Source: Leuconostoc palmae (lineage in GTDB: Bacteria; Bacillota; Bacilli; Lactobacillales; Lactobacillaceae). Taken from it: a stretch of DNA of 64,000 bases. Of the stretch, positions 1-64,000 are shown one piece after another. The first letter of the stretch is position 1; every line of letters starts with the position of its first letter. The position numbers and the translations under genes are program-made. The notes beneath the pieces are model-generated. The model saw only the letters and a list, made by a program, of their open reading frames with translations, was not told where the DNA came from and did no database searches. The stretch covers positions 1 to 64,000 of the forward strand of contig NZ_BPKZ01000002.1 of assembly GCF_019656075.1 (NCBI RefSeq), read 5' to 3'.

Positions 1-95
1 GGACCAAATTCTTCTGCTAATGATTTAAGTGAACGGCCTTCTTGGTGAAGTTTAACCAATGAATCTTTGAAATCTTGCGAATAACGAATTGATAT
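1..95 (-). CDS. Transposase orfA N-terminus (IS3-type), partial
   Basis: About 31 residues are visible. They include RYSQDFKDSLVKLHQEGRS followed by LKSLAEEFG, the first helices of the helix-turn-helix DNA-binding domain seen in IS3-family OrfA proteins. The protein runs off the left edge of the window. Seven bases after the AGGAG ribosome binding site, where an ATG is expected, the codon is ATA (95-93). No ATG, GTG or TTG lies in frame nearby, although an in-frame ATT is present. The copy may therefore be translated poorly or be dead, but the rest of the gene is not visible. Confidence 0.55.
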   Translation of the reverse strand, partial: MSIRYSQDFKDSLVKLHQEGRSLKSLAEEFG

Positions 96-143
96 AAAAA
101 TACTCCTATGCTTTCATTTTACGGACTGAATAAAAATAGTCCA
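1..143 (-). mobile_element. End of an IS3-family insertion sequence (partial)
   Basis: The window begins inside an insertion sequence. On the minus strand the element appears to start with TGGACT (143 down to 138), followed by a purine-rich ribosome binding site (AGGAG, 107-103) and the first codons of an orfA-type transposase. A TG-starting terminal sequence close to an orfA is typical of IS3-family elements. The other end lies outside the window, so the terminal inverted repeat and target duplication cannot be checked. Confidence 0.6.
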
Positions 144-300
144 TTTTTTTAGTATAAGAGCAGGATAATCTGGTTGGGTATTTTTTGTTGTCTAAATTTA
201 TAGCACTAATGTAGCACTCTGGCGATAAAATAGTAAAAACTGATGAAAACCAGCGAAAACTTTAAATAGCTCAAAAACCTTACACACCAACGTTTAAGCA
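144..300. other. Non-coding spacer with tandem TAGCACT
   Basis: This stretch between the IS end and the tRNA-Arg terminator has no convincing ORF with a ribosome binding site. It carries two direct copies of TAGCACT at 201-207 and 212-218, 11 bp apart, about one helical turn. Direct repeats of this kind resemble arm-type integrase sites, and tRNA genes are common integration targets. No integrase gene and no duplicated tRNA 3' end are visible, so this is only suggestive. Confidence 0.3.
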
Positions 301-301
301 A

Positions 302-338
302 CAAAAAACCGTTTTATCAGTCATCCTGATAAAACGGT
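302..338 (-). terminator. Intrinsic terminator of tRNA-Arg
   Basis: A perfect 13-bp stem (308-320 with 326-338) closes a 5-base loop. On the minus strand it is followed by a run of T (A303-A308 on the plus strand). It sits directly downstream of the minus-strand tRNA gene. Confidence 0.85.
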
Positions 339-343
339 CAATA

Positions 344-417
344 TGCGTTGAGGGGGAGTCGAACCCTCGACCTGCCGGGTAGAAACCGGCTGCTCTATCC
401 AGCTGAGCTACCAACGC
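344..417 (-). tRNA. tRNA-Arg (anticodon TCT, reads AGA)
   Basis: The reverse complement folds into a cloverleaf. The acceptor stem is GCGTTGG with TCAACGC, the D arm is GCTC/GAGC, and the anticodon stem is GCCGG/CCGGC with loop TTTCTAC (anticodon TCT). The T loop is TTCGACT. The discriminator is A and the CCA end is not encoded. The T stem, GAGGG with CCCCC, contains one A-C mismatch. The gene is followed by its own terminator and stands alone. Confidence 0.93.
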
Positions 418-531
418 AATGCAAGATATATCATACCATATTTTTTATAAAAATCAAATATAGTAACAACTATTTTTTTAACAAGTATTTCATAGTATAC
501 TATAGTTAAAATTATTGTAAAGAGGAAACGT

Positions 532-1050
532 ATGAGAAAAGCGTTTATTGCTTTAGGTGTACTATTCATTGCTTTGTTAGTTGCTTTAATTTCATTTAAT
601 CAACAACCAAAGTACGCAGGGGTAGCAATGCCGAGGGAAGATTATCAACATGTTAAACAATCGAAACATGATATTCAAAATTTTGTACAGACATTAAGCA
701 AGTTTGATTATACTAAAAATCAAACAATGACTGCTATTGAAAAATCAGCTGATACGATAATTAACCACAACAGCCAAAATTTGAGTAATGTCGATTCTCA
801 AAGTTTACGTCAGGCTTTTTATGGATCACAAGGCATAGTTACGATTGTACAATCGGCAAAAAAAGGGCACTATAATATTGATGGTAGTGTTGCTTCACGC
901 TTTCACGATCGTTTTGACACAATCATAGAAATGTCAGTGAACGCAATTAACAAAAGTTCAGCACAGCGTGATGACATTGTGACACAAATGAAAAAAGACC
1001 TGAATATTGAAGCTGATTTATACAAAATAGGCATCAAAAACGAAGAGTAA
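532..1050 (+). CDS. Membrane-anchored protein of unknown function
   Basis: 172 residues. A short basic N-terminus (MRK) is followed by one hydrophobic segment at about residues 5-22, then a hydrophilic mostly helical domain. This suggests a single-pass or lipid-free anchored protein with its bulk outside the cell. There is no lipobox cysteine. The ribosome binding site AGAGGAA lies 4 bases before the ATG. The TetR-type regulator gene begins 32 bases after the stop, so the two may be co-transcribed. I do not recognise the family. There is no sign of frameshift or unusual composition. Confidence 0.75.
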   Translation: MRKAFIALGVLFIALLVALISFNQQPKYAGVAMPREDYQHVKQSKHDIQNFVQTLSKFDYTKNQTMTAIEKSADTIINHNSQNLSNVDSQSLRQAFYGSQGIVTIVQSAKKGHYNIDGSVASRFHDRFDTIIEMSVNAINKSSAQRDDIVTQMKKDLNIEADLYKIGIKNEE

Positions 1051-1082
1051 GCGTAGTATTGTGTTTTTTTATTGAGGAAATT

Positions 1083-1661
1083 ATGTCTAGAAAAGAAGAT
1101 GCACGTGTTATTAGAACAAAGAAAAGAATTGAAGACACAACAATTGCTCTGTTAACAATACAACCCGATTTTTCTATTACTACGCTACTTGAAAGGGCTG
1201 CAGTTACTAAAGGGACGTTCTATAAATATTTCCAAAATAAAGAACACTTAATATCTGAAGTAAACAACAGTCTATTGTTTGAAATATCAACTGCAATACA
1301 AGATAAAATTCATATTTCAAAAATTATAAGAATTATTAGTGGACAAGCAGCATTTTACAATGCTGTATTGAATTTTAATACAGATGTTTTGTTTTTAGTA
1401 AATGTGAAGGCTAGAATGCGTTCTTTTATGAAAACGAAAGTAGATTTAATTGAAGATGAATCCATTCAGCAGAAAATTATTTTTCAATTTGAAGCACTGA
1501 TGGGAGGATTTTGGTCATTAGTTGCTGTTTGGCTAGATAATAATATGGATATAGATCAGGGGATGCTCATTAGCCAATTTGAAGAAATATTAAGATTAAA
1601 TACCACCGGGATTTCTAAAAATGCCTTGAGTTTGTTTGATTTTTCTAATGATGTCAAATGA
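1083..1661 (+). CDS. TetR-family transcriptional regulator
   Basis: 192 residues from the ATG at 1083, which is preceded by GAGG. An in-frame ATG at 1059 gives eight more residues but has no ribosome binding site. The N-terminal 50 residues hold the TetR helix-turn-helix: a VTKGTFYKYFQNKEHL stretch at about residues 38-53 is the recognition helix and the usual 'FYxYFxxKExL' signature. The rest is a helical ligand/dimer domain without a recognisable ligand class. It probably represses neighbouring genes or the upstream membrane protein, but no operator was identified. Family assignment is firm and target unknown. Confidence 0.88.
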   Translation: MSRKEDARVIRTKKRIEDTTIALLTIQPDFSITTLLERAAVTKGTFYKYFQNKEHLISEVNNSLLFEISTAIQDKIHISKIIRIISGQAAFYNAVLNFNTDVLFLVNVKARMRSFMKTKVDLIEDESIQQKIIFQFEALMGGFWSLVAVWLDNNMDIDQGMLISQFEEILRLNTTGISKNALSLFDFSNDVK

Positions 1662-1672
1662 TATAATCATCA

Positions 1673-1701
1673 TTGACTTTAAAATGTAAATTTGATATGA
1701 T
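1673..1701 (+). promoter_or_regulatory. Promoter of rplU-rpmA
   Basis: -35 TTGACT (1673-1678) and -10 TATGAT (1696-1701) are separated by exactly 17 bp. This places transcription start near 1708, in front of the L21 leader. Confidence 0.75.
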
Positions 1702-1707
1702 TGGATA

Positions 1708-1809
1708 GTTGTTAGCAAAGCTACAACCACTCAGAACAGGTTGAAGTACGTGTCGGACAAGGGCCGGCCCGCCTGGGATGGTGAGTCTAAGTATAAGGAG
1801 AATTCAATA
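1708..1809 (+). promoter_or_regulatory. L21 (rplU) 5' leader RNA
   Basis: An untranslated leader of about 100 nt between the promoter and rplU. It contains a near-perfect hairpin GTTGT(T)AGC/GCTACAAC and a GC-rich segment (about 1762-1777) unlike the AT-rich surroundings. Firmicutes rplU genes carry a conserved L21 leader thought to give autogenous control. Placement and structure fit, but I matched no consensus base by base. Confidence 0.55.
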
Positions 1810-2109
1810 ATGGCATACGCAATTATTGTAACAGGCGGCAAGCAATATAAAGTCGCTGAAGGTGACACAATTTTCGTTGAAAAGTTGGACGCAGCTGAAG
1901 GTGAAAAAGTAATTTTTGACCAAGTTGTCCTGGTAGACGGAAAAGTTGGTGCACCTTTTGTTGAAGGTGCTAAGGTTGCAGGAACTGTTGAAAAGCAAGG
2001 CAAGCAAAAGAAAGTTGTTACTTTCAAGTATAAGGCCAAGAAGAATATGCATTCTAAGCAAGGTCACCGCCAACCATATACACGCGTGAAGATTGATTCA
2101 ATCGCGTAA
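1810..2109 (+). CDS. rplU: 50S ribosomal protein bL21
   Basis: 99 residues from the ATG at 1810, with ribosome binding site AAGGAG nine bases upstream. An in-frame upstream start at 1741 lies inside the structured leader and is not conserved L21 sequence. The protein opens with the typical [14 protein letters not shown] motif. It ends with the conserved [19 protein letters not shown] region that contacts 23S rRNA. Codon use is biased as expected for a highly expressed gene. rpmA follows after only 27 bases. In most Firmicutes the gene for the L27-processing protease Prp lies between these two genes. It is not here. Confidence 0.97.
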
Positions 2110-2136
2110 TCATCACTTGTAAAGGAGAATAGACTT

Positions 2137-2451
2137 ATGTTGATGAATCAAGAAAACTTACAAATGTTCGCTCACCACAAAGGTGGCGGATCTTCAGCCA
2201 ACGGTCGTGACTCAGCCGGACGTCGTTTGGGAACTAAGGTTGCTGACGGTCAAGCTTTGACAGCTGGTTCAATCATTTATCGCCAACGTGGTACACATAT
2301 TTATCCAGGTGTGAACGTTAAAAAAGGTGGAGATGATACATTATTTGCATTAACAGATGGCGTTGTTAAGTTCGAACGTAAAGGTCGTGAAAAGCGCCAA
2401 GTTTCAGTTTATACACGTGAACAATACAATGAAATTCTTGCTGCAAAGTAA
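2137..2451 (+). CDS. rpmA: 50S ribosomal protein bL27 with cleavable N-terminal extension
   Basis: 104 residues, ribosome binding site AAAGGAG. After a short extension with the motif NLQMFA (residues 7-12) comes [20 protein letters not shown], the conserved N-terminus of mature L27 that reaches the peptidyl-transferase centre. The extension resembles the Firmicutes form that the cysteine protease Prp must remove before ribosome assembly. A second in-frame ATG at 2143 would start two residues later and keep the motif. A strong terminator follows. Confidence 0.96.
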
Positions 2452-2460
2452 GTAACTGGG

Positions 2461-2492
2461 AAACATGATGAATTTATTCATCATGTTTTTTT
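2461..2492 (+). terminator. Terminator after rpmA
   Basis: A 10-bp perfect stem (2463-2472 with 2477-2486) and T run ends the rplU-rpmA unit ten bases after the stop codon. Confidence 0.9.
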
Positions 2493-2508
2493 GTATAGGT
2501 AAGAATAG

Positions 2509-2536
2509 TTTGATCAATTAAACGGTGTGATATAAT
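2509..2536 (+). promoter_or_regulatory. Promoter of the aminopeptidase P gene
   Basis: -10 TATAAT (2531-2536) with a TTTGAT/TTGATC -35 at 15-16 bp spacing, between the rpmA terminator and the peptidase gene. Confidence 0.55.
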
Positions 2537-2569
2537 AATGTTAATTATAAAAGAAGGATATACTTAAAG

Positions 2570-3664
2570 ATGAATAAATATTTTGAAGCGCGTATCAGTA
2601 AATTGCAAAAATTACTAAAGAAATTAGATTTGGATGGTATGATTGTTTACCAAGGTGCGAATACAAAATATTTGACAGGGTTTGATGGTGGAACAGGTGA
2701 AGGTGTTCTTGTCGTTGGGCAAGAGCAAGTTAGATTAATTACGGATGCCCGTTATGAAGAAGATTACAAAGATAGGTTGCCCAAGAATGTTAGTTTTTTT
2801 GTGACACGAGCATATTATGAGGCTGCAATAGAAGCTATTATAGAATTTAAGATTACTAGATTAGCATTTGAAGCTAGTATACCTTACAATGTATATGATT
2901 TAATTGATCAACTTTTGCCAGCAGATATTGATTTTGACGCTTTACCTGGTGCTATTGAGGCTTTACGAGAAGTCAAAGACGAAGTTGAATTAGATGCTTT
3001 ACGCCGTGCTGCTAAAGCATCAGTTTTGGCATTCAATGACTTGTTATCATTCATTAAAGTTGGTATGACAGAACGACAAGTTGCAAATGAATTAGATAGA
3101 TTACAAAAAGTTTATGGTGCGGAAAAAGCTTCTTTTGATACCATCGTTGCCTCTGGATATCGATCAGCACTGCCACACGGTGAGGCTACTGAAAAAGTGA
3201 TAAAATCAGGTGAACTCGTAACAATTGACTTTGGGTACTATGTTGATGGATATACATCGGATGTGACTCGTACTATTGCTGTTGGCAGTATTAATGACAA
3301 ATTAAAAGAAGTATATAATGTTGTCAAACAAGCCAACGAAAACGCAATAGCTATTGTTAAACCAGGCATTTCTGGAAGTGAAATAGATAGAGTTGCTCGT
3401 AATTATATTACGAATCATGGCTATGGACAACAATTTAATCATTCGACAGGACATGGTGTTGGCCTTGATATTCACGAAGGGCCAGTTTTGAGTTCACAAT
3501 CGAGTGATGAAATGCAGGCTGGACATTTATTAACAATTGAACCTGGTGTTTATCTATCAGGTGAAGGTGGCGTTAGAATTGAAGATGACATTATTGTTAC
3601 AAATGATGGTTATGAAAATTTGACGGATGGTATTACTAAAAATTTGATTATAATTGAAGGTTAA
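2570..3664 (+). CDS. pepP: Xaa-Pro aminopeptidase (M24 family, PepP-like)
   Basis: 364 residues, full length for the family. The N-terminal creatinase-like domain (about 1-130) is followed by the pita-bread M24 catalytic domain. All five metal ligands are visible: D220 and D231 in the TIDFGYYVDGYTSD stretch, H295 in STGHGVG, E324 in LTIEPG, and E338 in VRIEDD. It removes the N-terminal residue from peptides with proline in second position, in the cytoplasm. In many Firmicutes this gene precedes efp; here a hypothetical gene follows after 3 bases. The ribosome binding site AGAAGGA is a somewhat distant 11 bases from the ATG. PepQ-type prolidase is the main alternative name. Confidence 0.9.
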   Translation: MNKYFEARISKLQKLLKKLDLDGMIVYQGANTKYLTGFDGGTGEGVLVVGQEQVRLITDARYEEDYKDRLPKNVSFFVTRAYYEAAIEAIIEFKITRLAFEASIPYNVYDLIDQLLPADIDFDALPGAIEALREVKDEVELDALRRAAKASVLAFNDLLSFIKVGMTERQVANELDRLQKVYGAEKASFDTIVASGYRSALPHGEATEKVIKSGELVTIDFGYYVDGYTSDVTRTIAVGSINDKLKEVYNVVKQANENAIAIVKPGISGSEIDRVARNYITNHGYGQQFNHSTGHGVGLDIHEGPVLSSQSSDEMQAGHLLTIEPGVYLSGEGGVRIEDDIIVTNDGYENLTDGITKNLIIIEG

Positions 3665-3667
3665 TTA

Positions 3668-4126
3668 ATGAGTGAAAAAAGACTGGATTTCTTGGTTTTT
3701 TACCGAGGAAATATGGTAAAAGGTTTTGAATATATATATGCCAAGCGTCATGAAGGACATGCCTTTTTACAGTTAGATAAGAACAGTAAGTCTCCTAAAA
3801 ATATAAATGATTTGGATTACGATTTTTTTAATCCACATTATAATCAATCAGGAGAACCTTTTCAATGGCATTATAATGAAGAATGGGTTGATCTAAGCAC
3901 TAGATGGGATGATTTGGCTCCTCAAATTTTAGCATACATTGATACATGGATGACAGAATATCCCGGTCCATCATATTCGGATAAAAGTTTGAATGATGAA
4001 TGGGGTGTGCGATTTAAATTGCCAGGACAACGTGAACAAATTATTTGGGGATTAAATGCATTTCCTTCTAATCTGCAAAATTTTAACGATTTATTGTCAA
4101 GTTATAGCAATTCAGCGTCGCAATAG
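3668..4126 (+). CDS. Conserved-looking hypothetical protein, 152 aa
   Basis: Soluble, rich in Trp, Tyr and Asn, with no signal peptide or membrane segment. It begins 3 bases after the peptidase stop, and its ribosome binding site GAAGG lies inside the end of that gene, so the two are co-transcribed and probably translationally coupled. The stop codon sits in the loop of the terminator hairpin. I do not recognise the family. The aromatic-rich segment around residues 48-75 may form a small beta domain. Confidence 0.75.
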   Translation: MSEKRLDFLVFYRGNMVKGFEYIYAKRHEGHAFLQLDKNSKSPKNINDLDYDFFNPHYNQSGEPFQWHYNEEWVDLSTRWDDLAPQILAYIDTWMTEYPGPSYSDKSLNDEWGVRFKLPGQREQIIWGLNAFPSNLQNFNDLLSSYSNSASQ

Positions 4127-4137
4127 CGGCGTTTTTT
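4116..4137 (+). terminator. Terminator overlapping the stop of the 152-aa gene
   Basis: Stem CGTCGC/GCGGCG (one G-T pair), loop AATA, then six T. The TAG stop (4124-4126) straddles the loop and the descending stem. Confidence 0.8.
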
Positions 4138-4173
4138 CGTACCAACAATTGTTGTAGAAAGGATGGATAATAA

Positions 4174-4791
4174 ATGAATTTTTACACGGCAGATACGCAT
4201 TTCTTTCATGATGCATTATTGGTTAATCAAGATTTTTCTCCTAGAAATCAATTTATTTTTGTTGACGACATGAATCAAACAATTATGAATAACTGGAATA
4301 ATAAGGTGAAACAAAGTGATACAGTATATCATTTGGGAGATATTAGTCATTAGTTTACTAAACTACCAATCATTAGTATGCAGAATACATTACGTATATT
4401 GAAGAAACTTAATGGTAATTTAATTATCATTAAAGGAAACCATGATTCGAGTGAATTTCTAAAATTTTTGATTAAAAATAATTATACACTTGAAAACGGA
4501 AGAGTTAAATTTGAAGTTCATGAAGTTGGTCTACGATTAAAATTTGATCATCATGAAATATTTTTAACTCATTATCCAATGATTTTTGGCAAAACAAAAA
4601 ATCAGATTAACCTACATGGTCATATTCATGATCACAGTGTACCTCAAAAAGAGAACATTAATGTGGGAATTGATTCAAAAGATATTGACCAATTTTTAAA
4701 TACAACAAATCTATTTGGCGCCCCTTTAAGCCAAAATGAGGTGATTCAAATCATTAGAGCTAAACATATGATTTATTTGAAAAATCAGTGA
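4174..4791 (+). pseudogene. Calcineurin-like metallophosphoesterase interrupted by an in-frame TAG
   Basis: One frame reads through from the ATG at 4174 (AAAGGA ribosome binding site) to 4791, with a single TAG at codon 60 (4351-4353). Before the stop are the metal motifs D-T-H-F-F-H (residues 7-12) and LGD (about 55-57). After it come GNHD (about residues 88-91), a conserved histidine region, and LHGHIHDH, the GHxH motif. The full series D-x-H, GD, GNHD, GHxH matches a YfcE/YmdB-like metallophosphatase of about 205 residues. The stop splits the active site, so neither half can be active alone. An ATG at 4378 could start a fragment, but without a ribosome binding site. A nonsense mutation or a sequencing error is likeliest. 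Confidence 0.85.
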
Positions 4792-4808
4792 CTATAGAAA
4801 GGAATTAG

Positions 4809-6152
4809 ATGGCTACAGAGATTATTCATTTTTTACATACCAATGATTTACATTCTCATTTTGAACATTGGCCAAGAATTTTGAGATTTTTAAAAAAATA
4901 TCAGAAAAAGTATCAAGAAAGCTTCACTTTCGATGTTGGAGATGCAATTGACAGGTTAAATCCTCTAACTGAGGCAACACTGGGTAAAAGCAATGTCCAA
5001 TTAATGAATGGTGCTGGATATGATGCAGTCACAATTGGGAATAATGAAGGGTTAGTCTTATCACATCAATCCATGAATCATCTGTATGATGACGCTAATT
5101 TTGATGTTCTTTTAGCTAATCTATTCGAACTGCCTAAAGCAACTCAACCTAAGTGGGCTGATCCGTATAAAATATTGACAACTAAGTTGGGCACGAACAT
5201 TGCAATTTTAGGTATGACAGCACCGTATGATTTAACGTATCCATCACTTGGTTGGCAACCCCAAAATGTTGATCAGACACTGAATAAACTGTTACCTGAA
5301 ATTCAAGAAAAATCCGATATTGTAGTATTATTATCTCATTTAGGACTACCAACTGACGAACATATTGCTAAAAATTATGATATTGATGTGATAATGGGCG
5401 CGCACACACACCATTTACTTGAACAAGGAAAGTATGTTAATGGGACCTTATTAGCAGCAGCTGGACGATATGGTGAAAATATTGGCGATATTACATTGAA
5501 AGTAACTAATCATAAAATATTTGAAAAAAGCGCCAAAACTAAACCAGTGTATGAAATAGATGAACAATTTGGTGATTATGAACTGATGCATCGTTGGCAA
5601 AAAGTTGGTAAGCACATGTTAACTAGGCAAATAGTGACCAGATTACCTAAACTTTTAACGCCAGATGAACAGTTATATGATGGTATGAGAGCGTTGAAAA
5701 AATATTTCGATGTACCAGCAGCGATGATTTCTACTGGTATGTTTGTTGATGACTTACCTCAGGGGATTTTGACGCCTTATGATTTGTTAGAGAGTATGCC
5801 ACATTCAATTAATCCAATGGTTATGACACTTAGCGGTGAAGAAGTTACTATGTTATTTAATGAAATTGATGAACAACGAGAGCGACTGTCAAATTTGCCA
5901 TTAAAGGGTAGTGGATTTCGTGGTAAGATATTTGGGTATATACGTTTTGATGGTATTGATCGGGATAGACATGGGCAAATTTTTTATCACGGTGAAAAGT
6001 TAGAATTACAAAAAAGATATCAAATAGCCACTTTAGACCACTACAAATGGGTGCCGTTTTTTCCTACTATTCAGGACGCGCCAGTCAAAATTGAACTTAA
6101 CATCTTACTAAGAGAATTAATGGCAAACTACTATAAACAAAAATACCAGTAA
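4809..6152 (+). CDS. yunD: 5'-nucleotidase / cyclic phosphodiesterase family protein (YunD-like)
   Basis: 447 residues. The N-terminal metallophosphoesterase domain has HTNDLHSHF (D13, H15), FDVGDAIDR (D45), IGNNE (77-80) and MGAHTHH (near 196). The C-terminal 5'-nucleotidase substrate domain begins near residue 275. GNNE replaces the more common GNHE, as in the cytoplasmic YunD group. No signal peptide is present, so it acts inside the cell, unlike secreted UshA. The ribosome binding site GAAAGGA precedes it. It is followed by yutD, as yunD and yutD are near neighbours in Bacillus. Confidence 0.88.
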   Translation: MATEIIHFLHTNDLHSHFEHWPRILRFLKKYQKKYQESFTFDVGDAIDRLNPLTEATLGKSNVQLMNGAGYDAVTIGNNEGLVLSHQSMNHLYDDANFDVLLANLFELPKATQPKWADPYKILTTKLGTNIAILGMTAPYDLTYPSLGWQPQNVDQTLNKLLPEIQEKSDIVVLLSHLGLPTDEHIAKNYDIDVIMGAHTHHLLEQGKYVNGTLLAAAGRYGENIGDITLKVTNHKIFEKSAKTKPVYEIDEQFGDYELMHRWQKVGKHMLTRQIVTRLPKLLTPDEQLYDGMRALKKYFDVPAAMISTGMFVDDLPQGILTPYDLLESMPHSINPMVMTLSGEEVTMLFNEIDEQRERLSNLPLKGSGFRGKIFGYIRFDGIDRDRHGQIFYHGEKLELQKRYQIATLDHYKWVPFFPTIQDAPVKIELNILLRELMANYYKQKYQ

Positions 6153-6172
6153 AATAATTAAGGAGTAACTTA

Positions 6173-6688
6173 ATGGATCGTGAACTGCTAAAAGTAAAAA
6201 CACTGGCACAACAAGAGGAACGAAAAAATGCTTACCAGATTATTCGACGTGGAGATGAAATAGAAATTGACGGGCTAACTCTGGAACTAGTAGATAATTT
6301 TAAGGATGCTTTCGATGTTGAGAAACTAGCTGTTAGATATACACCATTGTTAGCGCAATATGATTATATTGTAGGTGATATTTCTGCTGACCAGTTACGA
6401 TTAAAAGGTTTTTATCAAAATAGTAAGAAGGTAGCTTTTGAAAATAAAATAATGGCCTTACAAGATTATTTATATGAGTACGTTAATTTTGGAGCACCAT
6501 ACTTTGTATTAGAAAATGTCAATCCAAGAGCCGTGGCTCAGGAGAAAAAAGAAAAAAGTGATACTAGAGGACGAAAAAAAAATCAAAGATCTAAATCAGT
6601 TACATCACAATTCAAAGGTAAAGGGAAAGTTAATTCATCTAATCAGAAACAATCTAAAAAAAGATCATTTGTAATTAAACAAAAATAA
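6173..6688 (+). CDS. yutD: YutD-family protein (DUF1027) with basic tail
   Basis: 171 residues. Residues 15-120 match the YutD family, with the conserved core EIDGLTLELVDNFKDAFDVE and the FVLEN segment. Residues 122-171 form a lysine/serine/glutamine-rich tail of low complexity that is probably disordered and could bind nucleic acid. The ribosome binding site AAGGAG is well placed. Molecular function is unknown. It is the last gene before a shared convergent terminator. Confidence 0.82.
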   Translation: MDRELLKVKTLAQQEERKNAYQIIRRGDEIEIDGLTLELVDNFKDAFDVEKLAVRYTPLLAQYDYIVGDISADQLRLKGFYQNSKKVAFENKIMALQDYLYEYVNFGAPYFVLENVNPRAVAQEKKEKSDTRGRKKNQRSKSVTSQFKGKGKVNSSNQKQSKKRSFVIKQK

Positions 6689-6722
6689 AAAAAGCATTGA
6701 TATTTATATCAATGCTTTTTTG
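6687..6722. terminator. Bidirectional terminator between yutD and ilvE
   Basis: Stem AAAGCATTGATA/TATCAATGCTTT with A and T runs on both sides. It serves the plus-strand yutD unit and the minus-strand ilvE unit. Confidence 0.88.
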
Positions 6723-6728
6723 TTAGGG

Positions 6729-7769
6729 TTAGGATAGAGGAACGTCAACAGACCAACCTTCAGGACCCTTTTCATCACCATATTGAATTGCTGTTAATCG
6801 ATCGTATAGCTTTTGAGTCCAAGGACCTACTTCTGTTTCTGAGTAGAAGACATGTTTGTTACCAAGATGAGTGATTGAACCAACTGGAGAAATTACGGCT
6901 GCGGTACCCATTGCACCAGCTTCTGCAAATTGGTCAAGATCATTAATAGAAATTGTTGTTTCTTCAGCTTGAAGGCCTAGTTCTTCAGCAACAGCAAGCA
7001 AAGAATACTTTGTAACTGATGGTAAGATTGAAGGAGATTTGGGTGTTAAGAAGCGACCGTCCTTAGTAATACCAAAAAAGTTAGCTGAACCAAGTTCTTC
7101 AATATTCTCATGTAATCTTGGATCAAGATAAACAACATCAGAATAGCCAGCAGCATGTGCTTCATCTCCAGCAAGCATTGAAGCACCGTAGTTTCCACCT
7201 GCTTTAGCTGCACCAGTACCACCGTGGGCAGCACGATCATATTGATTTGTAACGTAAGCAGTTGGTGTCAAACCACCTTTGTAATATGCACCGACTGGTG
7301 TAGCGTATACTTCAAAGACATAGTTGTCAGCTGGATGTACTCCCACTACTGGGCCACCTCCAAATTCAAATGGGCGAAGGTAAAGTGTTGCACCAGTACC
7401 ATAAGGGGGGATAAAGTCTTGGTTTGCTTTTGTGACTTCTTTGAGACCACGTAAGAAAAGTTCTTCTGGTACTGGAGCCATCATTAAACGTGCAGCTGAA
7501 TTTTGTAATCTTTTAGCGTTGCGATCAGGGCGGAAGAGGTTAGCACCACCATCCTTACGACGGTATACTTTTAGACCTTCAAAAATATTTTGACCGTAAT
7601 GAAGACCTGTTGCAGCTTCGTTGACTGGTAAGTTCGAATCTGTTTCGAGACCGCCTTCACTCCATTTACCATCTTTATAGTAGGCTCTAAAACGATAAGG
7701 TAGATCGTAATATTCAAAACCTAGTTCTTCCCAATTAAAATCTGAAGGTTGTGCTTTCTCTTGTGACAT
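6729..7769 (-). CDS. ilvE: Branched-chain amino acid aminotransferase
   Basis: 346 residues, fold-type IV PLP enzyme of the longer bacterial/mammalian BCAT type. The PLP lysine is K189 in GGTGAAKAGGNYG. The EELGSANFFG segment (about 224-233) and TPKSPSILPSVT segment carry further cofactor and substrate contacts. It interconverts leucine, isoleucine and valine with their keto acids, using glutamate/2-oxoglutarate. The ribosome binding site AAAGAGG lies upstream. It follows a PTS_EIIC_2-type membrane protein gene by 57 bases with no terminator between, so it is probably the second gene of that unit. It would then come under the same Ile/Val leader-peptide control. Confidence 0.95.
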   Translation of the reverse strand: MSQEKAQPSDFNWEELGFEYYDLPYRFRAYYKDGKWSEGGLETDSNLPVNEAATGLHYGQNIFEGLKVYRRKDGGANLFRPDRNAKRLQNSAARLMMAPVPEELFLRGLKEVTKANQDFIPPYGTGATLYLRPFEFGGGPVVGVHPADNYVFEVYATPVGAYYKGGLTPTAYVTNQYDRAAHGGTGAAKAGGNYGASMLAGDEAHAAGYSDVVYLDPRLHENIEELGSANFFGITKDGRFLTPKSPSILPSVTKYSLLAVAEELGLQAEETTISINDLDQFAEAGAMGTAAVISPVGSITHLGNKHVFYSETEVGPWTQKLYDRLTAIQYGDEKGPEGWSVDVPLS

Positions 7770-7826
7770 AACTCTGCCTCTTTCTTATAAAATTATGATA
7801 AATATACTATAACTCTGAAATTAAAA

Positions 7827-8963
7827 TTAAACAACATCTAAATGTAAGTCATTTGGCTTTGTTTTACCTGTTTTTTTAAGTAAGAAATACATTGCCAAGC
7901 AAGCAACTACAGGAACTACTATACCAAATACAGCAACAATTAATAAACCTCGAGGGTTTGTTGATGCTAGAGCAATTGGTGCGATAAATCCGTTTAATCC
8001 TAATCCGGCAATTGCGAAAGGTACTTTCAAGTTGAAAACACCGACAGCCATCATGGCCGATAATCCAGCAACTACAGCTGGACCAAATAATAGTAATGGA
8101 CTTTTAAGAAGATTAGGGAATTGAACTTTTGGTGTAACAATTGTTTGCGCAAAATTAGCACCAAGATCATTTTGTTTCCAACCCATTGCAGTGTAGACGA
8201 CAAATCCAGAGGTGGTACCAATTAACGCAGCGCCTCCTGACAGTGGATCAAGCATAACAGCAATTGCAAGTGCTGCTGATGAAGCAGGTGTCATTAGGAA
8301 TAAAAACCAAACAAAAGAAACGACAAATGCGCCTAGAAAAGGATTTACTTTCATTGTTGAAGCTAACGATTCAGAAACCCAGTTTAAAAATGGTGTAGTA
8401 ACTGAAGCCGTTGCAAGTCCAAAAAATGTTCCTGCTAATGTTGCAGATAAAGGAACTAACATCATGTCTAATGGTGTTTTTCCTGTAAGCCAATTACCAA
8501 CAAATACAGCAGCTAGTGCTGCTAAAACAGCTGAAACAGGTTGACCAGAAGTCATTATAAGTGATCCTGCTGCTTGGTTAGCAACCCAACCAGTTGCTGT
8601 ATGTGTTGCTGGCGAAACTGCTGATGTGAAATAAACGGCATTTGATCCAACTGTAGCAGCAATTAAAGCGGCACCAGTTGTTAAAATGTTGGCGCGCATC
8701 ATGATAGCAATACCGACGCCAAGCGCTGGAGCGAGCATTTTTTGTCCCATCAACCCTGCTTGGATGAGTGGTGTGTAATGAAAGAGATTACCAATTGATG
8801 ACATCAATAATCCCATACCTAAGACAGCTAATATGGCATTTGAAATGCCTGTTGAAATATCAAATACCATTTCACGAGCTGTGCGAGGTTGTGTTTTTTT
8901 GTCTAAAAGTGTCATATCACTTTCAGCCTTTTTTGGCCCATTTGTTGTTGCTGATACATCCAT
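7827..8963 (-). CDS. PTS_EIIC_2 / PfoR-like integral membrane protein
   Basis: 378 residues from the ATG at 8963 with a strong GGGAGGA ribosome binding site; a longer reading to 8999 has none. A hydrophilic N-terminus (about 40 residues) precedes nine to ten hydrophobic segments. Family-typical signatures include MTPASSAALAIAV, IVTPKVQFPN and AGLGLNGFIAP. Proteins of this family are annotated as 'PTS transporter subunit IIC' or, from perfringolysin regulation, 'PfoR', but lack the EIIA/EIIB partners and phosphorylation sites of real PTS. No EIIA or EIIB gene is nearby. The leader encodes an Ile/Val-rich peptide and ilvE follows, so I infer a role in branched-chain amino acid or keto acid transport. 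Family is confident; substrate is inference. Confidence 0.8.
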   Translation of the reverse strand: MDVSATTNGPKKAESDMTLLDKKTQPRTAREMVFDISTGISNAILAVLGMGLLMSSIGNLFHYTPLIQAGLMGQKMLAPALGVGIAIMMRANILTTGAALIAATVGSNAVYFTSAVSPATHTATGWVANQAAGSLIMTSGQPVSAVLAALAAVFVGNWLTGKTPLDMMLVPLSATLAGTFFGLATASVTTPFLNWVSESLASTMKVNPFLGAFVVSFVWFLFLMTPASSAALAIAVMLDPLSGGAALIGTTSGFVVYTAMGWKQNDLGANFAQTIVTPKVQFPNLLKSPLLLFGPAVVAGLSAMMAVGVFNLKVPFAIAGLGLNGFIAPIALASTNPRGLLIVAVFGIVVPVVACLAMYFLLKKTGKTKPNDLHLDVV

Positions 8964-9030
8964 AATAAATTCCTCCCGAAAGTAAATGCCTATTTCCAAG
9001 ACGATTGGATAAGGCTATGTATTAAAAAAC

Positions 9031-9066
9031 AAAAGAAAAAGGCGCTAGTTTTAACTAGCGCCTTTT
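9031..9066 (-). terminator. Leader terminator (attenuator) before the PTS_EIIC_2 gene
   Basis: Perfect 10-bp GC-rich stem (9041-9050 with 9053-9062). On the minus strand it is followed by TTTTTCTTTT. It lies between the leader peptide and the membrane protein gene, so it must be read through for expression. Confidence 0.88.
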
Positions 9067-9100
9067 AAAAAATGAAGTCATACAACAACATTCTTCTCAC

Positions 9101-9156
9101 GCCAGTCGAGAGGATGACTTCTCGACTGGTAGCAAAAATAGACCAGCGAGAAGTCA
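9101..9156 (-). promoter_or_regulatory. Competing hairpins of the Ile/Val leader
   Basis: Segment 9115-9130 can pair with 9141-9156, which includes the leader stop codon, in a 15-bp stem with one bulge. Alternatively, its inner part 9120-9129 can pair perfectly with 9102-9111. Part of the same segment (9114-9121) can also pair with 9074-9081, near the terminator. Mutually exclusive pairing next to a regulatory peptide is the hallmark of transcription attenuation. How the last pairing disarms the terminator is not clear from the sequence. Confidence 0.65.
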
Positions 9157-9219
9157 CATAATAATGACGACGTTGATCTTAATAATGCTTGTGAAATTGT
9201 TTGTGCTGTGACTACACAT
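9154..9219 (-). CDS. 21-residue leader peptide rich in Ile and Val
   Basis: Starts 30 bases downstream of the -10 box, with AAGGA nine bases before the ATG. The peptide is MCSHSTNNFTS followed by IIKINVVIIM, so seven of the last ten residues are Ile or Val, and it stops exactly where the first hairpin begins. This is the pattern of ilv-type leader peptides, in which ribosome stalling at Ile/Val codons under starvation changes leader folding. It is too short for most gene finders. Control of the downstream membrane protein and ilvE is inferred. Confidence 0.75.
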   Translation of the reverse strand: MCSHSTNNFTSIIKINVVIIM

Positions 9220-9249
9220 TTTTCTTGTTCCTTTTATTTGATGTTTTTT

Positions 9250-9278
9250 ATTATGACGCTATGATTAAAAAATGTCAA
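9250..9278 (-). promoter_or_regulatory. Strong promoter of the leader-PTS_EIIC_2-ilvE unit
   Basis: Consensus -35 TTGACA (9278-9273) and -10 CATAAT (9255-9250) with a 17-bp spacer on the minus strand. Confidence 0.88.
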
Positions 9279-9369
9279 TACTCTAATTTTAAATTAATTG
9301 AATTTGATATAATATAATTAATTTATATAGAAATAAAGTTGCATAAATTCATAAAAGGAGATTAGGAAT

Positions 9370-10311
9370 ATGTTACTTTTAGCAGTGAAAGCTTTAACAT
9401 TTAAAAATCGTCAATTTTTATCGCGATATGGTATTGATGTTGTTACACCTGATACTGTGACAAATAATCAAATTCCGGAAATCGTTATCAGTTATGCATG
9501 GGATAATATAATTGGTGATAAAATGCTGAACAATCCTAGTTCTAAATTAAAATGGATTCAAGCACAATCAGCAGGAGTAGACTATTTGCCATTAGAACTA
9601 TTAAAAAAACGTGGTATTACAGTAACAAATGCAAGTGGTTTAAAGGCAATCCCAATTGCTCAAACGGTAATTGGCTATATTTTATATTTTGCTCGAGGGT
9701 TAAATATTTATGCAACAAGACAACATTGGGAACCTTTTACAAATCAATATTTGATTAATGAATTGCCAGTTTTGGTTTTTGGTACTGGTCGAATTGGTAG
9801 GCAAATTGCGTCTCATATCAAGTCATTTGGTGGTGTTGTTTATGGTGTTAATACTTCAGGTAGACCAGTTGAAGAATTTGATGAAATTTATTCAATTAAT
9901 AATTATCAAGAAGCTTTAGCTAAAGTTAAAATTGTTGTGGATGGATTACCGGGAACAGCTGAAACGCAAAATTTTTTTGACAGTCGTTTTTTTGAACAAG
10001 TTAATCAATTATTTCTATTTATTAATATTGGTAGAGGAACAACACTTAATCAGGAGGTATTACTTACTGCCATTGATGATTCTCGTGTTAAATATGCAGC
10101 ATTAGATGTGACAACACCTGAACCATTACCTAAAAATCATGTTTTATTTGAAAGACTACAAATTTTATTAACTCAACATACAAGTTGGGGAGAAAATGTT
10201 AATGCAGGTAGAATAGGGGGACTGTTTAGACTTTTCGAAAAAAATGTACCAGGATTTGTAGGAAATAAGAGTTTTAAATGTAATGTAGTTGATTTAGATA
10301 AGGGATATTAA
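9370..10311 (+). CDS. D-isomer-specific 2-hydroxyacid dehydrogenase
   Basis: 313 residues. The Rossmann motif GTGRIG (138-143) binds NAD(P). Catalytic residues are R222 in NIGRG, E251 in TPEP, and H270 in TQHTSW. It reduces 2-keto acids to D-2-hydroxy acids or the reverse. Exact substrate (glyoxylate/hydroxypyruvate, branched keto acids, lactate) cannot be told. It is shorter than D-lactate dehydrogenase and closer to the phosphoglycerate-dehydrogenase-like group. AAAGGAG precedes the ATG. It is transcribed divergently from the Ile/Val leader unit and shares its intergenic region; a TATAAT at 9308-9313 is its likely -10. Confidence 0.88.
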   Translation: MLLLAVKALTFKNRQFLSRYGIDVVTPDTVTNNQIPEIVISYAWDNIIGDKMLNNPSSKLKWIQAQSAGVDYLPLELLKKRGITVTNASGLKAIPIAQTVIGYILYFARGLNIYATRQHWEPFTNQYLINELPVLVFGTGRIGRQIASHIKSFGGVVYGVNTSGRPVEEFDEIYSINNYQEALAKVKIVVDGLPGTAETQNFFDSRFFEQVNQLFLFINIGRGTTLNQEVLLTAIDDSRVKYAALDVTTPEPLPKNHVLFERLQILLTQHTSWGENVNAGRIGGLFRLFEKNVPGFVGNKSFKCNVVDLDKGY

Positions 10312-10485
10312 GATCATTTAGTTATTTGAAAGTTACAACGAGTTGTTTTTAAACGTAGTATTGTCATATTAACTATAATTAAATAGTACTTTGAATGCTA
10401 TTTTTTTCATCAATACGCTCAAGTAATCATTTGAATAATGTTCTGTGTTAAAATAAAACTCAGATAAAACAATGGGGGCTTTGTT

Positions 10486-11802
10486 GTGGAGAAGTCAATA
10501 GACAAACGTGTCTTATTGAGATACAAGAATGTGATTAAAGGTCTTGATAAAAGGTGGCATAAATTAGATGACACACGTGTACCTTTTTTAAAAGAAATAT
10601 TAGGATGGTTAGGAAACCCTGATCAGCAATTGAAAATTATTCATATAACTGGAACCAATGGTAAAAGCTCGACAGTTGCTATGATGACAGCTATTTTAAA
10701 AGCTAATGATTATGTATGTGGGCACTTTTCGAGTCCATTTATTTTATCTTCAAGAGAACAAATTGGCATAAATGATGAATTTATATCTCCTCGTGATTTT
10801 TTAGTTCAGTATGATAGCGTGGTTAGTGTATTAAAAGTGCATCAAAAAGCAGCAAGTGATTTAACCTATTTCGAATACTTCACCTTAATTTCGTTACTTT
10901 ATTTTGCGGATAAAAAAGTTGATTTTGTTTTATTTGAAGCCGGGTTAGGTGGACTTAGAGATGCTACGAATGCAATTGAAATGCCGATGATTAGTGTGTT
11001 TACAAAAACAAGTATTGATCATGAAAATGCAATTGGTCATAATTTAGTCGAAATTGCTAAAAATGAAGCAGCAATTATCAAGAAAAATACTTTAGTTATT
11101 GATTATGCTGGGCAAGATATTACTGTGCGGCGTGTATTGAAAGAAAGAACTGAACAAGTGGGGGCAAAGTGGTTTGATCATACCCCTGATCAAATTATCA
11201 TCGCTAATACAATGCCAAATGGGCTTGACTTAATTATTAACGGTAAAAGTGGATACTTCTTAAATATGGCTGGCGCTTTTCAGGTAAACAACTTCAGCAT
11301 TGTATTACAGATAAAAGCCGCTCTTTTAGGTATGGGTTATCATTTTTCAACCGAAAAAACACAACTAGGATTATCTAATGTTAATATGTTAGGGCGAATG
11401 AATTATCATAGTGACTCAAATATATTGTTTGATGCGGCTCATAATGTTGATGGTATTAATGCGCTTGTTTCTGCATTGAATTCGTGGCACCTGAAAATTA
11501 AACCAACGCTTGTTTTAGGGGTTTTAAAAGACAAAGATTACCATGAAATGCTTGACATTATCATGCCCACTGTACAACGTGTGATTACTGTAACACCAAA
11601 TAATAAAACACGTGCACTTCCAGCTGAAGAATTAGCGGCAGAGATCATTGCGAATTATCCACATGTCGATGTTGAAATAGCTAGTGATGCATCTGCAGCT
11701 ATTTCATTGGCGATGAGAGTACGTGAATCTTCACAAGCACTCATTGTCGTTACAGGATCTTTTTATACATTAAGCGCGATACAAAAAGAAGGTAGAATAT
11801 AG
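10486..11802 (+). CDS. folC: Folylpolyglutamate synthase / dihydrofolate synthase
   Basis: 438 residues from a GTG at 10486, eight bases after GGGG; no better ATG exists nearby. Mur-ligase fold with the ATP P-loop TGTNGKSS (55-62), the FEAGLGG-DAT motif typical of FolC, and DAAHN in the C-terminal domain. It adds glutamate to folates, and possibly to dihydropteroate, in the cytoplasm. The 170 bases upstream hold nothing identifiable beyond AT-rich sequence. A second, broken folC copy lies at 54835-55998, so this is the functional copy of the window. Confidence 0.93.
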   Translation: MEKSIDKRVLLRYKNVIKGLDKRWHKLDDTRVPFLKEILGWLGNPDQQLKIIHITGTNGKSSTVAMMTAILKANDYVCGHFSSPFILSSREQIGINDEFISPRDFLVQYDSVVSVLKVHQKAASDLTYFEYFTLISLLYFADKKVDFVLFEAGLGGLRDATNAIEMPMISVFTKTSIDHENAIGHNLVEIAKNEAAIIKKNTLVIDYAGQDITVRRVLKERTEQVGAKWFDHTPDQIIIANTMPNGLDLIINGKSGYFLNMAGAFQVNNFSIVLQIKAALLGMGYHFSTEKTQLGLSNVNMLGRMNYHSDSNILFDAAHNVDGINALVSALNSWHLKIKPTLVLGVLKDKDYHEMLDIIMPTVQRVITVTPNNKTRALPAEELAAEIIANYPHVDVEIASDASAAISLAMRVRESSQALIVVTGSFYTLSAIQKEGRI

Positions 11803-11886
11803 TGTGTTTTCAAGGCCGGATAACTGACAGACAGGGTTAAAATGTGTTATGATTGTACTCACTTACATTTCACAAGGAGAATAATC

Positions 11887-12987
11887 ATGGCACCTCAAAC
11901 ACAAGCTACTACTTTTTGGGATGACATTGTCACTAAAGCACAGTCTAGTAATCAATCAAATATAAAATTGCCATTTTTTAGCTTGGCTCCAATGGAAGCC
12001 GTAACAGATACAATATTTAGACGAGTTGTTGAAAAAGCAGCCGCACCAGATGTTTACTATACGGAATTTACGAATGCTAGTTCCATGGTTCACCCTAAAG
12101 CTAAGTTTTCGGTACAAGGTAGATTAGCTGTTGCTAAAGGAGAAACATTTCCTGTAGCTCAAATATGGGGATCAAAACCTGAAGATATTGCAGGTGCATC
12201 AATGTTGTTGCCAGAAATGGGTTATCAGGCTGTCGATATCAATATGGGCTGTCCAGATGCAACAGTTATTAAAAATAGTGCAGGGTCTGACTTAATTAGA
12301 CATGCTGATTTGGCTGAGCAGATAATTGTAGCTGCCAAAAAATCTAATTTACCTGTTTCTGTTAAAACTCGGTTGGGATTCCATAAAGCAGAAGAATTTC
12401 GCGAGTGGTTGCCTGTTATCCTAAAACAAAATGTTGCTGTATTGACAGTTCATTTGCGATCACGTAAGGAAATGTCAAAAGCACCTGCTCATGTAGAGTA
12501 TATTGATGAAATTTTAGCTTTACGGGATAATATTGCGCCAAGTACCCTCATTCAAATTAACGGAGATATCAAAAATCGTAAGCAAGGACTTGAACTAGTT
12601 AGACAACATCCAGGCATTGACGGTATTATGATTGGACGTGGTATCTTTGAAAATCCATATGCGTTTGAACAGGAGCCTACACAACATACATTGGAAGAAT
12701 CAATAGAGTTATTACGCTTACAGTTGAATCTTTTTGATGAAGTTAATAGTGCTGGAACACCTAAACATTTTGAAGCCTTAAAGCGATATTTCAAAATTTA
12801 TTTACGTGGTTTTGCACATGCATCTAGTTTGAGACAGCTTTTGATGGAAACACATACCACTGAAGAAGTGCGTACGATACTAGATCGAGAACTTACTAGA
12901 GTTTATCAAAATGTTGCTGAAGATCAACATATTTATCGAGATAATGAAGCAGTATATGCTGAAATGTCGGTAAAAAAATCAAAATAA
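11887..12987 (+). CDS. dus: tRNA-dihydrouridine synthase
   Basis: 366 residues from the ATG at 11887 with AAGGAG upstream. The reading from 11842 has no ribosome binding site. TIM-barrel FMN enzyme with LAPMEAVTD near residue 33, catalytic Cys122 in DINMGCPD, VKTRLGF, INGDI and the phosphate-binding IGRGIF motif. It reduces specific uridines in the D-loop of tRNA. Assignment to a DusB-like or other subgroup is not possible by eye. A CTGACA/TATGAT pair with 18-bp spacing about 50 bases upstream may be its promoter. Confidence 0.92.
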   Translation: MAPQTQATTFWDDIVTKAQSSNQSNIKLPFFSLAPMEAVTDTIFRRVVEKAAAPDVYYTEFTNASSMVHPKAKFSVQGRLAVAKGETFPVAQIWGSKPEDIAGASMLLPEMGYQAVDINMGCPDATVIKNSAGSDLIRHADLAEQIIVAAKKSNLPVSVKTRLGFHKAEEFREWLPVILKQNVAVLTVHLRSRKEMSKAPAHVEYIDEILALRDNIAPSTLIQINGDIKNRKQGLELVRQHPGIDGIMIGRGIFENPYAFEQEPTQHTLEESIELLRLQLNLFDEVNSAGTPKHFEALKRYFKIYLRGFAHASSLRQLLMETHTTEEVRTILDRELTRVYQNVAEDQHIYRDNEAVYAEMSVKKSK

Positions 12988-13027
12988 AATTCTAAAATCT
13001 TGGTTATACAAGTGATTTAGTTTAATC

Positions 13028-13053
13028 AGCTTGTTTTACACCAAGCTTTTTTT
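13028..13053 (+). terminator. Terminator of dus
   Basis: Stem AGCTTG/CAAGCT with an 8-base loop and seven T. It directly abuts the -10 box of murE. Confidence 0.78.
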
Positions 13054-13060
13054 GTATAAT
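13031..13060 (+). promoter_or_regulatory. murE promoter, apparently leaderless
   Basis: -10 TATAAT (13055-13060) lies 6 bases before the ATG, which puts transcription start on the start codon. The best -35 is TTGTTT (13031-13036) at 18 bp, inside the dus terminator hairpin. No ribosome binding site precedes the ATG. Confidence 0.6.
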
Positions 13061-13066
13061 GAATTC

Positions 13067-14560
13067 ATGAAATTAACCAGTAAATCAGTAACAGAACTAT
13101 TAAAACATCATAATTTGTTAGTATCTAATCCGAATATAGATCAAGAAATAACATTTGATTTTCTACATTATGACACAAGAGAAGTTGAAAATAATACTCT
13201 TTTTGTCGTAAAAGGCGCTTTTAAAGCAAAGTATCTGGAGGGGCTGTTGGGCAATGTGACAGCTCTGGTAACTCAGAAATTGTTGCCAATTGAAATGCCA
13301 CAATGGATAGTTTCTGATGAGCAAAAAGCATTGTCAGTATTATCTATGGCTTTTTTTGATTACCCACAAGATAGTTTGTGGATAGGCGCTTTTACTGGAA
13401 CAAAAGGAAAAACTACTGCTGCTTATATGGTATTTAACATATTGCAGCATATGACTAATCAAAAAACAGCGTTGTTTTCAACAGTAGATCGTATTACAGG
13501 CAATAATCTAGAAGATAAGAAAAAATCTGATTTGACTACTCCAGAATCATATGAGTTGTTCAAAGATATGAGAAGAGCAGTTGATAATGGGATGACACAT
13601 TTAATTATGGAGGTGAGTTCCCAAGCTTATCTTAAACAACGTGTTTATGGATTACGCTATCAAGTAGGTGCTTTTTTGAATATATCTCCAGATCATATTG
13701 GTCCAAATGAACACCCTAATTTTGAGGATTACTTAGCACATAAACTCATGCTTTTTGATAATTCAGATCAAGTTATCATTAATGCTGAAAGTGATCAATT
13801 CATGAAGATTAGTCGTTATGCCAGTAAAAATCATAATGAAATTTATACATATAGCCAATTTGACAAAGGAGGTGAATTTACTTTCACTTCTAAAAAAAGC
13901 GCAATTCATGAAAGTAAGTTTATAGTGAAAGATAGCAGATTTACTGAAATGAATGGTGAGTATCGCCTAAATCTACCAGGTGATTTTAATGAGTCAAACG
14001 CTTTGGCTGCGCTAATTATGTCTGCTATGGCTGGTGCACAGCATGAAGATATGGTGAAAGGCCTTGATCAAGTTTTTATACCAGGACGCATGTTGAGCTT
14101 ACCGATTCACGGACATGGAGTGGCGTTTGTTGATTATGCACATAATTATGCATCAATGAAAGCACTTTTGAGTTTTGCACAAAATCAGTACCCCTCTGGG
14201 AAAGTCATTGTTGTTGTTGGAGCACCAGGAAATAAAGGCGTTTCTAGACGAGCCGACTTTGGAAAAGTTGTGTCGGAGTTTGCTGATGTTGTTTTTCTAA
14301 CAGCAGATGATCCACAATTTGAATCACCACAAGCGATTGCACATGAAATTGCTGAACATATTAGTAATGAAAAGTTAGCAATCTATTTTGATATGAATAG
14401 AATAAGTGCAATCAATAAAGCCTTATCACTTGCTAATGATGAAGATATAGTGATTGTTGCCGGAAAAGGTGAAGATCCTTACCAAAAGGTAAATGGTATT
14501 GATGAACCTTATATTGGCGATTATCAAGTTGTTAAAAATTTTGCACAACAGTATATTTAA
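13067..14560 (+). CDS. murE: UDP-N-acetylmuramoyl-tripeptide synthetase (MurE)
   Basis: 497 residues from the ATG at 13067; the TTG at 13031 lies within the upstream terminator. Mur-ligase order is N-terminal UMT-binding domain, central ATPase with TGTKGKTT (110-117) and MEVSSQ, and C-terminal ligase domain with DYAHN. The residue-3-specifying loop reads DDPQ rather than the DNPR of diaminopimelate enzymes, which suggests an L-lysine adding enzyme, as in Leuconostoc and other lactic acid bacteria. It acts in cytoplasmic peptidoglycan precursor synthesis. The ATG has no Shine-Dalgarno sequence and sits at the expected transcription start. Confidence 0.92.
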   Translation: MKLTSKSVTELLKHHNLLVSNPNIDQEITFDFLHYDTREVENNTLFVVKGAFKAKYLEGLLGNVTALVTQKLLPIEMPQWIVSDEQKALSVLSMAFFDYPQDSLWIGAFTGTKGKTTAAYMVFNILQHMTNQKTALFSTVDRITGNNLEDKKKSDLTTPESYELFKDMRRAVDNGMTHLIMEVSSQAYLKQRVYGLRYQVGAFLNISPDHIGPNEHPNFEDYLAHKLMLFDNSDQVIINAESDQFMKISRYASKNHNEIYTYSQFDKGGEFTFTSKKSAIHESKFIVKDSRFTEMNGEYRLNLPGDFNESNALAALIMSAMAGAQHEDMVKGLDQVFIPGRMLSLPIHGHGVAFVDYAHNYASMKALLSFAQNQYPSGKVIVVVGAPGNKGVSRRADFGKVVSEFADVVFLTADDPQFESPQAIAHEIAEHISNEKLAIYFDMNRISAINKALSLANDEDIVIVAGKGEDPYQKVNGIDEPYIGDYQVVKNFAQQYI

Positions 14561-14573
14561 TTCAGTAATTATA

Positions 14574-14616
14574 AAACTTACATTTATCCTAAGCTGGGGT
14601 TGGTGTAAGTTTTTTT
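14574..14616 (+). terminator. Terminator of murE
   Basis: Stem AAACTTACA/TGTAAGTTT closes a 21-base loop and is followed by a T run. Confidence 0.75.
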
Positions 14617-14631
14617 GTCGATTAAAATTTC

Positions 14632-14651
14632 TCTATATGATATCATATAGA
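14632..14651 (+). promoter_or_regulatory. Perfect 20-bp palindrome over the RHH gene promoter (operator)
   Basis: TCTATATGATATCATATAGA is identical to its reverse complement and ends one base before the RHH gene's ATG. It contains TATGAT (14636-14641), the only reasonable -10. A ribbon-helix-helix protein is encoded directly downstream, and such proteins bind palindromes as dimers, so an autoregulatory operator is the natural reading. Confidence 0.65.
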
Positions 14652-14652
14652 T

Positions 14653-15006
14653 ATGACAAAAAATAGTGATAAACTACACAAAAAATCAGGGAATATTCCA
14701 TTAAGAATAAATCCTGAATTACATGAAGAACTAGCAAGACATGCTATTCAAGAAGGACGTTCGTTAAATAATTATTTAACAAAACTTTTAGAAGAATGTA
14801 TACATCCCAAAACTTTTGAAGATCGACAGTTTGTTGGGAATGTCGTTTCCGGTGAAAACTTTGACTTAGATAGTCAGCTGGTTAAAATATCGGGTATTTA
14901 TTATCGCTTTTTGATTGAAAATGCTCAGAAGATTAATGTTCAAAAAAAATATGTCATTATTGAAGCAAATGGAAATGTCTTAACATTAAGAGAATTAAAA
15001 TCGTAA
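14653..15006 (+). CDS. Ribbon-helix-helix (HicB/Arc-like) DNA-binding protein
   Basis: 117 residues. Residues 14-47 form a typical ribbon-helix-helix: a PLRINPELHEELARHAI strand-helix part, then GRSLNNYLTKLLEE. This is the fold of HicB-type antitoxins and Arc/CopG repressors. The C-terminal 65 residues are beta-rich and unassigned. There is no ribosome binding site and the gene starts almost at its presumed transcription start. No HicA toxin gene is adjacent. Instead the next gene, 23 bases on, encodes an SPFH/band-7 protein. The likely role is a transcriptional autorepressor of this two-gene unit. Confidence 0.78.
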   Translation: MTKNSDKLHKKSGNIPLRINPELHEELARHAIQEGRSLNNYLTKLLEECIHPKTFEDRQFVGNVVSGENFDLDSQLVKISGIYYRFLIENAQKINVQKKYVIIEANGNVLTLRELKS

Positions 15007-15029
15007 AATAAGAATAAAATGGAGAAATA

Positions 15030-15848
15030 ATGTTGTTTTTTAAAATTGTACCTCAAAATAATGTTGGATTAGTAGAAACGCTTGGCAAGTATAGTAACCG
15101 AAAAGAGGCTGGATTGCATTTCTATATTCCTTTCTTTCAAAGAATCAGAAAAGTGAGTCTAGCTATGAGACCACTAAGATTACCAGATTACTCAGTTATA
15201 ACGGCAGATAATGCTGATATAAAAGCAAGTGTTACATTAAATTATCATGTCACTGATGCGATAAAGTATATGTATGAAAATACGGATTCAGTTGAATCTA
15301 TGGCGCAACTAGTTCGTGGACATTTAAGAGATATTATTGGGCGTATGGAATTGAATGAGGCACTTGGTTCCACTACTAAAATTAACGTTCAATTAGCTGA
15401 AGCTATTGGTGATTTAACTAATACATACGGTATTAATGTTGACAGAATTAATATCGATGAGCTACGTCCATCAATTTCTATTCAAGAAGCAATGGACAAA
15501 CAATTAACTGCTGATCGTGAGAGAGTGGCTACAATTGCAAAAGCTGAGGGAGAGGCACGTTCAATTGAGTTAACAACAAAGGCAAAAAATGATGCTTTAA
15601 TGGCAACAGCTAAAGCAGAAGCTGATGCTACGAAAACACGAGCAGATGCTGAACGATATCGTATAGATACGGTTCAATCTGGGCTTACTAATGCAGATGA
15701 TAAATATTTTCAGAATCAATCAATCAATGCCTTTACAACCTTAGCAGAATCGTCAGCGAATCTAGTTGTAGTAGATAGTCAAAAAATTGATAACTTGGGA
15801 CAGCTTCCAATAAAAGGAAAATTGCTAGAAAAAGGTTTTCAAGCATAG
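15030..15848 (+). CDS. SPFH/band-7 (stomatin-like) protein without membrane anchor
   Basis: 272 residues. Begins directly with KIVPQNNVGLVETLGKYS, the start of the SPFH domain (about 5-175), followed by the charged Ala/Glu-rich coiled coil (about 165-225) and a C-terminal tail. Bacterial QmcA/slipin relatives have a hydrophobic N-terminal segment before this point; here only MLFF remains. It may associate with membranes through oligomerisation or a hairpin. GGAG ribosome binding site. It is usually linked to membrane microdomains or proteostasis. Co-transcribed with the RHH protein. Confidence 0.85.
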   Translation: MLFFKIVPQNNVGLVETLGKYSNRKEAGLHFYIPFFQRIRKVSLAMRPLRLPDYSVITADNADIKASVTLNYHVTDAIKYMYENTDSVESMAQLVRGHLRDIIGRMELNEALGSTTKINVQLAEAIGDLTNTYGINVDRINIDELRPSISIQEAMDKQLTADRERVATIAKAEGEARSIELTTKAKNDALMATAKAEADATKTRADAERYRIDTVQSGLTNADDKYFQNQSINAFTTLAESSANLVVVDSQKIDNLGQLPIKGKLLEKGFQA

Positions 15849-15907
15849 TGTTATGACTTTTAAAGCTAAACAATTGATTTGGAATAAACTTGTACAGAAA
15901 GAGAAAT

Positions 15908-17110
15908 ATGTTTAAAAATAAAAAAGTTTTGATTGTTGTCTCTGGAAGTGTTTCTGCTTATAAGTCTGCTAGCCTAGTACGTTTGTTAATAAAACAAGGT
16001 GCAAGTACTCGTGTGGTGATGACTAAATCAGCTGAAGAATTTATACCAAGTAAAACGCTTTCAATTTTATCGAGATATGAAGTGTTAACTGATTTATTTA
16101 GCTCTTATGATCGAGAAGTTGTACATATCGAATGGGCAAATTGGGCCGACTATATATTTGTGGTTCCTGCAACAGCAAATATTATAGGAAAGATTGCCAA
16201 TGGTATCGCAGATGATGCTGCAACGGCAACGATAATGGCATCAAAAGCTGATAAAATTATTGCTCCAGCAATGAATGACGCGATGCTAAATAATGCTGCT
16301 GTAAAGCGTAATTTAGATATAATCAAAAATGATGGCTGGTTAATTATTGATCCTGAATATGGTTTTTTAGCAGAGGGATATGAAGCAAACGGAAGGTTAC
16401 AAGAACCAGAAAAAATCATTGCTGAGGCAAGTATTAGATTACAAGCAAAGTTAGGAAAACTAAAAGGTAAACATATTGTGATTACTGCTGGTGGTACAGT
16501 TGAAGCATTGGATCCAGTAAGATACTTAACTAATCGTTCGAGTGGGAAAATGGGATATGCTCTAGCACGAGCAGCTGTGGAAGCTGGATGTCATGTAACA
16601 TTGATTACAACAGTTGACAAAGAAGATATATATGGTGTGACGAAGATTTTTGTAAAGTCTACACAAGAAATGCTTGATCAGTCAATGATTGCATTTAAAC
16701 ATGCTGATATTTTTATAGCTGCGGCTGCTGTTTCAGATTTTAGACCAATGACATACGTAGAACACAAAATAAAAAAGCAAGACAATTATCCGCTTCAGTT
16801 AACGTTAATTCAGAATCCAGATATATTAAAAACCATTGGTAGCATCAAGAATAAAAATCAAATTGTTGTTGGATTTGCTGCCGAAACACAAAATATAGTT
16901 TCTTACGGACAAAATAAGTTGAATCAGAAAAATGCGGACATGATAATTGCCAATGATGTTAGTAATTCTGAAATTGGTTTTTCTTCCGATGATAATTCAG
17001 TCACAATCATATCTCAAAAATACTCACCAAAAGTTGTTACAAAACAATCCAAGATTAAGATTGCCAGAATAATAATTGATAGTATTTCTGAGATTGTAAA
17101 TACTAATTAA
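15908..17110 (+). CDS. coaBC: Bifunctional phosphopantothenoylcysteine decarboxylase/synthetase
   Basis: 400 residues from the ATG at 15908 (AGAAAGAG upstream); the TTG at 15890 adds six unconserved residues. The CoaC flavoprotein half (about 1-180) has GSVSAYK, HIEWANWAD with the active-site histidine, PATANIIGK and APAMNDAM. The CoaB half (about 185-400) has ITAGGTVEALDPVRYLTNRSSGKMG, a nucleotide-binding signature. Together they make 4'-phosphopantetheine in coenzyme A synthesis. A 20-codon ORF (15853-15915) overlaps the start but lacks a ribosome binding site. Confidence 0.94.
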   Translation: MFKNKKVLIVVSGSVSAYKSASLVRLLIKQGASTRVVMTKSAEEFIPSKTLSILSRYEVLTDLFSSYDREVVHIEWANWADYIFVVPATANIIGKIANGIADDAATATIMASKADKIIAPAMNDAMLNNAAVKRNLDIIKNDGWLIIDPEYGFLAEGYEANGRLQEPEKIIAEASIRLQAKLGKLKGKHIVITAGGTVEALDPVRYLTNRSSGKMGYALARAAVEAGCHVTLITTVDKEDIYGVTKIFVKSTQEMLDQSMIAFKHADIFIAAAAVSDFRPMTYVEHKIKKQDNYPLQLTLIQNPDILKTIGSIKNKNQIVVGFAAETQNIVSYGQNKLNQKNADMIIANDVSNSEIGFSSDDNSVTIISQKYSPKVVTKQSKIKIARIIIDSISEIVNTN

Positions 17111-17201
17111 ATATGTTAAAATTGGATGTTATACATTGATTACAGGAGGAAAGTGTTAATTTTTGGTTTAAATCACTATATGAATTAATACGCTGACCAC
17201 A

Positions 17202-17471
17202 ATGGCAGATGAAGAAGAAACAAAAGCATCAAAGTATCATGTTGGTGATATTTTATTAGCACCACCTTATGGTAATTTAGAGAAACCTTTTACTGGACAA
17301 GTTGAAAAAGTATATGAAAATTCACTACTGGTTGAAATAACAGAAAATGATTTAGGAGATCAACCAGCAGTAAATGAAATGAATCATCGTGCTGTTGTGC
17401 GCATGGATGAGATTGAAGTAATTAAGCATGCTCCAGTACCAGAAAATACTGTTGCAGACACTGAAGAGTAA
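17202..17471 (+). CDS. DUF2187 (YkvS-like) small protein
   Basis: 89 residues. The segment from residue 14 to 75 (VGDILLAPPYG ... TGQVEKVYENSLLVEI ... HRAVVRMDEIEVI) resembles the small SH3/KOW-like DUF2187 family. The N- and C-termini are acidic. Function is unknown. The ATG has no ribosome binding site. A near-perfect AGGAGGA lies 52 bases upstream (17144-17150), followed by an 11-codon ORF from GTG 17153 that ends 13 bases before this ATG. Translation may therefore depend on re-initiation, or the spacing was changed by an insertion. Confidence 0.72.
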   Translation: MADEEETKASKYHVGDILLAPPYGNLEKPFTGQVEKVYENSLLVEITENDLGDQPAVNEMNHRAVVRMDEIEVIKHAPVPENTVADTEE

Positions 17472-17474
17472 AGA

Positions 17475-17636
17475 AGTTCAAAGAGTTATGTTAAGCAAGT
17501 CCAAGTTGATGTGAGTTGGACCATAATGAGAACGGCGCGTACTTGGAGTCATTTATTTATATATAGAGTGGCGAAAGCTATTAGAGTGGTACCGCGGGTA
17601 AAGACTCGTCTCTTGTAAAATGAGACGAGTCTTTTT
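17475..17636 (+). promoter_or_regulatory. T-box leader of argS
   Basis: Contains the T-box core TGGTACCGCG (17587-17596) in an AGAGTGGTACCGCGG context. A strong terminator follows, AAGACTCGTCTC/GAGACGAGTCTT with T run (17601-17636). Stem I elements are visible: GTTATG (17485-17490) with CATAAT (17522-17527) and GTCCAA (17499-17504) with TTGGAC (17516-17521). The bases after them read CGGCGC (17533-17538), so either in-register triplet (CGG or CGC) is an arginine codon, matching argS. Uncharged tRNA-Arg would stabilise the antiterminator. The exact specifier and the promoter are unresolved. Confidence 0.92.
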
Positions 17637-17692
17637 ATTATCCAAAATAAATATTGTATAATAGAAGATAATTTAAAAAGGAAATCATAGAC

Positions 17693-19390
17693 ATGAGTAA
17701 CAATGAACTAGTCACTAATACATTATCAGGCGTTATTAAAAATTTATCAGCGCAAGAAATTCAAGAAAAATTAGAATCACCAAAGTCATCTGATTTAGGT
17801 GATATAGCTTTTCCAACTTTTGCGTTAGCTAAATTGTTACGGAAATATCCTCAACAAATTGCTGAGGATATCGTTTCAAAAATAGATCAAACACTATTTG
17901 AAAAAGTCGTTGCTACTGGACCATATGTTAATTTTTTCTTCGACAAAGTCTCAACATCACAATCAGTATTGACAGAAATTTTATCACAAAAAAATGAGTT
18001 TGGAACAAATAAAGATGGGAATCAGTCAAAGGTTACCATCGATATGTCATCACCTAATATTGCTAAACCAATGTCTATGGGGCATCTGCGTTCCACAGTA
18101 ATAGGGAATGCCTTGGCTAATATTACTGCAAAAAATGGGTATATCCCAGTTAAAATTAATCATTTAGGTGATTGGGGAACACAATTTGGAAAATTAATTT
18201 ATGCTTATAAAACATGGGGATCAGAAGAAGAAGTAAAAGCTGACCCCATTGCTACACTTTTACGTTATTATGTTGAGTTCCACGAAAAAGCAAAGGTTAA
18301 TGAGACCTTAAATGATGAGGGACGTGCTTGGTTTAAAAAACTAGAAGATGGTGATGAAGAAGCACTGAAGCTATGGGAATGGTTTAGAGCAGAGTCACTT
18401 AAAGAATTTACTGAAATTTATGATCGCTTAGATATTACATTTGATTCATTTAATGGGGAAGCATTTTATAATGATAAAATGGATAAGGTTGTAGACACTC
18501 TTGAAAAGAAAGAAATATTGATTGAATCGCAAGGGGCTAAAATTGTAGATTTGTCAGATGTTAATCCTAATTTAACTCCTGCTATGATTAAACGTACAGA
18601 TGGTGCTACCCTTTACATGACAAGAGACTTGGCTGCGGCTGTCTATCGTAAAGAAACCTACAACTTTGCGAAATCTTTATATGTCGTTGGTGGTGAGCAA
18701 AGAGAACATTTTGTGCAAATGAAAGCAGTTTTGTCATTAATGGGATTTGACTGGGCTGATGATGTTGAGCATATTGCTTTTGGGTTAATAACTTTCAATG
18801 GTAAGAAAATGTCTACTAGAAAAGGCGATGTTGTCTTATTAAAAGATGTACTAAATGATGCTCATGACCTAGCATTGAAGCAAATACAAGAGAAAAATCC
18901 TTCTCTTTCACATAAAGAATTAGTTGCAGAACAAGTAGGTGCGGGAGCTGTTGTATTTCATGATTTAATGAATGATCGTACAAACAATTTCGATTTTAAT
19001 TTGGAAGAGGTTGTTCGCTTTGAGGGTGATACGGGACCATATGTCCAATATACAAATGCTCGCGCTTTATCGATCCTAAGAAAATCTGAGAAAGATGTAT
19101 CAATATCGTCTGATGAACTACAATTAGATGATATTGCAACTTGGAATATTATCTCAACCTTAAATCAATTCCCCTCAATTATAAAAAGGTCATGGCAACA
19201 ACGCGAAGCAAGTATCATTGCTAAATATGCGCTTAATTTATCTCGTGCATTTAACAAATATTATGCTAATTCAAAAATTTTAACGGTTGATGATCAATTA
19301 AATGCGAGACTTGCATTAGTTAAGTCAGTGTCAATTGTTTTGTCAGAAAGTTTGCGTTTACTAGGTGTTAAAGCACCTGAAGAAATGTAG
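17693..19390 (+). CDS. argS: Arginyl-tRNA synthetase
   Basis: 565 residues, full length. The N-terminal arginyl-specific additional domain is followed by the class I catalytic domain, with GHLRS (130-134, the HIGH motif) and KMSTRKG (372-378, the KMSKS loop). A C-terminal anticodon-binding DALR domain follows. It charges tRNA-Arg in the cytoplasm. AAAGGAA ribosome binding site. It lies behind an arginine T-box, and argR follows, so arginine supply is sensed both through charged tRNA and through the repressor. Confidence 0.97.
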   Translation: MSNNELVTNTLSGVIKNLSAQEIQEKLESPKSSDLGDIAFPTFALAKLLRKYPQQIAEDIVSKIDQTLFEKVVATGPYVNFFFDKVSTSQSVLTEILSQKNEFGTNKDGNQSKVTIDMSSPNIAKPMSMGHLRSTVIGNALANITAKNGYIPVKINHLGDWGTQFGKLIYAYKTWGSEEEVKADPIATLLRYYVEFHEKAKVNETLNDEGRAWFKKLEDGDEEALKLWEWFRAESLKEFTEIYDRLDITFDSFNGEAFYNDKMDKVVDTLEKKEILIESQGAKIVDLSDVNPNLTPAMIKRTDGATLYMTRDLAAAVYRKETYNFAKSLYVVGGEQREHFVQMKAVLSLMGFDWADDVEHIAFGLITFNGKKMSTRKGDVVLLKDVLNDAHDLALKQIQEKNPSLSHKELVAEQVGAGAVVFHDLMNDRTNNFDFNLEEVVRFEGDTGPYVQYTNARALSILRKSEKDVSISSDELQLDDIATWNIISTLNQFPSIIKRSWQQREASIIAKYALNLSRAFNKYYANSKILTVDDQLNARLALVKSVSIVLSESLRLLGVKAPEEM

Positions 19391-19439
19391 GATTGGTTTA
19401 AATTTCTGTTCCCAACTACTAATAAATGAGGAGAACTAA

Positions 19440-19910
19440 ATGATTTCTAAACAAAAAAGGCAAGCATTGATCCTTGATATTATTCAAAAACGAGCCATTA
19501 CAAGTCAAGAAGCTTTATTAGTGGAACTGGAGCGTTATAATGTTGAGACAACACAAACCACGATTTCACGTGATATTCGCGCATTGGGCATTGTTCGAGT
19601 GAAAGATGTGAATGGTAATTTAAGATATCAACAATTAAAAAATACGTCTGATACGATAGAGACACAGATTAATTCGAATGTAGTTGATGAGGCAATTAAA
19701 GATTATGCTGTTTTTGTAAAACAAGTCCAATTTATGACTATTATAAAGACAACAGATTCAAGTGGGAATGCTGTTGCAGGTGTAATTGATGATGCTAATC
19801 TGCCAGAGGTTGTGGCAACTTTAGCGGGATTTGATACAATTTATATTACAAGCCCTGATGAAGAAAGTGCTGCTGTATTAACAAAACGTTGGGCAGCCCT
19901 GATAGGTTAA
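19440..19910 (+). CDS. argR: Arginine repressor ArgR
   Basis: 156 residues. The N-terminal winged helix (about 1-70) contains TTQTTISRDIRALGI, the family signature. The C-terminal hexamerisation and arginine-binding domain (about 80-156) has the GNAVAGVIDDANLPEVVATLAGFDTI region and ends near the usual length. It regulates arginine metabolism genes with arginine as co-repressor. GAGGAG precedes the ATG. Downstream the PBP gene starts 3 bases after the stop, so they share a transcript. Confidence 0.95.
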   Translation: MISKQKRQALILDIIQKRAITSQEALLVELERYNVETTQTTISRDIRALGIVRVKDVNGNLRYQQLKNTSDTIETQINSNVVDEAIKDYAVFVKQVQFMTIIKTTDSSGNAVAGVIDDANLPEVVATLAGFDTIYITSPDEESAAVLTKRWAALIG

Positions 19911-19913
19911 TAT

Positions 19914-21989
19914 ATGAATTGGTTAAAAAATTTTGTTAAACAAATACATCTTAAGATAAGCCCTTTTACTAAGCGATGGCAAGTTTGGCGTTTATTAATT
20001 GTGCTGTTTCTCAGTGCTTTTCTAATACTGAGTGTTTATTGCGTTATTTTAGCCAAAACAGCTCATGTAAAAAATTTACAAGCAACTTTATCGCAAACTA
20101 CATCTGTGTACGATGATTCAGGTTCTAAGGCTGGTGAATTATACTCTCAAAAAGGGACCTACGTAGCTTATAATCAAATTTCTCAAAATATGAGAGATGC
20201 TGTTATTTCAAGTGAAGATAGAAATTTTTACCATGAAATTGGCTTTTCTGTAAAGGGTATTGTGCGTGCGGGGCTACTTAATTTTAAAAATAAACTAATG
20301 GGATCTAATGTTATAGCGGGTGGTGGATCAACTCTTACACAACAACTTGTTAAAAATGCCTATTTAAATCAAGAACAAACTGTCACGAGAAAAGCAAAAG
20401 AAATTTTCTTGTCTATGCAAGTTGAACAAGACTATTCGAAAAACCAAATCTTAACTATGTATTTGAATAATGCTTGGTTTGGTAATGGTGTGTGGGGAGT
20501 AGAAGATGCTGCTCAAAAATATTTTGGTGTACATGCGAGTGAATTGACAACCTCTCAAGCCGCAACATTAACGGCTATGTTGCCTAGTCCAGCATTATAT
20601 AATCCTATTGATCACCCACAGGCTGCCATTTCAAAACGTAACATTGTTCTGAATACAATGGTTGAAAACAAAAAATTATCGGCAGCTCAATTTAAAGAAG
20701 CACAAGCAGCACCGATGACATTGAATGATACCTATAGTGGTGGAAATAGTTACAAATATCCATGGTACTTTGATTCAGTGATCAGTGAAGCAATCAAAGA
20801 TTATGGTCTAACTGAATCAGATGTGATGAATCGTGGTTATAAAATTTATACAACCTTAAATCAACAAGATCAAACTAACTTACAAGATGATTTTGCAAAC
20901 AATGCGATGTTTAATTACAATACTGATGCTCAAGCAGCAAGTATTGTTTTAAATGCAAAGAATGGTGGTGTACGAGCAATTGTTGGTTCAAGAAGCGCCA
21001 ATCATACATTTAGAGGATTTAACTATGCTACACAATCAAAGTTGCAGCCAGGTTCGGCTATTAAACCAATTGCTGTTTATGCACCTGCGTTAGAGCGAGG
21101 GTACAATATTGAAACATTATTACCAAATACTACACGAAAGTTTGGTTCAAGTAATAAAGAAGTTCATAATGCGCTTAATGTCGAGACTGATGATGTACCA
21201 ATGTATGAAGCTCTTGAACATTCATATAATGTACCAGCAGTATACTTACTAAATAAGATTGGTGTTAATGCTGGCTATGAAAGCACAAAAAAGTTTGGTT
21301 TGCCATTGTCCGAAAAAGATAAATCGCTTGCTTTAGCCTTAGGTGGTTTAACTACAGGAGTATCACCAATGCAAATGGCGCAGGCATATACTGCTTTTGC
21401 TAATGGGGGTGTTATGAGTAATGCACACTTTATTACAAAAATTGTTGATGCATCTGGTAAAGTGATAGGCTCACAACCAAAAACTAAACAAACAAGGGTT
21501 TTGAGTTCACGTGTTGCTGACAATATGACAAGAATGATGTTAGGAACTTATACGAATGGAACAGGACTAGGTGCTTCACCAGCAGGGTTTACAATTGCTG
21601 GTAAAACAGGAACAACAGAAAACTCAAATGACCTAGAGAATGCCCAATCCTCGAAAGATTCTTGGGCAATGGCCTATACAAAAGATATTGTTCAAGCAAC
21701 TTGGATGGGACTTGATAGTGATAAAAGTAATAATAATAGTCTACCACTAGGATTGACAGCAACAATGGGGCCTTTAGTGAAAACATCATTAGAACAGATA
21801 TTACCTAACACACCAGGAACTAGCTTCAGTGTGGCTAATCCAAATACACCATCTAATCCTTCAAATACTGATAATAATAGTAATTGGCCTAACAATATTG
21901 TTTCAGATTTTTCTAATGGCATTAATAAAGCTGTAGATGGTGCTGATAAAACTTGGAAAACAATAAAAGGATTGTTTGGTGGTAACTAA
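19914..21989 (+). CDS. Class A penicillin-binding protein (transglycosylase/transpeptidase)
   Basis: 691 residues. Cytoplasmic N-terminus, one membrane segment (about 24-47), glycosyltransferase 51 domain with catalytic EDRNFY (E101) and GGGSTLTQQ (136-144), then transpeptidase domain with SAIK (S381-K384), SYN (437-439) and KTGTT (564-568). The tail from about 635 is rich in Asn, Pro and Ser. It polymerises and cross-links peptidoglycan outside the membrane. PBP1A/PBP2A naming within class A cannot be decided. All catalytic residues are present. Confidence 0.95.
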   Translation: MNWLKNFVKQIHLKISPFTKRWQVWRLLIVLFLSAFLILSVYCVILAKTAHVKNLQATLSQTTSVYDDSGSKAGELYSQKGTYVAYNQISQNMRDAVISSEDRNFYHEIGFSVKGIVRAGLLNFKNKLMGSNVIAGGGSTLTQQLVKNAYLNQEQTVTRKAKEIFLSMQVEQDYSKNQILTMYLNNAWFGNGVWGVEDAAQKYFGVHASELTTSQAATLTAMLPSPALYNPIDHPQAAISKRNIVLNTMVENKKLSAAQFKEAQAAPMTLNDTYSGGNSYKYPWYFDSVISEAIKDYGLTESDVMNRGYKIYTTLNQQDQTNLQDDFANNAMFNYNTDAQAASIVLNAKNGGVRAIVGSRSANHTFRGFNYATQSKLQPGSAIKPIAVYAPALERGYNIETLLPNTTRKFGSSNKEVHNALNVETDDVPMYEALEHSYNVPAVYLLNKIGVNAGYESTKKFGLPLSEKDKSLALALGGLTTGVSPMQMAQAYTAFANGGVMSNAHFITKIVDASGKVIGSQPKTKQTRVLSSRVADNMTRMMLGTYTNGTGLGASPAGFTIAGKTGTTENSNDLENAQSSKDSWAMAYTKDIVQATWMGLDSDKSNNNSLPLGLTATMGPLVKTSLEQILPNTPGTSFSVANPNTPSNPSNTDNNSNWPNNIVSDFSNGINKAVDGADKTWKTIKGLFGGN

Positions 21990-22031
21990 AACAACTGCTA
22001 TACTTAAATAAAAAGAATTGAGGAAATAATA

Positions 22032-22385
22032 ATGACAGTCAATATTTATGATAATGCTAATGAAATGGCAAAAGTTTTGAAGCAAACAGAGCAATACCTA
22101 AATTGGGAATCTGCGTTTGATGCCATTCAAAAAGATGATGAAGCAAAAAAACTTTTTGATCAGTTCCAAACTGTACAAATGTCAGTTCAACAGATGATGC
22201 AATCTCAGCAACAACCATCTGAAGAACAAGAAAAGGAATGGGATACTATTGCATCAGAGGTTCAAAAGAATACTTTAATTACAGCATTACTTTCTACAGA
22301 ACAAGCATTAAACACAGTCCTAACCGAAATTAATGATATTGTGACAAAGCCAGTTTCAGAAGCTTACTCAAAGATTCGTCAATAA
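22032..22385 (+). CDS. YlbF/YmcA/YheA-family protein
   Basis: 117 residues, wholly helical, with a glutamine-rich middle. The layout (YDNANEMAKVLKQTEQYLNW, then AKKLFDQFQ, then a QQ-rich loop and a second long helix) matches the YlbF/YmcA/YheA family. Members of this group modulate RNase Y and phosphorelay functions in Bacillus. YheA is the closest type by length. GAGGAAATAATA ribosome binding region. Followed by lepB. Confidence 0.85.
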   Translation: MTVNIYDNANEMAKVLKQTEQYLNWESAFDAIQKDDEAKKLFDQFQTVQMSVQQMMQSQQQPSEEQEKEWDTIASEVQKNTLITALLSTEQALNTVLTEINDIVTKPVSEAYSKIRQ

Positions 22386-22424
22386 TTTTTAAGATGCTCA
22401 TTTTAGAATCATAAGAGAAAAATT

Positions 22425-23057
22425 ATGCAAAATAAGTTTATTCACTTTTTAAAAGAATGGATCATACCTATTGCTACCGCTGCTATTGTGGTAGTTTTAG
22501 TCCGTACATTTTTATTTACACTTGCACACGTAAATGGGCCATCAATGATGCCCAACTTGCAAAATAAGGAACTCGTTATTTTAAGTAAAATATCTTCTTA
22601 TCAGCGAGGGGATGTTATTGTCTTTGATGCTCGAGATGAAGATCCAAGAATTAAGAGCGGGGAAAAGGACTATGTTAAACGCATCATAGGTATACCCGGT
22701 GACACAGTTTCTTATAAAAATTCTAATTTGTATGTTAATGGTAAATTAGTCAACCAAGATTATATCGGTATTGATGAACGTACACAAGGAACAGAAATGT
22801 CATTTGGCAGTTCATGGTCTTTGAAAACACTTTCTTCAACAGATATGTGGCAGAAAAAAGATAGAAATCACGAAACTGTCCCTCAAGGTGAATATTTTGT
22901 GATGGGGGATCATCGATCGGTTTCTAACGATGGTAGATACTTCGGGTTTATTGATAAAAACCACATCACCGGAAAAGTGATTGTACCCTTTTGGAATACT
23001 GACAATACTGCCAAGCAAAATATAAATCATCAAAATAAACACTTTTTTGAGAATTAA
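22425..23057 (+). CDS. lepB: Type I signal peptidase
   Basis: 210 residues. One N-terminal membrane segment (about 13-33) is followed by catalytic S40 in NGPSMMPNL and K85 in DYVKRIIGIPGD. The GDHRSVSNDGRYFG box comes later. The Ser/Lys dyad cleaves signal peptides on the outer face of the membrane. The ribosome binding site is weak (AGAG). The pyrimidine operon promoter lies directly after the stop codon. Confidence 0.95.
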   Translation: MQNKFIHFLKEWIIPIATAAIVVVLVRTFLFTLAHVNGPSMMPNLQNKELVILSKISSYQRGDVIVFDARDEDPRIKSGEKDYVKRIIGIPGDTVSYKNSNLYVNGKLVNQDYIGIDERTQGTEMSFGSSWSLKTLSSTDMWQKKDRNHETVPQGEYFVMGDHRSVSNDGRYFGFIDKNHITGKVIVPFWNTDNTAKQNINHQNKHFFEN

Positions 23058-23059
23058 GT

Positions 23060-23088
23060 TTGCTTGTATTAGCAAAAAATGATAATAT
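23060..23088 (+). promoter_or_regulatory. Promoter of the pyr operon
   Basis: -35 TTGCTT (23060-23065), 17-bp spacer and -10 TAATAT (23083-23088). The -35 overlaps the last bases after lepB. Confidence 0.7.
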
Positions 23089-23094
23089 TGAGAA

Positions 23095-23232
23095 AAGAAA
23101 AACCCTTTAACTAAGTCCAGAGAGGCTTACAAGGATTTTAGATTCGATTAGACAAGGTGTTGTTACAGATAATGCACACTCAGTCTATAATTTTCTAAAA
23201 CGTGTAAGTCAATTGGCTTACACGTTTTTTTG
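23095..23232 (+). promoter_or_regulatory. PyrR-binding attenuator of the pyr operon
   Basis: AAGTCCAGAGAGGCTT (23113-23128) matches the PyrR-binding loop consensus (ARUCCNGNGAGGYU) and is flanked by CCTT...AAGG. A perfect terminator follows, AAACGTGTAAG/CTTACACGTTT with T run (23197-23232), just before pyrB. UMP-loaded PyrR is expected to favour termination. pyrR itself is not in the window. Confidence 0.93.
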
Positions 23233-23248
23233 TATAAAAAGGAGAATT

Positions 23249-24148
23249 ATGCGTCATTTTCTGAATATAAATTCATTATCAAATAGTGATGTGATACGCT
23301 TAGTTGAACACTCAATAAAACTCAAGCAAAAGAATTCTAATGAAAAATCAGATAAAACAGTTGTCAATCTATTTTTTGAAAATTCTACGAGAACATATAG
23401 CAGTTTTCAGATGGCAGAAAATAAGTTAGGTTTTCAACAAATTATCATTGATCCGCAACATAGCTCAATGTCAAAAGGCGAGAGTTTGAGTGATACGTTG
23501 AAAACATTAAAGGCAATTGGTATCGACGTAGCCATAGTCAGACATACGACGAATAGTTGGTATGAAAATATTATTTCAGAAAATGATCCAGAGAAAATTC
23601 CACAACTAGTCAATGCAGGTGATGGCAGTGGGCAGCATCCATCGCAAAGCTTGTTAGATTTAGTAACCATCTACGAAGAATTTTCGCATTTTGATGGCTT
23701 AAAAGTGAGGATTATTGGTGATTTATCACATTCAAGAGTAGCACGCTCGAATGCAGAAATTTTAAATAAATTAGGTGTTGAAGTTAGTTTTTCCGGACCT
23801 GAAAATTGGCAACCAAAAGATTTTAAGCAGTTTGGACAATTCGTTGATATAGATTATGAGTTGGATAAACAGGATGTCGTAATGTTTTTGAGAGTACAAC
23901 ATGAGCGAATTACACAAACAGAACATCAGTATTTTTCAAGTAGACAATATCATGGAAAATACGGATTAACACTTAGTCGATATAAGAAGCTTAAAGATAA
24001 TGCCATAGTGATGCATCCGGCACCGGTCAATCGTGATGTAGAAATTGCAAATGAATTAGTAGAATCTTCAAAATCAAGAATTTTTGAACAAATGCGAAAT
24101 GGTGTGTTCGCTCGTATGGCAATTTTAAAGTTTGTGTTGGAGGAATAA
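23249..24148 (+). CDS. pyrB: Aspartate carbamoyltransferase catalytic subunit
   Basis: 299 residues from the ATG at 23249 (AAGGAG upstream); the reading from 23213 runs through the terminator. Carbamoyl-phosphate motif FFENSTRTYSSF (S46-T47-R48-T49), then VRHTT, and GDGSGQHPSQSLLDL in the aspartate-binding region. It catalyses the first committed step of pyrimidine synthesis. No pyrI regulatory chain is present, as usual in Gram-positives. pyrC starts one base after its stop. Confidence 0.97.
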   Translation: MRHFLNINSLSNSDVIRLVEHSIKLKQKNSNEKSDKTVVNLFFENSTRTYSSFQMAENKLGFQQIIIDPQHSSMSKGESLSDTLKTLKAIGIDVAIVRHTTNSWYENIISENDPEKIPQLVNAGDGSGQHPSQSLLDLVTIYEEFSHFDGLKVRIIGDLSHSRVARSNAEILNKLGVEVSFSGPENWQPKDFKQFGQFVDIDYELDKQDVVMFLRVQHERITQTEHQYFSSRQYHGKYGLTLSRYKKLKDNAIVMHPAPVNRDVEIANELVESSKSRIFEQMRNGVFARMAILKFVLEE

Positions 24149-24149
24149 T

Positions 24150-25427
24150 ATGCAATTAATTACAAATGCCAAAATATTAACTGATGGTCATTTAAAACAG
24201 CAGGATATCTTAATTGATGGGCAATACATTAAGCAGGTAGGCGATAAAATAATTCCTGCTGAAGGTGTTGAAGTTATCGATGCAGATGGTGCATTTTTAT
24301 CAGCAGGTTTAGTAGATGTTCATGTTCATTTTCGTGAGCCTGGATTTGAATATAAAGAGACAATTGCTACTGGCTCAAGGGCTGCTGCCAGAGGTGGTTT
24401 TACAACTGTTCTAGCAATGCCAAATCTTAATCCGGTGCCAGATACAGCTGAACGAATAAAAAAACAAATTGTCTTAAATAAAGCACATGGTGTCGTTAAT
24501 ATAGAACAATATGGTGCAATTTCAAGTAATCTAATATCAGAAGAAATTTCTGATATACGAACAATGTCAAATGAAGGAGCCATTGCTTTTAGTAATGACG
24601 GAAAGGGTGTGCAAACAGCTGATACAATGTTGCATGCTATGGTGGCAGCCGCACAAGTGAATAAGCCTTTAGTTGCGCATCTTGAAGATAATTCTTTGTT
24701 ACATGATGGCGTTATGAATAGTGGTAAAATTGCTGAAAAATTAGGATTGCCTGGGATCACAGATTTGGCAGAAAGTGCACAATTAGCAAGAGATTTAGTT
24801 CTTGCTAAAGCAACAGGTGTACATTACCATGTTGCCCACATATCTACTAAAGAGTCTGTAGCGTTAGTTAGAATTGCAAAACGGGAAGGTGTGAAAGTAA
24901 CTGCTGAAGTATCACCACATCATCTCTTATTATCGGATAGTGATATTCACTCAGATAACGCCTTGTTTAAGATGAACCCTCCTTTGAGATCACAAGAAGA
25001 TAGAGAGGCTGTTCTTGCAGGGCTAATTGATGGCACGATTGATATGGTTGCAACTGACCATGCACCACATGGCACCGAAGAAAAGTCAGTATCCTTCAAG
25101 GAAGCACCATTTGGGATTACAGGTATTGAAACTAGTTTTCAATTGCTTTATACGCACTTAGTAAAGAGCGGTATGATTACTTTAGAAACATTAATTCAAC
25201 GCATGGTTAATGCACCAATAAATGCGTTTCAATTAGAAGCACCAACCAAAATTGCAGATGGGCAAATTGCAAATATGGCACTATTTGACATTGATCATAA
25301 GTCGACAATAAAAGTAAACGATTTTGAATCTCTGGGGAAAAATACACCATTTATTGGTTGGGAAATATATGGTACCACATTAGCGACTTGGGTAGAAGGT
25401 AAGATAGTTTATCACTTAAAACCCTAA
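24150..25427 (+). CDS. pyrC: Dihydroorotase (class I)
   Basis: 425 residues from the ATG at 24150, ribosome binding site GGAGG within the end of pyrB. Amidohydrolase barrel with the zinc ligands of DVHVHFREPG (H58, H60), a SNDGKGV segment, and the ATDHAPHG motif. It cyclises carbamoyl aspartate to dihydroorotate. The one-base gap to pyrB indicates coupled translation. Confidence 0.96.
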   Translation: MQLITNAKILTDGHLKQQDILIDGQYIKQVGDKIIPAEGVEVIDADGAFLSAGLVDVHVHFREPGFEYKETIATGSRAAARGGFTTVLAMPNLNPVPDTAERIKKQIVLNKAHGVVNIEQYGAISSNLISEEISDIRTMSNEGAIAFSNDGKGVQTADTMLHAMVAAAQVNKPLVAHLEDNSLLHDGVMNSGKIAEKLGLPGITDLAESAQLARDLVLAKATGVHYHVAHISTKESVALVRIAKREGVKVTAEVSPHHLLLSDSDIHSDNALFKMNPPLRSQEDREAVLAGLIDGTIDMVATDHAPHGTEEKSVSFKEAPFGITGIETSFQLLYTHLVKSGMITLETLIQRMVNAPINAFQLEAPTKIADGQIANMALFDIDHKSTIKVNDFESLGKNTPFIGWEIYGTTLATWVEGKIVYHLKP

Positions 25428-25457
25428 TCATGAGAATTTAAATAAAAGGATAAAAAT

Positions 25458-26546
25458 ATGAAAAAACGTTATTTAGTACTAGAGAATGGTTCAGTGTATG
25501 AAGGAGAAGCATTTGGAGCGGATACCAGTATTATAGCGGAATTGGTTTTTAATACTGGTATGTCAGGTTATCAAGAATCAATTACTGACTTATCATATCG
25601 AGGTGAAATGATTGTTTTCACTTATCCTTTAATCGGAAATTATGGTATTAATCGTGATGATTTTGAAAGCTTGAGACCAGCAGCTTCAGCAATTGTAGTA
25701 CATGAAATTGCACGTAGACCAAGTAATTGGCGTAAAATGATGAGTTTACCTGAATGGGCAGAACGTACGGGTATGCCAGGAATTACAGGTGTTGATACTC
25801 GATCTTTAACAAAAGAATTACGCGATAATGGTGTTATGAAGGCTTCTCTTGTTGATCAGGTGACAGACGAAGTATTTGCAGAATTAGCAGATTTCAAACC
25901 TAGTACGGACTTGGTAGCTCGCGCCACGACTAAAACACAATATCAAAATCCAACTGATGGCATTTCAATTGCTTTAATAGATTTTGGTCTAAAAAATTCT
26001 ATTTTACGATCACTTGCTAAACGTGGCGTTAATGTAATGGTTTTTCCAGCAACGGTATCTGCTGAAACAGTGCTTGCTGCCAATCCTGATGGTATTTTGT
26101 TATCAAATGGTCCGGGTAATCCTGAAGATGCGAGTTATGCAATTCCAACAATTAAAACTTTGCAGGAAACATTACCGTTGATGGGCATTTGTTTAGGCCA
26201 TCAGTTATTTGCTTTAGCAAATGGGGCTAAGACTTTTAAAATGAAATTTGGGCATCGCGGTTTTAATCATGCTGTTAGAAATTTGTCTAGAGAAAGATTA
26301 GATTTTACTTCTCAAAATCATGGTTATGCAGTTGAACGCGAAAGTCTTGCAAATACAGGGTTATCTGTTACGCACGAAGAAATTAATGATTTAACAGTCG
26401 AAGGATTAGCATTAGAAGGACACAATGCATTTTCTGTGCAGTTTCATCCTGATGCTGCGCCTGGTCCGCATGATGCGGAGTATATATTTGATGACTTTTT
26501 AAACATGATTGTACAATCACAGAAGGAGACAGCACAGCATGCCTAA
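25458..26546 (+). CDS. carA: Carbamoyl-phosphate synthase small subunit (glutaminase)
   Basis: 362 residues. The N-terminal CPSase small-chain domain (about 1-160) is followed by a class I glutamine amidotransferase domain. Nucleophile C245 is in GICLGHQL and H330 in [11 protein letters not shown]. The third triad residue, normally Glu in HPE, is Asp here (D332). Its stop overlaps the carB start by 8 bases. It supplies ammonia from glutamine to CarB. Location inside the pyr operon marks it as the pyrimidine-regulated copy (pyrAA). Confidence 0.96.
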
Positions 26547-29500
26547 GCGTAACGATATAAAAAAAATACTGGTTATTGGATCAGGACCAATTGTAATAGG
26601 GCAGGCAGCAGAATTTGATTATTCGGGTACACAAGCTGCTCTTAGTCTAAAAGAAGAAGGCTATTATGTTATTTTAGTTAACTCTAATCCAGCAACTATT
26701 ATGACTGATGCAGAAATTGCTGATAAAGTATATATTGAACCTTTATCAATTGATTTTATTGAAAGAATACTCCGTAAAGAACGGCCTGATGCTATCTTAC
26801 CAACTTTAGGTGGACAGACTGGTTTAAATATGGCAAAAGATTTGTCAGAAGCTGGCATTCTAGATGAGTTACAAATTGAACTTTTGGGTACTAAATTATC
26901 TGCTATTGAAGAGGCTGAAGACCGAGAAGAGTTTAAAGCACTTATGGAGCGTTTAAATGAGCCGATTCCAGAATCTGTTATTGCAACTACGATAGATGAG
27001 GCACTTTCATTTGCCGATACACATGGCTATCCAGTGATTGTTCGACCTGCTTATACTTTAGGTGGTACAGGCGGTGGCATCGCAACAACGCATGAGGAAC
27101 TGACCGCAATTGCTGCGAATGGATTGGATTTATCTCCTGTAACACAAGTTTTGATTGAACGTTCAATTGCAGGATTTAAAGAAATTGAATTTGAGGTTAT
27201 GAGAGATGCTCATGACAATGCGCTCGTTGTTGCATCAATGGAGAACTTTGATCCAGTCGGTGTGCATACAGGTGACTCAATTGTTACGGCACCCGTTCAG
27301 ACACTGTCTGATCGTGAGGTCCAGATGATGAGAGATGCTGCTTTGAAAATTATTCGTGCTTTGGGCATTGAAGGTGGTGTCAATATTCAAATGGCATTAG
27401 ATCCGAAATCATACAAGTATTACATTATTGAAGTTAATCCACGAGTTTCTCGATCATCTGCTTTGGCATCAAAAGCAACAGGATATCCTATTGCAAAAAT
27501 GGCTGCTAAAATTGCTGTAGGTTTGACTCTAGATGAAATTATCAATCCAGTAACTGGAACAACAAAAGCTGAATTTGAACCAGCGTTAGACTATGTTGTT
27601 TTTAAAATTCCGCGTTGGCCGTTTGATAAATTTGCTACAGCTGATAGACGATTAGGAACACAAATGAAGGCAACAGGCGAAGTTATGGCCATTGGTCGTA
27701 ACATGGAAGAAGCTATGTTGAAAGCTGTGCGTTCTCTTGAAATTGGTGCCACAGGGTTAAATGATTTAACTTTTGATGATTTAACAAATGAAGAACTTTT
27801 AGATGCTTTAATGCCGGCTCGTGATGATAGACTGTTTATGATTGCAGATTTATTACGTAGAGGCATAAGTATTGAAACAATACATAATAAAACAAAGATT
27901 GATGAGTTTTTCTTAGATAAAGTATCACATATTGTTGAAATTGAGCATGACTTGAAACAGCATATTGGTGACAAGGACTACTTGCTTTATGCTAAGAAAA
28001 ATGGTTTTGCTGATGAAACAGTTGCTAAAATTTGGGGACAAAAGACTTCAGAAATACGTCAATTTAGACGTGATGCACAAATATTGCCTGTTTATAAAAT
28101 GGTAGATACTGTTGCTGCAGAATTTGAATCACAAACACCTTATTTTTATGCAAGTTACGAAAGAGAAAATGAGTCAATTAAGTCTGATAAAAAATCAGTA
28201 ATTGTATTAGGATCTGGGCCGATTAGAATCGGACAAGGCGTTGAATTTGACTACGCAACAGTTCATGCAGTAAAGGCAATTCAGCGTGCTGGGTATGAAG
28301 CTATTATCATGAACTCAAATCCTGAAACCGTTTCAACTGATTTTTCAATTTCTGATAAATTATACTTTGAACCATTAACTCTCGAAGACGTGCTGAACGT
28401 AATTGATTTGGAACATCCAATGGGTGTGGTTGTACAATTCGGTGGTCAAACAGCTATTAATTTAGCACAGCCTCTTTTCGAAAATGGGGTTAATATTTTA
28501 GGGACAACTGTTGAAGATCTTAACCGTGCAGAAGATAGAGAGGCATTCGATCAAGTTATTAAAAGCTTAGCTTTGCCACAACCAGTAGGTAAAACAGCAA
28601 CTACTATAGTTGAAGCTGTCGAAGCGGCCAGAGCAATTGGCTACCCAGTATTGATTAGACCATCTTATGTACTTGGTGGAAGAGCTATGGAAATTGTATC
28701 TTCTGATATTGAATTAGAAGACTATATGCAACGTGCGGTTAAAGTCTCGAATGATCATCCGGTACTCATTGATTCTTATCTAGTAGGACAAGAAGCTGAA
28801 GTAGATGTATTATCAGATGGTGAAACAGCCGTGATTCCAGGAATTATGGAACATATTGAGAGAGCAGGGGTCCATTCTGGAGATTCCATGTCAGTTTATC
28901 CGCCACAATATTTATCTCAAAAAGTTCAAGATGAGATGACAAATGCTGCCATTAATTTAGCAAAATCTATGAACACAATTGGATTAATGAATGTACAATT
29001 TGTTATTCATGATAATACAGCTTATGTTATTGAAGTTAATCCTAGAGCCTCTAGAACTGTGCCATTCATATCAAAGGTGACTCATTTACCATTAGCTCAA
29101 CTGGCAACTCGTGTGATGTTAGGTGAAAAATTAGCAGAGATGGGATTTACGACTGGGTTAGTTCCAAGTGATGATATGGTTCACGTTAAGGCACCAATAT
29201 TTTCATTTACAAAGTTACCAGATGTTGATTCCCTGTTAGGACCAGAAATGAAGTCCACGGGTGAGGTAATGGGATCTGATACTACTTTACCAAAAGCTTT
29301 GTATAAAGCCTTTGTGGCTTCAAATATTAAGGTTCCTAAATATGGTAATGTACTGTTTACAGTCGCTGATGATGATAAGTCAGAAGTGACTGACTTGGCA
29401 AAACGTTTTTATGATTTAGGTTTTGGCATTTTTGCAACGGCTGGAACGGGCGCAATTTTCGCTGAACAAGATATACCAGTCACAATTCTTGACAAAATTT

Positions 29501-29718
29501 CTGAATCTAAAAATAACTCTGTTATGGCTTTGCGTGACCAAAAACTACAAGTTGTGATCAATACAACTCAAGCAGATGATCGTGCAGAGTCAGATGGGAA
29601 GTTAATTAGAAACGCCGCAATTGAAAATGCTGTACCGCTATTTACAGCGCTTGATACTGTTAACGCATTTCTAGATGTGTTAGAAAGTAGAAGTTTTGCT
29701 GTTAATGAAATGAAATAG
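26539..29718 (+). CDS. carB: Carbamoyl-phosphate synthase large subunit
   Basis: 1059 residues from the ATG at 26539 with AAGGAG upstream. Two homologous halves, each with an ATP-grasp domain. The first starts with [19 protein letters not shown] and the second (about residue 555) with [34 protein letters not shown]- and [13 protein letters not shown]-type loops mark the two active sites. The C-terminal MGS-like allosteric domain (about 930-1059) binds effectors. It makes carbamoyl phosphate for PyrB. Confidence 0.97.
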
Positions 29719-29770
29719 TCATTGTCAATAAGCTTTTTAATAGGCAAAGTCAAAAAGGAAAGTGTACAAT

Positions 29771-30688
29771 ATGGAAAATCGGTTAGCAGTTAAATTACCA
29801 GGTCTTGATTTAAAAAATCCTATAATGAACGCTTCAGGGGCAGTTTATTATGGTCTTGAAGATAAGGGATATAAAATTGAAAATGCGGGGGCTTTAGTAA
29901 CCAAAACAGTTACTTTAGATGAACGTGCAGGAAATCCGCAACCGTGGATTGTTGATACACCGAGTGGTATCTTAAATTCAGTTGGACTTGCTAATCCAGG
30001 CATTGATTATGTAACTTCGGAAATATTGCCTGCAATTCATCAAAAATATAAAGACTTGCCAGTGCTTTCATCTATAGCTGGCGAGTCAGTCGATGAGTAT
30101 GTTGAACTAACAAAAAGATTGACAAAAACAGGTTATGTCACAGCAATTGAAGTTAATTTATCCTGTCCGAATGTAGATCGTGGTGGTATGGCTTTCGGTG
30201 TCGAAGCAGAATCAGCAGCTCAAGTTATTCAGGCTATACGTGATGTCACTGATTTACCAATCTACGCTAAAATGTCGCCGAACGTAACAGATATTAAACC
30301 TATCGTGAAAGCAGTTGAAGCAGCTGGTGCGGACGGTATTGTCTTAATTAACACAGTTGTTGGTATGAGTTTTGACTTAGATAAACGACAACCAAAATTA
30401 GCGAGAGGGATTGGTGGAATGTCAGGGACAGCTGTTCACCCAATAGCTGTTAGGTTCGTTTACGAAACTGCGCAAACTGTTAATATTCCTATTATAGGAG
30501 TTGGTGGCATAAACACTACAGACGATGTTTTAGAATTATTAATGGCTGGTGCTAGTGCCGTACAAGTTGGAACAGGTTTATCACAAAATCATCAATTGAT
30601 GTCTGAACTTATTGATCAATTGCCAACCGCTTTAGATAAGTACGGATTTAATAGAATAACCGATGTTACAAATAGTTATAATAAGTAG
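29771..30688 (+). CDS. pyrD: Dihydroorotate dehydrogenase, class 1B-like
   Basis: 305 residues from the ATG at 29771, ten bases after AAAGGAA; a GTG at 29762 is too close to that site. FMN barrel with catalytic Cys132 in VNLSCPNV, N-terminal KLPGLDLKNPI and central YAKMSPNVTDI. These resemble Lactococcus PyrDB rather than fumarate-using PyrDA. Class 1B normally works with the iron-sulfur/FAD subunit PyrK, but no pyrK lies in this operon or window. The same pyrD-without-pyrK arrangement is known from Lactobacillus plantarum. The electron acceptor is thus open. Confidence 0.94.
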   Translation: MENRLAVKLPGLDLKNPIMNASGAVYYGLEDKGYKIENAGALVTKTVTLDERAGNPQPWIVDTPSGILNSVGLANPGIDYVTSEILPAIHQKYKDLPVLSSIAGESVDEYVELTKRLTKTGYVTAIEVNLSCPNVDRGGMAFGVEAESAAQVIQAIRDVTDLPIYAKMSPNVTDIKPIVKAVEAAGADGIVLINTVVGMSFDLDKRQPKLARGIGGMSGTAVHPIAVRFVYETAQTVNIPIIGVGGINTTDDVLELLMAGASAVQVGTGLSQNHQLMSELIDQLPTALDKYGFNRITDVTNSYNK

Positions 30689-30715
30689 TCCAAATAGTTA
30701 AAGAAAGTTCAAATT

Positions 30716-31423
30716 ATGCAAGATAACAACATATTTATTGCACTTGATTTTCCAGATGCAGAGTCAGTTAATTCTTTTTTGAAACCTTTTAATCTGTTGG
30801 AGAAAAAGCCAGCGTTGAAGGTCGGTATGGAATTATTTTATTCAGAAGGACCATATTTTGTAAAACAACTCAGAGACGCCGGATACAATATTTTTCTAGA
30901 TTTAAAATTATATGATATTCCTAATACGGTTGCTAAATCAGTGTCTAGTATTAATAAATTGGATGTCCAATATTTGACGCTCCATGCTTCAGGTGGTAAA
31001 CGAATGCTTGAAGCAGCGGTTCAAAATAAAAGTAAGCAGTTAAAACTGTTAGCGGTTACACAGCTAACATCATTTTCTGAACAAGAAATGCAAAAAACTC
31101 AGCTTACGCAAGTATCAATGAACGATAGTGTCAAACATTTAGCTAAAATTGCTTATCAAGTAGGTGTTAATGGCACAATTAGTTCTGCAAATGAAGCTGC
31201 GATGATCAAGATGGCTACCGAAGAAAGTTTCTTACGTATAACACCAGGTATTCGATTATTAGGCGATGATGTTAGTGATCAAAGGCGAGTTATGACACCT
31301 CGAAAAGCAAGAGAAAATGATTCTTCTGGCTTGGTTGTTGGTAGATCAATTACTCAGGCCGTAGATCCATTGCAAGCTTATCAACGTGTTTTGAGAGAAT
31401 GGCAAGAAGGAGACGTACAATGA
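30716..31423 (+). CDS. pyrF: Orotidine 5'-phosphate decarboxylase
   Basis: 235 residues. The catalytic LDLKLYDIPNTV motif (61-72; D62, K64, D67) is intact, with the substrate phosphate loop near VVGRSIT. It converts OMP to UMP. Its TGA stop overlaps the pyrE ATG (ATGA). The ribosome binding site is modest (AAAGAAAG). Confidence 0.96.
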   Translation: MQDNNIFIALDFPDAESVNSFLKPFNLLEKKPALKVGMELFYSEGPYFVKQLRDAGYNIFLDLKLYDIPNTVAKSVSSINKLDVQYLTLHASGGKRMLEAAVQNKSKQLKLLAVTQLTSFSEQEMQKTQLTQVSMNDSVKHLAKIAYQVGVNGTISSANEAAMIKMATEESFLRITPGIRLLGDDVSDQRRVMTPRKARENDSSGLVVGRSITQAVDPLQAYQRVLREWQEGDVQ

Positions 31424-32052
31424 TAGATTATTCTGAAGCAGTTGCTAAAAATTTACTTGAGATAGGTGCTGTAAAATTCTCGCCAGAATCTCCATTTACT
31501 TGGGCTTCTGGCATTAAAAGTCCTATTTATACTGACAATAGGATGACAATTGGATTTCCAGAAGTAAGAGAAAGAATTTATAAAGGTCTTAGCCAATTAA
31601 TTGGGGAGAATTATCCGGACGTTGAAATTATTGGTGGCGTTGCAACAGCTGGCATACCACATGCTGCTTGGGTAGCGCAAGATATGAAGAAGCCAATGAT
31701 TTATGTACGATCTCAACCTAAAGATCATGGCGCCGGAAGGCAGAGTGAAGGTGCAGATGTTACTGGCAAAAAAGTTGTGCTAATTGATGATCTGATTTCA
31801 ACTGGTGGCTCTGTTCTGGGAGCTGTTAAAGCAATACAAAATGAAGGAGCAACTGTACTTGGCGTGGTATCAATTTTTTCTTACGAACTTCCTGAAGGGG
31901 CTCAAAATTTCAAAAATCAGGGCTTAACATTTCAATCTTTGACATCATATTCTCAATTAATAAAAATAGCTGTTTCAGCAGGTTACTTGAGTGAAACACA
32001 AATTGCTACTTTAGAAGAATGGCAAAAAAATCCTACAAGTTGGATGAATTAA
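31420..32052 (+). CDS. pyrE: Orotate phosphoribosyltransferase
   Basis: 210 residues from the ATG at 31420, preceded by AAGGAGA. The PRPP-binding motif VVLIDDLISTGGSV (119-132) and the flexible loop KDHGAGRQSEG are present. It forms OMP from orotate and PRPP. It is the last gene of the pyr operon and is followed by a bidirectional terminator. Confidence 0.96.
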   Translation: MIDYSEAVAKNLLEIGAVKFSPESPFTWASGIKSPIYTDNRMTIGFPEVRERIYKGLSQLIGENYPDVEIIGGVATAGIPHAAWVAQDMKKPMIYVRSQPKDHGAGRQSEGADVTGKKVVLIDDLISTGGSVLGAVKAIQNEGATVLGVVSIFSYELPEGAQNFKNQGLTFQSLTSYSQLIKIAVSAGYLSETQIATLEEWQKNPTSWMN

Positions 32053-32085
32053 AAAGAAGCGCAAACACCATTTGCGCTTCTTTTT
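32051..32085. terminator. Bidirectional terminator between pyrE and lexA
   Basis: Perfect 15-bp stem (32051-32065 with 32071-32085), five-base loop, A/T-rich ends for both strands. The lexA stop codon overlaps its right edge. Confidence 0.92.
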
Positions 32086-32719
32086 AATATATAGCATCTC
32101 TATAGAGACCAATAACTTTGCCCAATATTGTAACACTTTTTAATATAATTGGGGACATAGAATCATTTTCTGGTTGTAGACGAAAATGATTGGCCTCTCT
32201 GAAAAACCTTTTAACAGTCGCTTCATTATCCTCATTCATTGCAACAACAACATCGCCATTATCAGCGTTGTCTTGTTTTCGAACAATGACTTTGTCGCCA
32301 TCAAGGATACCTATGTTCACCATTGAATTTCCATGAACATTTAGCATAAACATGTCCCCATCAAATTGCATTAAATTATCTGGAATCGGGAAAAATTCTA
32401 TTGCTTCTTCCTCAACAGCCAAAATAGGAGTGCCAGCAGTGACATGACCAAGAACAGGTATTCGTCCTGGGGTAATTGCAACACCTAAAACTTCTAATCC
32501 TGAGTCTGTTAATTCGATCGCTCTAGCGCGTGGCTTAGAAGTGTCTTTTAATAAATAGCCTTTTTTTACTAGTCGTTCAATGTGTCCATGAATTGTTGAA
32601 GAAGAAGATAGGCCTACTGCTTCACCAACTTCTCGAACAGTTGGAGGATAACCATTATGAATTTGCGCTTCATAAATACATCTTAAAACTTGAATTTGTT
32701 TACTTTCTTGAATTGCCAT
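32084..32719 (-). CDS. lexA: SOS repressor LexA
   Basis: 211 residues. N-terminal winged helix with [17 protein letters not shown] (23-39), self-cleavage site A95-G96 in HVTAGTP, catalytic S132 in HGNSM and K170 in ATVKRF. It represses DNA-damage genes until RecA-stimulated cleavage. AAGGAA ribosome binding site. Its promoter carries a LexA box, so it is autoregulated as in Bacillus. The yneF gene is divergent, also as near Bacillus lexA. Confidence 0.97.
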
Positions 32720-32753
32720 GATGGGGTTCCTTATTAATTACTAATTTACCATT

Positions 32754-32793
32754 ATTATATCTGAGATAAGATGATTAATCAAACGTTTGTTCG
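32754..32793 (-). promoter_or_regulatory. lexA promoter with overlapping LexA (DinR) box
   Basis: On the minus strand, -35 TTGATT (32782-32777), 17-bp spacer, -10 TATAAT (32759-32754). CGAACAAACGTTTG (32793-32780) fits the Gram-positive SOS box CGAACRNRYGTTYC at 13 of 14 positions and covers the start of the -35. Confidence 0.8.
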
Positions 32794-32810
32794 TTTTTTA
32801 TTAAAAAATA

Positions 32811-32866
32811 AGAACTTATATGTTTCATCTTACTATAAAAAACAATAGTAAGAACCTATGTGTTCT
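32811..32866. repeat. Two copies of an AGAAC-N6-GTTYY operator-like element
   Basis: AGAACTTATATGTTTC (32811-32826) and AGAACCTATGTGTTCT (32851-32866) start exactly 40 bp apart and share the TAAGAACYTATRTGTT core. The second is an inverted repeat and lies just upstream of the likely yneF -10 (TATAAT, 32873-32878), covering the -35 position. Spacing differs from the LexA box (N6 rather than N4), so the regulator is uncertain. Confidence 0.5.
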
Positions 32867-32911
32867 TTATGATATAATTAAATCTAGATATTTTATTAAG
32901 GGGCTTTAAAT

Positions 32912-33145
32912 ATGAATTTAGGACTTGGAATTTTAGTTTTGGTTGTTGGTGTTATTATCGGTTTGGTTGCAGGATTTTTCTTAGCAAGAAACTCAATGAA
33001 AAGTTATTTGGCCAAAAACCCACCAATTTCTGAGGAAATGATGAAATCGATGATGATGTCTATGGGACAAAAGCCATCACAAAAAAAATTGAATCAAATG
33101 ATGGCCCAAATGAAACAACAAAGCGAACAAGCACAAAAAAAATAA
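32912..33145 (+). CDS. yneF: YneF-family (UPF0154) small membrane protein
   Basis: 77 residues. One N-terminal membrane segment (about 5-25, [20 protein letters not shown]), then the conserved [24 protein letters not shown] block and a Gln/Lys-rich tail. This is the UPF0154 pattern. Function is unknown. Its stop codon lies in the shared terminator with plsC. Confidence 0.9.
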
Positions 33146-33168
33146 GCCTATAGGCTTATTTTTTTTCA
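33140..33168. terminator. Convergent terminator between yneF and plsC
   Basis: Stem AAATAAGCC/GGCTTATTT with loop TATA and T/A runs. Both stop codons (33143-33145 plus; 33156-33158 minus) lie inside the stem. Confidence 0.88.
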
Positions 33169-33791
33169 CGCTTTGGGTCAATGTAGTGCCAATCAGGATT
33201 AATTTCTCTATCTAATTGATCAAATGCATCTTGTATCTTTTGTGTATATTTGGTAATGTTTTCTTTATCTAATCTATCTTTTCGATCAACAACAATTGGA
33301 TTGCCAAAATTGATAATTGTGTTATTTCGCTTGAACAATTGCTTAAAAGAAACGGGTCCTTGATATACTGCAGGAACAATCATTTTACCTGACATCTTAG
33401 CAATAATTAACGAACCAGACTTTAAATCATCACTATGGCGTGAACCTGACGGAAACATGATTAAAGAACGTTTTCCAGATTTTAGTTCTTTGACGGGTAC
33501 TTTAATAACACTTGGACCAACATTTTCTCTATCTACTGGAAAAGCACCAGCCGATTTTATTAACCAAGCAAGCGGAGCAAATTTAAATAGTTCTATTTTG
33601 GCCATAAATATAAAATGTTTTGGATAGGCAGCAACTGCATACCACACTGGATCCCACCAAGTTCGATGAGGACCTACCAAAATATAGTTATCCTCTTTGG
33701 GAATTCTATCACGATTCATATATTTTATACGACCGTTAATACTCCAAATAATACCTACTGCAATATATCGCAGAAAATCATAAAATTTCAT
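33156..33791 (-). CDS. plsC: 1-acyl-sn-glycerol-3-phosphate acyltransferase
   Basis: 211 residues. The acyltransferase HX4D motif is PHRTWWD (H42, D47), followed by FPVDRENVG and the FPSGSR block that replaces the common PEGTRS. It acylates lysophosphatidate to phosphatidate at the inner membrane face. The N-terminal hydrophobic stretch (about 8-18) gives monotopic attachment. The ribosome binding site GAGGTGA lies before the ATG. Confidence 0.88.
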   Translation of the reverse strand: MKFYDFLRYIAVGIIWSINGRIKYMNRDRIPKEDNYILVGPHRTWWDPVWYAVAAYPKHFIFMAKIELFKFAPLAWLIKSAGAFPVDRENVGPSVIKVPVKELKSGKRSLIMFPSGSRHSDDLKSGSLIIAKMSGKMIVPAVYQGPVSFKQLFKRNNTIINFGNPIVVDRKDRLDKENITKYTQKIQDAFDQLDREINPDWHYIDPKREKK

Positions 33792-33850
33792 TACTATTTC
33801 ACCTCATAAACTATCTTATATATTTTACACGATAAAGCGAGAAAAGCATA

Positions 33851-34609
33851 ATGACAAAAATAATTCTTAATCCAGGTGAACGCGTTGACAAATTACCCTC
33901 TCAAAATATTCGTATTATTCAAAATCCTGATATGTTTTCATATTCTTTAGATGCGATTTTATTAGCTCATTTTGCCGATGTTAAAGGTAAGGGGAAAGGA
34001 CAAACGGTTGATTTGGGTGCAGGAACAGGTGCGGTAGGATTATTCTATTCTCCTAAAACGGTTGGGCAAGTTATTTTAGTTGAAATTCAGCATGAACTAG
34101 CAGAAATGTCAAAAAGAAGTATTGAATTAAATGGTTTATCAGACAAAATACATGTTATAACTTCTGATATGAAAAATATTTTTGATAAAATAAAGCCTGG
34201 ATCAATTGAGACTGTACTTTCTAATCCACCATATTTTGAATTAAATGATACGACAAAAACAAATCAAGATGAGCATTATCAACTAGCTAGACATGAATTA
34301 ACGATTGATTTACCTGGATTGGCACAAGTGGCCAATAAACTTTTAAAGAATAACGGAAAATTTTATATGGTTCACCGACCAGATAGATTATCAGACATAT
34401 TTGCTGCATTTGCTTCTCGAAAATTAATGATTAAAAGAATTCAATTTGTTTATGGAAAAGTGCATAAAGAGGCAAATATGGTATTAATAGAAGCTATAAA
34501 ATCAGGACGTCCTGGAGGAGTTCGTATTTTACCACCAATTATTGCATATAATGAAAAAAACGATTATACAAGTGAAGTTAAAAATATTCTTTATGGAGAA
34601 TCATGGTAA
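33851..34609 (+). CDS. tRNA1(Val) adenine-N6 methyltransferase-like protein
   Basis: 252 residues. Class I SAM fold with VDLGAGTGAVGL (53-64) and catalytic NPPY (125-128), which indicates amino-group methylation of adenine. The N-terminal FSYSLDAILLAHF segment is typical of the YfiC/TrmN6 and Bacillus YabB group. The ribosome binding site is weak. It overlaps the next gene by 7 bases, and that gene (GIY-YIG, YazA type) is a known neighbour of yabB in Firmicutes. Confidence 0.88.
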   Translation: MTKIILNPGERVDKLPSQNIRIIQNPDMFSYSLDAILLAHFADVKGKGKGQTVDLGAGTGAVGLFYSPKTVGQVILVEIQHELAEMSKRSIELNGLSDKIHVITSDMKNIFDKIKPGSIETVLSNPPYFELNDTTKTNQDEHYQLARHELTIDLPGLAQVANKLLKNNGKFYMVHRPDRLSDIFAAFASRKLMIKRIQFVYGKVHKEANMVLIEAIKSGRPGGVRILPPIIAYNEKNDYTSEVKNILYGESW

Positions 34610-34890
34610 ATAGTAAAACTTATTATTTTTATGTTATATATACTGCAGATTCTTATTTTTATGGCGGTTTTACAGATAATGTTGCTAAACGTTTTAAAAC
34701 ACATCAAGCGAAAAAAGGTGCTAAATTCACTCGTGTAAATGCTAGGCACCCGTTAAGTTTAATATATTCAGAAGCCTTTGAATCAAAAAAATTAGCGTTG
34801 CAAGCTGAATATGCTTTTAAACATTTAAAAAGAAGTCAGAAAGAAAAGTTTTTAAAAGAAAAAGGTGTATCAGAGCTAATATGGCAATAA
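34603..34890 (+). CDS. GIY-YIG domain protein (YazA/YhbQ type)
   Basis: 95 residues, a stand-alone GIY-YIG domain. YFYVIYTADSYFYGGFTDN holds the degenerate Y-Y/G motifs, with R in VAKRFKTHQ and KGAKFTR. The family is UPF0213; the physiological substrate is unclear. The first GIY appears as VIY and the YIG as YGG. Translation is coupled to the upstream methyltransferase. Confidence 0.88.
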   Translation: MVNSKTYYFYVIYTADSYFYGGFTDNVAKRFKTHQAKKGAKFTRVNARHPLSLIYSEAFESKKLALQAEYAFKHLKRSQKEKFLKEKGVSELIWQ

Positions 34891-34893
34891 TTA

Positions 34894-34922
34894 TTGCATT
34901 TAGTAATTGATTCAAGTATAAT
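34894..34922 (+). promoter_or_regulatory. Promoter of rpsB
   Basis: -35 TTGCAT (34894-34899), 17-bp spacer, -10 TATAAT (34917-34922). It leaves a leader of about 105 nt before rpsB. Confidence 0.82.
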
Positions 34923-34928
34923 AATTTA

Positions 34929-35033
34929 TGTTGTGAATAACAACAAATACACACGGCAAACGAGTTTATATAGGTGCAGCAATGTCATTATAAATGTCGA
35001 ATTTGTCGGCGGAAAAACCTAGGAGGCCATGTC
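34929..35033 (+). promoter_or_regulatory. rpsB 5' leader
   Basis: A 105-nt untranslated leader, long for such a gene. Ribosomal protein S2 controls its own mRNA in several bacteria, so an autogenous site is plausible. I could not define a convincing fold. It ends in the strong ribosome binding site AGGAGG. Confidence 0.4.
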
Positions 35034-35810
35034 ATGGCAGTTATTTCAATGAAAGAACTCCTCGAAGCAGGAGTACACTTCGGTCATCAAACACGTCGTT
35101 GGGACCCAAAGATGGATGAATTTATCTTTACAGAACGTAATGGTATTCATATCATCGATTTGCAAAAAACAGTTAAGTTAGTTGATGAAGCATATAACTT
35201 TATGCGTAATGCGTCAACTGATGGTGCTAACTTCTTGTTTGTTGGTACAAAGAAGCAAGCTTCAGATGCCATTGCTGAAGAAGCTGCACGTGCTGGACAA
35301 TACTTCATCAATCACCGTTGGTTGGGTGGTACTTTGACTAACTGGAACACAATCAAGACACGTATCCAACGTTTGAAGGATTTGGAAGCAATGGCCGAAG
35401 ACGGTACATTCGAACAATTACCTAAAAAAGAAGTTGTTTTGTTAAACAAGCAACGCGAAAAGTTGAACAAGTTCTTGGGTGGTATCAAGGATATGCCTGG
35501 TTTGCCAGATGTATTGTTTGTTGTTGATCCTAAGAAAGAAGAAATCGCTGTTAAAGAAGCTAACATGTTGAACATTCCGGTTGTAGCAATGATTGATACT
35601 AATGCTAATCCTGAAGTTGTTGATGTAAAAATCCCTGCAAATGACGATGCTATTCGTGCCGTTCGTTTGATTACTGCTAAGATGGCGGATGCTGTAATCG
35701 AAGGACGTCAAGGACAAGATTCAGCACCAGAAGATGCTTTTGTTGCTGGTGATGAAAATACAGAATCAATTGAAGAAATTGCTAACATTGTTGAAGAAGG
35801 CAATAACTAA
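35034..35810 (+). CDS. rpsB: 30S ribosomal protein uS2
   Basis: 258 residues from the ATG at 35034, preceded by AGGAGG; the reading from 34974 is leader. [21 protein letters not shown] is the standard start. The central [13 protein letters not shown] and the [14 protein letters not shown] segment are conserved. Codon use is strongly biased (TTG, AAG, CGT), as expected. The acidic tail is common in this family. It is followed by tsf after a terminator. Confidence 0.98.
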
Positions 35811-35828
35811 TATTAATATTTTTACAAT

Positions 35829-35876
35829 AAATGCCGTTCCTTGCGGACCTGTTTGGGATGCAAAAATGGCATTTTT
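35829..35876 (+). terminator. Probable terminator between rpsB and tsf
   Basis: Outer stem AAATGCC/GGCATTT with a small inner hairpin and T-rich tail. Weaker than others here; partial read-through into tsf is likely. Confidence 0.6.
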
Positions 35877-35939
35877 ATTTGTTTGAAACTTTGAAAATCA
35901 TGATATAATCATGTTATAAATATTTAGAGGAGCGCTATA

Positions 35940-36815
35940 ATGGCAATTACTGCAGCACAAGTAAAAGAATTACGTGACAAAACATCTGTTGGTATGATGG
36001 ATGCAAAGAAAGCTTTGGTTGAAGCTGAAGGTGACTTAGAAAAAGCAATTGATTTGCTTCGTGAAAAAGGTATGGCAAAAGCTGCTAAAAAGGGAGACCG
36101 TATTGCAGCTGAAGGTATGACATATGTGGCTGTTAAGGGTAATAAGGCAGCAATAATTGAATTAAATTCAGAAACTGACTTCGTTGCTGGAAATGCTGAG
36201 TTCAACGATTTGTTAAAGGCTGTTGCTAATACTATTGTTGAATTTTCACCTGCCAATGTTGAAGCAGCTTTAGCTTTGGAAGTAGAAGCTGGTCAAACTT
36301 TGAACGATAAAATCATTGGTACAACTCAAATTACGGGTGAAAAAATTACTTTGCGTCGCTTTGCTGTGGTTGAAAAGGCAGATTCGGAAAACTTTGGCGC
36401 ATATTCTCATTTAGCAGGATCTATTTCTGCACTTGTTGTTGTTGATGGTGCTTCAGAAGAAGCTGCAAAAGATATTGCCATGCATATTGCAGCTATTGCA
36501 CCACAATACGTTTCTGATGCTGATGTGCCTTCAGAAGTTGTAGAAAAAGAAAAGGCAGTACAATTAGCATCTGAAGACTTAGCTGGTAAGCCTGATAATA
36601 TTAAAGAAAAGATGGTAGAAGGACGTATTAAAAAGTTCTTGGCCGAAATTTCACTATTGGATCAACCGTTTGTTAAAAATGGGGACCAAACCGTTGAACA
36701 ATTTATTACTTCACAAAACGGATCTGTCAAGTCATTTGTCCGTTATCAAGTAGGAGATGGACTTGAAAAGAAAGTAACTGATTTGGCAGAAGAAGTTGCA
36801 AAGCAATTAGGTTAA
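35940..36815 (+). CDS. tsf: Elongation factor Ts
   Basis: 291 residues. The N-terminal UBA-like domain and the [10 protein letters not shown] signature (about residue 80) contact EF-Tu. The rest forms the dimerisation and C-terminal modules. It recycles GDP from EF-Tu. GAGGAGCG ribosome binding site. A separate promoter is likely: TATAAT (35904-35909) with a TTTGAA -35. Confidence 0.97.
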
Positions 36816-36904
36816 TCTTACATAAGAGTGCGTTATCTAAAATGACGTACTTTTTTTGTGGCAATATTTTGCTATAATTGAAGAGATAAAAAAAGAGGTA
36901 AACC

Positions 36905-37630
36905 ATGACAGATATTAAGTACAAACGCGTTTTGATGAAACTTTCTGGTGAAGCATTAGCTGGTGATAAGGGACAGGGAATTGATTTAGATACTGTGTCT
37001 GAAATAGCGAAAGATCTAAAAGAAGTGCATGATTTGGGTACACAAATTGCCATAGTTGTTGGGGGTGGTAACTTGTGGCGTGGAGAACCTGCATCAAAAG
37101 TTGGGATGGAACGTTCGAGAGCTGATTATACGGGAATGTTGGGGACAACAATGAATGCGTTAGTATTGCAAGATGCTTTAGAGCGTGTTGGCGTTGATAC
37201 TCGTGTGCAAACTGCAATTACAATGCAACAAATTGCAGAGCCTTATATCAGAGGACGCGCAATTCGCCATCTAGAAAAAGGTAGAATTGTTATTTTTGCT
37301 GCTGGTACTGGATCACCATATTTCTCAACTGATACAACTGCGGCTTTAAGAGCCAATGAGATTAATGCCGATGCTATTCTTATGGGTAAAAACGGTGTTG
37401 ATGGTATTTATGATTCTGATCCCAATAAAAATGTATCAGCGGTAAAGTATAATGAGCTAACTCATTTAGAGATCTTGAAAAAAGGTCTTAAGGTGATGGA
37501 TTCGACAGCTAGTTCATTATCTATGGATAATAATATGCCACTTGTCGTATTTAATTTAAATACAAAAGGTAACTTAAAGCGCGTTGTTCTCGGAGAAAAT
37601 ATCGGAACCACTGTAACAGGAGAAAAATAA
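36905..37630 (+). CDS. pyrH: UMP kinase
   Basis: 241 residues, amino acid kinase fold. KLSGEALAG (12-20), [10 protein letters not shown] (about 51-60) and the nucleotide-binding [11 protein letters not shown] region identify PyrH. It phosphorylates UMP to UDP and is controlled by GTP/UTP. AGAGG ribosome binding site. The frr start overlaps its stop by one base (TAATG). Confidence 0.97.
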
Positions 37631-38175
37631 TGACATTTGAATTAACTGACACAAAAAATCGTATGCATGGTGCTCAAGAGGCATTGCAGCGTGAATTGGG
37701 AAGTATCCGGACAGGAAGGGCAAATCCTCGTATATTAGATCGTATTGAGGTTGAGTATTATGGTGCTATGACACCATTAAACCAAGTTGCTTCTATTTCA
37801 GTGCCTGAGGCGCGTATCCTTTTAATTACACCTTTTGATAAGTCAGTTCTTGAGGAAATCATTAGAGCAATCAATATGTCAGATTTGGGACTCAATCCAT
37901 CATCAGACGGGAATATTGTGAGATTGGCTATTCCTCAAATGACTGAGGAAGGGCGAAAAGATTTAGCGAAGCAGGTCAAAGCAGAAGCTGAAAAAGCAAA
38001 AGTTTCTGTTAGAAATGTGAGACGTGATGCTATGGATTCTGTTAAAAAAGATAAAGAAATGCCAGAAGATGACGTTCGTAAAGCTGAGAATGATATTCAG
38101 AAGTTAACGGATGATAACATTAAAGCAATCGATGCGATTGCAGCGGATAAAGAAAAAGAATTATTAAATATTTGA
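37630..38175 (+). CDS. frr: Ribosome recycling factor
   Basis: 181 residues. The three-helix bundle holds the conserved GRANPRILDRIEVEYYG (about 29-45) and VRNVRRDAMD (near 127). With EF-G it splits terminated ribosomes. It is translationally coupled to pyrH. Confidence 0.97.
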   Translation: MTFELTDTKNRMHGAQEALQRELGSIRTGRANPRILDRIEVEYYGAMTPLNQVASISVPEARILLITPFDKSVLEEIIRAINMSDLGLNPSSDGNIVRLAIPQMTEEGRKDLAKQVKAEAEKAKVSVRNVRRDAMDSVKKDKEMPEDDVRKAENDIQKLTDDNIKAIDAIAADKEKELLNI

Positions 38176-38269
38176 TGTAAGTTAACTATAATTTAAAGCT
38201 TAAAAAAACGAAATTTTAAACATTATTTTCGATTTTTCTGATTTTGAGTAATATTATCTACACTTAGTC
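38176..38269 (+). other. AT-rich spacer after frr
   Basis: This is the first part of a 327-base gene-free stretch. I see no ORF or clear terminator in it. The rest of the stretch is the glyQ promoter and T-box leader. Confidence 0.4.
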
Positions 38270-38298
38270 TTGACGTTTGGCATAATTCCATGCATAAT
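38270..38298 (+). promoter_or_regulatory. Candidate promoter of the glyQS T-box transcript
   Basis: -35 TTGACG (38270-38275), 17-bp spacer, -10 CATAAT (38293-38298). If real, the leader before the T-box core is only about 90 nt. A 7-bp complementarity between 38273-38279 and 38316-38322 raises the rival possibility that these bases are instead part of Stem I. Confidence 0.55.
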
Positions 38299-38299
38299 A

Positions 38300-38456
38300 T
38301 AAACATTGGTGTTTACAAACGTAGAAGTCATGTGGCGGTGATTGAGGGCGTAGACATTTCGAGTGTCTGAAAGCAATCCTTTCAGGAAATCAGGTGGAAC
38401 CGCGCGCAAGCGTCCTGATGTCAAATTATTTTGACATTGGGAGCTTGCGCTTTTTA
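38300..38456 (+). promoter_or_regulatory. T-box leader of glyQS
   Basis: T-box core TGGAACCGCG (38395-38404). A two-part terminator follows: GCGCAAG/CTTGCGC outer and ATGTCAAA/TTTGACAT inner stem, then TTTTT (38404-38456). A hairpin AGACA/TGTCT lies before the core. GGC glycine triplets occur at 38334-38336, in an 8-base hairpin loop, and at 38347-38349. Uncharged tRNA-Gly would promote glyQS read-through. Which GGC is the specifier is not settled. Confidence 0.9.
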
Positions 38457-38502
38457 TTTGTCATAAATTTAAACTATCAAATAGTAAAATGGAGCAATCA
38501 AT

Positions 38503-39447
38503 ATGCTAAATGAAAAATTATCCTTACAAGATATTATCCTAACTTTGCAGCAGTATTGGGCAAAGCAAGGGGCAAATTTAATGCAAGCCTACGATAATGA
38601 AGTTGGAGCTGGGACACAGTCTCCGTATACTTTCTTACGTGCTAACGGACCAGAACCATGGAATGCTGCATATGTGCAGCCATCTCGTCGTCCTGCAGAT
38701 GGGCGTTATGGTGATAATCCAAATAGACTATTCCAACATCATCAATTTCAGGTAGTTATGAAGCCCAGTCCTGATAATATACAAGAATTATATTTGGGTT
38801 CTTTAGAGGCTTTAGGAATCAAGCTACTCGAACATGATATTCGTTTTGTAGAAGATAATTGGGAAAATCCGTCAATGGGTGCTGCTGGAATCGGATGGGA
38901 AGTCTGGCTTGACGGCATGGAAGTAACACAGTTTACTTATTTTCAACAAGTTGGTGGTATAGAAGTAGATTCTGTAACTGCAGAGGTAACATATGGATTA
39001 GAAAGATTAGCATCGTACATTCAAGACGTACCTACGGTTTACGATCTTGAATGGGGAAATGGTGTTTTATATGGTGACATTTTTAAAGAACCAGAATATG
39101 AACATTCAAAATATGCTTTTGAAGATTCAGACCAATCAATGTTGTTACGCCATTTTGATGAATTTGAATCAGAGGCAACCCGACTACTTGATTTAGGACT
39201 GGTACATCCCGCCTATGATTATATCTTAAAGTCATCACATGTTTTCAATTTGCTAGATGCAAGTGGTAGTGTATCTGTGACTGAAAGAGCAGGATTTTTA
39301 CATCGTATTCGAACAATGGCGCGACGAGTATCCAAAGTTTTTATTGAAGAAAGAGCTAAGCTTAAATTCCCATTGCTTAAAGATGCGACATTACGTGAAA
39401 AGTATATAGGTAAGAATGGTAAGTATGCATCAAAGGAGGACAAGTAA
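38503..39447 (+). CDS. glyQ: Glycyl-tRNA synthetase alpha subunit
   Basis: 314 residues, class II catalytic chain of the alpha2beta2 enzyme. The [20 protein letters not shown] start, [15 protein letters not shown] and [14 protein letters not shown] segments are hallmarks. It charges tRNA-Gly together with GlyS. GGAGC ribosome binding site. The glyS ribosome binding site AAGGAGG lies inside its last codons. Confidence 0.97.
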
Positions 39448-39449
39448 CG

Positions 39450-41510
39450 ATGTCAACATTTTTATTAGAAATAGGTTTAGAAGAAATTCCAGCCCATCTT
39501 GTTACAAGTGCTGAGTCTCAGCTTGTTGAACTTACACAACATTTTTTGAATGATCATCGATTAGAAGTAGAGAGTGTTAAACCATACTCTACGCCACGTA
39601 GATTAGCCGTACAGTTAATAGGTGTTGCTGATTCATCAAAATCACTTTCTGAAGAAAAACGTGGACCATCAATTGAACGTGCTAAAGATGCTAATGGTGA
39701 GTGGTCAAAAGCAGCTCAAGGATTTGCTCGTGGACAACAAGCCGATACATCTGATTTTGAAGAACGTGATGGTTACGTTTGGTTAACAAAACGTACTCCC
39801 GGCGTGGATGCTAACATAATCCTCGAAAAAATTGGTGAAGAAGTCATTAAAAAAATGAAATTCACTACCTACATGAAATGGGCTAACCATTCCTTTTTAT
39901 ATGTTAGACCAATTAGATGGATAGTTGCTTTATTAGATTCTAAGATAATTGAATTTAATATTTTGGATGTTTCGAGTGGTCGTATTACGAGAGGACACCG
40001 GTTCTTATCAACGGATCATATTGAAATAGAAAATGCTGATGAGTATCAAACAACATTAAGTAATGCATATGTTATTGCTGATGCATTAGAGAGAAAAGAA
40101 AAGATAGTTTCTCAACTTAAAAACATAGCATTAGATAATGATTGGGTACTTACATTAGACAACCAACCAGCACAAGAATTACTTGAAGAAGTTAACAATA
40201 TTGTTGAATGGCCAACAGCTTTTGCAGGTGATTTTGATGAAAAATACTTAGAGATACCTGACGAAGTTTTGATAACTTCGATGCGAGAACATCAACGTTT
40301 TTTCTTTGTAACTAATCAATCAGGAGAACTACTACCACACTTTTTATCTGTTAGAAATGGTGATGAAAATAATATTACAAATGTTGTCGCTGGTAATGAA
40401 AAAGTTTTGGTTGCTCGACTTGAAGATGCAGAATTTTTCTACAGAGAAGATCAACAAAAATCTATAGAAGATTACATGACTAAAATTAAATCTTTAATTT
40501 TTCATGAAAAAATAGGTACTGTTGAAGAACACATGCTACGTGTTGGTCATTTGAGCAACAACATCGCTAAGACACTCAAATTTAGTTCTGTTGCACAAGA
40601 AAATCTTCAAAGAGCATCAGAAATTTACAAGTTTGATCTGATGACAGGCATGGTTGGCGAATTTGATGAATTACAAGGAATTATGGGCGAACATTATGCT
40701 CAAAAATTTGGTGAAAACCAGCAAGTTGCACTTGCAATCAAAGAACACTATATGCCTAAATCGGCGATTAGTGAAACAGCCACCAGTGATATAGGTGCAG
40801 TATTGGCTATTGCTGATAAGATAGACACTATCGTAACATTTTTCTCGGCTGGTCTAATCCCTTCAGGTTCTAATGACCCATATGGATTAAGGCGAGCAGC
40901 TACGGGTGTAGTCAGAACAATAAAGGCTAAAGGATGGAATCTGGATTTAAAGCCATTAATATCACAATTTATTGAACAATCAGGCAAAGTGGCAAATGAA
41001 GCTAATGTAAGCGACATTTTGACATTTATTTTAGATCGTGTGCGTAAATTAGCTGTCGATGCTGGTATGCGACAGGATATTATTGCGGCTGGTTCTGCAA
41101 ATGCTGGTAAGGTCAATATTTTGCATATTTTTGATAGAATAGCTACTTTGAGTGAACATCAAAATGATAAAGATTTCCGATCAATAATAGAATCACTGAC
41201 TAGAGTAGCTCGCCTAGCAAAAAAAGAGCCTGTGACACAAAGTATTAACCCTGATTTATTTGAAAATGCTAGTGAATCAAAGCTGTATAAAGCAGTTGAA
41301 ACACTGGAAGATTCTATGGCGATTTCTGAAGGAACAGATGTGTTATATGAATCTTTGGCAACGTTACAAGATCCTATCACAGAATATTTTGATACAACAA
41401 TGGTTAATGATGAAAATGTGGATGTTAGATTGAATCGCTATGCACAACTCAATCAAATTAATAATCTAATTGAACAGTTAGGTGATTTAGAATTAATTGT
41501 AATCAAATAG
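39450..41510 (+). CDS. glyS: Glycyl-tRNA synthetase beta subunit
   Basis: 686 residues. N-terminal LLEIGLEEIPAHLV, KRGPSIERAKD, EWPTAFAGDFD and an HD-like central part, with a C-terminal anticodon-binding domain. It forms the tRNA-binding part of the synthetase. It begins 2 bases after glyQ. Confidence 0.97.
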   Translation: MSTFLLEIGLEEIPAHLVTSAESQLVELTQHFLNDHRLEVESVKPYSTPRRLAVQLIGVADSSKSLSEEKRGPSIERAKDANGEWSKAAQGFARGQQADTSDFEERDGYVWLTKRTPGVDANIILEKIGEEVIKKMKFTTYMKWANHSFLYVRPIRWIVALLDSKIIEFNILDVSSGRITRGHRFLSTDHIEIENADEYQTTLSNAYVIADALERKEKIVSQLKNIALDNDWVLTLDNQPAQELLEEVNNIVEWPTAFAGDFDEKYLEIPDEVLITSMREHQRFFFVTNQSGELLPHFLSVRNGDENNITNVVAGNEKVLVARLEDAEFFYREDQQKSIEDYMTKIKSLIFHEKIGTVEEHMLRVGHLSNNIAKTLKFSSVAQENLQRASEIYKFDLMTGMVGEFDELQGIMGEHYAQKFGENQQVALAIKEHYMPKSAISETATSDIGAVLAIADKIDTIVTFFSAGLIPSGSNDPYGLRRAATGVVRTIKAKGWNLDLKPLISQFIEQSGKVANEANVSDILTFILDRVRKLAVDAGMRQDIIAAGSANAGKVNILHIFDRIATLSEHQNDKDFRSIIESLTRVARLAKKEPVTQSINPDLFENASESKLYKAVETLEDSMAISEGTDVLYESLATLQDPITEYFDTTMVNDENVDVRLNRYAQLNQINNLIEQLGDLELIVIK

Positions 41511-41515
41511 GATTT

Positions 41516-41577
41516 TTATTAAAAGTGGAACCCAAAATGTTGTTTTTACACATTTTCAGTACCACTTTTTTAATAAT
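41516..41577 (+). terminator. Terminator of glyQS
   Basis: Stem TTATTAAAAGTGG/CCACTTTTTTAATAA (41516-41528 with 41562-41576), plus an inner AAAATGT/ACATTTT helix. Confidence 0.75.
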
Positions 41578-41641
41578 ATTCATGATAAAATGAAAGAGAT
41601 AGAATAGTTAAGGAAAGCACAGTTGTGTGCTAAAGATAAAG

Positions 41642-43495
41642 ATGACAGAAATTAATTTAGCAGCACTTGAAGAACGCCAAAAGCATATTAGGAATTTTTC
41701 AATTGTGGCACATATTGACCATGGGAAATCAACCATAGCTGATCGTATTCTGGAACAAACACATACGGTAGCTGAACGTGATATGCAAAACCAATTACTT
41801 GATACAATGGATCTTGAGAGAGAACGTGGTATTACCATAAAGTTAAATGCAGTTGAAGTACATTATGACGCACAAGATGGTGAAACTTATATATTCCATT
41901 TGATCGATACACCAGGGCATGTTGACTTTTCATATGAAGTTTCAAGATCTTTGGCAGCTGCTGAAGGGGCGATTTTAGTAGTTGATGCAGCACAAGGTGT
42001 TGAAGCTCAGACTTTAGCAAACGTCTATTTAGCATTGGATAATGATTTAGATATATTACCGGTTATCAACAAAATTGATTTACCTGCAGCTGATGCTGAA
42101 AAAGTTAGGGCGGAGATTGAAGATGTAATTGGTATCGATGCCTCTGAAGCAGTATTGGCCTCTGCAAAAAAGGGTATTGGTATACCAGAATTGCTGGAAA
42201 AAATTGTTACGCAATTGCCTGCACCAACAGGTAGCCTAACAGCACCATTACGGGCATTAATTTTTGATTCAGCTTATGATCCTTATCGTGGTGTGGTTGT
42301 TAATATGCGTGTTCGAGAAGGAATAGTCAAGCCAGGTGATAAAGTTAGGATGATGAATACTGGTGCCGAATATGAGGTTAACGAAGTTGGTGTGATGTCT
42401 CCAACAGCTCAAAAAAGAGACTATCTGATGGCAGGAGATGTAGGTTATCTCACTGCTTCTATTAAAGATATCCATACAACACATTCTGGAGATACAATTA
42501 CCTTAGTTAATAACCCAGCAAGTGAGCCATTGGGTGGCTATAAGCAGATGACACCAATGGTTTATTCAGGTCTGTATCCATCTGATAATGCAAAATATGC
42601 GGATCTAAGGGATGCTTTAGAAAAATTACAATTAAACGATGCAGCACTAACTTTTGAACCTGAAACTTCACAAGCACTCGGCTTTGGTTATCGTGTAGGC
42701 TTTTTAGGTCTGTTACATATGGATGTAATCCAAGAAAGATTAGAACGAGAATTTAATTTAGATCTAGTAACGACAGCACCTTCAGTGACCTACCATGTTA
42801 CAACTAATGAAGGGGATATGACTGAAATCGAAAATCCTTCTGAAATGCCTGAACCTTCAAAAATTAAGTTTATTGAAGAACCTTATGTTGATGCACAAAT
42901 TATGGTGCCAAATGAGTATGTAGGTGCAGTAATGGAGTTAGCCCAAAGAAAACGTGGTGAATTTGATACAATGGAGTACCTTGACGAAAACCGTGTGAAT
43001 GTTAAATATAAAATACCACTTTCCGAAATTATTTTTAATTTCTTTGATAAACTAAAATCAAGTACGCGAGGTTATGCTTCACTTGATTATGAAATTTCTG
43101 GTTACCGGCAATCTGATTTAGTGAAAATTGACATATTGTTGAATTCGGAAAAAGTTGATGCCCTAAGTTTTATTGTTCATCGCGATTTTGCCGCTGAAAG
43201 AGGTCGAGTGATTACATCAAAGTTAAAAGAGATTATTCCAAGACAAAATTTTGAGATTCCAGTTCAAGCTGCAATTGGCGCAAAAATACTTGCTCGTACA
43301 AATATTAAAGCATATCGTAAGGATGTAACAGCTAAAATTCATACAGGAGATCCTGATAGAAGAGCTAAATTACTTGATAAGCAAAAACGTGGAAAAGCTC
43401 GAATGAAGTCTGTAGGGACGGTAGATGTTCCGCAAGAAGCCTTTATGGCTGTATTAAAAACAGATGATGATGTACAATATGCACGAGGCAATTGA
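41642..43495 (+). CDS. lepA: Elongation factor 4 (LepA)
   Basis: 617 residues from the ATG at 41642. GTPase domain with [21 protein letters not shown] (switch I), DTPGHVD and NKIDLPAAD. The LepA-specific C-terminal domain ends with [30 protein letters not shown]-type sequence (conserved region near residue 560). It back-translocates stalled ribosomes. Start is uncertain: a GTG at 41627, 12 bases after AAGGA, adds five residues, while the ATG has only a weak AAAGATAAAG before it. Confidence 0.95.
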
Positions 43496-43525
43496 TTGCC
43501 GTTAAACTGATGGGGAGACTAGCTT

Positions 43526-44593
43526 ATGCCGATTTTAGATAAAATAAAGCAGTTATGGCCGTTTAACAATTATATCAGGATGAAAAGCGTGGGATTTGAT
43601 CATGCTTTACCAATTAGTTCGCCTAATGTTTTTTTTGAAAAAAATGTGCTAAAACCAAAACCAAAAAAAGGCGAAATATTAGTCAAAGTAGTAGCTAGCG
43701 CCATTAACCCAGTTGATATTAAGATGAGACTTAATTATCATAATCCTGGAGAATTTCGCATACTAGGATTTGATGCTGTTGGTTACGTTGAAGATATTGG
43801 ACAAGATGTTGACACTTTTAGTATCGGAGATAAAGTTTTTTACGCAGGACAACAAATAACAAATGGCGCTTTGAGTGAATATCAAACAGTGAAAGCAAGC
43901 CTCGTTGGTCATGCACCTTTGTCATTAAAAAATCATGAAATAGCTGCTATGCCGCTCACTTCAATAACTGCATTTGAAATCATGAATGAAGCTTTTAACC
44001 TTGAAGTGAGATCTAATATTGCAGAGAAAAAAACAATTCTCATTATTAATGGAGCTGGTGGTGTGGGATCTATTTTGATTCAATTGGCTAAATATATGGG
44101 GATGACGGTAGTAACAACAGCTTCTCAAGCCAGATCTGTCTCATGGGTAAAAAATCTTGGAGCAGATTACATTTTAGACTATCATCAAAATTTAGAAAAG
44201 CAACTAAAAAACATTCAGCATGAATCCGTTGATTATGTGGCTATTTTGCATGATACAAGTGCTTATTTTGATTTTGCAGCACGAATAATTAAACCCTTCG
44301 GTAGAATTACATCGATTGTTGACACAAAGGTGCCAATAGATATAGGCCCCTTAAAAAACATCGGTGCGCAATTTAATTGGGTGTTTATGTTTGCCAAAGG
44401 TAATTTTGAAATTAATATGCAAAGTCAGGGAAAAGCGTTAAATAACATTGCAGAACTAATTGACTTGGGAGTCATTCAATCGACAGTTACAAAAACATTA
44501 AAAGGATTATCCGCTGATAATGTTATTCAAGCTACAAAAATGATTGAAGATGGGCACAATATTGGAAAAGTAGTGATTGACTATGAGGATTAA
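43526..44593 (+). CDS. Medium-chain dehydrogenase/reductase, quinone oxidoreductase-like
   Basis: 355 residues. GroES-like N-terminal half with VKVVASAINPVDIKMR. Rossmann half with INGAGGVGSILIQLAKYMG (nucleotide binding, about 174-192). The structural zinc cysteines are absent, which points to the zinc-independent quinone oxidoreductase or 'zinc-type alcohol dehydrogenase-like' group using NADPH. Substrate is unknown. GGGGAG ribosome binding site. prmA follows 2 bases after the stop. Confidence 0.85.
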   Translation: MPILDKIKQLWPFNNYIRMKSVGFDHALPISSPNVFFEKNVLKPKPKKGEILVKVVASAINPVDIKMRLNYHNPGEFRILGFDAVGYVEDIGQDVDTFSIGDKVFYAGQQITNGALSEYQTVKASLVGHAPLSLKNHEIAAMPLTSITAFEIMNEAFNLEVRSNIAEKKTILIINGAGGVGSILIQLAKYMGMTVVTTASQARSVSWVKNLGADYILDYHQNLEKQLKNIQHESVDYVAILHDTSAYFDFAARIIKPFGRITSIVDTKVPIDIGPLKNIGAQFNWVFMFAKGNFEINMQSQGKALNNIAELIDLGVIQSTVTKTLKGLSADNVIQATKMIEDGHNIGKVVIDYED

Positions 44594-44595
44594 TA

Positions 44596-45477
44596 ATGAA
44601 ATGGCAATCTATTAGTATTGAAACAAATTATGCAGCTGTTGAAGCAGTGACGGAAATTCTTTTGACAGCCGGAGCGGATGGGGTTCAAATTGAAGAAAGC
44701 ACCACTACGCTAACAGTTATAGCTTATTACCCTCAAGACGAACAATTTAAAAATATTTTTAATCAAGTAAATAAAAACCTTAATCAACTTGAAACGTTTG
44801 ATATAGATGCATCCCCTGCCAATATATATACCAATGTAACGTCTCAGACTGATTGGGATAATAATTGGAAAACATACTACCATTCACAACGTATTACGCG
44901 TCACTTTACGGTAGTACCCTCATGGGAATCATTTAATCCTGAGCAAAAAGATGAATATCCAATTATTATGGATCCACAATTAGCTTTTGGTACAGGGACT
45001 CACGAAACAACCAAGTTGATGATACAAGCTTTAGAAACTGTTGTTCGCGGTGGAGAATCTATGATTGACGTTGGTACAGGATCCGGGGTACTAGCTGTTG
45101 CTGCAAAGCATTTAGGTGTACAGAACATTTTGGCAACAGATATAGATGAAATGTCTGTAGAAGTTGCTAAAGAAAATATTAAATTAAATTCTAGTGCAGG
45201 AAACATAGAATTAATGGTCAGTGATTTACTTGAACAGGTAGATATCAAACCAGTTGATTTAATTGTGGCTAACATTCTAGCTGATGTTATCGAAAGGTTA
45301 ATCCCTCAAACTATACCCCTTTTAAAAAAATCAGGATATTTTCTGGTTTCTGGCATATATGATGATATTGAATCGCATATTACTGAGGAATTAGAAAAAA
45401 ATGGCTATTATATTGTTCAAAAATCTCAAATGGGAAAGTGGCACAGTTACATAGCAAAATTAAAGGAAATAAAATAA
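44596..45477 (+). CDS. prmA: Ribosomal protein L11 methyltransferase
   Basis: 293 residues. The N-terminal L11-recognition domain is followed by a SAM domain with LAFGTGTHETTKL, DVGTGSGVLAVAA and LIVANILADVI. It trimethylates L11 amino groups. The stop overlaps the rsmE start (TAATG). The prmA-rsmE pair is a common Firmicutes arrangement. Confidence 0.95.
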   Translation: MKWQSISIETNYAAVEAVTEILLTAGADGVQIEESTTTLTVIAYYPQDEQFKNIFNQVNKNLNQLETFDIDASPANIYTNVTSQTDWDNNWKTYYHSQRITRHFTVVPSWESFNPEQKDEYPIIMDPQLAFGTGTHETTKLMIQALETVVRGGESMIDVGTGSGVLAVAAKHLGVQNILATDIDEMSVEVAKENIKLNSSAGNIELMVSDLLEQVDIKPVDLIVANILADVIERLIPQTIPLLKKSGYFLVSGIYDDIESHITEELEKNGYYIVQKSQMGKWHSYIAKLKEIK

Positions 45478-46211
45478 TGCAACGTTATTTTTTAAATCGA
45501 CTGATTGATGACAAAATCATATTAACTTCAGATCAAGATATTTTTAAACATTTTGGGAAGGTAATGAGAGCTAGAATTGGTTCAAAGGCTGAATTTGTCG
45601 ATAGTAACCAATCAGTTTTTGTAGGAGAGGTTGACAGTGTATCCAACGATATTATTAGTATTAAAGTTGTCTCAAAAATTAACACTAATTCTGAATTACC
45701 TATCGAAGTAACAATCGTTGTATCACCTTTAAAAAATGATCGATCAGATTGGCTTATTCAAAAAGCAACAGAATTAGGGGTCAATCATATTATTATGGCC
45801 GATATGAAAAGAACAGTAGTTGATTGGCATAAGCAACTGGCTAAAAAGCAAGCTCGGTTTGAAAAGATTGCTAAGTCAGCAGCTGAGCAGTCACATCGAT
45901 TAATGATTCCAAGTATTGAATTTGTGAATTGGCAGACAGTTTGTAACATGAAGAAAGATACTGGCATAGTTGCTTGGGAAGAATCGGCTAAGGCTGGTGA
46001 AAAATTGGCGTTTGTTACTCAAATCACTGATCAAGATTTAAAACATCTTGTTTTAGTTTTTGGTCCAGAAGGTGGGCTGACTACTGAAGAATTAGAAATA
46101 CTAGAATCAAATGGTTATATAGCTGCAGGCTTGGGTCCTAGAATTTTAAGGGCTGAAACAGCTCCTTTGTATGCGCTATCAGCAATTAGTACATTATGTG
46201 AATTAAGTTAA
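45477..46211 (+). CDS. rsmE: 16S rRNA m3U1498 methyltransferase
   Basis: 244 residues from the ATG at 45477 (AAGGAA upstream). N-terminal PUA-like domain, then a SPOUT knot with VFGPEGGLT and LGPRILRAETAPLYAL, the SAM-binding signatures. It methylates U1498 of 16S rRNA. Confidence 0.94.
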   Translation: MQRYFLNRLIDDKIILTSDQDIFKHFGKVMRARIGSKAEFVDSNQSVFVGEVDSVSNDIISIKVVSKINTNSELPIEVTIVVSPLKNDRSDWLIQKATELGVNHIIMADMKRTVVDWHKQLAKKQARFEKIAKSAAEQSHRLMIPSIEFVNWQTVCNMKKDTGIVAWEESAKAGEKLAFVTQITDQDLKHLVLVFGPEGGLTTEELEILESNGYIAAGLGPRILRAETAPLYALSAISTLCELS

Positions 46212-46255
46212 AATAAGATAAAAATTAAAGTATGCTCGTTTGAAAGGCAATTATT

Positions 46256-46681
46256 ATGAAATTAATTTTAAAAAAGGACTATTGTATCCAAATTGCAATT
46301 ATTTTGTTTATAGCGATTGTTCTGCCATGGATTTTGAACATTGTCAGTTTAAATGATGTATGGAAAATTATTGTTATTTATTTGCTGTTAAATAGTATAT
46401 ATGCATTGTATTTAGGATTTGAGACTCGAAAAAAAGGATATTCACCATTCATTTTACTTGGATTACCAATCATTTTTGCAATATTCACCACATTCTTTTT
46501 TGAGTTAGTCTCATCATCTTATGGTTATTACTTGGCATTATTATATTTAACACTTAGCCTATTTACATTTTTTGGTGATACTAGCGATGATCCTGATGAG
46601 AATCTGATTCCCATTGAAAGTGGTTTTCAAGATCTCGACAGTATAGACCATGAAAATGTTAGTTTAGCGTCTAAACAATAA
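46256..46681 (+). CDS. Four-helix membrane protein of unknown function
   Basis: 141 residues. Four hydrophobic segments (about 10-30, 36-53, 61-80, 86-106) with an acidic C-terminal tail (DTSDDPDENLIPIE). The N-terminus is positive, so both ends are probably cytoplasmic. The ribosome binding site GAAAGG is reasonable. The family is not recognised. It stands between rsmE and the ABC-F gene with its own downstream hairpin. Confidence 0.7.
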   Translation: MKLILKKDYCIQIAIILFIAIVLPWILNIVSLNDVWKIIVIYLLLNSIYALYLGFETRKKGYSPFILLGLPIIFAIFTTFFFELVSSSYGYYLALLYLTLSLFTFFGDTSDDPDENLIPIESGFQDLDSIDHENVSLASKQ

Positions 46682-46708
46682 CTCAAATCTTAAAATTTGA
46701 GTTATTGT
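46679..46708 (+). terminator. Weak hairpin after the membrane protein gene
   Basis: 11-bp stem AATAACTCAAA/TTTGAGTTATT with no long T run after it, so efficiency is doubtful. Confidence 0.4.
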
Positions 46709-46760
46709 TTAGATTAAAATTACTAATCAACTTTACTTTTCTGGTATAGTTATAATAACT

Positions 46761-46785
46761 ATTTTGTCTAGTATTTAGACAAAAT
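46761..46785 (+). promoter_or_regulatory. 10-bp inverted repeat in the ABC-F 5' region
   Basis: ATTTTGTCTA-GTATT-TAGACAAAAT lies a few bases after a TATAAT (46751-46756) and 45 bases before the ABC-F start. There is no T run after it, so it is more likely an operator or a leader hairpin than a terminator. Confidence 0.45.
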
Positions 46786-46829
46786 AATCACTAAAAATAC
46801 ATTTTTTATTTATTTTGGAGGAACTTTAA

Positions 46830-48452
46830 TTGATCACAGTATCAGAAATGAGCTTCAGTTTTTCTGGACCAAAGCTCTATCAAGACGTTAATTTAAAACT
46901 CACACCTGGCAATACCTATGGCATTATTGGTGCAAACGGTGCTGGGAAGTCAACTTTTTTGAAGTTATTACAAGGAGAGTTACAACCAACTGAAGGGAAC
47001 ATCTCTATTGGTGACGGTGAACGCATGTCATCATTACAGCAGGATCACTTTGCGTTTGATCAATTTACTGTTTTGGACACTGTGATTCAAGGTCATAAAC
47101 GTCTTTACGAAGTTAAAACTGAGATGGATGCTATATATGCCAAACCTGATTTTAATGATGAGGATGGTGTTCGTGTAGCGGATTTGGGTGCCGAATTTGA
47201 GGAACTTGATGGTTGGAATGCAGAAGTTGAAGCAGGACAATTGTTGAGCAAACTGGGTATTCCTGATGATATGCAAAATACATTAATGAGCGAATTGACT
47301 GAAAATGATAAGGTGAAAGTTTTGTTAGCTCAAGCACTATTTGGAAACCCTGATATTTTGGTTCTCGATGAGCCCACTAACGGATTAGATGTGAAGACAA
47401 TCAATTGGTTAGAAGACTTTTTAGCAGACTTTCCAAACTTAGTGATTGTTGTTTCCCATGATCGTCATTTTTTAAATGCTGTATCAACCAATATATTAGA
47501 TGTTGATTTTGGTAAGATAACACCATTTGTCGGAAATTATGATTTTTGGCGTGAATCATCAGAATTAGCTCAAAGATTAGCGTCACAGCAGAATGCTAAG
47601 AAAGAGGAGCAAATTAAACAACTACAAGAGTTCGTTGCACGTTTTTCTGCTAATGCATCTAAATCTAAACAAGCGACGGCTCGAAAGAAGCAATTAGACA
47701 AAATTACGCTTGATGATATTAAACCATCTTCAAGAAAATATCCATTTATTAATTTTCCTATTAATCGTGACATGGGAAATGATATGGTCCGAGTTGAAAA
47801 TGTTTCTAAGACAATTGATGGTGAAAAAGTATTAGATAATATTTCATTTATTGGCAGACCAGGAGATAAAATAGCTGTTTTATCTCGGTCTGATTTAGCA
47901 ACAACAACATTAATGCAAATTATATCAGGCACCATGTTACCTGATACTGGTACTGTTACATGGGGAGTGACTACTTCTCAATCTTACATTGCAAAAGATT
48001 TAAATGATAATTTTGATGATCAAGATAAAACTATTTTAGATTGGCTACGCGAGTTTGCTGAAGAAGAGCAGAAAGACAACACGAGCTTACGTGGCATGCT
48101 TGGTCAAATGCTTTTCCGTGGTGATGATTCACTTAAAGAAATTAAGGTTTTATCTGGTGGTGAAAAGGTGCGTATTACATTAGCAAAGATGATGCTACTC
48201 AAAGCAAATGTATTGTTAATGGATGATCCTACTAATCACTTGGATTTAGAATCGATTCAATCATTAAATGACGCTGTGGTCAATTTTAAGGGTGGTATTA
48301 TTATGACTTCTCATGATCACGAATTCTTAGCAACAACTGCTAATCATGTGATTGAAGTCTCTGCTAAAGGCGTAGTTGATCGTGTTGATACAACATATGA
48401 TGAGTTTATTACAACGGATAGCATTCAGGAAAAAGTCAATGCACTGTACTAA
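46830..48452 (+). CDS. ABC-F family ATPase (YbiT-like)
   Basis: 540 residues from a TTG seven bases after GGAGGA. Two ABC domains without membrane segments. Domain 1 has Walker A GANGAGKST (about 34-42), a divergent signature LTENDKVKVLLAQ, and LDEPTNGLD. Domain 2 has LSGGEKVRITLA and MDDPTNHLD, but its Walker A region reads LSRSDLATTT, with no glycine-rich loop or lysine. The linker between the domains is charged. Such proteins act on the ribosome. Asymmetric sites may be normal for this subgroup. It is not obviously an antibiotic-resistance type. Confidence 0.9.
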   Translation: MITVSEMSFSFSGPKLYQDVNLKLTPGNTYGIIGANGAGKSTFLKLLQGELQPTEGNISIGDGERMSSLQQDHFAFDQFTVLDTVIQGHKRLYEVKTEMDAIYAKPDFNDEDGVRVADLGAEFEELDGWNAEVEAGQLLSKLGIPDDMQNTLMSELTENDKVKVLLAQALFGNPDILVLDEPTNGLDVKTINWLEDFLADFPNLVIVVSHDRHFLNAVSTNILDVDFGKITPFVGNYDFWRESSELAQRLASQQNAKKEEQIKQLQEFVARFSANASKSKQATARKKQLDKITLDDIKPSSRKYPFINFPINRDMGNDMVRVENVSKTIDGEKVLDNISFIGRPGDKIAVLSRSDLATTTLMQIISGTMLPDTGTVTWGVTTSQSYIAKDLNDNFDDQDKTILDWLREFAEEEQKDNTSLRGMLGQMLFRGDDSLKEIKVLSGGEKVRITLAKMMLLKANVLLMDDPTNHLDLESIQSLNDAVVNFKGGIIMTSHDHEFLATTANHVIEVSAKGVVDRVDTTYDEFITTDSIQEKVNALY

Positions 48453-48454
48453 TT

Positions 48455-48480
48455 AAAAAAGCGTCTCGGGGCGCTTTTTT
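48455..48480 (+). terminator. Terminator of the ABC-F gene
   Basis: Stem AAAAAAGCG/CGCTTTTTT with an 8-base loop and T run. Confidence 0.82.
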
Positions 48481-48507
48481 AACTATTAACTATAGGAGTT
48501 AAAATTA

Positions 48508-49668
48508 ATGTTAGTTGGGATTGATAAAATAGCATTCTATACACCTCGGTTTTACTTAGACTTAGTTGATTTAGCTAAAGCAAGAGGTGATGAACCAGAA
48601 AAATATACTATTGGTATTGGACAAGATAAGCAGGCGGTCATTCCAAACTATGAAGATATTGTTACGATGGGGACTAATGCAGCTAAAAAAATTGTTGATC
48701 AGGAAAACATTGAAGAAATTGATACAGTTATTTTTGCGACTGAGTCAGGAATTGATAATTCTAAGTCAGCTGCAATATATGTTCAAAGATTACTTGGATT
48801 ATCACCATACACTAGGACAATTGAATTAAAACAAGCCTGCTATGCGGGAACGTATGGCATTATGCAAGCTAAAGATTATGTTCTATCACATCCTGATAAA
48901 AAGGTACTTGTGATTGCAGCTGATATTGCGCGCTATGGTTTAAACACACCAGGTGAAGTGACACAAGGCGGTGGCGCAATTGCAATGATTATATCTAGTA
49001 ATCCAAAAATATTGTCGATTAATGATGATTCAGTTTTTATGTCTCAAGATATTGCTGACTTTTGGCGACCACTTGATAGATCCGAAGCGTTAGTTGACGG
49101 ACATTTATCAACAGATGTTTATAAAAAGATGTTTGTTACATTATGGCAGCAATATAAACTAAATACTAACAAGACATTAAATAATTTATCTGGTTTTGCA
49201 TTTCATTTGCCTTATACAAAAATGGGGAAAAAGGCACTTGATCAAATACTTGTTGAAGCAACAGATATCAATCAGAAAAAACTACTTAACAGGTTATACA
49301 CCAGTCAACTATATAGTCGCCAAGTTGGTAATATCTATACTGGATCAGTGTATCTCAGTTTATTATCTTTAATAAACAATCAATCTGACTTAAAATCGAA
49401 AGATGAACTTGCTATTTTTAGTTATGGATCTGGGGCAGAAGCGGAATTATTTTCAGTGACACTTCAAGAGGGTTTTGAAAATTATTTACCGATTAATGAT
49501 GTTCGAGAAATACTTGATTCTAGGCAACAATTATCAGTGACTGATTATGAATTAATGTTTAAATCCCATCTCTATTGTTCAAACATTGATAAACAATCAT
49601 ATGCTGATAACACTAGCCAACTAGTACAGTTTTTTGGTTGGGAAAAAGGCCAACGTATCTACAGATAA
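48508..49668 (+). CDS. mvaS: Hydroxymethylglutaryl-CoA synthase
   Basis: 386 residues, thiolase fold. Catalytic C111 in ELKQACYAGTYG, E79 in ATESGIDNSKS, and the histidine of AFHLPYTKMGKKA (about 234). It condenses acetyl-CoA with acetoacetyl-CoA, the entry to the mevalonate route for isoprenoids. Use of this route fits Lactobacillales. The other mva genes are not in the window. AGGAG ribosome binding site. Confidence 0.96.
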   Translation: MLVGIDKIAFYTPRFYLDLVDLAKARGDEPEKYTIGIGQDKQAVIPNYEDIVTMGTNAAKKIVDQENIEEIDTVIFATESGIDNSKSAAIYVQRLLGLSPYTRTIELKQACYAGTYGIMQAKDYVLSHPDKKVLVIAADIARYGLNTPGEVTQGGGAIAMIISSNPKILSINDDSVFMSQDIADFWRPLDRSEALVDGHLSTDVYKKMFVTLWQQYKLNTNKTLNNLSGFAFHLPYTKMGKKALDQILVEATDINQKKLLNRLYTSQLYSRQVGNIYTGSVYLSLLSLINNQSDLKSKDELAIFSYGSGAEAELFSVTLQEGFENYLPINDVREILDSRQQLSVTDYELMFKSHLYCSNIDKQSYADNTSQLVQFFGWEKGQRIYR

Positions 49669-49705
49669 AATAAGATTTAAAAATAAATTTTAAAGGAAAA
49701 ATAAC

Positions 49706-49978
49706 ATGTCAAAAGCAGTAGTAACAGTTATAGGGAAAGATCAACCAGGTATTATTGCTGGTGTATCAGCCACATTAGCCGAGCACCAAATTAATATCTT
49801 AGATGTATCCCAAACCATTATGTCAAATATTTTTACAATGAGTATGTTAATCAACTTAGAAAAATTGGATGAAGAATATAATAAATTACAAGATGATTTA
49901 TCTGCTTTGGGTCAGAAGTTACATGTTGAAATACATATGCAACGTGAAGAAATTTTTGACGCGATGAGTCGTGTGTAA
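49706..49978 (+). CDS. ACT-domain protein (UPF0237)
   Basis: 90 residues made almost entirely of one ACT domain: VTVIGKDQPGIIAGVSATLAE at the start, then a second strand-helix repeat. It is likely to bind a small ligand, often an amino acid or formyl-group metabolite, but no ligand is known. It is paired with the UPF0210 gene 45 bases downstream, as is usual in Firmicutes. Confidence 0.92.
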   Translation: MSKAVVTVIGKDQPGIIAGVSATLAEHQINILDVSQTIMSNIFTMSMLINLEKLDEEYNKLQDDLSALGQKLHVEIHMQREEIFDAMSRV

Positions 49979-50023
49979 CGCAGTTTATATAATTATGATA
50001 TTGAAGTAAGGAATTTATTGACT

Positions 50024-51367
50024 ATGGAAACCTCTCAAATAACCGAAACTATTAATATGGTTTCTGAAGAACATCTTGATATTCGAACAATAACTATGGG
50101 TATTTCTTTGCTTGATACTATTGGTGGCACCCCACAAGATACAGCAAAAAATATTTATAATAAAATTACACACTATGCCGAGAATTTAGTATCTGTTGCT
50201 GAACAGATAGAACGTGAATTTGGTATTCCCATTACAAATAAGCGGATTAGTGTAACCCCTATTGCACTAATTGCAGGGAATGCAACTTCCGATGAAATGC
50301 TATACTATGCTCATGCGTTGGACGATGCTGCCAAGAAAGTTGGGGTTGATTTTATTGGTGGCTATTCAGCACTTGTGCAGAAAGGGTTCTCACATGGTGA
50401 CCTAGCATTGATAAATTCAATTCCACGAGCTTTAACAGAAACTGACCTAGTCATGTCAAGTATTAACATTGGTTCTTCTAAAGCTGGAATTAATTTAGAT
50501 GCTGTTAAATTAATGGGAGAAACAATTAAAGCTATTACAGATAAATCTGATACGGCAAATGCTAAATTGGTCGTATTTGCTAATGCGGTTGAAGACAATC
50601 CGTTTATGGCTGGTGCTTTTCATGGTGTTTCGGAGGCTGATGTTGTCATCAATGTTGGGGTTTCCGGTCCAGGGGTTGTCAAGCGTGCCCTTGAAAAGGT
50701 TAAGCATGAACCAATTCACATCGTTGCTGAAACAGTTAAAAAGACTGCGTTTAAAATTACACGAGTGGGTCAAATGGTCGGAGCATTAGCTGCAGAAAGA
50801 TTAGGCATTGAATTTGGGATTGTTGACCTGAGTTTAGCACCTACGCCTGCACGTGGAGACTCTGTTGCTGAAGTATTAGAAGAAATTGGGCTTGAAATGG
50901 TTGGAACCCATGGTACTACTGCAGCACTTATGTTATTAAATGATGCAGTTAAAAAAGGTGGTGTAATGGCATCACAACGTGTTGGTGGTTTGTCTGGAGC
51001 ATTTATTCCAGTGTCAGAAGATGCCGGGATGATTGACGCAGTAAATGCTGGCATTCTTTCTTTAGCAAAGTTGGAGGCAATGACATCTGTTTGCTCAGTT
51101 GGATTAGATATGATTGCTGTTCCTGGTGACACTGATGCAACAACGATTGCTGCTATGATAGCAGATGAAGCAGCAATCGGTGTGCAAAATAATAAAACAA
51201 CTGCTGTACGTGTCTTACCCACTAATAATACTAAGGTGGGTGATATGGTAGACTATGGTGGCTTACTTGGAACAGCACCCGTAATGCCTGTAGTTAAAAA
51301 ATCAAGTGCTGATTTTATTAATCGAGGTGGCCATATTCCCGCTCCAATACATTCATTTAAAAATTAA
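50024..51367 (+). CDS. UPF0210 / DUF711 family protein
   Basis: 447 residues from the ATG at 50024 (AAGGA 11 bases upstream); a TTG at 50018 is the alternative. The N-terminal [13 protein letters not shown] and a glycine/alanine-rich core with [14 protein letters not shown] match the DUF711 family. Its structure class relates to pyruvate-formate-lyase-like barrels, but no reaction is known. The fixed partnership with the ACT protein suggests joint function. Confidence 0.9.
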
Positions 51368-51400
51368 AAAAGCCTGTGCTATTGAGGCACAGGCTTTTTT
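51366..51400. terminator. Bidirectional terminator after the UPF0210 gene
   Basis: Stem AAAAAAGCCTGTGC/GCACAGGCTTTTTT. It also ends the convergent minus-strand gene. Confidence 0.9.
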
Positions 51401-51851
51401 AATTGTGATTAATAACTTTTGTAGAATGTTTTGGGGTTTCAATGGGTTGTTGGTTATTATTGCTTACTTGAATGAAAAGAATACTAATATATATAACCAA
51501 AACAATAATAATTGTAGCCACAAAAGCATAAATTGGATAGTAAATGAATGATCTCAAATAATGTGTAAGGGTATATTTTTGCTTTTTTACTTCTTGGCTT
51601 TCAGCTAATGCAGATGACATAGCATAGACAAAACTTTCATAATCTACAGCTTTAGCCTTAGATTCGTATGGCACAATTGCTAAGTCACGCACATCTGAAT
51701 GATTGGTTGACTGCTTATGACGTTGGTTTCTTTTATCACGATTGTTAATAATATTTTCACGAAACTCTTCAATCGCATTTATTATAACTTTTTTGGTCGT
51801 TTGAATATTTTTTTCTAAATTTTCAAAAGGTGACTCTATAGGAATTTTCAT
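51399..51851 (-). CDS. Tail-anchored-like membrane protein of unknown function
   Basis: 150 residues. The N-terminal 105 residues are hydrophilic and helical; one membrane segment (about 110-131, rich in Ile/Val) lies near the C-terminus, followed by a short polar tail. AGAGGAG ribosome binding site. The layout suggests a cytoplasmic domain tethered to the membrane. The family is not recognised. Confidence 0.72.
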   Translation of the reverse strand: MKIPIESPFENLEKNIQTTKKVIINAIEEFRENIINNRDKRNQRHKQSTNHSDVRDLAIVPYESKAKAVDYESFVYAMSSALAESQEVKKQKYTLTHYLRSFIYYPIYAFVATIIIVLVIYISILFIQVSNNNQQPIETPKHSTKVINHN

Positions 51852-51987
51852 ATTATCACTCCTCTATAATAAAATATTTACTACACCCTAATATTATCAT
51901 AAACCAAACAACTCAAATTATGTTAAATTTTGACTGATTATAACTAAATTTAACGGTTCTTAAGCTTTATAAGATACCTAGAATGCG

Positions 51988-51993
51988 TATAAT
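51988..51993 (+). promoter_or_regulatory. xerC -10 box, apparently leaderless
   Basis: TATAAT ends 6 bases before the xerC ATG, the same spacing as murE. There is no ribosome binding site and no good -35. Confidence 0.55.
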
Positions 51994-51999
51994 AGACAT

Positions 52000-52905
52000 A
52001 TGGCAGTTAATGTAAAACAACTATATATTGATTATCTTGATTCTGAACGGCAGTATTCGAAACTAACAATAAAAGCATATTTGTCAGATATAGACGAATT
52101 TGAATATTTTTTAAACAATAATGGTGGATTCACTGGCTTTAATCAAATTGATGGTTTAGAAGTACGTGTCTATTTAAATGAATTATATGATCGCAAACTA
52201 GCTAGAACTTCTATTGCAAGAAAAATTAGTAGTCTTAGAATGTTTTATCAGTTCTTAATCACCAATAGATATGCTACCGACAATCCTTTCAGTAATGTCT
52301 CGCTTAGAAAACATCAAAATCATTTGCCTGAATTTTTCTATGAAACAGAGATGGTTGCGCTATTTGATAGTGCGTATGATCATTCAAATAAGTTATGGCA
52401 GCGTAATGCTGCTTTAGTTGAATTTCTCTATGCTACTGGGGCCAGAGTTGCTGAAATATCCAATCTTAAGTTAAATCAAATTGACTTTAAGCAACGGCTG
52501 GTTTTGATCCATGGGAAAGGTAATAAGGATAGATATGTTCCTTTTGGTCAGTATGCTCAAAACTCACTGTATCAATACATCAATGAGTTGAGATCAAATT
52601 TACTTAAAAATCATGTTGATCATGAATATGTATTTGTTAATCATTTAGGGAGACCAATAACATCTGCGGGAATTACTTATATCTTAAATGAAGTAATCAA
52701 GAAAACAACATTGACTGGTAAAATACATCCACACATGCTGCGACATACATTTGCTACTCATTTACTTAATCACGGAGCAGACATGCGGACAGTTCAAGAG
52801 TTATTAGGACACGTTAACTTATCAACGACACAAATGTATACACATGTTACGAGAGAAAACTTACAAAAAAATTATCGAGATTTTTTTCCAAGAGCACAAA
52901 AATAA
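52000..52905 (+). CDS. xerC: Tyrosine recombinase XerC
   Basis: 301 residues. SAM-like N-terminal core-binding domain (about 1-90), then catalytic domain with R149 (YATGAR), K173, H245 and R248 (HPHMLRHTFA), H271 (LLGHVN) and Y280 (TQMYTHV). It resolves chromosome dimers at dif with its partner XerD. The C-terminal ENLQKNYRDFFPRA is typical of Lactobacillales XerC. It stands alone, not next to phage genes, so a housekeeping role is favoured. Confidence 0.9.
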   Translation: MAVNVKQLYIDYLDSERQYSKLTIKAYLSDIDEFEYFLNNNGGFTGFNQIDGLEVRVYLNELYDRKLARTSIARKISSLRMFYQFLITNRYATDNPFSNVSLRKHQNHLPEFFYETEMVALFDSAYDHSNKLWQRNAALVEFLYATGARVAEISNLKLNQIDFKQRLVLIHGKGNKDRYVPFGQYAQNSLYQYINELRSNLLKNHVDHEYVFVNHLGRPITSAGITYILNEVIKKTTLTGKIHPHMLRHTFATHLLNHGADMRTVQELLGHVNLSTTQMYTHVTRENLQKNYRDFFPRAQK

Positions 52906-52965
52906 TTGTTTAAACGCTTAACAAATAACACACTTTGAGTAAAAATTTGGTAAAATAAAACTATT

Positions 52966-53844
52966 ATGATAAAACTAGAAAATAAAAACTTAAAAATTGA
53001 AATAAATGAAGAAGGCGCTGAATTAACAAGCGTTTGGCATAAGCAAGCAGAATTGGAATATATTTGGATTGGAGATCCCAAATATTGGGGTAGGCATGCA
53101 TCCAACTTATTTCCGATCGTTGGTAGATTACGTGGTGATCAGTTTAAAGTGGATGGTGAAACATACTTTATGAATCAACATGGATTCGCACGTAATACTA
53201 CTTTTGAGGTTATAGAGCATTCCGAAAAAACTGCGCTTTTCAGAATTCACGATACAGACTCTACTAGGCGTATTTATCCATTTAAATTTCAATTTGATAT
53301 TAGTTATGAATTAACTGATGATAATGAATTGAAAATTGCTTATATTGTGACGAATACTGATACAGAAGAGTCGCTTTTCTTTAGTGTTGGTGGGCATCCA
53401 GCATTTAATTTACCTTTGGATGGTGGTAAATTTTCAGATTATTATGTATCGATTGAACCAGAAAATATGTATGATAGAATTCGTCTAACTGGTCCATACT
53501 CTAATCCCAATACGCCCACACCATTCAATGCAAGTATCCCACTGAGATTGCGTCAGGAAGACTATCACGATGATGCAATCATTTTAAAATTAGAACGTCA
53601 AAAAACATCATTCTTACTTGCCCGCTTAGCTAATCAGCACGGTTTGCAAATGACAGTTGATAATGCTCAGTTCTTAGGTATTTGGACACCAGCAGGTAAA
53701 GAAGCACCATTTATTGCACTTGAGCCATGGTGGGGAATTGCTGATACGGTTGACTCCACAGGGAACTTTAAAGAGAAATTTGGTGTGAATGTTTTGGCTG
53801 CTGGCGATACATTCAATGGCACATATAGTCTAAAGTTTTTTTAA
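52966..53844 (+). CDS. Aldose 1-epimerase family protein (LacX-like)
   Basis: 292 residues. Beta-sandwich mutarotase fold with NLFPIVGRLRGDQF, MNQHGFARN (likely active-site His), GGHPAFNLPL (second His) and ALEPWWG (catalytic Glu region). Resembles the LacX / YeaD-type group that acts on hexoses or their 6-phosphates. No sugar operon is nearby. There is no ribosome binding site before the ATG; a TAAAAT lies 9 bases upstream. Confidence 0.88.
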   Translation: MIKLENKNLKIEINEEGAELTSVWHKQAELEYIWIGDPKYWGRHASNLFPIVGRLRGDQFKVDGETYFMNQHGFARNTTFEVIEHSEKTALFRIHDTDSTRRIYPFKFQFDISYELTDDNELKIAYIVTNTDTEESLFFSVGGHPAFNLPLDGGKFSDYYVSIEPENMYDRIRLTGPYSNPNTPTPFNASIPLRLRQEDYHDDAIILKLERQKTSFLLARLANQHGLQMTVDNAQFLGIWTPAGKEAPFIALEPWWGIADTVDSTGNFKEKFGVNVLAAGDTFNGTYSLKFF

Positions 53845-53868
53845 TTTACAGCTATACTTATCAGAAAT

Positions 53869-53907
53869 AATTGCTTCCAAAATGCAAATGTTTTGGAAGC
53901 AATTTTT
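53869..53907 (+). terminator. Terminator of the mutarotase gene
   Basis: 14-bp stem AATTGCTTCCAAAA/TTTTGGAAGCAATT, 8-base loop, T run. Confidence 0.9.
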
Positions 53908-53984
53908 AGGTTTAATAAAATAAATAATCATGTGAATAAAGTAACTAATAATATGTTATGTTTAACTCAGAATTAAAATAGTTA

Positions 53985-54060
53985 CGCAAAAAGTCACTGA
54001 CACAACTAGGAGTTATCTAGATATTAGGTCTAAGTTGTTGATTAATAATTACAAAAGTTT
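53985..54060 (+). promoter_or_regulatory. Possible structured leader before pnuC
   Basis: Within the pnuC 5' region, ACAACT (about 54002-54007) can pair with AGTTGT (about 54033-54038), with AG/CT extending the stem across a bulge. pnuC leaders in Lactobacillales may carry NAD+-class riboswitches. I could not match a known consensus, so this is a pointer only. Confidence 0.25.
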
Positions 54061-54074
54061 GGAGGGATCTTGCA

Positions 54075-54785
54075 ATGGTTTTTTTAAAAGTTTTAAATCA
54101 ATCGCGCCTATTTGACATTATCGGTGTATTGATAGTAATTTTAACTGCATATTTTTCAGGATATATTTCTGACAGTTTAATAAAAATATCATTATTTTCA
54201 AATTATTCATGGGCTAAATATGTACCATTTGGTATTATTTCTGTTGTGTCATCGAGTTTATCGATATTATCGACACGTTTAACAGCAAGATTGAATAAAT
54301 ATGGTAATATATTAGGAACATTTAATACTGCCTTATCAGGCGTAATTGATTTTTTATTAGGTAACAAGGGTGCTATATTAACATATCCAATTTCTTTTAT
54401 TGTTAATGCAGCTTCAATAAAATTTTGGGCACGTTTCGATAGACAAAAAGTTCATAAAATCAGCGATTTCAAGATGATATTACCACTTATTATTGTAAGT
54501 GCACTAGTGATAAGTTTAATGTTAAATTATTTTGCATTTCAAAGATTCACGCCATTATATTGGTTATCAAGTGCTGTATTCGGATTATCTCTTATTCCAA
54601 ATTTATTAAATGTATTAAAAATTCAAGATCAGTGGTTGTTTTGGATTTTTTATAATCTTGTTCAACTTGTAAAAGCTATTACTCAGGGGAATTTTGCAAA
54701 CGTAGGGAAATATATTTACTATATTATTAACAGCGCTGTTGCCTATCCTGTTTGGCGCGACAATCGTAATCAAGAAGAACGATAG
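54075..54785 (+). CDS. pnuC: PnuC-type nicotinamide riboside transporter
   Basis: 236 residues with about seven membrane segments. The C-terminal signature FYNLVQLVKAITQGNFANVGKYIYYIIN (split by short loops) matches the PnuC family, including the substrate-binding W/N/Q residues. It mediates facilitated uptake of nicotinamide riboside or a related vitamin for NAD synthesis. GGAGGG ribosome binding site. No nadR-like kinase gene is adjacent. Related thiamine (PnuT) or riboflavin members cannot be ruled out. Confidence 0.8.
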   Translation: MVFLKVLNQSRLFDIIGVLIVILTAYFSGYISDSLIKISLFSNYSWAKYVPFGIISVVSSSLSILSTRLTARLNKYGNILGTFNTALSGVIDFLLGNKGAILTYPISFIVNAASIKFWARFDRQKVHKISDFKMILPLIIVSALVISLMLNYFAFQRFTPLYWLSSAVFGLSLIPNLLNVLKIQDQWLFWIFYNLVQLVKAITQGNFANVGKYIYYIINSAVAYPVWRDNRNQEER

Positions 54786-54834
54786 TAAAGTTCTAGATAT
54801 TGAAAACGTCAGATATTCATAAGTGAGACAATAA

Positions 54835-55998
54835 ATGAGGACATATGAAGAAATTCAATCAAGTTTAGACAAAGCATGGCGATTGTTTGAGCCAAATAGA
54901 ATACGCTTTTTATCAGAAATATTAACTTGGTTAAATCATCCAGAAAAAAGTTTTAAAATAATACAAATAGCGGGAACTAATGGGAAAGGATCTACTGGGG
55001 CTATGTTGAGAGAGATTATTCTTGCATATGGTTTCTCAGTTGGACATTTTTCTAGTCCAGCAGTACAGAGAGCAAATTTGGATTAATGGTCATTTTGTGA
55101 GTAAAAAAATTGGCAGGAATCTTTTAACATTTTGGAAAATGTTTTAGTTGATCATAAATTAGACGTGAATAATCTTTCTTATTTCGAAGTGTGGACTATT
55201 GTGTCTTTGTTAATTTTTAGATCTTTGAAAATACAGTTTGTAATTATGGAGGCTGGACTCGGTGGACGAAATGATGCGACACATGTAATTTCGCAATCAT
55301 TAGTAATTGCTTTCACAAAGATAGCATTCACCTGTAGTTACTACGATTTTAAAGGAAGTTTCAAAAAAAAGAAAGGCAATTTGGTTTTCTGAACAACCAG
55401 CAATTAAAATCTTGCATAGTAATCAAGTAAGACTTAAACTCAGTATTAATCAAACCGTATATAATTTAAAATTATTGGGAAAATATCAGGTGGAAAATGT
55501 TGCGTTGGTTTGGCAGGTTATGTCTGTTTTGGAGAAAAAACTTAACATTAACTTTCGTAATTGTGCAATAGAGAAAGGATTGAATAACGCTAAAATGATT
55601 GGTCGTTTAGATGTAGATCAAGATAATATGATTATTCGTGACGGTGCACATAATATTTCTGCGGTGCAAGCACTCATTGATACCTTAAAAACGTGGCATT
55701 TAAAGGTTAAACCTATTTTAATTTTAGGTATTTTGTCAGATAAAAATTACAATGAAATGATAGAAATATTATTACCTCATTTTGAGTTGATTATTGCTGT
55801 AAAACCAAATAATTTTAGGGCACTCTCAAGTGATGAGTTAATAACGGTTATTAAAAAAAGTCGGATACTATTCCTGTTGTCAAAATCAGCTCTGAGAAAG
55901 CTATGGCATTTGCTAAAAAAAATCGTTCTACTGAACAATATATTGTTATAGCCGGTTCTTTTTATACACTTAATTTGTTAGGAGAAAGTAATGATTAA
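54835..55998 (+). pseudogene. Second folC, destroyed by about four frameshifts
   Basis: Pieces in different frames align in order with the intact folC at 10486. Frame 1 (54835-55086) has AGTNGKGST and GHFSSP. A shift near 55085 gives INGHFVSKK, and another near 55110 gives LSYFEVWTIV and EAGLGGRNDATH. A shift near 55330 leads to LLGKYQVENVALVWQ, IIRDGAHNISAV and the long piece to 55850. A last shift near 55860 restores KAMAFAKKNRS and IAGSFYTLNLL, ending at 55998. Homology runs over the full length, so the copy decayed recently. It may be a paralogue that once separated dihydrofolate and folylpolyglutamate synthase roles. Confidence 0.9.
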
Positions 55999-56590
55999 TA
56001 GAATCGTTGTAGCATCAAATAACTCAGCTAAAACAGAAGAAATAAAAGCAGTATTTAAAGAATTTGGAGTTGATGTTATTAATTATCGCGATATTTTAAA
56101 TGAAAAACAGTTCCCAGAAGAGAGTATAAACGATCAGTTGAAAAATGCTATTCAAAAAGCAACATATATAAAAAACAGTTTAGACAATGAATATATTTTA
56201 GCGGATGATACAGGCGCCTATTTTAGTGCATTTCCAGATCGTTTTGGTCTGACTACAGCTAGAGAACTTAAAAGATTAAAATTACATTCAATAGATGAAG
56301 AAAATAACTACTTATTAAACTTATATAAACCAGGTATGGATCGCAGTGCATACTTGGAAGCATTGTTTGTACTAATCTCGCCTTCTAACAAGGTTTACGT
56401 AGCCAAAGGAAGAGGCGGTAAATTAATTACTAAAAGTCCAAGAGGCAAATATTCGGATGGATTCGATAAAATATTTGAAGCTGAAAATAAAAAAACTTTT
56501 GCCGAGATGCCTATGAATGAACGTATAATTTATTCACATCGCGGTCGAGCAGCTCAAAGTTTATTAGAACTACTCGGTTATAGGATTTAA
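55991..56590 (+). CDS. Ham1/RdgB-family non-canonical purine NTP pyrophosphatase
   Basis: 199 residues. VASNNSAKTEEI (8-19) is the NTP-binding start and LADDTG (about 69-74) the metal-binding motif. The usual GFGYDPxF loop appears as YSDGFDKIF, so the protein is diverged from classic RdgB/RdgB-XTPase. A C-terminal SHRGRAAQSL motif is present. It removes ITP/XTP from nucleotide pools. The ATG overlaps the end of the folC pseudogene and has its own AGGAG, so it survives the decay upstream. Confidence 0.85.
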   Translation: MINRIVVASNNSAKTEEIKAVFKEFGVDVINYRDILNEKQFPEESINDQLKNAIQKATYIKNSLDNEYILADDTGAYFSAFPDRFGLTTARELKRLKLHSIDEENNYLLNLYKPGMDRSAYLEALFVLISPSNKVYVAKGRGGKLITKSPRGKYSDGFDKIFEAENKKTFAEMPMNERIIYSHRGRAAQSLLELLGYRI

Positions 56591-56612
56591 AAAATTAATG
56601 CCAAACATATAT

Positions 56613-56641
56613 TTGTATAATATATAAATATATGTTATAAT
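56613..56641 (+). promoter_or_regulatory. Promoter of the short transcript before tex
   Basis: -35 TTGTAT (56613-56618), 17-bp spacer, -10 TATAAT (56636-56641). Confidence 0.7.
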
Positions 56642-56647
56642 TAAAAT

Positions 56648-56712
56648 TGACCAACTGGGTAGTATCTATCTACCTACCCGCCGCCTATTCTTTTGAATAA
56701 GCGGCGTTTTTT
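56648..56712 (+). ncRNA. Short terminated leader or small RNA upstream of tex
   Basis: Transcription from the promoter above would start near 56648. It would meet a hairpin GGGTAG/CTACCC (56657-56662 with 56674-56679) and then a strong terminator: CGCCGC/GCGGCG plus TATTC/GAATA, then six T (56679-56712). The bases CCC can join either stem. The product would be a 65-nt RNA. It is either a stand-alone small RNA or an attenuator whose read-through reaches tex at 56755. I do not recognise an RNA family. Confidence 0.5.
56679..56712 (+). terminator. Terminator before tex
   Basis: CGCCGC-C-TATTC / GAATA-A-GCGGCG with one mismatch, loop TTTT, then six T. It may end rdgB transcripts as well as the short RNA. 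Confidence 0.82.
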
Positions 56713-56754
56713 ATTGATATCATAAATAAAATTTGCTTTGGAGAATAACTAATC

Positions 56755-58950
56755 ATGGAAAAACACAGCACAAATAGCTTACTGTCAGAAAAGAATGTTG
56801 CTGTACAAGTATCAAAAACTTTAGAGTTGAATTTAAATAGTGTAAAAGCAACTTTGAAATTACTTTCAGAAGGTGGAACCATTCCATTCATTGCTCGGTA
56901 TAGGAAGGAAGCTACTGGAAATTTAGATGAGGTTATCATTCATAACATTGAAATCGAATCCAAGAAAGTGGTTGAACTGCTGGAACGAAAGAAATATGTT
57001 TTAACAACTATTCAAAATCAGTTAAAGTTAACCCCAGACCTTAGTTATGCGATTGAAAAAGCGTCTAATTTACAAGATGTTGAAGACTTATACCTACCTT
57101 TTAAGAAGAAAAGGCAAACTAAAGCGACAATTGCTAGAGAAAATGGGTTGCAACCACTAGCGGACTATATTTTAAAACATATGAATAATGATATATCCGT
57201 TCAACAATATATATCAAAAAATTTAACAACACGCGAAGATGTAATTAAAGGCGTAATAGAAATTTTAGCTGAGTTCATAGGCGAAAAGGCAATTTATCGG
57301 CAATGGTTAAGAACTAGAATGCTTAAAGATGGTATTTTAGTTTCATCAATTAAGAAGAATGGTCAAGAAAAAGACACGAATGGCGTTTACGCCCAATATT
57401 ATGGGTACCAAGAGACAATTAAAAGCTTACAGAATAATAAACATAGAATTTTAGCGCTTAATCGTGGTGAAAAAGATGATATCTTATCTATCAAAATAGA
57501 GTTTCCAGAGTCACGAATTTATCATTTTATACAATCGCAGGAACTAGCTGGTAGAGAAGCATATGGTGAAGGGTTTGACCTATTGAAGTTAGCAATCAAA
57601 GAATCATATAAGAGGTTCATAAGACCCGCTATTGAGAGAGAAATTAGACAACGTTTAACGGAATCTGCTCAGCAACAAGCAATCAAGGTATTTGGTGAAA
57701 ATTTGTATCATTTATTGATGCAATCGCCGGTCGAAAATTCTGTTGTTATGGGATTTGATCCAGGCTACAGAACAGGGTCAAAGTTAGCTGTTGTTGATTC
57801 AAACGGTAAATTTTTGGAAAAAATGGTGATTTACCCACATAAACCTGCCAGTGATAAAATGAGACTGGAAGCATCAATCTTGTTTCAGGAACTTATAAAA
57901 AAATATAATGTAGACTTAATCGCGATTGGCAATGGTACTGCTTCAAGAGAATCAGAAGAATTTGTTGCCAAATATATGCCAAATAACGTTAAATATGTGA
58001 TTGTAAGTGAGGCTGGTGCTTCAGTATATTCAGCTTCTGATGCTGCACGAAAAGAATTTCCCAAACTACATGTTGAAGAACGTTCTGCCATTTCAATTGC
58101 CAGAAGAGTTCAAGACCCTTTGGCTGAATTGATAAAAATTAACCCAAAAGCAATTGGTGTTGGTCAATATCAACATGATTTAAATAGCAAAGACTTAGAT
58201 AAACAAGTTGATCAAGTTATTGAACGTGCGGTGAATAAAGCTGGAATTAATTTAAATACTGCTAGTGTTGATCTGTTAGAAAATATTGCAGGTCTTACTA
58301 GTACACTAGCACAAAATATTATAGAGTATAGAAATAAGTTAGGAGCGTTTAAATCACGTGAGCAACTTAAAAAAGTACCACGTCTGGGGCCAAAAGCATT
58401 TGAACAATCAGTCGGATTTTTACGTGTTGTTGACGGTGAAAATATATTTGATAATACGGATATACATCCAGAAAGTTATGATATTGCCCATAAACTTTTA
58501 ACAATTGGAAATGTTGATATGATTCAAGTAAAACAGAATCCAAGTAGAATCGATTTAAGCAAATTGAATAACGAATTAGTTGCTAAAAAACTAAATATTG
58601 GCACACAGACGTTACATGATATTGTTAGTAGTTTACAAAAATATGGTCGTACTGGGCGATCTAATATGTCAGGAGCTTTATTAAAATCGGAAATAGTTAA
58701 ACTTGAAGATTTACGCCAAGGTATGCAACTAGAGGGAACAGTACGTAACGTAGTGGATTTCGGTGCGTTTGTTGATATCGGTGTTAAACAAGATGGTTTA
58801 GTCCATATATCTCGTTTATCAAAGAAAAGAGTAGCTAATCCATTAGATGTTGTAGCTGTTGGTGATATCGTTAATGTGTGGGTTATAGAAATAGATAATA
58901 AAAGAAAACGTATTGCCTTAACAATGGTGCCATTAGAGGAAAAAATATGA
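56755..58950 (+). CDS. tex: Tex transcription accessory protein
   Basis: 731 residues. N-terminal helical region with GGTIPFIARYRKEATGNLDE (about 40-60), YqgF-like RNase-H domain starting at MGFDPGYRTGSKLAVVD (about 328), helix-hairpin-helix repeats (about 500-560), and C-terminal S1 RNA-binding domain (about 648-718, GMQLEGTVRNVVDFGAFVDIG). It binds nucleic acid and affects transcription and ribosome function. GGAG ribosome binding site. The next gene overlaps its stop by four bases. Confidence 0.96.
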   Translation: MEKHSTNSLLSEKNVAVQVSKTLELNLNSVKATLKLLSEGGTIPFIARYRKEATGNLDEVIIHNIEIESKKVVELLERKKYVLTTIQNQLKLTPDLSYAIEKASNLQDVEDLYLPFKKKRQTKATIARENGLQPLADYILKHMNNDISVQQYISKNLTTREDVIKGVIEILAEFIGEKAIYRQWLRTRMLKDGILVSSIKKNGQEKDTNGVYAQYYGYQETIKSLQNNKHRILALNRGEKDDILSIKIEFPESRIYHFIQSQELAGREAYGEGFDLLKLAIKESYKRFIRPAIEREIRQRLTESAQQQAIKVFGENLYHLLMQSPVENSVVMGFDPGYRTGSKLAVVDSNGKFLEKMVIYPHKPASDKMRLEASILFQELIKKYNVDLIAIGNGTASRESEEFVAKYMPNNVKYVIVSEAGASVYSASDAARKEFPKLHVEERSAISIARRVQDPLAELIKINPKAIGVGQYQHDLNSKDLDKQVDQVIERAVNKAGINLNTASVDLLENIAGLTSTLAQNIIEYRNKLGAFKSREQLKKVPRLGPKAFEQSVGFLRVVDGENIFDNTDIHPESYDIAHKLLTIGNVDMIQVKQNPSRIDLSKLNNELVAKKLNIGTQTLHDIVSSLQKYGRTGRSNMSGALLKSEIVKLEDLRQGMQLEGTVRNVVDFGAFVDIGVKQDGLVHISRLSKKRVANPLDVVAVGDIVNVWVIEIDNKRKRIALTMVPLEEKI

Positions 58951-59516
58951 AAATTGAACGAGCAACGTTAGATGATCAAATTGAAATTTTAGCATTAGAG
59001 CAAACCATATTTAATGATATGGATCTTGATGTGTACGATGTTTTATCTCAAGGGGATGTGCAGAAAGCTTGGCAAAAAGCTGTCGCACAATCTGCCAAAA
59101 GTCGTTATCATTATAGTCGAGCATTGGTCGCAAAAGACGATAATAGCCAAATTATGGGTGTTGCTTTTGGATATCCTGACAATGAAGAATTGGACTTAGA
59201 TAATGCAATACAAGCTGTTCTTGCTGATGAATATAGCTATCATCGTTGGTTATTTGAAGATTCAGAAGTATTTGATAATGAGTGGTATTTAGACTCAATT
59301 GTGGTTTCTGAGAATGCAAGAGGAAAAGGTATTGGTAAGCAGCTCTTACTGGCATCCGAAAAAAGAGCCTTGAACGAGAATAAGAAAACTATTGGGTTGA
59401 ATGTTGATGATCACAATCCAAAAGCTAAAAAATTATATGAATTAATGGGATATCAAGCTGTTGGTCGCATTCAAATTGGTAAACACAACTATACACATAT
59501 GCAAAAAAGCATTTAA
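58947..59516 (+). CDS. GNAT-family N-acetyltransferase
   Basis: 189 residues. The GNAT acetyl-CoA loop is VVSENARGKGIGKQLL (about 117-132), with the RGKGIG motif. A C-terminal AKKLYELMGYQAVG strand-helix is standard. The substrate is unknown. The start overlaps the tex stop (ATGA), so translation is coupled. Confidence 0.9.
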   Translation: MKIERATLDDQIEILALEQTIFNDMDLDVYDVLSQGDVQKAWQKAVAQSAKSRYHYSRALVAKDDNSQIMGVAFGYPDNEELDLDNAIQAVLADEYSYHRWLFEDSEVFDNEWYLDSIVVSENARGKGIGKQLLLASEKRALNENKKTIGLNVDDHNPKAKKLYELMGYQAVGRIQIGKHNYTHMQKSI

Positions 59517-59545
59517 AAAGGTATGCCTAAACGGCATACCTTTTT
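59515..59545. terminator. Bidirectional terminator after the GNAT gene
   Basis: 13-bp stem AAAAAGGTATGCC/GGCATACCTTTTT, five-base loop. It also ends the convergent YitT gene. Confidence 0.92.
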
Positions 59546-60428
59546 AAAATAACAAAAATTTCCTTTTCCGACGCATATAAGAAAATCCTTCTCCCAATTG
59601 CTCTTGAGCCGTAAATATAGACACAAATGCTTTAGGATCAATTTTTTCGATAATATGTTGCACAACATTGACTTCACTAGGATCTACTACAGCATATACA
59701 ACTCGTTGCTGACGGTGCGAATAACCACCTTCTGATTTCAATAAACTCGTTCCACGTTCCAACTCAGACATTATTGCGTGAGAGATTTCTTCCGGATAGT
59801 CTGTAAAAATCATAAATGACCGTGCTGTATAGGCACCTTGTTGAGTTAACCCGACAACTTGTGCAAAAACAAATGAGGCAATTAAGGTATACATCATATG
59901 TACAATGTCTACATAGATTAACGACATGAGCAGCACAATAGCGTCTAAAATAAACATTGTGCGACCAATTTGAATACCAAGTTTTTGTTCCATAATTCGT
60001 GCGACAACATCTGTTCCACCAGAAGTCCCACCAAATCTAAAAACAATACCAAGTCCAAAACCGGCTATAATTCCGGCTAGTAGACCAGCAATTAACATAT
60101 CTTGATGCAACTTTGGTGGCATCGGTATGATTTGCCAAATATATAACCAAATAGACAATGTTAAAATCCCCCAAATTGTATATATTAGTGATCGTCTGCC
60201 TAAAATGCGATAACCAATAATCAATAATGGAATATTTAATATCAAATTGGTATAGGCAGGATTCCATTCAAACAAAGCACGCAATATCAGAGTGATGCCA
60301 GATACGCCACCTTCAGCTAAATGATTGGGGATATTGATGTTAATCAGAGCCCAGCCATAGCATCCTGTACCCAAGGCTATCATTATAATATCTTTGGCAG
60401 CAATGGCTGACAGATTAATATTTTTCAT
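59544..60428 (-). CDS. YitT-family membrane protein (DUF161 + DUF2179)
   Basis: 294 residues. Five to six membrane segments in the first 180 residues, with a conserved FRFGGTSGGTDVVARI motif (about 131-146). A cytoplasmic DUF2179 domain (about 210-285) follows. Widespread in Firmicutes with no proven function. AGGAG 11 bases before the ATG. Confidence 0.9.
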   Translation of the reverse strand: MKNINLSAIAAKDIIMIALGTGCYGWALININIPNHLAEGGVSGITLILRALFEWNPAYTNLILNIPLLIIGYRILGRRSLIYTIWGILTLSIWLYIWQIIPMPPKLHQDMLIAGLLAGIIAGFGLGIVFRFGGTSGGTDVVARIMEQKLGIQIGRTMFILDAIVLLMSLIYVDIVHMMYTLIASFVFAQVVGLTQQGAYTARSFMIFTDYPEEISHAIMSELERGTSLLKSEGGYSHRQQRVVYAVVDPSEVNVVQHIIEKIDPKAFVSIFTAQEQLGEGFSYMRRKRKFLLF

Positions 60429-60528
60429 ACATGAAATTTCTCCTAATTAATAATTCAATCTTATCATAAAAAGCATTAGCAGAAGCTATTAGATATTTGT
60501 TATAATAATAGGACTGAAAGGTAATTTT

Positions 60529-61002
60529 ATGACAGATAAAAACTATCAACGACCAAAATTTCAGCCAAAACATCATTTTTTTCGTAATTTACTGGTTATT
60601 TTTGCTATGGTAATTATTATTACTCTGAGTATTTTTATTTTTGTGGGTTACAATTCTTCACAAAAGACCAGCACACCAATTGTTCAAAAAGCATCGCACA
60701 GTCAAACAATAAATGAAACAGTAGATTCTAATACTCGTCAAGATGAACAGAGTGTTGATGGCAAAAAACAGTCATCTAGTTCAAATCAGAGTAATAGTTC
60801 ATCACGAAAAGAGAAGACAGGTGATACTCGTACAGACGCCAACCAGTTGAAAAATAAATCTCTATCAGAGGCTATAAATTGGGCTAAGGCGCATGGACGG
60901 TATTATTCTTGGTCAATAACTTCCGGCACGGAAAAAGATGCAATAGTGATTAATGTACAAGATGATGGACAAAATATACATTTTGATGCATCATCAAAAT
61001 AA
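60529..61002 (+). CDS. Single-pass membrane protein with Ser-rich linker and small C-terminal domain
   Basis: 157 residues. Short cytoplasmic N-terminus, one membrane segment (about 21-43), a Ser/Gln/Asn-rich linker (about 45-105), then a folded C-terminal piece (about 108-155). The C-terminal piece, LKNKSLSEAINWAKAHGRYYSW, resembles the start of a PASTA-like repeat. PASTA domains bind peptidoglycan, but similarity by eye is weak. GAAAGG ribosome binding region. It precedes thiD by 20 bases and may share its transcript. Confidence 0.7.
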   Translation: MTDKNYQRPKFQPKHHFFRNLLVIFAMVIIITLSIFIFVGYNSSQKTSTPIVQKASHSQTINETVDSNTRQDEQSVDGKKQSSSSNQSNSSSRKEKTGDTRTDANQLKNKSLSEAINWAKAHGRYYSWSITSGTEKDAIVINVQDDGQNIHFDASSK

Positions 61003-61022
61003 AAAAGGAATAAGAGTGTGAT

Positions 61023-61838
61023 ATGCCACATAAAATATTGACGATAGGTGGTTCTGATAGTCTGAGTGGTGGTGGTATACAGGCTGATTTATCAACTTTT
61101 TCAGAGTATGGTTTTTTTGGATTAAGTGTGATTACTTCTCTCGTTACGGTTACGCCAACAGAATTTAACATTTTTCCAGTTGATGAACATATTTTAATTA
61201 CGCAACTAGATTCTATTGCAACAGTTGATGATCTTGTTGCAATTAAAATAGGATTATTACCTAATGTATCTACTGTTAAGTTAGTAGCTAACTTTATTAG
61301 GTTATATCCTAATATTCCGATCATTGTAGACCCAGTAATGGTTTTTAAAGAAAATAATGCAGTAAATACTAAACATATGGTTGAAGCAATTTGTGAATAT
61401 TTACTACCACTTGCAACAATTGTTACACCAAATATTGCTGAGACTGAAGTTATTGTTGGAAAAACAATCAACACACGAGAGAATATGATTGATGCTGCGA
61501 AAAAAATATATCAATACGGAGCCAAAAATATAATTATTAAAGGTGGTAAACGATTACCTGGTAAAAAAGCAGTGGATATTTTGTTCAACGGTAAAACGGT
61601 TACAGTCTTTAAAGAAGATAAAATATTAACAAGCATCCCTTTAAATAACGGTGCAGGGTGTACATTTTCTGCTAGTTTAGCAACTTGTTACATAAAAAGT
61701 TCTGGGAAAATTGTTGAATCTACTAAACAAGCTAAAAAATTTGTTTGGCAAGGTATTAAGCATGGTGTTACTATTGGAAAAGGATATAATGTTGGAAATG
61801 TTTGGCAAGGTTCATCTAGGAGAATAGATTGTGAATAA
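61023..61838 (+). CDS. thiD: Phosphomethylpyrimidine/pyridoxal kinase (ThiD family)
   Basis: 271 residues, ribokinase fold. TIGGSDSLSGGGIQADLSTF (about 5-24) and the anion-hole region NNGAGCTFSASLA (about 208-220), whose GAGC resembles the GTGC of ThiD. It phosphorylates hydroxymethylpyrimidine or pyridoxal/pyridoxine. The following ECF S component, overlapping by 8 bases, is probably the importer of the same vitamin. No other thiamine or B6 gene is nearby to decide between them. Confidence 0.87.
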   Translation: MPHKILTIGGSDSLSGGGIQADLSTFSEYGFFGLSVITSLVTVTPTEFNIFPVDEHILITQLDSIATVDDLVAIKIGLLPNVSTVKLVANFIRLYPNIPIIVDPVMVFKENNAVNTKHMVEAICEYLLPLATIVTPNIAETEVIVGKTINTRENMIDAAKKIYQYGAKNIIIKGGKRLPGKKAVDILFNGKTVTVFKEDKILTSIPLNNGAGCTFSASLATCYIKSSGKIVESTKQAKKFVWQGIKHGVTIGKGYNVGNVWQGSSRRIDCE

Positions 61839-62328
61839 ACATACTAAACAATTAACGGTTTTGTCTTTAATCATTGCTTTTAATGTTACATTATCATATG
61901 TTGTTAAAATCCCAGTTCCTGCAACGAACGGTTTTGTCAATTTAGTAGAAGCGGGTATATTTATTGCTGCTATATTAGGTGGCGCTAAGAACGGTATGAT
62001 TGTAGGTGGATTAAGTGGTTTGTTATTAGATTTGTTTGCAGGATATCCACAATGGATGTTTTTTTCTCTTGTTATCCATGGATTTGAAGGCTGGGTAGTT
62101 GGTTATTTTGCCTATCAGAAAAAAAATATCAGTGTTGTTATTGGCTTGATTTTAGGCTCAATAATCATGATTATAGGTTATTTTTTTGCAGGAGTCATAC
62201 TATATAACTGGGCTGCTGGTTGGGCTTCCATCTTAGGCAATATAGCACAATCTATTATGGGTTTGATTCTTGCTTTAGTAATGGTGCCTGTTATTAACAA
62301 AATACCACAGATTAATTTTAAAAATTAA
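61831..62328 (+). CDS. ECF transporter S component (HMP or pyridoxine type)
   Basis: 165 residues from a GTG seven bases after AGGAGA. Six hydrophobic segments, with the family block VKIPVPATNGFVNLVEAGIF (25-44) and GGLSGLLLDLFAGYPQWMFF (about 69-88). This matches the COG4720-like S components. It binds the vitamin and relies on a shared EcfA-EcfT energising module encoded elsewhere. Coupling with thiD supports hydroxymethylpyrimidine or a B6 vitamer as substrate. Confidence 0.85.
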   Translation: MNKHTKQLTVLSLIIAFNVTLSYVVKIPVPATNGFVNLVEAGIFIAAILGGAKNGMIVGGLSGLLLDLFAGYPQWMFFSLVIHGFEGWVVGYFAYQKKNISVVIGLILGSIIMIIGYFFAGVILYNWAAGWASILGNIAQSIMGLILALVMVPVINKIPQINFKN

Positions 62329-62356
62329 AAAGTGATGGGTTATCCTATCACTTTTT
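62327..62356 (+). terminator. Terminator of thiD-ECF
   Basis: AAAAAGTGAT/ATCACTTTTT with a 10-base loop. It overlaps the ECF stop codon. Confidence 0.82.
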
Positions 62357-62372
62357 AATATGTGAGGAAAAA

Positions 62373-63569
62373 ATGAAGTACACTTTTTCTCGTGAATTAC
62401 GAGACAACGATCAACAAAAACTACTTTTAGCACTGGATCATTATAACTCTAGTGCGATGTTTCAAGCACCTAATTCAGACAGCATAAAATTTGGGTTTGG
62501 TGCAAAAAAAGTAGCGAATAAGGCAAGTTTAATTAATGACACAATTGTTTTTGGGGGTAGACCATTTGATGATCAATTTTTTGAACAATCAGATATTATG
62601 AATGGCTATTGGTTTTCTCCTGAGATATTTGTCGAAATTAAAAATCATATGATATATGTTTTTTCAGGAATAGATTTTGATTTTGATGAATGGCTTAATC
62701 GATTTAAACAAACTACTAGAAAATCGTTAGTCATTAACAAGATAGATAAAGATTCAGATTGGGTACATCGCGTTCAGCAATTGATAAAGATATTGAATGC
62801 TGATGATAATTTTAAAAAAGTAGTTTTTGGGCGACAGAAAACCATCGAATTTAATGAAAAGGTGCAAATTTATCGTTTGATGGAAGTTTTAAAAAATCAA
62901 CATAATAGCTATCGTGTTGTCTTAAAAAAAGGAGACGAGATATTTTTTTCTGCTACACCTGAACGCCTAGTTAAACTTTCTAAGTTTAATCAAGTTGAAA
63001 CGGCTGCAATTGCTGGTACAATTACTCGCGGAAAAACTAGTTTTGAAGATTTATTGCTGGAAGAAAAGTTGCTATCAAGTCGTAAAAACCTACGTGAGCA
63101 TCAATATGTGGTAAGCCAATTGTCTAAACAACTCAAAAAGATAGCTACAACACTTACAGTACCTAGTAAACCAGTTATTCTGAAAAATCAGCAAGTTCAA
63201 CATTTATATACACCGATCAAAGCACAATTAAACTCAATTAGTCATGTGGTGGACCTTGTCAATTTATTACATCCCACACCAGCCTTAGGCGGACTACCTA
63301 AAATATTAGCATTGGATTATATTAAAAAAAATGAGCAGTATCCGCGTGGATTATTTGCCTCACCTGTGGGTTACAGTATAGAAAAAGAATCAGGAGAATT
63401 CGTAGTAGGTATTCGATCCATGCTCATTAACCAAAAAAGGCATATTGCGACCGTTTTTGCAGGAGCAGGTATTGTGAAAGACTCAATAGCTTTAGAGGAG
63501 TACAATGAGACTGAACTAAAGTTTAAAGCAATGATTCAAGCATTGGAAGATTATAATTATGACAATTGA
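62373..63569 (+). CDS. menF: Isochorismate synthase
   Basis: 398 residues, chorismate-binding fold. ATPERLVKL, AIAGTITRG, EHQYVV, HPTPALGGLPK, and GLFASPVGY form the active site and match isochorismate rather than anthranilate synthases. It starts menaquinone synthesis from chorismate. GAGG ribosome binding site. It overlaps menD by 11 bases. Confidence 0.93.
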   Translation: MKYTFSRELRDNDQQKLLLALDHYNSSAMFQAPNSDSIKFGFGAKKVANKASLINDTIVFGGRPFDDQFFEQSDIMNGYWFSPEIFVEIKNHMIYVFSGIDFDFDEWLNRFKQTTRKSLVINKIDKDSDWVHRVQQLIKILNADDNFKKVVFGRQKTIEFNEKVQIYRLMEVLKNQHNSYRVVLKKGDEIFFSATPERLVKLSKFNQVETAAIAGTITRGKTSFEDLLLEEKLLSSRKNLREHQYVVSQLSKQLKKIATTLTVPSKPVILKNQQVQHLYTPIKAQLNSISHVVDLVNLLHPTPALGGLPKILALDYIKKNEQYPRGLFASPVGYSIEKESGEFVVGIRSMLINQKRHIATVFAGAGIVKDSIALEEYNETELKFKAMIQALEDYNYDN

Positions 63570-64000
63570 TACTTTAACATTCAATACAAAGCATTTACTC
63601 CATGCATTGTTTCAAAGCGGTGTACATTACTTTGTTATTTCACCAGGTTCTCGTACAACACCCATTGCATTATTATTAGCAGAGTATGAAGCACAAAATC
63701 AAGAAATACATGTTTATATTGATGTTGATGAACGATCAGCTAGTTTTTTTGCTCTTGGAATAGCAAAAACATTACAACAACCGGTTGTGTTGATTGGGAC
63801 TTCTGGGACTGCAATTACGGAATACTTTTCTGCTGTTACTGAAGCTAAAATTTCACATGTTCCTTTGATTGTATTGTCAACAGATCGACCTATTGAATTA
63901 CAAGACAATGGCGCGCCACAGACTATACCGCAACATAATATCTACGGCAAGCTAATAAAAAAAGCGATAACTTTTACCCTTCAAGATTCAAATCCTGATA
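63559..64000 (+). CDS. menD: MenD, SEPHCHC synthase (cut by window end)
   Basis: 147 residues visible from the ATG at 63559; the frame is open to the window edge. The N-terminal TPP-enzyme domain shows VISPGSRTTPIAL, VDVDERSASFFALG (catalytic Glu for TPP) and LIGTSGTAITEYFSAVTEA. A DRPIELQDNGAPQTI segment corresponds to the usual DRPxELR-GAxQTI. It joins isochorismate with 2-oxoglutarate in the second menaquinone step. The adjacency supports a working men pathway, consistent with heme-dependent respiration seen in Leuconostoc. Confidence 0.93.
   Translation, partial: MTIDTLTFNTKHLLHALFQSGVHYFVISPGSRTTPIALLLAEYEAQNQEIHVYIDVDERSASFFALGIAKTLQQPVVLIGTSGTAITEYFSAVTEAKISHVPLIVLSTDRPIELQDNGAPQTIPQHNIYGKLIKKAITFTLQDSNPD

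Follow-up and report, generated by a model that had tools for sequence, protein, structure and literature searches.

SPFH proteins are classically encoded in operons with NfeD. In the SPFH1–NfeD1 operons of E. coli (QmcA–YbbJ, PDB 8z5g) and P. horikoshii (PH1511/PH1510), a QmcA-like SPFH protein and an NfeD-type OB protein are encoded in tandem. SPFH and NfeD genes commonly form operons (PMC2636767). In S. aureus the OB-like domain of NfeD binds the flotillin FloA (PMC11222466), and both are membrane proteins of microdomains. For the B. subtilis SPFH protein YdjI, absence of a membrane anchor is predicted (PMC8581546); it is recruited to the membrane by YdjG/YdjH, works with PspA and has no DNA-binding NfeD as a partner.

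The window analysed here, a 64,000 nt stretch of the 1.39 Mb genome of Leuconostoc palmae (contig NZ_BPKZ01000002.1), contains a gene pair with features of each of these systems. Like the SPFH1–NfeD1 operons it couples a QmcA-like SPFH gene to a gene for an NfeD-type OB protein, and its OB-type domain is shared with the S. aureus partner. Unlike QmcA–YbbJ and PH1511/PH1510, both Leuconostoc proteins lack a membrane segment, the partner starts with a ribbon-helix-helix (RHH) domain and an operator box lies upstream; the S. aureus pair differs in being membrane-bound. The SPFH protein resembles YdjI in its predicted lack of an anchor. With the RHH autorepressors Arc, CopG and MetJ and the AtaR-type antitoxins the locus shares the RHH fold, an arginine aligned with Arc R13 and repeated boxes before its own gene, yet here the effector half is NfeD-type and the partner is SPFH rather than a toxin. 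SPFH–NfeD operons, anchor-less SPFH proteins (YdjI) and RHH autorepressors were each already known; their combination in one locus appears to be new. No report of an RHH–NfeD fusion with an anchor-less SPFH protein and an operator was found in the literature searched, which covered few subscription papers.

Domain make-up of the gene pair

The gene order in the window is Mur ligase, 117 aa RHH protein, 272 aa SPFH protein and DFP/CoaBC-type flavoprotein (coordinates of the features are given in Table 1). The RHH gene is thus flanked by the Mur ligase and SPFH genes, with the flavoprotein further downstream; no toxin gene adjoins it, and neither the RHH nor the SPFH protein has a match in PADLOC, in agreement with the preliminary description, which had reported no adjacent toxin.

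Table 1. Features of the RHH–NfeD/SPFH locus, in window coordinates
Feature	Position	Strand	Remarks
Perfect 20 bp palindrome TCTATATGATATCATATAGA	14632..14651		Ends one base before ATG at 14653
Conserved operator box 1, TGATATCA	14638..14645		Conserved 8 bp core of the palindrome
Proposed extended -10 element TGATATCAT	14638..14646	+	Candidate from the sequence; transcription start expected at 14653
Degenerate box 2, AGATATGA	14649..14656		2 mismatches; 11 bp after box 1; overlaps start codon
RHH–NfeD fusion gene	14653..15006	+	117 aa
Ribbon-helix-helix domain, residues ~11–48	14683..14796	+	Pfam HicB; RHH chains Z ~5
Ribbon arginine Arg18 codon	14704..14706	+	Aligned with Arc R13; co-varies with box
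NfeD-type OB-barrel domain, residues ~54–117	14812..15003	+	Profiles and structure comparison; direct profile match weak
Shine-Dalgarno-like GGAGA of SPFH gene	15021..15025	+	Read from the sequence
SPFH/Band_7 gene	15030..15848	+	272 aa; no N-terminal membrane segment

The 117 aa protein consists of two domains, an Arc/HicB-type ribbon-helix-helix followed by an NfeD-type OB barrel. Pfam HicB (PF05534) matches residues 11–46 with an E-value of 5.1e-10, so that the HicB/Arc-like RHH protein originally proposed was correctly recognized, and the RHH fold is also indicated by structure comparison and by alignment with Arc. The RHH part additionally resembles other antitoxin RHH families in Pfam searches. 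The C-terminal NfeD-type domain, however, had been overlooked, and an antitoxin-like identity does not hold for the protein as a whole.

Sequence matches to NfeD itself are faint. The C-terminal half of the window protein alone scores E 0.2 and 12.3 bits against Pfam NfeD (PF01957), for which the curated cut-off is 29.1. The same model matches 5 of 21 diverse fusion orthologues (best E 3.4e-4) and 6 of 8 short OB-only relatives (best E 3e-4), in both cases below or near the cut-off, and at E 0.001 it gave zero matches in the 25 family genomes searched. Comparison of profiles is stronger through an intermediate: the OB domain of the fusions matches the OB-only relatives at 98.4 % (E 5e-15), and the OB-only proteins match true NfeD domains at 77 % (E 2e-5), whereas hhalign run directly between the fusion OB domain and NfeD scores poorly (2.6 %, E 0.018), a point against the assignment.

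An AlphaFold monomer model of the fusion, built from 50 rows, has a mean pLDDT of 81.5 and a pTM of 0.56; residues 1–14 fall below pLDDT 50 and the ribbon strand is unformed. Foldseek returned no match to this model at E 0.001, its top four entries being 2k5h, 8z5g chain AA, 3wwv and 2exd. VIA-align placed 3wwv (stomatin operon partner 1510-C) at the head of its list (Z 7.7, rmsd 2.3, 60 residues), followed by 8z5g chain AA of the QmcA–YbbJ complex (Z 7.2), 3cp0 (Z 6.6), 2exd, an NfeD homologue (Z 6.0), 2k5h (Z 5.7) and 2k14, YuaF (Z 5.5), and then by the RHH domains of Arc, PutA and CopG at Z ~5; all of these scores are below 8, a range in which Z can reflect just a common arrangement. Chain AA is probably YbbJ, judging from its length. 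Four of the six leading chains carry NfeD-type titles, 2k5h and 3cp0 are NfeD-type as well, and all six are soluble domains. Because six related chains lead the list, and gene order and profiles agree with them, the C-terminal domain is assigned to the NfeD type. The protein has the OB-type beta barrel of NfeD at its C-terminus, but an RHH domain stands where NfeD has its membrane-spanning N-terminal part; it is therefore regarded as a soluble NfeD-type partner and not as a canonical NfeD.

The 272 aa protein is assigned to SPFH/Band_7 with a Pfam E-value of 1.1e-34. Its model, a monomer with a mean pLDDT of 76.4 and a pTM of 0.49, has QmcA of the QmcA–YbbJ complex as its closest solved relative (E 1.9e-15, 30 % identity), and the SPFH/Band_7 domain and long helix of SPFH1/QmcA-like proteins are both present. 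The N-terminal membrane anchor of that group is missing, as had been noticed at the outset: the best 17-residue hydropathy is 0.99, compared with 2.8–3.9 in anchored relatives. By this measure, which is hydropathy alone and leaves room for peripheral binding, the protein would be soluble in location. A single-sequence search gave one SPFH match in the L. palmae genome. Sequence and models together establish the domain make-up, the pairing of the genes and the missing hydrophobic anchor.

Distribution of the pair and of the membrane anchor

At every one of the 74 loci found by a pattern/profile scan a same-strand SPFH gene follows, which is the operon arrangement of NfeD. These comprise 73 loci from a named genome collection, all Lactobacillaceae by title, and one viral-collection contig; 49 of the 73 named loci went into profile A3 and 34 into profile A4. 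A first scan of the named genomes with the single window protein had found nothing. Among the 74, L252 (Weissella halotolerans) encodes the OB part alone and L253 carries a frameshifted RHH gene. A 19 kb IMG/VR contig (L255) bears the RHH–SPFH pair, either as host DNA or as a carried copy. Single-sequence searches of 100 relatives matched the RHH protein in 39, some through the OB part alone, and the SPFH protein in 73; SPFH was found at E 1e-30 in 190 of 241 family genomes. Within the genus both genes are present in 18/19 genomes, the exception being an assembly of 890 contigs. Co-occurrence in related genomes, proposed earlier as a check on the pair, is thus borne out.

Upstream neighbours vary among the loci inspected and include Mur ligase, a HAD-type protein, CsbD, a helicase and DUF1275. 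The pair is also found on 19 Ligilactobacillus plasmids. On the one inspected, Ligilactobacillus salivarius pMP1046A (L299, 2900–4155), the SPFH gene is downstream, tandem boxes lie ahead, and nearby genes encode a Dps-type protein and an S8 peptidase.

A search for RHH–NfeD outside Lactobacillaceae gave none among the matches listed. When 295 genomes of the order were scanned, profile A3 matched 15, each a member of Lactobacillaceae. In 299 genomes of the phylum, profile A1 had 62 matching genomes, L. palmae itself included; none of the other matches listed spans to the end of the 110-position profile, and the longest of them end at 87 (G721), 78 (G544, across two stops) and 67 (G728). In G721, the one of these that was read, an RHH protein is encoded beside a gene that by eye resembles a relaxase, and the listed ORFs include no SPFH.

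Many other Lactobacillaceae have a partner that consists solely of the OB domain, together with an anchored SPFH protein. The 224 unthinned loci comprise 171 with RHH and no anchor, 22 OB-only with an anchor, 18 with an anchor and no partner found, 9 OB-only without an anchor, 2 with both RHH and an anchor, and 2 with neither a partner found nor an anchor; the corresponding numbers for the 118 thinned loci are 80, 18, 13, 4, 1 and 2. These proportions are not a census because 74 of the 224 loci came from a query with the RHH protein, and the class with no partner found could hide divergent or distant partners. The sample of loci also includes 100 hand-chosen from family-wide SPFH matches and 20 from the SPFH search of relatives.

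In a first SPFH tree all 18 rows of an outer group are anchored (13 OB-only, 5 with no partner found), while the other 100 rows are mostly RHH without anchor, with nested anchored groups that are OB-only, have no partner found, or consist of L027 and its near-copy L105. A second tree disagrees with the first in places and groups the Leuconostoc rows with a nested anchored group. L253 and L208 were omitted from the alignments, having stop codons in the ranges used; near-copies were thinned and L074 and L253 omitted as short from the first tree, and L079 and L081 were omitted as long branches from the second. Four changes of the anchor and eight of the RHH domain are inferred on the tree, with three independent pairs, within which RHH mostly stays the same; by these three pairs the association of RHH with the anchor is not significant. 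As the independent changes are too few, no link between loss of the anchor and gain of RHH is claimed, and since the root of the tree was not inferred, gain and loss are not firmly separable. The pattern is suggestive. L027 and L105, in which RHH carries Glu in place of the ribbon arginine, the box is absent and SPFH is anchored, look like a decaying intermediate.

The probable operator box, the start codon and the ribbon arginine

The palindrome that first drew attention to the locus is where it was said to be, perfect over 20 bp and ending one base before the start codon. By itself it is statistically unremarkable, with 0.22 perfect palindromes of at least 20 bp expected by chance per 64 kb of like composition, so that its weight comes from conservation; likewise, the window shows no enrichment of TGATATCA (2 copies vs 2.41 expected). 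The full 20 bp symmetry is private to the L. palmae genome, and the other 17 same-genus loci have 8–10 bp. The perfect palindrome was accordingly rejected as the operator in favour of the 8 bp box, its outer arms being confined to one genome. Of the palindrome expected upstream of orthologues, the 8 bp box TGATATCA is therefore what recurs, at most of them and often repeated 11 bp away; the 20 bp form does not. Other palindromes were observed in the window: a perfect 18 bp one within the RHH coding sequence (14763–14780), a perfect 32 bp one with A/T runs at its ends that is probably a bidirectional terminator (33135–33166), and two near-identical 14 bp ones, both with GATTGTACAATC, that are possibly sites of one shared regulator (842–855 and 26506–26519).

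TGATATCA occurs exactly 7 nt before the ATG in 18/18 same-genus loci, without a Shine-Dalgarno-like site between. Among thinned RHH+ loci it is found in 94 of 123 upstream regions, compared with 0.97 expected from shuffles, and it leads all 256 eight-base palindromes, the runner-up reaching 9 vs 1.57 expected. A strict box is missing from 29 of the 123 and a relaxed box from 22. Of the 27 RHH- loci one, L253, has the box; on reading the DNA this proved to be a frameshifted RHH+ gene, leaving effectively 0/26.

The boxes are also regularly spaced. In the surroundings of 119 strict boxes, copies that differ at no more than 2 positions number 138 at 11 bp and 25 at 22 bp, compared with at most 5 at each other offset from 8 to 30, pairs of strict boxes entering these counts twice. 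One helical turn is the typical spacing of RHH proteins on DNA, and boxes repeated one turn apart ahead of the protein's own gene are seen across the relatives, the second box of the window being a degenerate one. In 241 whole genomes the exact tandem pattern has 31 distinct sites in 29 genomes, with 0 for the reversed control; by hand count, 24 of these sites (23 genomes) lie within ~0.7 kb upstream of an SPFH gene and 7 elsewhere. The pattern is absent from all 11 same-genus genomes in this sample, in which the second box is degenerate, but the genus form TGATATCATNNNDATATGA is present in 11/19 same-genus genomes, with 11 of its 12 sites at this operon. As both kinds of site lie mostly at their own operon, the regulator looks mainly local. 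The seven off-operon sites (G236:C10:16161, G236:C16:28862, G271:C1:86258, G273:C143:103587, G131:C9:12148, G040:C17:14053 and G048:C22:68472) are possibly further targets, or chance.

The box may also form part of a promoter. If TGATATCAT acts as an extended -10 element, transcription would start on the A of the ATG and give a leaderless mRNA. The arrangement TGATATCAT-N6-ATG is found in 22 of the 123 thinned loci, including the named Companilactobacillus loci L198, L201, L218 and L221, and none of the 22 has a Shine-Dalgarno-like site, which is present in 78 of the other 101. A consensus promoter scan omits the TGATATCAT site, for which reason it is treated as a candidate, and names other sites nearby. 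Whether the palindrome covers the only -10 candidate, as remarked earlier, depends on the criteria.

Presence of the box follows the ribbon residue aligned with Arc R13. Where a relaxed box is present (101 thinned loci), this residue, Arg18 in the window, is Arg in 99; where it is absent (22 loci), in 3. The two box-bearing loci without Arg are L103, whose row is cut at a contig edge, and L172, which has a lone relaxed box far upstream; the upstream stretch of L103 was mis-cut, and this locus counts among the 101 relaxed-box loci, not among the 94 strict ones. The three Arg-bearing loci without a box (L069, L092 and L254) have, by eye, near-boxes with one changed base. In a tree of 95 loci, 75 have both arginine and box, 17 neither, 3 arginine without box and 0 box without arginine. 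Supported branches yield five independent pairs, of which an average of 4.9 show the box following the arginine, with a median p of 0.0625, the minimum attainable with 5 pairs. Conservation of the box, its near-restriction to the operon and its co-variation with the arginine are thereby established at the level of sequence and model.

Probable autorepression, its alternatives and meaning

We consider it likely that the locus is a two-gene SPFH–NfeD operon whose DNA-binding NfeD-type partner autorepresses it, probably with feedback from SPFH. RHH dimers would read the TGATATCA boxes repeated at 11 bp, which lie over or near the operon promoter and, in Leuconostoc, extend into the start codon of an apparently leaderless mRNA; bound there, the RHH–NfeD protein would act as repressor of its own operon. 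Binding of the SPFH oligomer is expected of the NfeD-type domain, so that SPFH could titrate the repressor away from the operator and thereby regulate its own level. Autorepression through the boxes is the half of this mechanism that sequence comparison supports well: both the gene pair and, ahead of most orthologues, a box are conserved, in support of the autoregulatory arrangement first suggested. Binding of the DNA and repression by the RHH–NfeD protein itself are deduced from these comparisons. The coupling of repression to the amount or state of SPFH is proposed by analogy with known NfeD–SPFH binding. Since SPFH–NfeD operons are common and NfeD binds FloA, the NfeD-type partner is what the known family predicts; the RHH domain is not. 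The earlier view, in which a membrane-domain protein under an antitoxin-like repressor would be unusual, was therefore misframed, as pairing with SPFH is expected of the NfeD family.

The RHH domain might instead serve mainly as a DNA tether, holding the anchor-less SPFH protein on the nucleoid or at its own gene with autoregulation secondary. DNA-binding features do accompany the anchor-less state: all 75 rows of the tree with arginine and box lack the SPFH anchor, and both RHH+ anchored loci, L027 and L105, lack arginine and box. However, the exact tandem sites are restricted almost entirely to a single promoter in each genome (the 24 of 31 above, degenerate sites elsewhere being unscored), which suits an autoregulator better, and a tether is judged unlikely. 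That the domain simply dimerises its partner, the boxes being plain promoter sequence, would fit the extended -10 reading of TGATATCAT in Leuconostoc and Companilactobacillus, as well as lineages that retain the RHH fold after losing arginine and box. Against it, the boxes recur at 11 and 22 bp, are found also where a Shine-Dalgarno-like site implies a different start layout, track the ribbon arginine and are absent from RHH- loci, and this structural role is accordingly considered improbable.

The co-variation of box and arginine, together with the lack of a box at RHH- loci of the same family, also makes it very improbable that a different regulator binds the boxes, even though binding by the RHH–NfeD protein is deduced from sequence and two of the seven tandem sites elsewhere are in genomes (G040 and G048) in which no RHH–OB gene was found. 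HicB antitoxins have a HicB-type N-terminal domain ahead of RHH. In the window protein just 10 residues precede the Pfam match, and the Pfam search lists no domain of this kind. Although its RHH domain resembles antitoxin RHH families in Pfam, HicB among them, the NfeD-type remainder, the SPFH neighbour in 74/74 loci, the Mur ligase and flavoprotein flanks and the lack of a PADLOC match led us to reject a toxin–antitoxin reading; a HicB-like antitoxin whose toxin has been lost or gone unrecognised is scarcely credible.

Within the autorepression model a gene-regulatory role for NfeD can tentatively be envisaged, by which the SPFH assembly would report its abundance or client load to the genome. 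Plentiful or engaged SPFH assemblies would capture the repressor, which would otherwise return to the operator. HrcA–GroE is a comparable feedback switch. If true, the locus would hold a feedback switch coupled to a holdase and operated by a lipid-raft-type scaffold no longer in the membrane.

SPFH–NfeD pairs are widespread in prokaryotes. As fusion has here joined the partner domain to a DNA-binding domain that has a defined operator, promoter activity might serve as a readout for the state of an SPFH assembly, in a bacterium that is simple and non-pathogenic. The natural variants (anchor and no RHH, RHH and no anchor, and decayed RHH) offer ready comparisons for the purpose of the anchor, and allow one to ask whether SPFH assemblies function in the cytoplasm. 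Across Leuconostoc and numerous other lactic acid bacteria, one small system appears to unite scaffold and gene control.
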